Of a stretch of 25,785 nt of DNA, positions 1-25,785 are shown one piece after another. The stretch is taken from the IMG/VR virus record IMGVR_UViG_3300025151_000262, positions 1-25,785 of that record; one strand, written 5' to 3'. A program made the translations under genes and the position numbers. Numbering within the stretch: position 1 is the stretch's first letter; each line of letters opens with the position of its first letter. Below the pieces are notes generated by a model. It was not told where the DNA came from. It did not search any database and saw only the letters and a program-made list of their open reading frames with translations. This DNA is from a virus.

Positions 1-643
1 TTCTATTCTGCTCATAACCTTGTATGTAGGTGACTGCTGCGTCGACGAATTGGTTATCTGTGCTGGCGTTTCGCTTGACCATGTTGTCCACCGCAATGTA
101 GTCATGTGAGAGTTGTTGCGTGTCCACACCAATCGGCTCTTCATCGCGAAGCACGTAACCCCAGAAGTCCGACACCACTGCCCACATAGAATTGAAATAC
201 TGACTATTGTATTCGACATATGTGGATTCCCATTTGCTATTGCCAAAGATTACTGAGAGGTAAGCGCCATCTGCTTTGGCGAGGTGTGCGTACAATTGTA
301 TCTGTGGCATGTATAGCTCAATGACATCCTCCATTTTGTTGAAGGCGTTTGTGTGTTTGGCTTCTACAATTGAACTGTTCCAACGTGCATCGACTGTGCC
401 ACGGCAAGGAACAGTACCTACAATCTGTTCGTATTCATATTGGTGTCCAGACAAAGCGCAATTGTTCTGCGTCTCGAACCAAGACAGATTGAAGGACTCA
501 GTCCAGCTGCCAAGCTGCACAGCAATATTGTTAGATAAATCTTCTGGCATCTGCCTACCAGTTTTGACTTGCCATAACTCAAGCCATTGGCCCTGCATAA
601 TTTTTACACAGTCAGAGCCGCCTATGAAACCTCTGCGCTCCAT
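1..643 (-). CDS. YqaJ/lambda-exonuclease-like recombination nuclease (partial, C-terminus off the left edge)
   Basis: An open frame runs from an ATG at 643 leftwards off the window: 214 codons with no stop. The start follows a clear AAAGGAGAAC ribosome site. The N-terminus reads MERRGFIGGSDCVKIMQG, matching the GGSD opening typical of YqaJ-type viral recombinases. GSWTE (45-49) fits the conserved Gly/Glu motif, and D85 followed by VEAKHTN (E94, K96) is the D...ExK metal site of the PD-(D/E)XK fold. A downstream PQIQLYAH segment fits the conserved Gln helix. Known role of the family: 5'-3' degradation of double-stranded DNA to give 3' tails for single-strand annealing, normally with a RecT/Erf/Bet partner; none is visible here. 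It is the last gene of the leftward arm in this window, 51 nt after the preceding gene. The missing C-terminus limits assignment. Confidence 0.85.
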   Translation of the reverse strand, partial: MERRGFIGGSDCVKIMQGQWLELWQVKTGRQMPEDLSNNIAVQLGSWTESFNLSWFETQNNCALSGHQYEYEQIVGTVPCRGTVDARWNSSIVEAKHTNAFNKMEDVIELYMPQIQLYAHLAKADGAYLSVIFGNSKWESTYVEYNSQYFNSMWAVVSDFWGYVLRDEEPIGVDTQQLSHDYIAVDNMVKRNASTDNQFVDAAVTYIQGYEQNR

Positions 644-694
644 GATGTTCTCCTTTTTTTATATGGCGTAGACTACTGCAAGTATGCAGTTGGG

Positions 695-970
695 TCAACC
701 AATATTTATACTGCCGTTAGGTCTGTTGTACTTAGAAAAGTCAGATGGTTTGCAGTAGCCCAGTTCTATTAGCTCTTCTTTGAGCTTGCCTTTGAGCCAG
801 CACTCGCCGACATTTTGTCCGTCGATGATGCGCTGTGCATTTATTTTGTGGGCATTGAGTTCGTAGCTTGAGCGTTTGTATTCTTTACGCGCAGTCACTG
901 AGCTATTGGCTCGGGCAACGTGTGCATCCCATACAGAAGCGTCAGTTGCTTTGGATACTTTTCTAACCAT
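695..970 (-). CDS. Hypothetical 91-aa protein
   Basis: Unrecognised basic protein starting MVRKVSKATDASVWDAH. I chose the second ATG (970) over the one at 982 because a GAGG box lies six bases before it, while the first ATG lacks a ribosome site. It overlaps the end of the upstream HTH gene by 8 nt, so the two are probably translationally coupled. The protein is predicted mostly helical, with a KLKEELIELGY segment near residue 65, and has no catalytic or metal motif. Its position between an HTH protein and a YqaJ-like exonuclease suggests an early or recombination-module accessory gene; that is inference from context only. Confidence 0.7.
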   Translation of the reverse strand: MVRKVSKATDASVWDAHVARANSSVTARKEYKRSSYELNAHKINAQRIIDGQNVGECWLKGKLKEELIELGYCKPSDFSKYNRPNGSINIG

Positions 971-1175
971 TGTTTGCCTCATTGATTAAGCAATACCGAG
1001 CGTATTTTTTGCCATCATTAGAAACCATTTCAGTCAGAATGTTATGACCCTCATCGCGCAAGTCTTTAATTCTTGCAGCAAGTCTAAAGCATCCATGTTC
1101 ATTGAGAGCAATTATTGGTGTAATTGATCCCATTGATTTTAAGTAATGTAGGATTTGTTTATTCTGAGATTCCAT
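963..1175 (-). CDS. Small helix-turn-helix protein (HTH_39-like)
   Basis: A 70-aa protein with the pattern NKQILHYLK...GSITPIIAL...GCFRLAARIKDLRDEGHNI, followed by a YARYCL strand. This is the layout of the HTH_39 family (winged-helix-like phage proteins), which use a SITP-xxAL helix, a recognition helix around RLAARI-DLR and a short beta wing ending in YARY. Function in the family is generally unassigned; DNA binding is inferred. It starts inside the last codons of the upstream nuclease gene (17 nt overlap) and overlaps the next gene by 8 nt, so it sits in a translationally coupled string. No enzymatic residue is visible. Confidence 0.8.
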   Translation of the reverse strand: MESQNKQILHYLKSMGSITPIIALNEHGCFRLAARIKDLRDEGHNILTEMVSNDGKKYARYCLINEANNG

Positions 1176-1491
1176 TTTTGTTCTCCATTAATTTAAGGAA
1201 TGTGTCACCACTCATGATGACTACGGTTTGCGGACTTCCAGTCCGTCTTTTATAGAAAGCAATGTCTCTGCTCTCTAATACTTTGAATGGGCTGGGGAAG
1301 TTAGATTTATCTCGGTATTTAACTTCACCTACCAGTTCGTGCCCTTGGAGTTCGAGCTTGATGTCGCCGCTATACTCGCCTCCCAAACTGCCTGAGAGGG
1401 GCTGCCTTTTAGCTTTGATACCCGCTTCTTTGAGCCAGTTGACGAACCATTTTTCGTGATATGTTCCTTTATTTTTGTTGCGGTTTGCCAT
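1159..1491 (-). CDS. PD-(D/E)XK nuclease, Holliday-junction-resolvase-like
   Basis: A 110-aa protein with the compact archaeal-Hjc/phage resolvase layout. KGTYHEKWFVNWLKEAG carries the first acidic residue (E13), a Ser/Gly loop PLSGSLGGEYSGDI carries D43, and GEVKYR gives E56 and K58 of the E-x-K motif. Family role: structure-selective endonuclease that resolves branched recombination or replication intermediates, or trims DNA for packaging. The start follows GAAGGGAACAA. It lies in the leftward arm with a YqaJ-like exonuclease and a DUF932 gene, consistent with a recombination module. Its 5' half is overlapped in another frame by the zinc-ribbon ORF that begins upstream. True substrate is not shown by sequence. 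Confidence 0.82.
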   Translation of the reverse strand: MANRNKNKGTYHEKWFVNWLKEAGIKAKRQPLSGSLGGEYSGDIKLELQGHELVGEVKYRDKSNFPSPFKVLESRDIAFYKRRTGSPQTVVIMSGDTFLKLMENKNGISE

Positions 1492-1640
1492 TTGTTCCCT
1501 TCGTAACAGTTCTTACAGATGTACCAATGCTTTTCCATTGAGCGTTCTGCATTGGGTTTAAGTATGGCAACGAACCAATAGCTTTTGCTTTCGCATGACA
1601 GGCAGATTGTTGCTCTACCTCTTCGTAACTTCGATGTCAT
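1329..1640 (-). CDS. Putative zinc-ribbon protein overlapping the resolvase gene
   Basis: A 103-aa frame whose first half lies in otherwise unassigned DNA. It shows two CxxC pairs, C13-LS-C16 and C42-KN-C45, spaced as in a zinc ribbon (ICLSC ... YICKNC). Its second half runs for 163 nt inside the resolvase gene in a different frame and is Lys/Ser-rich without recognisable structure. The start at 1640 overlaps the XRE gene by 26 nt and has no good Shine-Dalgarno. Either this is a genuine gene with a long out-of-frame overlap, or the zinc ribbon was the N-terminus of the nuclease and a frameshift now separates them. The cysteine pattern favours real coding in 1640-1495; the overlapped tail is doubtful. 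Confidence 0.45.
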   Translation of the reverse strand: MTSKLRRGRATICLSCESKSYWFVAILKPNAERSMEKHWYICKNCYEGNKWQTATKIKEHITKNGSSTGSKKRVSKLKGSPSQAVWEASIAATSSSNSKGTNW

Positions 1641-1863
1641 ATTCTAAAGCATCCAGCCAACACATAAGCATGAATCCAGATGGGATTCGTTTGTATGTTT
1701 CCCATTTATGAATGAGAGATGTTGTGCATCCCATTTTATGAGCAAGAGCTTCTTGGCTTAAACTCCGCTCTGATCGAGCGTCGATTAACATTTTTACCAG
1801 TTTTTCGTAGTCTTTGGGTATGCTCACGGGCCTGTTGTAATAGGTATAATTCTTCAATGGCAT
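1615..1863 (-). CDS. XRE/Cro-type helix-turn-helix regulator
   Basis: An 82-aa protein with a classical lambda-repressor-like HTH at about residues 20-55: LVKMLIDARSERSLSQEALAHKMG then TSLIHKWE, the second helix and recognition helix of the XRE family. It has no dimerisation or protease domain, so it is Cro-sized. The ATG at 1863 has AAGG six bases upstream, which supports this start even though it makes the gene overlap the preceding regulator by 128 nt in another frame. An internal ATG at 1791 would shorten the overlap but would cut into the HTH. Likely a transcriptional regulator of the early arm or strand-switch promoters; the target site is not proven. Confidence 0.8.
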   Translation of the reverse strand: MPLKNYTYYNRPVSIPKDYEKLVKMLIDARSERSLSQEALAHKMGCTTSLIHKWETYKRIPSGFMLMCWLDALEYDIEVTKR

Positions 1864-2020
1864 TTACTACCTTTAAGGCTGTTTCATACCGTATCTCTGT
1901 GTCTCCATTTATTGTTCTATAATATGTTGATGTAGGGATGTTTGCTTTTTTAAAAGCGGTTAGCAGAGAAACGCTGTGCTTCTCTGCGTTTGCTTGGATG
2001 ATCTGTAGATACGATTTCAT
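1736..2020 (-). CDS. Small HTH-like regulator
   Basis: Starting at the ATG at 2020 (MKSYLQIIQANAEK) this is a 94-aa protein. Residues about 8-60 resemble a Cro/CI-type helical DNA-binding domain: LLTAFKKANIPTSTYYR followed by a TINGDTEIRYETALKVVNAI helix, the usual pattern in which the recognition helix precedes a helix ending in A--V--A. The C-terminal third is Arg/Lys-rich and overlaps the XRE gene for 128 nt, so that part may be an unconstrained tail. It begins 7 nt after the zinc-finger gene stops and lacks a strong ribosome site, suggesting coupled translation. Regulator assignment is by fold resemblance only. Confidence 0.65.
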   Translation of the reverse strand: MKSYLQIIQANAEKHSVSLLTAFKKANIPTSTYYRTINGDTEIRYETALKVVNAIEELYLLQQAREHTQRLRKTGKNVNRRSIRAEFKPRSSCS

Positions 2021-2027
2021 ACTGCAC

Positions 2028-2210
2028 TTATGGAGTGAATGTATCCTTATTGTCAACCTCACCGCTACCATCACAGTTCCAGCAAGTATCTTCAAACTCT
2101 TCTTCGTAACCAATATCGCGATTGAAACTTTGGCGTTTGTATCTGCGATAGGTTACAGTGCCATCGCCCAGACATTCTGGGCAAGCGACAGGCTCAGTAC
2201 GGTATTTCAT
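2028..2210 (-). CDS. DnaJ-type zinc-finger miniprotein
   Basis: A 60-aa protein consisting almost entirely of one DnaJ-like cysteine-rich unit. It has C10-PE-C13-LGDG near the N-terminus and C43-WN-C46-DGSGEV near the C-terminus, the CxxCxGxG repeats that bind one zinc in DnaJ central domains. There is no J domain or substrate domain. The ATG at 2210 was preferred to an upstream ATG at 2252 because AGGAG lies seven bases before it. It overlaps the upstream gene by 17 nt. Such free-standing zinc fingers are common in phage early regions, with roles that are mostly unknown; protein or nucleic-acid binding is possible. Confidence 0.75.
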   Translation of the reverse strand: MKYRTEPVACPECLGDGTVTYRRYKRQSFNRDIGYEEEFEDTCWNCDGSGEVDNKDTFTP

Positions 2211-2394
2211 CGTCAATCTCCTGTGGTAGATGTTTGCGTTCCCATGCTGCAATAGCTCTGCTTAGAAACTTCTCACGATTGAAGCGTGGGTTTTCTTTCT
2301 CAAGGTCATCGGCAATCATTTCGATTGTGATTGGTGAGTTGACTAGCGGACCCATACGATCCGCTATCCATTCAAAGTTCTTGCGTGTCATCAT
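2194..2394 (-). CDS. Hypothetical 66-aa protein
   Basis: Starting MMTRKNFEWIADRMGPL, this acidic, mostly helical protein has no motif I can name. The start at 2394 is the ATG in a TAATG junction with the upstream stop codon, and a GGAGG box eight bases earlier confirms it. It resembles small unknown proteins common in phage early operons (NFEWIA opening, C-terminal AIAAWERKHL). Position between another small unknown and a zinc-finger gene gives no functional clue. Confidence 0.7.
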   Translation of the reverse strand: MMTRKNFEWIADRMGPLVNSPITIEMIADDLEKENPRFNREKFLSRAIAAWERKHLPQEIDDEIPY

Positions 2395-2636
2395 TAGCCA
2401 GTCCTCCAAAAACGAATTTGATCATGTTTTTTGCCATGTTCTGACCTCATGATTGTTTTACTTTTGTAAAGAATGCCTACTTTTCTTGCGACAGCATGAA
2501 GTTGTTGACGGTGTTTGCCTGTTACTACAAAGCTATCACCTATTTCCATTTGCTCCATAGTAAGTAATAACTTGCCCTTATCAGGGCCTCGCGTACTACC
2601 TTCAGGAATTGGTATATTTTTTTCTATTTTAAACAT
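2394..2636 (-). CDS. Hypothetical 80-aa protein
   Basis: The ATG at 2636 (MFKIEKNIPIPEGSTRGPDKGK) is preferred to ATGs at 2663 and 2651 because AGGAG lies seven bases before it. The protein has a beta-rich look: an IPIPEG segment, then MEIGDSFVV, then a basic helix RQQLHAVARKVG and a final IRFWR strand. This arrangement is often seen in small phage proteins of unknown function, with a basic helix that could contact nucleic acid. It follows the DUF932 gene after 11 nt and shares a TAATG junction with the next gene. Confidence 0.7.
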   Translation of the reverse strand: MFKIEKNIPIPEGSTRGPDKGKLLLTMEQMEIGDSFVVTGKHRQQLHAVARKVGILYKSKTIMRSEHGKKHDQIRFWRTG

Positions 2637-2647
2637 GGGTGTTCTCC

Positions 2648-3478
2648 TCATAATGTTTCCCACTGTCTTGATTTCATTGCGCTGGCAATCTGTAGCTCAC
2701 GATTGTACTTGGCAATCTCTGGTTTGCGCAGGTCTTTTGTATGCGTGGCCCAGTAAGTTAGGCAGTTGTACAATGCCCACTTGTTAGAGCCGAGAGCGCT
2801 GCGCTCGTTGTTCCAGATTCCGAGCAGGTTTTCGAGTTGCTTTTCGTTGGTCTTGGTGACTGACTGCTGGCGTGTGAATGCTTTGCAGACAGTCTTTTTG
2901 AAAAAGTTTTCGACTTGTTCCTGTTGGAGTTTGGTGTGCATCCAATCTTGCCAGACATCTTTGCGTGACATGAAGTGACTGAAGCCATTGACTACCTTGG
3001 CTGCTGATCCTTCTACGTTGATAGATGCAGTATGCTTGTATCTGCTTCTGGCTACTGTGTCGGCTGTTGTGCAGCCGTTCAGACACCATAGTCGTAAGCC
3101 ATTGGCTTGCTGAGAAAAGGACCAAGATGCGTCATAGCTATTGAAGAAGCTGACACGGAACTTAACATAGTCTCCGACTGCTGGCTCAACTGTGAGGTCA
3201 TTAAATAATATTTCACCTCTGAGTTTGCGTCCGTCTTCAAGCACATCGACAGTGACTTCATAATCGTCCGATAAGTCTGCCGACTTCACTCCGTCAACGA
3301 TTGAGTTCACCACATCATCGTGCGTTACAATCTTGTAGCGTGAGCCGTGTACGCCCAACACCTGATCGGTGTCGGTACGCACAACAGCTTGGTGACCAGC
3401 AATGATATTGCCAAGCTGATCATACACTGGTTGCTGTTCGACTGGAAAATCGAAGTCATTTATTGAAAAATGTTTCAT
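2648..3478 (-). CDS. DUF932 family protein
   Basis: A 276-aa protein matching the DUF932 (phage/plasmid-like) pattern. An N-terminal region ends in LGVHGSRYKIVTHDDVVNSI, a central region has YVKFRVSFFNSYDASWSF and the diagnostic LRLWCLNGC, and a helical C-terminal half follows. The family is widespread in phages and plasmids and its biochemical function is not established; it is often beside recombination or single-strand annealing genes, which fits the nucleases downstream here. The start overlaps the previous stop as TAATG, with GGAGA before it. It is the largest gene of the leftward arm and is probably expressed from the promoter at 3697-3725. Confidence 0.85.
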   Translation of the reverse strand: MKHFSINDFDFPVEQQPVYDQLGNIIAGHQAVVRTDTDQVLGVHGSRYKIVTHDDVVNSIVDGVKSADLSDDYEVTVDVLEDGRKLRGEILFNDLTVEPAVGDYVKFRVSFFNSYDASWSFSQQANGLRLWCLNGCTTADTVARSRYKHTASINVEGSAAKVVNGFSHFMSRKDVWQDWMHTKLQQEQVENFFKKTVCKAFTRQQSVTKTNEKQLENLLGIWNNERSALGSNKWALYNCLTYWATHTKDLRKPEIAKYNRELQIASAMKSRQWETL

Positions 3479-3669
3479 TATTTTTCTCCGATTAGTTTTG
3501 CATTTACTTCATGAAAAGTATTGGCGATTTGCTGCAGTGCAAAAGGTCGTTCACAATCATCAATAGATTTTGAATGTAGTTTCAAAAACTCGCAGATGAG
3601 TTTTATTTCGTCTGCAACGAACATAATAGAGACAGGTAGTTCGTCGTAATCAATGTAGTTGAGTTTCAT
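3478..3669 (-). CDS. Hypothetical 63-aa protein
   Basis: Acidic helical protein (MKLNYIDYDELPVSIMFVADEI) with no known motif. A strong AGGAGAACACAA site precedes the ATG at 3669. This is the first well-supported gene after the repressible promoter at 3697-3725, whose predicted transcript would start roughly 20 nt upstream of it, so it is likely the leading gene of the early transcript. The gene ends in a TAATG junction with DUF932. Confidence 0.7.
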   Translation of the reverse strand: MKLNYIDYDELPVSIMFVADEIKLICEFLKLHSKSIDDCERPFALQQIANTFHEVNAKLIGEK

Positions 3670-3854
3670 TTGTGTTCTCCTTTGGTTATGCCCTGCATTA
3701 TTGCAGTGACAATAGTTATTGTCAGTAGTGACGTTACGTCATTTTGATTTTTTGTTTTCGTTTTGATGTGGGTGCATGCAGCAACTGCGCTGCACATACT
3801 CACAGTCAAAGCGTGTCCTGCAACTTCTACTCTGTGATGTTTAGAGTGAAGCAA
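3666..3854 (-). CDS. Doubtful 62-aa ORF with a Prp-like GHA...C motif
   Basis: The frame opens at a TTG (3854) with no ribosome site. Its N-terminal third reads HHRVEVAGHALTVSMCSAVA, which recalls the GHA...VCAAVSA catalytic His/Cys signature of Prp cysteine proteases, although the His-to-Cys spacing is shorter than in Prp. The C-terminal half coincides exactly with a promoter and two palindromic operators, and looks non-protein-like (Thr/Ile/Lys-rich). It shares an ATGA junction with the next gene. I cannot decide between a small protease-like gene with an embedded promoter and a chance frame in an intergenic region. Confidence 0.25.
   Translation of the reverse strand: MLHSKHHRVEVAGHALTVSMCSAVAACTHIKTKTKNQNDVTSLLTITIVTAIMQGITKGEHK
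3697..3725 (-). promoter_or_regulatory. Sigma70-like leftward early promoter
   Basis: On the minus strand a CTGACA -35 box (3725-3720) is followed by exactly 17 bases and an AATAAT -10 box (3702-3697), each five of six to consensus. It points at the 63-aa and DUF932 genes. A palindrome covers the -35 and most of the spacer, and a second palindrome lies three bases upstream of the -35, so it is probably strongly regulated. Confidence 0.6.
3707..3724. promoter_or_regulatory. Palindromic operator TGACAATA-GT-TATTGTCA
   Basis: Perfect 8-base inverted arms around a 2-base centre, lying over the -35 box and spacer of the leftward promoter. That placement would let a dimeric repressor block RNA polymerase. 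The Cro-sized XRE or HTH proteins encoded in this arm are candidate ligands (inference). Confidence 0.5.
3729..3741. promoter_or_regulatory. Palindromic site TGACGTTACGTCA
   Basis: Perfect 6-base arms around one base, three bases upstream of the leftward -35 box. Near-identical sites occur at 5013-5025 and 5035-5047 by a rightward -35 box, so it is likely the binding site of a common regulator. Confidence 0.55.
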
Positions 3855-3876
3855 AGTAAAGGGGGCCGAAGCCCCC
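3852..3876 (-). terminator. Rho-independent-type terminator after the 140-aa gene
   Basis: On the minus strand GGGGGC-TTCG-GCCCCC forms a 6-bp GC stem with a UUCG tetraloop, followed by TTTACTTTG. It begins six bases after the stop codon of the 140-aa gene. The U-tract is interrupted, so efficiency is uncertain. Confidence 0.75.
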
Positions 3877-3881
3877 AGAGG

Positions 3882-4304
3882 TTAGCTTGCTAGAAGTTTG
3901 TCGATAGCTGCGATCTCGCCAAGTCCATCTGAAGCGTGTGTGCGCTTAGGCTTGCGTGACCAGACCTCGCCCTGAGTAATCTCTGTGTAAACTTCGCAGT
4001 CTGCTCTATGTCGCTCTTGAAGTTCGAGTAGCTCTTCTTCCATTTTGTTGTAGAGTGACCGTTTCTTGGCAATCTTGATGTCAATTACCTCGGCATCAGG
4101 GTTCTCTCTACGCCAAGCTGCAATCTCGTTTTTGATCTCTGACATTTGATCTGATTTCCACTCGATAGAGTTGAAGCTGGTGTAGCAAGCGTCACGGGCA
4201 ATGCTTATGCGAAGATATTCATTTTCGTCACCTTTGTGGAAGTTTATAATAGCGACCTTGGCTTGAACTAGGTCTTTGTAAGAAGTGATGTTCTGCTTTG
4301 TCAT
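3882..4304 (-). CDS. Hypothetical 140-aa coiled-coil protein
   Basis: Unrecognised soluble protein. The middle and C-terminal parts are charged and helical: MSEIKNEIAAWRRENPDAEVID followed by a likely coiled coil, SLYNKMEEELLELQERHRAD, at about residues 83-105, then a Ser/Lys-rich tail ending in IDKLLAS. No catalytic motif or membrane segment. The start has GGAG eight bases upstream and is preceded by a leader with three short hairpins. It is the first gene of the leftward arm and ends at a strong terminator, so it forms its own transcription unit. A decayed inverted copy sits at 4551-4975 on the other strand. The retained integrity of this copy against the decayed one argues that it is the functional one. 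Confidence 0.75.
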   Translation of the reverse strand: MTKQNITSYKDLVQAKVAIINFHKGDENEYLRISIARDACYTSFNSIEWKSDQMSEIKNEIAAWRRENPDAEVIDIKIAKKRSLYNKMEEELLELQERHRADCEVYTEITQGEVWSRKPKRTHASDGLGEIAAIDKLLAS

Positions 4305-4325
4305 ATCTTAGTCTCCATTGTGATG

Positions 4326-4389
4326 TGCGAGGACCACCCTCGCAACGACGACTCCATGCACGGAGACAAATCCTGCCCCCCAGGGCAGG
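4326..4389 (-). promoter_or_regulatory. Structured leader of the 140-aa gene: three consecutive hairpins
   Basis: Reading towards the gene: CCTGCCC/GGGCAGG with a 4-base loop (4389-4372), CTCC/GGAG (4365-4352) and TGCGAGG/CCTCGCA with a 5-base loop (4344-4326), ending ten bases before the ribosome site. In the other arm of the inverted repeat the first hairpin is missing and the third is degraded. A post-transcriptional control leader is possible but unproven. Confidence 0.45.
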
Positions 4390-4550
4390 TTGCTATTCGC
4401 AAGTTGTTTCCCCACAAGGAAAAGGTCGAACTGCACACTGACAGGAGCCAGAGATACCTAGATATGAGCGGCAAAAGGAAACTGCTTGCGAATGGTATTT
4501 GGCCCGTGCAATGGACAAAGACGTGCGAGGTGGGCCGAAGCCAGCACACT

Positions 4551-4975
4551 GGAGACGCCAAGACGTGACAAACAGATCAGCGCTTTGAAACAAAGAGCTA
4601 GTTCAAGACAAGGGCGCCTTTTAGTATGCTTACACTTTTAGAAAGGTGACAAAATGAATACGCATAAGTATGGCACGGGACGCGGCTGCGCCAGCTTCGG
4701 CTATAGCGGGTGGAAATCAGATGTCAGAGTCAAAACAGGTTGTAGCTTGGATAGAGAGGTTCTGGATGCTGAGGTGATTGATAGAGAGATTGTTAAGATG
4801 TCGCTATGCAACTGGAAGAGAGCCGAACTTCATGAGGGGCATAGACAGAGTGCAAGTTTACCAGAATTACTAGGGTGAGCTGGACACCAAGCCTAACGCC
4901 ACACATTCAGATGACTGGCTAGATTGCTGCTCGACACGCTTCTGGTAAGACTTGCCTCTGTGCTTCGGTACCCTT
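4551..4975 (+). pseudogene. Decayed inverted copy of the 140-aa gene
   Basis: Plus-strand sequence aligning over the whole length of the 140-aa gene, from its GGAGAC ribosome-site region to its terminator. The equivalent of the ATG is GTG at 4565, and frameshifting 1- and 4-nt gaps occur throughout (for example TCAGATCAAATGTCAGAG in the intact gene is TCAGATGTCAGAG here). A 74-codon frame from an internal ATG at 4654 survives and preserves WKSD and DAEVID, with compensating shifts between them, before losing the parental frame after GHRQS. In one hand-aligned block (4825 onward) 33 of 39 columns match. It could still encode the 74-aa peptide, since AAAGGTGACAAA precedes that ATG, but decay is the simplest reading. 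Confidence 0.65.
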
Positions 4976-5012
4976 TTCTTGGCGTAACGTGTCAAGCCAT
5001 TAAATGCACAAG

Positions 5013-5025
5013 TGACGCAACGTCA
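5013..5025. promoter_or_regulatory. Palindromic site TGACGCAACGTCA
   Basis: 5-base inverted arms (TGACG/CGTCA) around CAA. One member of a site family with 3729-3741 and 5035-5047. Its start is 22 bases before that of the next copy, about two helical turns, so both would lie on the same DNA face. Confidence 0.55.
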
Positions 5026-5034
5026 TTTACAAAG

Positions 5035-5047
5035 TGACGCAACGTAA
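5035..5047. promoter_or_regulatory. Degenerate palindromic site TGACGCAACGTAA
   Basis: One mismatch from the copy at 5013. It ends four bases before the TTGACA box at 5052, mirroring the position of 3729-3741 relative to the leftward promoter. Confidence 0.5.
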
Positions 5048-5051
5048 CGTA

Positions 5052-5082
5052 TTGACACAGAGTTAGAAAATAGTGTCGTAAT
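5052..5082 (+). promoter_or_regulatory. Candidate rightward promoter
   Basis: A perfect TTGACA -35 (5052-5057) lies four bases after a palindromic operator. The best -10 is CGTAAT (5077-5082, four of six to consensus) at a long 19-base spacing, so it may need an activator. It would drive the small terminase gene. Confidence 0.4.
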
Positions 5083-5105
5083 GGGGGGAGAGAGGGAGAG
5101 GGGGG
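5083..5105 (+). other. 23-base pure purine tract
   Basis: Uninterrupted G/A run beginning and ending with six Gs and containing a central GGG. It could form triplex or G-quadruplex structure, act as an exaggerated ribosome site for the 18-codon frame at 5113, or mark a packaging signal. Nothing distinguishes these. Confidence 0.4.
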
Positions 5106-5112
5106 CTAGTCA

Positions 5113-5169
5113 ATGGAGTTAGCTAAACGAAACCCTAATCCAAACTTAGAAACTGACGTCACGGTGTAA
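5113..5169 (+). CDS. Possible 18-aa leader peptide
   Basis: ATG at 5113 opens MELAKRNPNPNLETDVTV and stops at 5169. The end of a G-rich purine tract lies seven bases upstream and could serve as ribosome site. It overlaps the iteron-like repeats, so it may be a chance frame. No function can be assigned. Confidence 0.2.
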   Translation: MELAKRNPNPNLETDVTV

Positions 5170-5234
5170 GCTAAGAGTTAGTAAACAGCAGTTAGCTAAA
5201 TGCTGCTTGCACCACTAAGAAAGAAGGTTGTGAT

Positions 5235-5609
5235 ATGCTTCCAGCAGATAGAAAGCTGACTGATAAACAGATAGCTTTGGTAGATACACTCGTAGCAGAA
5301 GGGCTGAGTATAAAAGATGCAGCTAGCAAAGCTGGATATGCTGAGGGCGAGAGTGGAAGAGTAAGCGCACACAGAGCATTGAAAGCCCCACATGTGCAGC
5401 AGTACATGGCGCAAAGGATGAATGAGACATTTGGACTGAGCGCTACGAGTGCGCTGGCTACAGTTCGTAGGCTATCTTCGAGTGCTAAGTCTGAGTATGT
5501 TCAGCTAGAAGCGAGCAAGGATTTATTGGATAGGGCTGGCTATAAACCGATAGATCGTTCACAGGTGCAAGTTGCAGGAGATATTAAGGTTTCTATTGAC
5601 CTGACGTAA
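5235..5609 (+). CDS. Small terminase subunit
   Basis: A 124-aa protein with the N-terminal DNA-binding layout of phage small terminases: LTDKQIALVDTLVAEGLSIKDAASKAGYAE (helix-turn-helix, residues 8-37), then a helix RVSAHRALKAPHVQQYMAQRM and a central helical oligomerisation region rich in Ala/Leu. The C-terminal strand region (QVQVAGDIKVSIDL) would contact the large subunit. Role: rings that recognise the packaging start on concatemeric phage DNA and stimulate the large terminase. The start has AGAAGG seven bases upstream. It is the first confident rightward gene after the strand switch and is followed by a hairpin with a T-tract. Confidence 0.85.
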   Translation: MLPADRKLTDKQIALVDTLVAEGLSIKDAASKAGYAEGESGRVSAHRALKAPHVQQYMAQRMNETFGLSATSALATVRRLSSSAKSEYVQLEASKDLLDRAGYKPIDRSQVQVAGDIKVSIDLT

Positions 5610-5613
5610 GGGG

Positions 5614-5668
5614 GTAGGGGGAAAAACTAGTTGCTGTGTTACTGTAATAGTCCCCTACTGGCATTTTT
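5614..5668 (+). terminator. Probable terminator after the small terminase gene
   Basis: GTAGGGG (5614-5620) pairs with CCCCTAC (5652-5658), and ACTA (5626-5629) with TAGT (5648-5651) inside, followed by TGGCATTTTTA. The long loop makes it weaker than a standard terminator. A promoter-like 10-mer follows 13 bases later, consistent with a transcription-unit boundary. Confidence 0.5.
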
Positions 5669-5680
5669 ATCTCCTAAGGT

Positions 5681-5690
5681 TTGTGCATTG
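5681..5690 (+). promoter_or_regulatory. TTGTGCATTG element, copy 1 (small-protein cassette)
   Basis: First of three identical intergenic 10-mers, 33 bases before the first gene of the cassette and followed by an AT-rich stretch (TCAGTAATA then Ts). Proposed phage promoter element. Confidence 0.55.
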
Positions 5691-5723
5691 TCAGTAATAT
5701 TTTTTTTGGTGTAGGGGTATTTT

Positions 5724-5828
5724 ATGAAAAGGTTTGGTAATAAGGTTCCTGAGCGTTATCCTCCTCGCGCTAGTACGTTGAGGGCGAAGGCGGCTTTAAG
5801 GAGTGTTGGTTATGCGAAAGGAGCATAA
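5724..5828 (+). CDS. Basic 34-aa protein
   Basis: MKRFGNKVPERYPPRAST and on to a stop at 5828: nine Lys/Arg and one acidic residue in 34. AGGGG six bases before the ATG supports translation, and the gene overlaps the next by 17 nt. Not recognised. Likely a real member of the run of small basic proteins between the terminase subunits; nucleic-acid binding is inferred from charge only. Confidence 0.6.
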   Translation: MKRFGNKVPERYPPRASTLRAKAALRSVGYAKGA

Positions 5829-6084
5829 GAGTCCGAGTGGTGGTTTGACTGCTGCGGGTCGTGCTTATTTTAAGAGGAAAGAGGGTGCGAATTTAAAGCC
5901 ACCTGTTAAGAGTGGTGTAAATCCGAGGCGGGTTTCGTTTGCGGCTAGGTTTGCTGGTATGAAGGGTCCGATGAGGGATGAGAAGGGGAGGCCTACGCGG
6001 AAGGCTTTAGCTTTGAAGGCGTGGGGGTTTGGCAGTGTGGAGGCTGCGCGTAATTTTGCGAAGCGGCATAAGAAGAAGGCGTAA
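5812..6084 (+). CDS. DUF6321-like basic protein
   Basis: A 90-aa protein with the ordered motifs I associate with DUF6321: HKSPSGGLTAAGRAYFKRKEGANLKPPV at the N-terminus, RRVSFAARFAGMKGPM in the middle and GRPTRKALALKAWGF towards the end, closing with a Lys-rich tail. The family occurs in marine phages and some giant viruses with no known function. Start at 5812 is preferred to GTG 5803 because AAGGAG lies about eight bases before this ATG. It is very basic. Its place in the cassette between small and large terminase suggests a packaged or packaging-associated protein, but nothing in the sequence proves it. Confidence 0.75.
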   Translation: MRKEHKSPSGGLTAAGRAYFKRKEGANLKPPVKSGVNPRRVSFAARFAGMKGPMRDEKGRPTRKALALKAWGFGSVEAARNFAKRHKKKA

Positions 6085-6087
6085 GGT

Positions 6088-6270
6088 ATGTGTTTTGGTG
6101 GCGGTGGTAAGAGTTCTGAGCAGATGTATGAGGAGATGAAGCCTGAGTTTGGTCCTTTACCTTCTTTGTCTATGAAGAGGGCTGAGAGGAGGCGTCAGAC
6201 CTTTAAGGATGTTTCGAAGCGGAGTGGGATGCAGAAGCGTAGTTTGTTGATGCCGAGAGGAGAATACTAA
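6088..6270 (+). CDS. MCFGGG-type small protein
   Basis: A 60-aa protein opening MCFGGGGKSSEQMYEEMKPEFG and ending in a basic RRQTFKDVSKRSGMQKRSLLM tail. The MCFGGG start recurs at 9394 just before the portal gene, so the two are probable paralogues or share an N-terminal signal. Cys2 near the N-terminus is fixed in both. Similar Met-Cys-Phe-Gly-Gly proteins are frequent near structural genes of marine phages; role unknown. It is three bases after the previous gene and ends in a TAATG junction with the next. Confidence 0.65.
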   Translation: MCFGGGGKSSEQMYEEMKPEFGPLPSLSMKRAERRRQTFKDVSKRSGMQKRSLLMPRGEY

Positions 6271-6347
6271 TGCCACAGGGTAAAGGCACTTATGGCTCTA
6301 AGGTTGGGCGTCCTTCTAAGCGGAAGCCAAGTGGAAAGAAGAAGTAA
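6270..6347 (+). CDS. 25-aa very basic peptide (MPQGKGTYGSKVGRP type)
   Basis: MPQGKGTYGSKVGRPSKRKP then SGKKK: nine Lys/Arg, no acidic residue. Both ends are TAATG junctions with neighbours, which supports it as a gene. I recall closely similar peptides in many marine phage genomes beside structural genes; function unknown. The GRP(S/P)K core resembles an AT-hook-like segment, which hints at DNA binding. Confidence 0.65.
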   Translation: MPQGKGTYGSKVGRPSKRKPSGKKK

Positions 6348-6607
6348 TGGCTGACTTTACGCAAGCTGAGTATGAGAAACTTAGTTCTGAGTTAGATGCA
6401 ATTGAGAGTAAGCAGAGTAATACTCTGTTGAATAGGTTTAAGCGTAAGATTCGCAGTCTTTATATGAGTAAAGATGAGTTGCAAGACCTTGAGGAAGATA
6501 GGAAGCGGGGTCAGCGTGTGATGACTGGGCGGCAGCATACTTTGTTTCGGCGTGTTAATCAGATGGAAAAGCAGATGCGCGAGGAGGGTAAAGGTGGCGG
6601 TAAATGA
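6347..6607 (+). CDS. Hypothetical 86-aa helical protein
   Basis: Charged, helical protein: ADFTQAEYEKLSSELDAIES, then FKRKIRSLYMSKDELQDLEEDRKRGQR, then a basic RRVNQMEKQMREEGKGGGK tail. A coiled coil is likely at both ends. It is not recognised. It starts in a TAATG junction and overlaps the next gene by 14 nt. Confidence 0.65.
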   Translation: MADFTQAEYEKLSSELDAIESKQSNTLLNRFKRKIRSLYMSKDELQDLEEDRKRGQRVMTGRQHTLFRRVNQMEKQMREEGKGGGK

Positions 6608-6761
6608 AGCTGGCAACTATACCAAGCCTAAGATGAGGGCTTCTTTGTTTCGTAAGATTAAGGCAAAGGCAACGCACGGGACTGCGGCAGGTCAATGGTC
6701 GGCAAGAAAAGCACAGTTGCTTGCCAAGGAATACAAGAAGCGTGGCGGAGGTTATCGGTGA
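6594..6761 (+). CDS. Small basic protein with QWSARKAQ motif
   Basis: A 55-aa protein starting at GTG 6594 (MAVNEAGNYTKPKMRASLF), with GAGGAGGG just upstream. It has the NYTKP-x-MR opening, a GQWSARKAQLLAKEYKKRGGGYR ending and a Gly/Thr linker between. This pattern is familiar from small proteins of marine phages and large algal viruses, with no known function. Alternative upstream starts lack a ribosome site and overlap the previous gene further. Strong basic charge fits the rest of the cassette. Confidence 0.65.
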   Translation: MAVNEAGNYTKPKMRASLFRKIKAKATHGTAAGQWSARKAQLLAKEYKKRGGGYR

Positions 6762-7120
6762 TGGATGGAACAACTCGCGCACAAGAAAGAGCTAAGACTC
6801 TTTTAAAGGATGTTCAGAAGGAGCTTCGCAGTATTCCCAAGCTGCCTACTGTTAAGAGTGACCCAAAATTAGCGGATGCTGTTTTGACAACGCCGACTGC
6901 GGCTATTCAGCTTCTTCGCCGTGGCATTAGACTTTTGCGCGGTGGTGAGTCTAGCTCAAAGCTGGAAGCAAAGGAGCGTAAGCTAAAAAACTATATTGAA
7001 AAAGTCGAAGAGATGAAGAAGACTGGATATAGCTTTGGTAGCGGAACAACGACTGACTATAGGGGAAAGAAAGTTGATCCTTCTTCTAAGACTATTTTGA
7101 CCACAAAGAAAGCGCCATGA
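6761..7120 (+). CDS. Hypothetical 119-aa protein
   Basis: Starts at the ATG in a TGATG junction at 6761, with GGAGG nine bases upstream, giving MDGTTRAQERAKTLLKDVQK. Helical N-terminus, then a hydrophobic-basic stretch TTPTAAIQLLRRGIRLLRGG, a Lys-rich helix EAKERKLKNYIEKVEEMKK and a Gly/Ser/Thr tail. Not recognised. It overlaps the next gene by ATGA, so it is co-translated with the cassette. Confidence 0.65.
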   Translation: MDGTTRAQERAKTLLKDVQKELRSIPKLPTVKSDPKLADAVLTTPTAAIQLLRRGIRLLRGGESSSKLEAKERKLKNYIEKVEEMKKTGYSFGSGTTTDYRGKKVDPSSKTILTTKKAP

Positions 7121-7353
7121 AACCTTCTCAGAAATCTTTGCTAAATTGGGGAAAGCAGAAGTGGCGCACCAAGTCTGGCAAAAAGTCTAGTGAGACTGGT
7201 GAGCGGTACTTACCTTCTAAGGCTATCGCTGCTCTTAGTAGTTCTGAATATGCAGCTACAACCAGAGCTAAACGAGCGGGTAAGGCAAAGGGTAAGCAGT
7301 TTGTGGCTCAACCGAAAGCAATTGCTCGGAAAGTAAGGAGATATAGAACTTAA
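7117..7353 (+). CDS. DUF5872-like basic protein
   Basis: A 78-aa protein with ordered motifs SLLNWGKQKWRTKSGK, GERYLPSKAIAALSSSEYAATTRAKRAG and KGKQFVAQPKAIARKVRRYR. This matches what I remember as DUF5872, found in marine phages and giant viruses, with function unknown. About a quarter of its residues are Lys or Arg, again suggesting nucleic-acid contact. Start and stop lie in ATGA and TAATG junctions. Confidence 0.7.
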   Translation: MKPSQKSLLNWGKQKWRTKSGKKSSETGERYLPSKAIAALSSSEYAATTRAKRAGKAKGKQFVAQPKAIARKVRRYRT

Positions 7354-7613
7354 TGGCTTGGTATATTAAATCTACGAATGAACTCTGGACTGGTCCTACG
7401 CATTATTTTCAAGGGTGGACTTGGAGTGGGGCTACTAAGACGAGTAACTCTGTTAAGTTAATTGAGGGTGATGAGCCAGTAAAGGCAAGGACGAAGAAAG
7501 GGACTTATAAGTCTGATGATCCTTCTACGCCTCATATTGATGAATCAAAGGCAAGGCCCAAGACAGCGGCACAAAAGCGTAAAGCGCGTAAGAGTACAAT
7601 TATAGAGCAATGA
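7353..7613 (+). CDS. Hypothetical 86-aa protein
   Basis: N-terminal half is aromatic and beta-like: MAWYIKSTNELWTGPTHYF then GWTWSGATKTSNSVKLI. The C-terminal half is a disordered Lys-rich tail (PKTAAQKRKARKS). Not recognised. It is coupled to both neighbours by TAATG and ATGA overlaps, with AAGGAG about 12 bases before the start. Confidence 0.65.
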   Translation: MAWYIKSTNELWTGPTHYFQGWTWSGATKTSNSVKLIEGDEPVKARTKKGTYKSDDPSTPHIDESKARPKTAAQKRKARKSTIIEQ

Positions 7614-7810
7614 GTTTTGTAAATACGCTAAAGCAAGAAGACCTTGCGGCATTAAGGAATGCTGTAAGGAAAATACACTTTCAGTATTTTGACGAGAAGC
7701 ATGGTGCTTCTTTTGTTACCAATGCGATGGTAGATCAGATTATTGATTGGTATGGCCCTGAGGTCGTTGAGAAGTCCATGAAGGTTTTGGTAGACAAAGG
7801 TCTGAGATGA
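7610..7810 (+). CDS. Hypothetical 66-aa protein
   Basis: Helical protein (LKQEDLAALRNAVRKIHFQYF, then VDQIIDWYGPEVVEKSMKVL), near neutral and unlike the very basic genes before it. Directly precedes the large terminase with an ATGA overlap, so it is likely made with it. Not recognised; a packaging accessory role is context-based inference. Confidence 0.65.
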   Translation: MSFVNTLKQEDLAALRNAVRKIHFQYFDEKHGASFVTNAMVDQIIDWYGPEVVEKSMKVLVDKGLR

Positions 7811-9324
7811 TCAATTTTAAGTACAAACCAGATGGTGATGTACTCAAGGTTTTTATGAAAGATGATACTTTCTTTCGTGGTATAAGAGGGCCAGTAGGTT
7901 CTGGTAAATCTGTTGGCTGTTGTGTTGAGGTATTTCGCAGAGCGCTTCAGCAGAAGAAGGGGCCAGATGGTATTCGCAAAAGTCGGTGGGCAATTGTTCG
8001 AAACACCAATCCGCAGTTAAGAACGACGACAATAAAGACTTGGCTTGATTGGTTTCCCGAGGCAGATTGGGGCAAGTTTCATTGGTCGGTGCCATACACG
8101 CATCATATTAAAAAGGGGGATATTGATCTTGAGGTTCTTTTCTTGGCTCTTGATAGGCCCGAAGATGTTAAGAAACTGCTTTCTCTTGAACTCACGGGTA
8201 TATGGGTCAACGAGGCGCGAGAAATTCCTAAGTCAATTATTGATGCCTGTACGATGCGTGTTGGGCGTTTTCCTTCTATGCGTGATGGCGGTCCTTCTTG
8301 GACTGGCGTTATTGCCGATACCAACGCGCCCGAAGAGGATCACTGGTGGCCTATCATGGCTGGTGAGGTTCCAATCCCAGATCATATACCGCGTGAGCAA
8401 GCTAAGATGTTGGTCAAGCCAGACAATTGGAGTTTTTACACCCAACCTTCTGCAATGCTTGAAATAAAAAATAAGGATGGAGAATTAGAGAATTATGATT
8501 CAAACCCCAAAGCTGAGAACTGCAAGAACATGTTATCTAATTACTACTCCAATCTTATCAGGGGTAAGACAAAATCATGGATAGATGTTTATGTAATGAA
8601 TCGGTTGGGGCATATTCAAGATGGGAAGCCTGTTTATCCAATGTTTGCATCGGAAGTTCACATAGCAGAAGAAGAAATACCTGTAGCAGCCAGCCTCCCA
8701 GTATATGTTGGCGTAGACTTTGGACTGACACCTGCTGCCGTTCTTGGGCAAAAAGTCAGGGGCCGCTGGTTTCTTCAATCAGAAATTGTGGCAATCGACA
8801 TGGGCATCGTTCGTTTTGCAGAAGTTCTTAGGAATGAGCTTGCAATACGTTTTGCGGCGGCATCCGAGGTAATAATCTATGGAGATCCTGCTGGTGATTT
8901 TAGAGCGCAGACTGATGAATCTACACCTTTCCACATTCTGCGCGGTGCTGGCTTGAGGGCGTTCCCCGCGCCTTCCAACTCTGTTGACCTTCGGCTTGAG
9001 GCTGTCTCTTCCCAGCTGACCAAGATGGTTGAGGGGAAGCCAGCACTTTTAATTGACAGACGCTGCCCTCAGTTAATTAAGGGATTTGAGGGCGGCTACG
9101 CATATAAGCGCATGGAAGTAAGCGGCGAAAGGTATGCTGATAAACCAGATAAGAATATGTTTTCGCATGTGCATGATGCTGCACAGTATTTGTTCTTAGG
9201 TGCCGGAGAGGGGCGAGCTTTAATGAATAGTCAGAAGCCAGCAACGCCAACAGTAGCAAAAACGAACTTTGATGTTTTTCGAAAAGCTCAACGCAAAAAG
9301 CCAAGTCTTTGGGCTAGGTTGTAG
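7807..9324 (+). CDS. Large terminase subunit (packaging ATPase and nuclease)
   Basis: A 505-aa protein with both terminase domains. ATPase: Walker A GPVGSGKS (28-35) and Walker B hydrophobic run LTGIWVNE ending at E136. RNase H-like nuclease: D304 in VGVDFG, D360 in IIYGDPAGD and D457 in HVHDAAQY, the three metal-binding acids. Length is usual for the family. Role: the motor that cuts concatemeric DNA and drives it through the portal into the prohead using ATP. The start shares ATGA with the previous gene and has AAGG six bases upstream. It is separated from its small subunit by about 2.2 kb carrying ten small genes, an unusual gap. No frameshift or missing residue is seen. Confidence 0.93.
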   Translation: MINFKYKPDGDVLKVFMKDDTFFRGIRGPVGSGKSVGCCVEVFRRALQQKKGPDGIRKSRWAIVRNTNPQLRTTTIKTWLDWFPEADWGKFHWSVPYTHHIKKGDIDLEVLFLALDRPEDVKKLLSLELTGIWVNEAREIPKSIIDACTMRVGRFPSMRDGGPSWTGVIADTNAPEEDHWWPIMAGEVPIPDHIPREQAKMLVKPDNWSFYTQPSAMLEIKNKDGELENYDSNPKAENCKNMLSNYYSNLIRGKTKSWIDVYVMNRLGHIQDGKPVYPMFASEVHIAEEEIPVAASLPVYVGVDFGLTPAAVLGQKVRGRWFLQSEIVAIDMGIVRFAEVLRNELAIRFAAASEVIIYGDPAGDFRAQTDESTPFHILRGAGLRAFPAPSNSVDLRLEAVSSQLTKMVEGKPALLIDRRCPQLIKGFEGGYAYKRMEVSGERYADKPDKNMFSHVHDAAQYLFLGAGEGRALMNSQKPATPTVAKTNFDVFRKAQRKKPSLWARL

Positions 9325-9336
9325 CCATTTGTTGTT

Positions 9337-9346
9337 TTGTGCATTG
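9337..9346 (+). promoter_or_regulatory. TTGTGCATTG element, copy 2 (portal operon)
   Basis: Identical to copies at 5681 and 23775, in the 69-base gap after the large terminase and 47 bases before the next start. AT-rich sequence follows (AATTAATTTTTC). Confidence 0.55.
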
Positions 9347-9393
9347 AATTAATTTTTCTTCTATGTTTACGAGTAGAAAACAGGAGATAGAAT

Positions 9394-9627
9394 ATGTGCT
9401 TTGGTGGTGGGCCTTCAAAGGCAGAAAAGAGAGCAGCAGCACAGCGGCGTGTAGAAGCAGACATTGCTCAACGTGAGGAAGCTGAAAAGCGCGCCAAGCA
9501 AAAGCGTGAAGATATTTCCGATGCTCTCCAAGCAAGAACTCAACGTAGAGGAATGCGTGGTGGTGCTGGTCGACGCTCTTTGTTTCGCTCTGGCGGATCT
9601 GGTTTTTTAGGCAGGTTTGATTACTAA
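9394..9627 (+). CDS. MCFGGG-type protein before the portal
   Basis: A 77-aa protein: MCFGGGPSKAEKRAAAQRRVE, then a long charged helix rich in Ala/Glu/Lys/Arg (to about residue 50), then a Gly/Arg tail ending GSGFLGRFDY. The same six-residue start occurs in the 6088 gene. A CAGGAG ribosome site lies seven bases upstream, and the stop overlaps the portal start as TAATG. It is probably the first gene of the head operon. Function is unknown; placement beside the portal suggests a minor virion or assembly role. Confidence 0.65.
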   Translation: MCFGGGPSKAEKRAAAQRRVEADIAQREEAEKRAKQKREDISDALQARTQRRGMRGGAGRRSLFRSGGSGFLGRFDY

Positions 9628-11150
9628 TGATTGCTAAAAAGTACATACAGAAATATCAAAAGGCCAAGGCTTTTCGAGAGAATTGGGTTCCATTATTTGA
9701 GGAATGTTATGAGTATTCCCTTCCTCAGCGTGAGTCATTTTACTATGAAGAGGCTGGTCAGCGTCGAGACGAAAAGATTTTTGATGAGACGGCTGTTGTT
9801 GGTGTTCAAGAGTTTGCAAGTAGACTTCAGTCTGGGTTGGTTCCGAACTATGCTCGATGGGCTGACCTAACTTCTGGGAGTGAGGTTCCTCCAGAGCGGA
9901 GGGAGCAAATTGATAATGAGCTTGATGAAGTAACTGAGTATGTATTTGAGGTTATTCAAAACTCTAATTTTAGCCAAGAGGTTCATGAATCATTTATGGA
10001 CTTGGCTGTCGGGACTGGTGTCTTGTGTGTTGAAGAGGGGGATGCACTTAACCCAGTGATTTTCTCAGCGATCCCGCTCCCTCATGTTGTACTTGATACT
10101 GGTCCCGACGATAGAATAGATCATGTTTACAGAGAAAGAAAAAATGTTGAATTTGATCATTTGCCAATAATGTATCCTAAGGGTCAGTTTGATTCACAGG
10201 TTCAATCAAGAATGGGGCAAGACCAAAAAACTACAGTGCTTGAAGTTGTTTGCCGTAATTACTCAAAAAAGAATCAAGAGGCTTACTATCACTATGCAAT
10301 CTGCATGACGACAAGCACCTTGTTACATTCAAAAGAGCTAACAGGCATTGGGTCAAATCCTTTTGTTTGCTTTCGTTGGTCTAAGTGTGCTGGTGAAATC
10401 TATGGTAGAGGGCCACTTATCTCTGCATTATCTGCAATTAAAACGACTAACCTTACAATTGAAATGATTCTTGAAAATGCCCAGATGTCAATCTCCGGCA
10501 TTTATCAAATGGAAGATGATGGTGTAATTAATCCTGATACAATTAATCTTGTTCCAGGATCTATTATTCCAAAAGCTATGGGAAGTCGTGGCTTAGAGCC
10601 AATAAATGCTGCGGGTCGATTTGATGTTGCTCAACTTGTTCTTGGTGATCAGCGTTTGAATATTAAACGTGCTTTGTTTAATGACATGCTTGGTGATCCT
10701 GATAAGACGCCAGCTACAGCGACTGAAGTTGCGGAGAGAATGGCTGATTTGTCTCGACGCATGGGTGCTGCATTTGGAAGATTGCAAGCTGAATTAATTC
10801 AGCCTGTCTTACAGCGTGTAATATACATATTAAAGAAACAGGGACGAATCGAAGTACCTACAGTTAATGGGCGTGAAGTTAAAATTCGTTCGGTATCTCC
10901 ACTAGCGCAAGCACAAGCAAATCAAGACATTTCTAGTGTAGCTCGCTTTCTTGAACTTGTTGGTGGAGTCTTTGGTCCGCAAATGTTGCAGGTTCTTATT
11001 GATAGCGAACAGACTGCTGTTCACCTTGCTAAAAAGTTTGGTGTACCAGAGAGCTTGATTCGTGATGAAGAACAGCGTAAACAAATAGCTGCATTGGCGC
11101 AGCAAATAGCGCAGGAACAAGGAATGTTACCGAGTGCCGAACAAGGTTAA
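9627..11150 (+). CDS. Portal / head-to-tail connector protein (T7 gp8-like)
   Basis: A 507-aa protein matching the podovirus head-tail connector family in length and order. N-terminal motifs: RENWVPLFEECYEYSLPQ, then DEKIFDETAVVGVQEFASRLQSGLVP, then RWADL. The central region has DLAVGTGVL, FVCFRWSK and GEIYGRGPLISALSAIKTTN. The long C-terminal helix carries GDPDKTPATATEVAERMADLSRRMGAAFGRLQ, followed by a Gln/Ala-rich end. Role: dodecameric ring at the capsid vertex through which DNA is packaged and ejected, and on which the tail assembles. Start is in a TAATG junction. Scaffold and capsid genes follow in T7 order. Confidence 0.92.
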   Translation: MIAKKYIQKYQKAKAFRENWVPLFEECYEYSLPQRESFYYEEAGQRRDEKIFDETAVVGVQEFASRLQSGLVPNYARWADLTSGSEVPPERREQIDNELDEVTEYVFEVIQNSNFSQEVHESFMDLAVGTGVLCVEEGDALNPVIFSAIPLPHVVLDTGPDDRIDHVYRERKNVEFDHLPIMYPKGQFDSQVQSRMGQDQKTTVLEVVCRNYSKKNQEAYYHYAICMTTSTLLHSKELTGIGSNPFVCFRWSKCAGEIYGRGPLISALSAIKTTNLTIEMILENAQMSISGIYQMEDDGVINPDTINLVPGSIIPKAMGSRGLEPINAAGRFDVAQLVLGDQRLNIKRALFNDMLGDPDKTPATATEVAERMADLSRRMGAAFGRLQAELIQPVLQRVIYILKKQGRIEVPTVNGREVKIRSVSPLAQAQANQDISSVARFLELVGGVFGPQMLQVLIDSEQTAVHLAKKFGVPESLIRDEEQRKQIAALAQQIAQEQGMLPSAEQG

Positions 11151-11391
11151 TATTGGATTAGATGGAGTTCAGCGACAGTCTGATAAGGATAAACAAGTTA
11201 GTCAGAATGTTGCAGAGGTATTTAGCACACCTACTGGCAAGGAAGTTCTTCGTTATTTGCGATCTATTACCATTGAGATGGTAAATGGGCCTAATGTGAC
11301 TACAGAAGAGTTGCGTCATATTGAGGGTCAACGATATATTGTTGGTCTTCTTGAGCAACGTATTGCACATGCACATAGGAGCAAACAATGA
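11134..11391 (+). CDS. Bbp19-like small protein
   Basis: An 85-aa protein beginning at GTG 11134, inside the last codons of the portal gene. Its C-terminal half has TPTGKEVLRYLRSITIEM and EELRHIEGQRYIVGLLEQRI. That is the pattern of Bbp19-like podovirus proteins encoded between portal and scaffold genes (a GK-VL helix, then an EG-R-V--LL helix). The family has no firm function. An upstream AAGGAATG box and the 17-nt overlap suggest coupled translation with the portal; an ATGA overlap leads into the scaffold gene. Confidence 0.7.
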   Translation: MPNKVNIGLDGVQRQSDKDKQVSQNVAEVFSTPTGKEVLRYLRSITIEMVNGPNVTTEELRHIEGQRYIVGLLEQRIAHAHRSKQ

Positions 11392-12134
11392 GTGAAGACA
11401 ATCAAGCAGCGATAGATGTTGCGGCGCAAGAAGGTCGTGATTTTATAACTGAGGAAGATTTGAGTCAAGCAGAAGTTCCAGCGCGACCAGAGTGGTTGCC
11501 TGAGAAGTTTAATACAGCAGAGGATTTAGCCAAGTCTTATGAGGAACTTTCTAAAAAACTTGGTTCTAAAGAAGAAGATATTCGTAATTCTATTTTAGAA
11601 GAAATACAGAATGAGGCTTTTTCAGATCGACCAGAGAAAGCTGGTGATTATCAGTTACCAGACATTGTTGATGAAGAAATGGCTGTTGATAATGAGCTAT
11701 TACAATGGTGGTCAGAACACTCTTTTGAAAACGGATATAGTCAAGAAGAATTTCAAAAAGGGATTGAAATGTATGCTCAAGCTATTAATCAAACTCAACC
11801 AGATCTTGAAGCAGAAAAGTCTAGGTTAGGTGACAATGCAGAAGCTAGGATTAATTCTGCATCTGTGTTTGCAAATAAGTTTTTTCCAGAAGAGGCAATC
11901 CCTGCTATTGAGCGCATGTGTGAAACGCATGAGGGGATCATTGCACTTGAGGCAGTTCAAGAAGCAATGAGGGATGGTAACTTTGCGCAAGACACTCAGC
12001 CAGCCGCAGTATTGGGTCAGTCGGATGCTGATGAGTTAATGGCACGACCTGAGTATTGGAGCGACACATCAGAAGGCAGATTGCTACGTCAGCAAGTAAC
12101 GCAAATTTATCAAGATATGCACCGTGGACCTTAA
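11388..12134 (+). CDS. Capsid scaffolding protein (T7 gp9-like)
   Basis: A 248-aa, very acidic protein located between portal and capsid genes, as scaffolds are. The N-terminal region is disordered and Glu/Asp-rich, followed by RPEWLPEKFNTAEDLAKSYEELSKKLG, a hallmark of podovirus scaffold/assembly proteins. The C-terminus is helical and ends SEGRLLRQQVTQIYQDMHRG, suitable for binding the coat protein. Role: internal core guiding prohead assembly, lost on DNA packaging. ATGA overlap with the previous gene and an 11-nt overlap with the next. Confidence 0.88.
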   Translation: MSEDNQAAIDVAAQEGRDFITEEDLSQAEVPARPEWLPEKFNTAEDLAKSYEELSKKLGSKEEDIRNSILEEIQNEAFSDRPEKAGDYQLPDIVDEEMAVDNELLQWWSEHSFENGYSQEEFQKGIEMYAQAINQTQPDLEAEKSRLGDNAEARINSASVFANKFFPEEAIPAIERMCETHEGIIALEAVQEAMRDGNFAQDTQPAAVLGQSDADELMARPEYWSDTSEGRLLRQQVTQIYQDMHRGP

Positions 12135-12645
12135 ATTAATAACACGGGGTTCTTATTACCTAACACCTTTGCGCAAGGATCACTTGTCTGAGGTTTGCAA
12201 ACATTTGAGCCATGAGAATAAACGGGAGTTAAAACTTCTGGGTTATAATGACATCATGGATGCTCTTGAGGACATGTGGGAAAGCTCTGAGTGTTATTTA
12301 GCTCGTAAGGAGGGTGAGCCTTTTCTTTTTGTAGGAGGGCTTTGGCATGCTACTAATGATGATATGCCACAATTATTTGCGATGTTTTCAAATCAGCTTA
12401 GCAGAAACTTTACTGCAATTGCGCGTGGCTCAAGAATGTTTATTGATTATCTTGATAGAACAAACCCTAATACAACTATGACTATACTTTCTGAGTATGA
12501 GCACATGTTACAATGGGCGACATGGTTGGGATATGAGCCTGTAGGGGTTGCGTTAAATGGCGCTGCTAAGTATGTAGAGTTTGTGCGTTGTAAACCTATA
12601 TATGAAAGTGTTTACGATGACTCATCACGGCCCGTAATGCACTGA
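12124..12645 (+). CDS. Gp13-like (GNAT-like, DUF2833) protein
   Basis: A 173-aa protein starting at GTG 12124 within the scaffold end. Sequence signs are the opening YYLTPLRKDHLSEV, a central FLFVGGLWHA strand, RGSRMFIDYL and a late EHMLQWATWLGYEPVG...VEFVRC. These are the pattern of the phage T7 Gp13-like/DUF2833 family, which looks like a divergent acyltransferase (GNAT) fold. In T7 gp13 is needed for infectivity, but the catalytic role is unproven in the family. The clear coenzyme-A loop of active GNATs is not obvious here. Position between scaffold and coat is recurrent in related marine podoviruses to my knowledge. Confidence 0.7.
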   Translation: MDLKLITRGSYYLTPLRKDHLSEVCKHLSHENKRELKLLGYNDIMDALEDMWESSECYLARKEGEPFLFVGGLWHATNDDMPQLFAMFSNQLSRNFTAIARGSRMFIDYLDRTNPNTTMTILSEYEHMLQWATWLGYEPVGVALNGAAKYVEFVRCKPIYESVYDDSSRPVMH

Positions 12646-12723
12646 TTGGCCCGAAAGGATACCCAAGTTGAAGTGAGAGTGCGGACACCCGTAGCAACCG
12701 CAACTTTTATCAAGGACTGAAAA

Positions 12724-13533
12724 ATGGCTAATACAATTGACCAAGCCTTTATCAAACAGTTCGAGTCAGAAATTCATATGGCGTACCAACGTATGGGTTC
12801 CAAGCTACGCGGAACTGTTCGTACAACCAATGTAACTGGCTCAACTGCACGTTTCCAAGTAATCGGAAAAGGCACTGCATCAACTAAAACTCGTAACGGT
12901 GATGTTACTACAATGGAACTTGCGCATACAAATGTCGAAACCACAATGACTGACAAGTATGCAGCGGAATACATTGACAAGTTGGACGAGTTAAAAATCA
13001 ACATTAACGAGCGTCAAGCTGTTGCGCAATCTGCGGCTGCTGCTCTTGGTCGTGAGACTGATTCAGTTATCACAACTGCTCTTGATGCTGGTGCAAACTC
13101 AACTCAAATTGCTGATACTGGTGGCGCTCTAGTCAAAGCAGACTTGCTACTTTTGTTTGAAACATTTGGCGCGGCAGACATTCCGGAAGATGGTCAACGC
13201 TATCTTGCGATGGCTCCTGCTGGTTTTGCTGACTTGTTTAACATTAATGAGTTTGCGTCATCAGACTATGTTGGTCCGCAAAACTTACCGTTTGCTGGGG
13301 GTATGACAATGAAAGAATTCTTGGGTTTCAAGATTTTCTCAACGTCTGCTGTAGCTGGTGGTAAAAACTTTGCGTATCATACACGCGCAATTGGTCTAGG
13401 CATTAACTCAGATGTTTCGACTGAAGTAAACTATGTACCACAAAAAGTGGCGCACCTAGCAACATCAATGATGTCAATGGGTTCGGTCGTTATTGACGAT
13501 GACGGTGTGTACGAAGTTCTAGACAACAACTAA
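12724..13533 (+). CDS. Major capsid protein
   Basis: A 269-aa protein immediately after scaffold and Gp13-like genes and before the tail tube genes. It starts ANTIDQAFIKQFESEIHMAYQRMGSKL and contains an extended beta-rich middle (GDVTTMELAHTNVETTMTDKYAAEYIDKLDELKI). It ends in a region with AIGLGINSDVSTEVNYVPQKVAHLATSMMSMGSVVID, the pattern of HK97-fold podovirus coats; DDD near the end is typical. It is shorter than T7 gp10 (about 345 residues). No decoration-domain insert is visible. AAGGACTGAAAA precedes the start, and a GC hairpin follows the stop, suggesting differential expression from the genes downstream. Confidence 0.9.
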   Translation: MANTIDQAFIKQFESEIHMAYQRMGSKLRGTVRTTNVTGSTARFQVIGKGTASTKTRNGDVTTMELAHTNVETTMTDKYAAEYIDKLDELKININERQAVAQSAAAALGRETDSVITTALDAGANSTQIADTGGALVKADLLLLFETFGAADIPEDGQRYLAMAPAGFADLFNINEFASSDYVGPQNLPFAGGMTMKEFLGFKIFSTSAVAGGKNFAYHTRAIGLGINSDVSTEVNYVPQKVAHLATSMMSMGSVVIDDDGVYEVLDNN

Positions 13534-13539
13534 TAGGGA

Positions 13540-13562
13540 AGGGGGCGAAAGCCCCCTACTTT
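13540..13562 (+). terminator. GC hairpin after the capsid gene
   Basis: AGGGGGC-GAAA-GCCCCCT forms a 7-bp stem with a GAAA loop, followed by TACTTTA. It is the same design as the hairpin at 3861-3876. It lies between the coat gene and the tail tube gene, so it may be a partial terminator or an mRNA 3'-end stabiliser. Confidence 0.6.
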
Positions 13563-13564
13563 AC

Positions 13565-14143
13565 ATGCCAGCAAATACAGCAATTAAAGTATGTTCTCGC
13601 GCCTCCATTTTAATTGGAGGTAACGCTATTCAGTCTTTCTCTGAGGGAACGGCTGAAGCTGATGTTGTCGATGCAATATATGAAGACATTGCTAGGGCAG
13701 CACTTACTAATACACGCTGGCGATTTGCTACTAATCAGGCACAACTTTCTAGGCTTGAAGCAGCGCCAACAAGCCGTTTTGATTCTGCTTATCAACTGCC
13801 GAATGACTTAATTATGTTAAGTGCGGTAACGGTTGTCGATGAGCCAATTTCATATGATACATATGGAGATAAAGTTTTCTGTGACGCTAATGAGAATGAT
13901 ATTGTTGTTGCGGATTATATTTATCGTGCAGATGAGGCAAACTGGCCTCCTTATTTTACGATTGCTGTAGAGCTTCAAGTAGCTGCAATGTTAGCTATTT
14001 CTGTTGCACGGGATTCTCAGCTTGCATCTCTTATGGAACAAAAAGGTGAGTTGCAAATGTCTCGAGCAAGAAGACTAGATTCTCAACAGCAAACAACTCG
14101 TAAACTTAATACATCGAGGTTTATTGTACAAAGGCGCAGCTAA
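13565..14143 (+). CDS. Tail tubular protein A (T7 gp11-like adaptor)
   Basis: A 192-aa protein with the gp11-type opening ANTAIKVCSRASILIGGNAIQSF and the LTNTRWRFATNQAQLSRL and YQLPNDLIMLSAV segments. A helical C-terminus follows, with SLMEQKGELQMSRARRLDSQQQ. Length is close to T7 gp11 (196). Role: dodecameric adaptor between portal and tail nozzle. The ATG is only nine bases after the hairpin that ends the coat gene and has no separate Shine-Dalgarno; the purine-rich AAGGGGG that could serve is locked in that hairpin. The next gene overlaps it by one base (TAATG). Confidence 0.9.
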   Translation: MPANTAIKVCSRASILIGGNAIQSFSEGTAEADVVDAIYEDIARAALTNTRWRFATNQAQLSRLEAAPTSRFDSAYQLPNDLIMLSAVTVVDEPISYDTYGDKVFCDANENDIVVADYIYRADEANWPPYFTIAVELQVAAMLAISVARDSQLASLMEQKGELQMSRARRLDSQQQTTRKLNTSRFIVQRRS

Positions 14144-16884
14144 TGCAGAAAGTTAGAGTAGCACAAAATAGCTTTCAGTATGGTGAGGTCAGCGATTCCT
14201 TGATTATGCGGACTGATTCTCCTGTTTATTCTAGCTCAGCGCAGCGTATAGAAAATATGCTTGTAACCTCTGAGGGGGCAATAAGAAAACGCTATGGTTT
14301 AAAGAATATTTATGACTATGACATTACCTACAGTTCAACCTATCCTGAGCAGTCTCATTTATTTAAGTTTATTTTTGACGATAATGAGCGATATATTATA
14401 TCTGTAGAGCATCAAAAGGTTCGATGTTTTTTTCTTGAGTCTAGTGGTGATATAACTTTAGTATCAACTATTACACAAGACACTAGCAGCAATACATTAC
14501 CATTCGATCAAGAATATTTGCAGGAATATACTACAGCGCAATCTGGCGATGTAATGTTTATTTCGCATCCTTTATTTGCTCCTCGAATGTTAATTAGGAC
14601 TAGTTTGACTAGTTTTGAAATTACTCCGTATTCATTCGATCAACGTGCTGATAATAAAGTTACTTATCAGCCTTATACTAAATTCCAATCTACTGGTGTA
14701 ACTCTTGACCCTTCAGCAACTTCTGGAACTTCAATTACTTTAAATACAAGCTCAGATTATTGGGATACAACTGGAGTTCAGACATCTGGGGATTATCTGG
14801 ACTCTACTCATGTTGGAGTAATTATTCGTTATGGTGAGAGTGAAATAGAAATAACAAGCGTTCAATCTGCAACTCAAGCCACTGGTGATATTGTTGACGA
14901 GTTAAAACGTAGGTTGTCAGTATTAAATCCATTTAGAACAATTGATGGCTCTACGACTGTAGAAGTAACTATGCTTGAACATGGATTTTCTGGCGGTGAG
15001 ACAATTACTATTGAAGAGGCTGCTGCGACTGGTTCAATTAACACTGGCAACTTGAATGGTTCTCGTACTGTTGATGAAATTATAGATGAAAACACATTTA
15101 CATTTACTGCTGGCGGCGCTGCTTCTACTGCCGAAGATGGCGGTGGTAATGTTAAAATTGTAACTCATGCTCCAACATTAAATTGGGATGAGCAGTCTTG
15201 GTCAGCAAAGCGCGGTTATCCTGCGTCTGTTGCTTTCCATGAAAACAGACTTTGCTTTGGAGGAACAATTGCTGAACCAGATACTATCTGGATGTCAAAA
15301 ATTGGCAGTTTTTTTAACTTTGATGTTGGTGATGCTGAAGACGCAGATTCAATTAATCTTGTGGCTGCAACTGGTGACGTAAATCAAATACGTTACATGA
15401 TTTCAAACAGAGACCTTCAAATCTTTACTGCGTCTGGGGAATTGTACGTTCCAACTTACTTAAATCAAGCAATTACCCCAACAAATGCTCAAATTAGAAA
15501 GCAAACTCCATATGGGACTGAGTTTGTTCAACCAGTATCAATTGATGGTGCAACTATTTTTGTTCAAACAGGTGGTCGAATTATTAGGGAGTATCTTTAT
15601 ACTGATAATGAGGATGCTTATAGTTCAACTGCAATCTCTACGCTTGCATCTCATTTAATTAATGCGCCTAAGTTTATGTCAGTAGTTCATAGCGGCTTTG
15701 GCTTACCTGATTCATATGCAGCATTAACATTAGCAGATGGTGATATTGCATTGTTCAGTTCTAATCGTGCTGAAAAAAAGGCTTCTTGGACTAGATTAAC
15801 AACAAGTGGTAACTTTTCATCTTCGATTTCGATTTATGATCGTTTATTTGTAAATGTTTGGTATAACAACAAACTTCAGCTTTGTGAGTTTGATGCTGAT
15901 ATTGGGATTGATAATCACATTGAAGTAACTGTTCCTTCAGGTGGTATTCCGACAATACAGAATAGTACATTTGACTTAGCACCAGAGGCTTATGGACCAT
16001 CAAATAATGATACTGGTGTATGGTATTATAATGGCACATCTTCTGACAATGATTTATGGCATCGTTATCAACTTGCAGATTCTAATTATATTTACAGGTT
16101 AAATAAACAAAGCTCTAATAGTATTTCTGATGGCGCTGTGTTTTATGAAGCAGATTTTTCAATGACTAAAGATACTATCTATACATTTCAATATACTCTC
16201 TATACTGCTGGTGGTATGGGTCTTGGTGGTCAAGGCGATTTCCATGATATTCGTTTAGAAATAAGAAGTGGATTTTTTTCGAGATATATTGGAGATTATA
16301 AAACGTCTTCTGATATGACTTCTGGTTCTGTAACATTTACAGAGACTGTTGTTCTGTCTCAAGACGTTTCATCTCCAACAATAAAATTCCAAGCAAAAAC
16401 AGATTCTTCATCCTCAACTCTTATGGTTGGTCTTGATGATGTAACAATCAATGGTATGGCTGTTAATATTCCTGCGATTTCTTCTGGTTTTTCTGCTAAT
16501 GAAACTGTTACTTCTTTTCAAAATGGCTCTTTTGTTGGTGACTTAACATTAGACAATAGTGGTGGAATTTCAGTAGAAACATATGATGGGCAAACCTTAA
16601 CTCTTGGTAAAAGATTTACATCGAAGATTATTACGAATCCAGTTGATGCTTCGCTTGGAAGTGGCCCTGCAACCGGAGAAGTTAGGGGCATAACCAATAT
16701 TGTATTTGACGTAAAGTCAACTGGGTCTATGAAGGCAAACAATCGACCTGTGCTATCATCTAATTTTACTGGTAAGAAAGAAGTTAGATTACTTGGTTAC
16801 AGCAGGAACCCACAAATAACCATTGAGCAAGATGAGCCACAAACTATGCAAATCAATGGTATAGTAGCGGAGTTGATAGTTTAA
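14143..16884 (+). CDS. Tail tubular protein B (T7 gp12-like nozzle)
   Basis: A 913-aa protein beginning QKVRVAQNSFQYGEVSDSLIMRTDSPVYSSSAQRIENMLV and GAIRKRYGL, the signature opening of podovirus nozzle proteins. Further family segments are WSAKRGYPASVAFHENRLCFGGT, ISNRDLQIFTASGELYV and QTPYGTEFVQPVSIDGATIFVQTGGRIIREYLY. Residues about 600-770 look like an inserted beta-sandwich, similar in style to carbohydrate-binding modules, ending in LMVGLDDVTI. The protein is about 120 residues longer than T7 gp12 (794), consistent with an insert. Role: hexameric tail nozzle holding tail fibres and closing the DNA channel. It continues the tail operon by TAATG overlaps. Confidence 0.9.
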   Translation: MQKVRVAQNSFQYGEVSDSLIMRTDSPVYSSSAQRIENMLVTSEGAIRKRYGLKNIYDYDITYSSTYPEQSHLFKFIFDDNERYIISVEHQKVRCFFLESSGDITLVSTITQDTSSNTLPFDQEYLQEYTTAQSGDVMFISHPLFAPRMLIRTSLTSFEITPYSFDQRADNKVTYQPYTKFQSTGVTLDPSATSGTSITLNTSSDYWDTTGVQTSGDYLDSTHVGVIIRYGESEIEITSVQSATQATGDIVDELKRRLSVLNPFRTIDGSTTVEVTMLEHGFSGGETITIEEAAATGSINTGNLNGSRTVDEIIDENTFTFTAGGAASTAEDGGGNVKIVTHAPTLNWDEQSWSAKRGYPASVAFHENRLCFGGTIAEPDTIWMSKIGSFFNFDVGDAEDADSINLVAATGDVNQIRYMISNRDLQIFTASGELYVPTYLNQAITPTNAQIRKQTPYGTEFVQPVSIDGATIFVQTGGRIIREYLYTDNEDAYSSTAISTLASHLINAPKFMSVVHSGFGLPDSYAALTLADGDIALFSSNRAEKKASWTRLTTSGNFSSSISIYDRLFVNVWYNNKLQLCEFDADIGIDNHIEVTVPSGGIPTIQNSTFDLAPEAYGPSNNDTGVWYYNGTSSDNDLWHRYQLADSNYIYRLNKQSSNSISDGAVFYEADFSMTKDTIYTFQYTLYTAGGMGLGGQGDFHDIRLEIRSGFFSRYIGDYKTSSDMTSGSVTFTETVVLSQDVSSPTIKFQAKTDSSSSTLMVGLDDVTINGMAVNIPAISSGFSANETVTSFQNGSFVGDLTLDNSGGISVETYDGQTLTLGKRFTSKIITNPVDASLGSGPATGEVRGITNIVFDVKSTGSMKANNRPVLSSNFTGKKEVRLLGYSRNPQITIEQDEPQTMQINGIVAELIV

Positions 16885-17327
16885 TGTTTGAGATACTGGG
16901 TTTAGTTGCTTCTGGGGTAAGTGCTGCGGGTAGACTTTCTGCGGGTATAGCTGCTCGAGAGGAAGCAAAGTTAAATGCTTTCCAAATGGAAACTCAAAAA
17001 AAGGAAAATAAAGTTGCAGCTTTTCAACAAGCAAGAGCAAGGCGTGAAGAATATGACTTAGCAACCTCTGCAAATATTGCAGCTTTTGCTGCACAAGGTC
17101 GTGATATTGGGGCTGACAGAAGCGTTGAAGCATTCTTAGAGCGTCAAAGAGAAGTAGTAGGTGAGGATATTGGAAGAATAGCGCGTCAAGTGAGGTCTGA
17201 AAATCTGAGGGCAGATATGATGGCTATGGCTGAAAGGCGGCGCGGTCGCAATGCTTTTTATTCTTCTTTGTTTAGCGCAGTTGGCACTATGGGCCAAGGT
17301 ATTGCTGAGTATGGAAGGACTAGATAA
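16884..17327 (+). CDS. Internal virion protein, gp14-like
   Basis: A 147-aa protein located where T7 encodes gp14. The hydrophobic, small-residue N-terminus FEILGLVASGVSAAGRLSAGIAAREEAK could insert in a membrane. A long charged helix QMETQKKENKVAAFQQARARREEYDLA and an Ala/Arg-rich helical C-terminus follow. Family role: ejected first and forms a channel in the host outer membrane. It is shorter than T7 gp14 (196). Sequence identity to gp14 cannot be seen by eye, so the call rests on order, hydrophobic N-terminus and helix content. Confidence 0.75.
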   Translation: MFEILGLVASGVSAAGRLSAGIAAREEAKLNAFQMETQKKENKVAAFQQARARREEYDLATSANIAAFAAQGRDIGADRSVEAFLERQREVVGEDIGRIARQVRSENLRADMMAMAERRRGRNAFYSSLFSAVGTMGQGIAEYGRTR

Positions 17328-17329
17328 TA

Positions 17330-20260
17330 ATGGCTGTAATTAGACAGAGAACTGAAGTTTTTAATAAGCCTGTTGGTGTTGTCCGAGCCGATGCTGGTGC
17401 TGAGTCAATAGGCAGAGCGATTAGTCAAGCTGCTGGCACAATGGCTAATTTTGCATTTAGAGAAGCAGCAAATGCTGCTGAAAAAAAAGGTATTGATGTT
17501 GCACTTGCGGCTGAAGAAAAAAGATTAAGAACATTTGACCCAATAACTGGGAGGCCAGAAGCATATAAAGCGCCACAAGGATTTGGGCGGATTGCCGCTG
17601 ATGCTTATCAGCGTGTTATTGATAAACGTTTTGAAGATTCAATTAACACTGAAATGAGGTTAAAGGCGCAAGAGATTGCATTGAAGTATCAGTTTGCTCC
17701 TGAGGCTTATGACGAAGCTATGAGCGATTACATTGGTCAAATGTCTCAAAACTCTGGTGGTAAGTATGAAGCTTACATCGAATCTACTGGCGCTAAGTAT
17801 CTGGCTCTTACAAAATTAAATATTCAAGAGAAAGTTGTTGCTAGGGCTAGGGCCAATGCTTCTTCTCAGCTTTCTCTTTCTATTTCTAATAATCAAGAGG
17901 AAGCAAGGTCTGCGGCTGCGGCTGGTGATTTTGAATCTGCTGTAGCAATCAAGGGTAAGAATGTTGGTGCTGCGGGTGATGGTATTGCTTCTGTGCTTCC
18001 TAACTTTAATACTGGTGATGATCAGCGCGTAGCAAATGGTTATGATAAAGCTATTGCTCTTGGTGGCATTGATTACTTAATGAGTAAGACTCGTACTTCT
18101 CATGATCGCAATCAACTTATTTTATATCTTCGAAGCAATGGTGATAGGGGTATTGCTTTAGATGAAGCCGAGGCTAAGAAGCTTCTTGAATTTATTGACC
18201 CAAGTGAAAAAGCATCAATAGTTAATTACGCTTCTAGTGTTGCATCTGACTACAATGCTGTTGAAGCAGATATAGATTATCAATTTAAAAAAGAAGCAGC
18301 ACGTACCGCAAGAGAAGAAATTGTTAAGTTTGGCGATAATCTTAATACTCATTCTAATCTTTCTGCTGGTTTGGCATTTGAATCATTTCAATTAGATGAT
18401 CCTCTTTTAATAAATGGTGCATTTGGTGCTGCTGCACTTAGGATAAATGAAGAAAAAGCTAAGCTTAATGAACAATTTATTAAGGGAAATATTACAGATG
18501 CAGTTAGACGCTCTTCTTTAAATGAACTTAAAGAGAATATTTTAGAGCCGTTTTTATTAGCTGCTGCTGCTGAAGGTAACATTGAATCTTTAAAAGCAGC
18601 ATTAAGCAATCCTTATCAAAGTCGTGACATGCTCACGAAAAAACAAAATGTTTTTATTGATGCACTACATTCTTCTGAGATTTTAGATACTGATGAAATT
18701 AAAGCTTTTGGTAGAACCACTCTAGAGGCTTCAGAAGATTCCTTAAAAATAAAAAAACAAAACCTAGAGCTAGAACTGTCTTTGCGTGATGAAATTTCTA
18801 GTTTGATTGATGGTGGTATTTCAGATCAAGAGTTTAACAAAGCATCTTCTAAAATAAGAGATAATGTTGCTGTACTTGGTGTTTCTACTGTTGAAACTTT
18901 GATTGGCTCAATGCGTAAAGCTAGGGCTTCTGAAAGAGTAGATGCCTTTTCAATCACAGCATCTTCAGCGCAACTAAGTAACTTACATCTTTATGTTAAT
19001 ACGAAAGGCCAAAGAAAAGAAGGAATGCTAGATGCAACAATTCAAGTTGGTAATAGTATTCTTGAAGAGATTGAGGATTCCGATGTTAAAGAAGTTCTCT
19101 CAGGAATAGATTCTGTTCGCGTCAAAGTATTAGAAGATGAAAGGGTAAAAGAAGAGCAACTAGAGAAAGTTAATATTGCTAGCAACATTCTGTCTGGTGG
19201 AGGTAACTCTAATTTAAAAGATCACCGTGAAATGACGGATGAAATTCTTGCTAAAAACAATGTGCCTGTTGAGCAATATATGTCTTGGAGTGAGCAACAG
19301 AAAGCACTGTTTCTTCCAGTTATGGCAAGTGCTGTTTCGCAAAAACTTGTTACTGGATTGAAGTCGATTGCAAGCGGTCAACAAACCGCAAATGCAAATG
19401 CGTTTCTATCTATTTACTCAGCGCTTCCTAAGAGTGCATTTGGAGATTCAATATCTGAAAAAGAACAAGCATTTTTAACTGATGTTATTAATATTTCTAG
19501 GGATTCTGATGAACCTATTTCTATAATAGCAACAACTCTTAGAGAGCGTCAGCTATCGCGTGATGCAGGGCTAAATATGAGTGCCCAATTAAAAAATACA
19601 ACTTTAAAGCAAGAAGCAATGAAAGTTGCTAATAATGATGTTATTATTGCTGCTGAACTAGAAAGCTTACTTGAGTATCATCTTCTTAATTTTAATACTC
19701 TTGGTGATGCTATAGAAAAAGTTAATGCTGTCTTAGAGGAAAAGTATTCTAAATCTAATTATATTGCTGATCCAAGATTGCCTAAAGGTGATTTGACTAG
19801 ATCAAGATATTCCCTAAAACAAAAATTTAAGGGTGATGATGAAGCAAGGTTAGAGTTTGTAAGAGTAATAAATAAAAAACTGCCACGTGATGTAAACATT
19901 GGCGGTAAAACCATGTCGTTTACTTTAACTCCATATATGTTGCCGACTGCTTCATTAGTTAAATTAGTTCCAATTGTAAGTGGTGATGAGGTTTTCTATT
20001 CTGCTTATTTTGTTGATGAAAATAATGAGCTTCGTCCACTAATTTATGAAGCAGATGCTAATGGTAATCCTCAAGAGGGCGGTAATTTATACAATCCTAC
20101 ATTTGGGGATGATGATCTTGCTGAATATAGAGCTAAAAAAGAAGCAGAGTTAAATGCCAAATTGCAAAAAGAACATGCAGAACAACAACAAAGGTTTGAA
20201 ACAAGACAAAGAATACAAGAATTAGGGCCAAGAGTACCAGCAACACGATCTGGAAATTAA
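17330..20260 (+). CDS. Internal virion protein, gp15-like
   Basis: A 976-aa, almost entirely helical protein in the T7 gp15 position. It opens VIRQRTEVFNKPVGVVRADAGAESIGRAISQ, with helices such as FRGIAADAYQRVI-like segments near residue 85-95 (written here as RIAADAYQRVIDKRFEDS) and the central repeat-like helices typical of ejection proteins. The last ~45 residues (AEYRAKKEAELNAKLQKEHAEQQQRFETRQ) form a coiled coil. Length is larger than T7 gp15 (747). Family role: internal core protein ejected into the periplasm, forming a DNA conduit with gp16. No enzyme motif found. It is followed by the next gene after one base. Confidence 0.75.
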   Translation: MAVIRQRTEVFNKPVGVVRADAGAESIGRAISQAAGTMANFAFREAANAAEKKGIDVALAAEEKRLRTFDPITGRPEAYKAPQGFGRIAADAYQRVIDKRFEDSINTEMRLKAQEIALKYQFAPEAYDEAMSDYIGQMSQNSGGKYEAYIESTGAKYLALTKLNIQEKVVARARANASSQLSLSISNNQEEARSAAAAGDFESAVAIKGKNVGAAGDGIASVLPNFNTGDDQRVANGYDKAIALGGIDYLMSKTRTSHDRNQLILYLRSNGDRGIALDEAEAKKLLEFIDPSEKASIVNYASSVASDYNAVEADIDYQFKKEAARTAREEIVKFGDNLNTHSNLSAGLAFESFQLDDPLLINGAFGAAALRINEEKAKLNEQFIKGNITDAVRRSSLNELKENILEPFLLAAAAEGNIESLKAALSNPYQSRDMLTKKQNVFIDALHSSEILDTDEIKAFGRTTLEASEDSLKIKKQNLELELSLRDEISSLIDGGISDQEFNKASSKIRDNVAVLGVSTVETLIGSMRKARASERVDAFSITASSAQLSNLHLYVNTKGQRKEGMLDATIQVGNSILEEIEDSDVKEVLSGIDSVRVKVLEDERVKEEQLEKVNIASNILSGGGNSNLKDHREMTDEILAKNNVPVEQYMSWSEQQKALFLPVMASAVSQKLVTGLKSIASGQQTANANAFLSIYSALPKSAFGDSISEKEQAFLTDVINISRDSDEPISIIATTLRERQLSRDAGLNMSAQLKNTTLKQEAMKVANNDVIIAAELESLLEYHLLNFNTLGDAIEKVNAVLEEKYSKSNYIADPRLPKGDLTRSRYSLKQKFKGDDEARLEFVRVINKKLPRDVNIGGKTMSFTLTPYMLPTASLVKLVPIVSGDEVFYSAYFVDENNELRPLIYEADANGNPQEGGNLYNPTFGDDDLAEYRAKKEAELNAKLQKEHAEQQQRFETRQRIQELGPRVPATRSGN

Positions 20261-20261
20261 A

Positions 20262-23200
20262 ATGCAAAATGGTTTAAATGTAGTTAGAGGTCTAGAAACG
20301 GGTAGAGGGATAGCTCCTTCTCCTGAGATTGATTTTATAGATACTGTTAAGGCAAGCCTTGCTTATAAGTACAATCCTGTTTTGAATTACTTTGAAGAGC
20401 GTTCTCGTTTTCCAAATGTTCCAGAAGAAGGCTACAGTGCAATTGATAATATTCCTGAGAATCTAAAGCCATTTGGCTCTTATCTTCTTAGGGCAACAAA
20501 TCAAGAGCATATGGATTACCTTATTGGTAATTTAGAAGCTGGATTTAAGACTAGAAAAATCTTAGCTCAATCTGGTGTGTTTGCTCAATTGGGTGCAGAA
20601 GTTTTTGATTTTTTTAATTATGTAGCAATACCTTTTGCCCCTGCTGCTACATTCGCTAAAACGGCTGCTAGAGGCGCGTTAGCAACTGGTGCAGTAGTTA
20701 CTGCCCAAGAAGCTGTTAGGTACCCTCTAGACCCCCTAGCAACGCCAGAAGAGGCTGCTATTAATATTGGTTCTGCTGCATTGATTGGTGGCGCTCTTTC
20801 TGGGCTTGTAACCATTCCAATGCAAAGAAGACTTGCTGCACAGCAAGACGCACAGATTGAAATAGATAATTTAAGAACTGCAATCTTACCAGAAGGTGAA
20901 GAGCCAGAAGGGAAAATAGCTCCTAGTATATTTACAGATTCTTGGCTTTATAAAGCTGTCACCACCCCTATGAAGCGTGTTCTTACTGACGACACCATCC
21001 CGAACTCAGTTAAATTGCGTACACTGAAAATAGCCAATGACTCTGGCATCTTGCTTGCCGCAAACAAACAAGGTCAGAAGGTAGGAAACTCTGTCTATCA
21101 AAATGCTAAGTTGCTCGAAGGTGAGTGGGTTAGAGTTTATGATGACACAATGAACATCTGGGGCCAAAGTACAGGCAAGGGCGTTACTCAGGCGTTAGAC
21201 TATACCTTCCAAAGAAAGGATTTTGAGACTTGGCTTGAGGGCGTTGACTCAAAAGCTATGCGCGGTATTGAACCAGCCGATGATTTCGAGGCCCAAGCTA
21301 TGATGAAACTGAATAAGTTTTATGAGAAATGGGAAGAGCGTCTTAGCGAGCAGGGTTTGATTGGAACGACTCCTCATTATGAGCGCCTGATAGTAGACCG
21401 TGAGAAGCGCGTAGAGGCCGCTCAGAAACGCTTAGAGACTGCTCGCAACATGGACTACCGCGCTAAATTAGAAGAACAGGTAAGGCGCTACAGCAACGAG
21501 GCAGATGAAGCGAGACAGATTCTTGAAGACTTAAAAGATTCTGGACCTGTGCTACCCCCAAATGAAAAGGTATTTCGCCCTAGATATTGGGATCAGGACG
21601 CTATTCGTGAGAACATGGATGACTTTAAGCGTATCTTGACTGAGTGGTATACAAACAATCCATCTATAATCTCGAAGGGACAAGATGGAAAGTTTGCTAG
21701 GATAGAGTTGTCTACAGAGCCAAGGGCTGTTGCCAAGCGTGTTGACGAAACGGTAGACGCAATTTTGGGTATAAAAGATATTCTTGATCCAGAGATAGGA
21801 TATTATGGCGCTGGCAAGTCAAAGCACTTTAAACATCGCTTGGTAGATATACCAAATGAATTAGTATTGAATTACATTCAGACAAATCCAATTGCAGTAA
21901 TGAAGGCATATACACAAAGAACAGGTGCACGTTATGAGTTTGCACGTATGTTCAATGGCAATACAATTGACGATGTTCTTGATGATACTTTCAATGAGAT
22001 GATGGATGCTAACAAGTCGCCAGAAAAAGCATATGCTGCTATGAAAGACATTCGTCATTTGTATAAACGGGTAATTGGTGGTCTTCAACGTGATCCAGAT
22101 AGCTGGGATCAATCAACAGCTAGAATACTTAGAAGTCTTGCACAGCTAAATTATCTTGGTTCTGCTGGTGTATCTACAATTACTGAGCCAGCTAAGATTA
22201 TGATGGAACATGGGCTTGGCCCAACTTTCCGTGGTTTGTTTTCTATAATGAAAAATAATCAGTTAAAGTTAGCAGCTAAAGAAGCAAGATATGCTGGAGA
22301 AGCGTTGGATAATTTAATGAACTCAGCGCATCTTAGATTAGTTGATGATGTAAACAACAATCCATTTAGGTCTGATATACTTGATAGAGCTAAAGAACCT
22401 TTTTACTTACTAAATGGTCTTGGTCCTTTAACTAGAATATTTAAAGACTTTGATGCTATGGTTCGTTCTCATAGTTTAATTGATTATTCTATTAGGTGGA
22501 CGCAAGGTAAAGCAACTAAGCAAGAGCAAGAATACCTTCTTAGATATAATATTAATTTAGAAGATGCTCAGAAGATTGCTAATGCTCCTTGGCAAAAGTC
22601 AGAAGCTGGCTTTTACATGGCAAATACTGATGCTTGGACAAATACGATTGAGTTTCCAGTAACTAAAGCTGAAGTTATTTCTGGGCCGACTGAGACTTTT
22701 GCAAAAGATGGTCGGTATATGCCAGCATTTTACCGTCACGCAGAAAAGAAAATATACATCGACGAAGAACATATTAAGGATGTTATGTATGAGCAGCGTA
22801 GTTGGGAAAACCCAAGGGTTGAAGGCGTTAGACCTATCAAGAAAGGGATTATTAACTCACCAGATGATTATGTGACTTTTATTAAGATGCACGAAATTAT
22901 GCACTCACTCAACAGGCCAAAAGATATGGGCTTTGATGTGCGTAAAAAAGCGGACAAAGCTGCTTATGAAAATGCAATTAATGATTTGGCTGTTGCTGAA
23001 ATAGAAAAGCAAGCCAGAGTTAGCCCTGATACTGTTCAGACATTTCGCAATGCTCTAAGTTCTGGGATTATGAATACAATCTTGATGGGAACCCCTGCTG
23101 ATAAACCAATTATTACAGATGGCATTGTGTATATTCCCATGCGTGTTGCTCGTCAGTTTGGCATGAAAGAGGATGCTGAGTTTAAAGGATATGCTCGTAT

Positions 23201-23759
23201 TGAGAGTGGACTTCTTGGCCTACCATTTCAGTTCTATAGCTATAGTTTAGCGGCTGTAAATAAGATTACTGCTGCTTATGGTCATGGTCAGTTAAAGAAT
23301 CAGTGGATTGGTACTGCGCTTTCTATGGGCCTTGGTTATATGGTGCTTCAATATAAGACACCTGACTTTGTTGAGATGGAATTCCAAGATCAGTTTGCCA
23401 GAGCATTTGACTACTCTGGTGTAGCTGCACTTTATTCTGATGTGTTTTATACAGCAATGTCTACCAGCTTGGCTCTGGGTGGCCCTAATATTACTGGCGG
23501 TGCATTACAGCCACGCTTTCCGCAAAAACCTGACGCCTTAGATGCAGCAACAGGTTTGCTCGGTGCTGGCCCTAGTATTGCAACTGATCTCGGCAGGGGG
23601 GTATACGACCTTGCGACTGGCAATATTGGAGAAGGTACAAAAGAAATCATTCGTAATTTACCTTTTGCTAGAATGTGGTTTTGGAAGGGTAAGATGAATG
23701 AACTTACCAATATGATTGAGGGCGAGCTTGATGCTCCGCTGGGATTTGGGCGATATTAA
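20262..23759 (+). CDS. Internal virion protein, gp16-like, with zincin metalloprotease motif
   Basis: A 1165-aa protein in the gp16 position. Hydrophobic stretches lie at residues about 105-150 and 167-187 (INIGSAALIGGALSGLV), then long helices with a coiled coil near 380-430. Residues about 820-915 carry FYRHAEKKIYIDEEHI...DYVTFIKMHEIMHSLN: H877-E878-I-M-H881 is an HExxH zincin motif, with E903 or E913 in AYENAINDLAVAEIE as possible third ligand. The C-terminus is hydrophobic and helical (FQFYSYSLAAVNKI, WIGTALSMGLGYMVLQ). No transglycosylase (SLT) domain is visible at the N-terminus, unlike T7 gp16. Role inferred: ejected conduit protein with a protease domain that may help cross or remodel the envelope. 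Promoter element and fibre gene follow. Confidence 0.78.
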   Translation: MQNGLNVVRGLETGRGIAPSPEIDFIDTVKASLAYKYNPVLNYFEERSRFPNVPEEGYSAIDNIPENLKPFGSYLLRATNQEHMDYLIGNLEAGFKTRKILAQSGVFAQLGAEVFDFFNYVAIPFAPAATFAKTAARGALATGAVVTAQEAVRYPLDPLATPEEAAINIGSAALIGGALSGLVTIPMQRRLAAQQDAQIEIDNLRTAILPEGEEPEGKIAPSIFTDSWLYKAVTTPMKRVLTDDTIPNSVKLRTLKIANDSGILLAANKQGQKVGNSVYQNAKLLEGEWVRVYDDTMNIWGQSTGKGVTQALDYTFQRKDFETWLEGVDSKAMRGIEPADDFEAQAMMKLNKFYEKWEERLSEQGLIGTTPHYERLIVDREKRVEAAQKRLETARNMDYRAKLEEQVRRYSNEADEARQILEDLKDSGPVLPPNEKVFRPRYWDQDAIRENMDDFKRILTEWYTNNPSIISKGQDGKFARIELSTEPRAVAKRVDETVDAILGIKDILDPEIGYYGAGKSKHFKHRLVDIPNELVLNYIQTNPIAVMKAYTQRTGARYEFARMFNGNTIDDVLDDTFNEMMDANKSPEKAYAAMKDIRHLYKRVIGGLQRDPDSWDQSTARILRSLAQLNYLGSAGVSTITEPAKIMMEHGLGPTFRGLFSIMKNNQLKLAAKEARYAGEALDNLMNSAHLRLVDDVNNNPFRSDILDRAKEPFYLLNGLGPLTRIFKDFDAMVRSHSLIDYSIRWTQGKATKQEQEYLLRYNINLEDAQKIANAPWQKSEAGFYMANTDAWTNTIEFPVTKAEVISGPTETFAKDGRYMPAFYRHAEKKIYIDEEHIKDVMYEQRSWENPRVEGVRPIKKGIINSPDDYVTFIKMHEIMHSLNRPKDMGFDVRKKADKAAYENAINDLAVAEIEKQARVSPDTVQTFRNALSSGIMNTILMGTPADKPIITDGIVYIPMRVARQFGMKEDAEFKGYARIESGLLGLPFQFYSYSLAAVNKITAAYGHGQLKNQWIGTALSMGLGYMVLQYKTPDFVEMEFQDQFARAFDYSGVAALYSDVFYTAMSTSLALGGPNITGGALQPRFPQKPDALDAATGLLGAGPSIATDLGRGVYDLATGNIGEGTKEIIRNLPFARMWFWKGKMNELTNMIEGELDAPLGFGRY

Positions 23760-23774
23760 TTTGTCCTAGATTAT

Positions 23775-23784
23775 TTGTGCATTG
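23775..23784 (+). promoter_or_regulatory. TTGTGCATTG element, copy 3 (tail fibre)
   Basis: Third identical copy, in the 69-base gap before the tail fibre gene and 44 bases before its start. It is followed by TATTTTTCCCC and a pyrimidine-rich stretch. Confidence 0.55.
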
Positions 23785-23828
23785 TATTTTTCCCCTTCTT
23801 TGTGTGAAAACAACGAAAGAGGTGAGCT

Positions 23829-25785
23829 ATGACAATTAATCTTGCAAATAACAATCCACGCGCAAACTATATTGCAACATCTGGTCAAACAGCATTTATT
23901 ATTCCGTTTGATTACTTTGATGATAGTGACATTAACGTCTATCAAAACGGCACATTAAAAACTATTACTACTCATTATACGATCTCAGGATCAACAATGA
24001 CTTTGGTTACTGGTGCAACTACTGGTGATAAGATTGCTATAACAAGAGATGTTCCACTAGAACGCACAACTGACCTTACGTCAACTTATTCTGCGGCTTC
24101 GATTAACGATCAGCTAGATACAATTGTTGCTCAGATTGCTGATCTTGATGATAGGGTATCGCGTTCTATTTCTTTAAACGATTATGAAGTAGGCGTTTCT
24201 CTTGATCTTCCAGCAACTTCTGACCGTCTTGGTAAAACAATTCAATTTAATTCTTCTGATGGCAGTTTGGAGGTTGGCCCAAGCGGTGATGAGTTAACAA
24301 GCATTGCCTCTATTGCATCTCAGATTACTGCGCTTGAAGGTATTTCTTCTAACATTACGACTGTTGCTGGTGCAATTACTAACGTCAACAATGTTGGTGG
24401 CAGCATTTCTTCAGTCAACACAGTTGCAACCAACATCTCTAACATCAACACGGTTAATACTAACATCTCGAATGTAAACTCTGTTGCTGGTTCTATTAGT
24501 GATGTAACTGATGTTGCAGATAGCATTGATCAGGTTGAGCTTGTTGCAGGATCAATTAGCAATGTAGATATTGTTGGCCCCGCTATTTCTAATGTAAATA
24601 CTGTTGCTAGTGATATTAGCAATATTAATACTCTTGCAGCAATTTCTTCTAACATTACGACTGTTGCTGGGATTACAAGTGCAATTAGCACTGTTAACAG
24701 CAATGCGGCTGACATCACTACAGTTAATAACAACATAGATGATGTAAACGATGTGGCTAATGTTATTACTAAGGTTACAGCGGTTGCTGACAACATTACC
24801 AATGTAAATACATTGTCTTCTCAAGCATCGAATATAGGAACTCTTGCTGGAATTTCTGGTTCGATTAATTCTCTTGGTGGAATTTCTTCTGATATTACTA
24901 CATTAGCTGCTGTTGCATCTGATATTGGGGATGCAGCAACAAATGCTGCATCGGCATTGAGTGCAAAGAATGCTGCTGAAGCTGCGCGTGATGCAACACT
25001 TTCTGCTTATGATAACTTTGATGATCGTTATCTTGGTGCTAAGTCAGAAGAGCCAACACTAGACAATGACAACAATCCTCTTGTTGCTGGTTCATTGTAC
25101 TTTGACACCAACTCAGACACCATGAAACTTTACACTGGCTCTGCTTGGGTTGCTGCTTATATTTCTGGGAATGATTACCTACCGCTTTCTGGTGGTACAC
25201 TAACAGGTCAACTAAACACAACAGCTAACATTACATTTGGCGACAACGACAAGGCCATCTTCGGAGCAGGGTCTGACCTACAGATTTACCATAGTGGTTC
25301 TGCAAGCGTGATAAGCGATGAAGGGTCAGGAAATTTACTTCTTCAAACCAATGGTACTGCAATTAAGCTGAACAAAGGCACTTCAGAAAATATGCTAGTT
25401 GCTAATGTCGATGGTTCAGTAGATTTATATTACAATGATGTAAAAAAACTCGCCACCACCTCCACAGGTATTGACGTAACTGGTAATGTTGTAGCTGATG
25501 GAATGGATTTAGAGATTGAAGATAATAATTCTGGTCCAGTAACCATTCAACAAGGTGGGAATAGTTATTTTAAAATTGTAACCACCAACTCTTCTGAGAG
25601 TGTTCAGTTAGGAAACTCTACAACAAATCCTGATATCTTACTTGGTGGAGGTAATGTCGGGATTGCGACGACCTCACCCAGCCCTAATTATGGTTCTGAC
25701 GTAGCCTTAGAAGTTAAAGGAGCAACTTCCCCTGGCATTGTAATTAACGACACGGGCCAAGCCTCTAAGTATGGCATTCACGCTG
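23829..25785 (+). CDS. Tail fibre protein (T7 gp17-like N-terminus, partial)
   Basis: Opens at 23829 after GAAAGAGGTGAGCT and runs off the right edge (652 codons). N-terminus NPRANYIATSGQTAFIIPFDYFDDSDINVYQNGTL and ISGSTMTLVTGATTGDKIAITRDVPLERTTD matches the T7 tail-fibre N-terminal domain that anchors to the nozzle. Residues about 175-365 are a decapeptide repeat with consensus ISNVNTVAxx. After a DNFDDRYLGAKSEEP linker come YLPLSGGTLTGQL and beta-repeat modules (DLQIYHSGSASVISDEGSGNLLL, DLYYNDVKKLATTSTGIDVTGNV) that suggest a trimeric beta-helix shaft. The receptor-binding tip lies outside the window. Role: host recognition. Confidence 0.9.
   Translation, partial: MTINLANNNPRANYIATSGQTAFIIPFDYFDDSDINVYQNGTLKTITTHYTISGSTMTLVTGATTGDKIAITRDVPLERTTDLTSTYSAASINDQLDTIVAQIADLDDRVSRSISLNDYEVGVSLDLPATSDRLGKTIQFNSSDGSLEVGPSGDELTSIASIASQITALEGISSNITTVAGAITNVNNVGGSISSVNTVATNISNINTVNTNISNVNSVAGSISDVTDVADSIDQVELVAGSISNVDIVGPAISNVNTVASDISNINTLAAISSNITTVAGITSAISTVNSNAADITTVNNNIDDVNDVANVITKVTAVADNITNVNTLSSQASNIGTLAGISGSINSLGGISSDITTLAAVASDIGDAATNAASALSAKNAAEAARDATLSAYDNFDDRYLGAKSEEPTLDNDNNPLVAGSLYFDTNSDTMKLYTGSAWVAAYISGNDYLPLSGGTLTGQLNTTANITFGDNDKAIFGAGSDLQIYHSGSASVISDEGSGNLLLQTNGTAIKLNKGTSENMLVANVDGSVDLYYNDVKKLATTSTGIDVTGNVVADGMDLEIEDNNSGPVTIQQGGNSYFKIVTTNSSESVQLGNSTTNPDILLGGGNVGIATTSPSPNYGSDVALEVKGATSPGIVINDTGQASKYGIHA
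24342..24930 (+). repeat. Decapeptide-repeat coding region in the tail fibre
   Basis: About 18 tandem, diverged 30-nt units encode I-(S/T)-N-(V/I)-N-T-V-A-x-x, such as ITNVNNVGGS, ISSVNTVATN and ISNINTVNTN. Unit phase holds across the block with small slips at 24640 and 24830. Likely forms an intertwined trimeric shaft. Confidence 0.7.

Follow-up and report, generated by a model that had tools for sequence, protein, structure and literature searches.

A phage gene mirrored in a 1.1-kb inverted repeat at the early/late divergence: a probable plus-strand RNA rod kept by compensatory change

Just upstream of the small terminase gene of a marine podovirus-like phage, a whole gene with its leader and terminator is mirrored in an imperfect inverted repeat of about 1.1 kb, which raises the question of whether this symmetry is the remnant of a duplication or a structure that is kept by selection. 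The window, that is, the whole stretch of DNA that was analysed (25,785 nucleotides, positions 1 to 25,785 of IMG/VR record IMGVR_UViG_3300025151_000262), encodes a RecE/YqaJ-type exonuclease at its left end and, further right, terS (5235-5609), terL (7807), the portal (9627) and the major capsid protein (12724). Among isolates, Pelagibacter phage EXVC031P Hodr comes closest (portal 62%, TerL 66%). A complete-looking relative with direct end repeats (G001, made up of L138 and L139; 32,561 bases) has two main transcription blocks, leftward early and rightward late, which converge near 1.6 kb and diverge at this locus; the repeat is therefore placed at the early/late divergence. The features of the locus, in window coordinates, are as follows.

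3697..3725, minus strand: CTGACA-17-AATAAT, promoter-like site (10/12 matches) for the rest of the leftward early operon
3727..3744, no strand assigned: palindromic site TGACGTTACGTCA, putative regulator site, adjoining the leftward promoter-like site; direct repeat families D1/D3
3851..4411, plus strand: predicted 5′ (left) arm of the rod, the antisense strand of the whole 140-aa gene unit, leader and terminator included; RNAfold pairs and RNAalifold consensus rod
3861..3876, minus strand: intrinsic terminator of the leftward 140-aa gene, GGGGGCTTCGGCCCCC + TTTACTTT, at the outer end of the rod
3882..4304, minus strand: gene for a 140-aa protein, function unassigned, predicted all-helical with two long helices
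4412..4476, plus strand: fast-evolving apical part of the rod, bordered by a GTTTCC/GGAAAC stem (4395-4411/4477-4493)
4477..5007, plus strand: 3′ (right) arm of the predicted rod, non-coding, pairing with the left arm; marked by frameshifts and stops in relatives, compensatory changes and plus-strand G.U bias
5010..5047, no strand assigned: two copies of AAGTGACGCAACGT, adjoining the rightward late promoter-like site; direct repeats D1, similar sites in relatives
5052..5057, plus strand: TTGACA, found in all aligned relatives; putative −35 box of the late promoter preceding terS
5083..5105, plus strand: purine tract GGGGGGAGAGAGGGAGAGGGGGG, shortly 3′ of TTGACA, conserved upstream of terS in the relatives examined
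5235..5609, plus strand: terminase small subunit gene terS, first gene of the late operon (PHROG 2538, E 6.5e-16)

The original prediction, made from the single sequence, had placed an inverted repeat at 3855-4980 with its centre near 4444. Alignment of 3801-4444 with the reverse complement of 4445-5060 gave 447 identities in 542 aligned columns (82%) with 87 gap bases, and the score was 1357 compared to 439 ± 26 (maximum 534) in 200 dinucleotide shuffles; under stringent scoring the arms reached 302 and the shuffles 21 ± 2. Identity between the left arm (3851-4411) and the reverse-complemented right arm (4477-5007) is 82%. A scan of all possible centres showed that 3851-5007 is the single large inverted repeat of the window (strict score 302; median 21), and a repeat search showed that the longest repeat arms fall in reverse order about one centre. 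Folding of the plus strand of 3830-5010 by RNAfold predicted a long, essentially unbranched rod of −640 kcal/mol (z −32) with 436 inter-arm pairs, the outermost at 3851/5007 and the innermost at 4411/4477, in which about 79% of the bases are paired; the minus strand of the same interval gave −529 (z −18). The predicted repeat was thus confirmed in its extent and centre, as was the proposal that the whole gene unit is mirrored; the rod spans the unit of the leftward gene from leader through terminator. Terminators had also been claimed on both sides: the left one (minus strand, 3876-3861) is a good intrinsic terminator, but its mirror in the right arm is degenerate. A terminator-like stem was seen at the equivalent place in relatives, and the rod ends at the terminator of the gene in several clades.

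The two arms differ in what they encode. The dN/dS values of the 140-aa gene in the window and close relatives (0.11-0.28) indicate that the leftward ORF is a real protein under purifying selection; the left arm of the rod is the antisense of this functional gene. An AF2 model of the protein was all-helical (pLDDT 87.6). The protein had no match in Pfam or PHROGs, Foldseek returned nothing from the PDB at E ≤ 0.001 and only uncharacterised phage proteins in the top region of BFVD, and neither bacterial genomes nor isolate phages yielded a homologue of the gene. The right arm was rejected as a protein gene, because frame-breaking indels and stops were present in all clades read and the mismatches were spread evenly over codon positions; its 74-aa ORF (4654-4878) was not conserved in relatives.

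The same palindrome was found in related phages. Five IMG/VR relatives of the 140-aa protein, from five different metagenomes, have all kept the repeat in the same place (5/5). A protein-profile search yielded 27 further loci, with strong repeats in the closer ones, and a TerL search showed that the top inverted repeat lies directly upstream of terS in many more phages. In some more distant relatives the rods were weak or absent, implying that the rod is not essential across the whole family. Within complete-looking relative contigs the repeat is internal, DNA-encoded at a fixed locus. One candidate relative found by an 18-mer (L008) was rejected as a chance match in an unrelated phage. The contigs of relatives (L013-L092) end rather often, in 10 of 45 cases, within about 300 nt of terS, which may be due either to difficulties in assembling the rod or to a physical end of the genome.

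Cross-comparison of 16 phages showed that each right arm best matches its own left arm, or ties with that of a near-identical sister; between clades the arm matches drop to background, yet every phage in this comparison has its own repeat. RNAalifold, applied to a plain MAFFT alignment of six phages, returned a single unbranched rod of 378 pairs, 59 of which were changed on both sides, so that an unbranched fold of about 1 kb is given by the consensus as well as by RNAfold of the window. The number of double-changed cells that keep the pair was 111, compared to 43.8 ± 4.9 in shuffled data (reached in 0 of 500) and 6-20 when partners were slid by 1-3 columns. As a structure read from an alignment favours itself, a transferred-pairing test was used, in which the pairing is taken from one sequence and the arms are aligned independently; it superseded counts made by re-aligning the arms of each phage, which overstate compensation. 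The results showed that double changes kept rather than broke pairs at ratios of 23:5 (L004 to L005), 14:1 (L005 to L006), 9:1 (L104 to L107, where single-sided changes at paired sites also kept the pair in 10/10), 28:15 (window to L005) and 46:13 (L110 to L105, with 6-10 kept and 28-43 not in the slid controls). The slid controls mostly pointed in the opposite direction, with more pairs broken than kept. Double-sided pair-keeping changes therefore exceed both the shuffled and the slid controls. Bulges were conserved as well: the window and L005 share 29 of 44 bulge positions (expected 5), these being one-base bulges between compensated pairs, and the window and the more distant L105 share 15 (expected 6). 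The spacing of the interruptions was also considered as a means of avoiding RNase III. Its regularity was weak in the clade of the window (run-length variance P 0.03-0.08), slight or absent in L104-L113 and strong only in Hodr, and the idea was set aside owing to the weak signal in the clade of the window.

The mismatches indicate which strand is selected. Among isolated mismatches pooled from ten groups, 183 are G.U on the plus strand and 8 on the minus strand, and G + U make up about 82% of the bases at these sites, though the arms are nearly balanced; counting all mismatches, the plus:minus ratio of G.U was 61:2 in L112 and 52:2 in L113. A cross-clade null gave a plus-strand G.U fraction of 0.65 (about 65:35) with a 99th percentile of 0.85. 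With a skew this far beyond the null, the plus strand is the one selected. Taken with the compensatory changes, these data make it very likely that 3851-5007 forms a long hairpin and that selection acts on its pairing in the plus strand. In the window alone, the energy gap between plus and minus strand (−95) lies only about 2 sd past late-gene control windows (−44 ± 26). The strand asymmetry differs by mismatch type, from 23:1 for G.U through 8:1 for G.G and 5:1 for U.U to 1.3:1 for G.A, and this order (GU>>GG>UU>GA) tracks RNA energies and not DNA energies; for the raw mismatch counts, the correlation with DNA energies is at least as good as that with RNA energies. The energy comparison favours RNA over single-stranded DNA as the selected molecule, which is suggestive but not decisive.

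The best reading, which we regard as probable, is that the locus encodes a selected, unbranched plus-strand RNA rod of about 1.15 kb whose 5′ arm is antisense to an early gene. If a plus-strand hairpin is indeed selected, it is likely that the molecule is RNA, forming an unbranched rod of about 1.15 kb with about 436 arm-to-arm pairs, the 3′ arm being a dedicated non-coding partner. How such a rod might work can be outlined as follows. Rightward transcription entering the locus, for example late read-through round a circular genome, would produce the antisense of the whole transcript of the gene. The right arm would fold this antisense back on itself into a bulged, self-contained rod that is not paired with the mRNA of the gene, so that antisense attack on the mRNA would be prevented, or allowed only when wanted, and the rod would determine the moment at which the early gene is silenced or spared during the change from early to late expression. 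This antisense-folding function is possible, though clearly short of even odds and only slightly ahead of the decoy considered below. The fact that the rod ends at the terminator of the gene counts in its favour, because the idea predicts it; the two-operon map of G001, which leaves only read-through or antisense transcription as a source of the 5′ arm, counts against the RNA rod reading as a whole. The putative plus-strand transcript is the weakest point of that reading, because the search to the left of the rod gave no conserved promoter for the plus strand.

Several other explanations were weighed against this reading. That the repeat is an assembly or amplification chimera might be suspected of a contig from a metagenome assembly; however, the arms are only 82% alike and the same structure recurs in assemblies made independently, as well as in complete-looking contigs that carry end repeats, so that an artefact, which the original prediction had already argued against, is scarcely conceivable and was rejected. 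The original prediction had regarded the right copy as decayed and its divergence as ongoing. A neutral, decaying inverted duplication would account for the frame-broken, non-coding right arm and for the Hodr clade, where changes mostly break pairs, above all in terS, but it leaves unexplained the persistence of the repeat over large divergence and the compensatory changes and G.U polarity in the clade of the window and its nearest relatives; it is refuted for the clade of the window by the transferred-pairing test and is overall hardly credible. The right arm has lost its frame, but its pairing was kept by compensatory changes, and the arms co-evolve rather than drift apart. Hairpin-templated correction is known for quasi-palindromes, and gene conversion or template switching between the arms, with no selection on pairing, would make the arms track each other. 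Compensated pairs are nevertheless scattered singly between conserved 1-nt bulges (the 29 of 44 shared positions), so that conversion tracts would need to be shorter than the bulge spacing, and mismatches become G.U on one strand only; such mutational upkeep is strongly disfavoured and very unlikely. The original prediction had also offered a relic of terminal hairpin or origin recombination, for which nothing was found, and a functional structure, an option that the conserved pairing supports. Two results go beyond what the single sequence could tell, namely the recurrence of the symmetry at the same locus in relatives with different sequences and the plus-strand G.U signature.

The remaining alternatives accept selection on the hairpin. 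It is improbable that a promoter in the loop drives a separate rightward RNA of the right arm, which would pair in trans with the antisense RNA of the gene or with the template DNA strand: the leader and a terminator-like sequence are mirrored and the same G.U polarity would be expected, but no rightward promoter was found within the loop in the window, the right terminator is degenerate and a contiguous rod in cis is simpler. Slightly less improbable, but still unlikely, is a strand-specific hairpin in single-stranded plus-strand DNA, formed in replication, packaging or injection, in which G.T pairs are tolerated. The locus adjoins terS, where packaging sites often sit, and the missing plus-strand RNA promoter, the rank of the raw mismatch frequencies with DNA energies and the 10 of 45 contigs ending near terS would all fit; against it, the G.U:A.C ratio of 183:8 exceeds that of G.G:C.C and G.A is barely favoured over C.U (56:43), unlike DNA energies, and the structure covers a transcription unit, with the leader and terminator of the gene inside. 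A rod might instead serve as a sequence-independent dsRNA decoy that soaks up a dsRNA binder of the host or its defences (RNase III or an immune sensor), the antisense being merely the historical source of one arm. This has an appreciable, though minor, chance of being correct, as the structure is kept while the sequence turns over completely between clades, rod strength differs among phages as in an arms race, and immune triggering by structured RNAs of phage terminase genes is already documented (cabRNA, PMC10686824). A decoy does not, however, predict that the rod ends at the terminator of the gene, nor does it give a reason for one arm to stay antisense of a gene under purifying selection.

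A comparable repeat is present at the same locus, with unrelated sequence, in Hodr and nine IMG/VR relatives.

L011:9292-10290 (record about 11.8-12.8 kb): inverted repeat of Hodr, reaching into the terS coding sequence

The outer part of this repeat scores about 12 sd above shuffles, and the complementarity between the arm and terS coding sequence is far above shuffles. Under transferred pairing, however, double changes in the Hodr clade kept 9 pairs and broke 8, with none kept within terS in that comparison; most changes break pairs, above all within terS, and the clade has no clear G.U bias. On these comparisons the Hodr repeat is real but its selection is unproven, and the claim of a covarying pairing between its arm and the terS coding region was dropped.

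Known rod RNAs of kilobase length include viroid-like, HDV-like and Obelisk replicons and the eukaryotic hpRNAs; none was found described within a DNA phage genome. A self-cleaving ribozyme is present in HDV and part of the Obelisks; no Rfam ribozyme was found up to E 5 in 3500-5400 or at gathering score in eight relatives, and no sign of an RNA replicon was seen at the phage rod locus. Eukaryotic hpRNAs are born by inverted duplication of their target genes, have an arm antisense to the gene and co-evolve between arms by compensatory changes, which makes them the nearest analogue of the phage rod in evolutionary logic, with a gene-derived, antisense hairpin arm; phage and bacterium, however, have no Dicer/Argonaute siRNA pathway of that kind, and in the phage the gene itself is one arm. 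The terminal hairpins and telRL sites of protelomerase systems are also palindromes in phage DNA, but these are short and near-perfect, whereas the phage repeat is 1.1 kb long, 18% mismatched, with conserved bulges and a one-strand G.U polarity, and lies at an internal position rather than at a genome end. Obelisks form an unbranched RNA rod of about 1 kb with 68-72% of bases paired, and share with HDV-like replicons and the phage rod the length and lack of branching, a single protein ORF and a sequence far more variable than the shape (PMC13096302). In contrast to these autonomous circular RNAs, which have no DNA counterpart, the phage rod is encoded at a fixed locus in a DNA genome, has its ORF on the strand that forms the less stable rod and pairs the antisense of the ORF with a non-coding arm, not within the ORF. 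GOLLD, ROOL and OLE are likewise very large structured non-coding RNAs, some of them in phages, and are ornate and homo-oligomeric (PMC12286853); Rfam covariance models of these and others gave no match to the phage rod in the window region or eight relatives. The cabRNA of staphylococcal phages is a structured RNA of the terminase region that triggers CBASS, but it is about 400 nt long, lies inside terS/terL and folds into several hairpins, without a 1-kb rod or a mirrored gene (PMC10686824). A search of open-access PMC papers for phage kilobase hairpin RNA found none.

We know of no phage or bacterial class like this rod. It could, tentatively and at somewhat less than even chances, represent a new class of phage regulatory element, in which the antisense strand of a gene is one arm of a kilobase RNA rod and the other arm a dedicated non-coding 'anti-antisense' kept complementary by continuous compensatory evolution. 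Such an element would sit at the early/late switch in a widespread lineage of marine podoviruses and would be hpRNA-like, though in a bacterial virus. Pairing would tie the gene to its antisense and to a further complementary partner, so that changes in the gene, mostly at third codon positions, tend to draw matching changes in the other arm. In genes of this kind synonymous sites should not be treated as neutral, and inverted copies in phage genomes that look decayed may be structural RNAs. The locus raises the questions of what role long dsRNA plays in bacterial infection and how it escapes RNase III, and of whether cis antisense folding serves phages as a timer of the early-to-late switch.

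The flanks of the rod carry further elements. The early operon at 2028-3478 includes genes for a DUF932 protein (PF06067, 2648-3478) and a DnaJ-like zinc-finger protein (2028-2252). Sites like TGACGTTACGTCA, including the AAGTGACGCAACGT copies, lie by both the leftward and the rightward promoter-like sites and are predicted to be, probably, binding sites of a shared phage regulator. The rod loop (apical region) of L113 holds a direct repeat of TATGCGAGCTTGTCTCGCTCAATCAAA. The purine tract GGGGGGAGAGAGGGAGAGGGGGG could be the initial transcribed region of the late promoter, or a triplex or packaging signal. In L112 and L113 the tract is a perfect mirror repeat (GGGGGGAACACAAGGGGGG).
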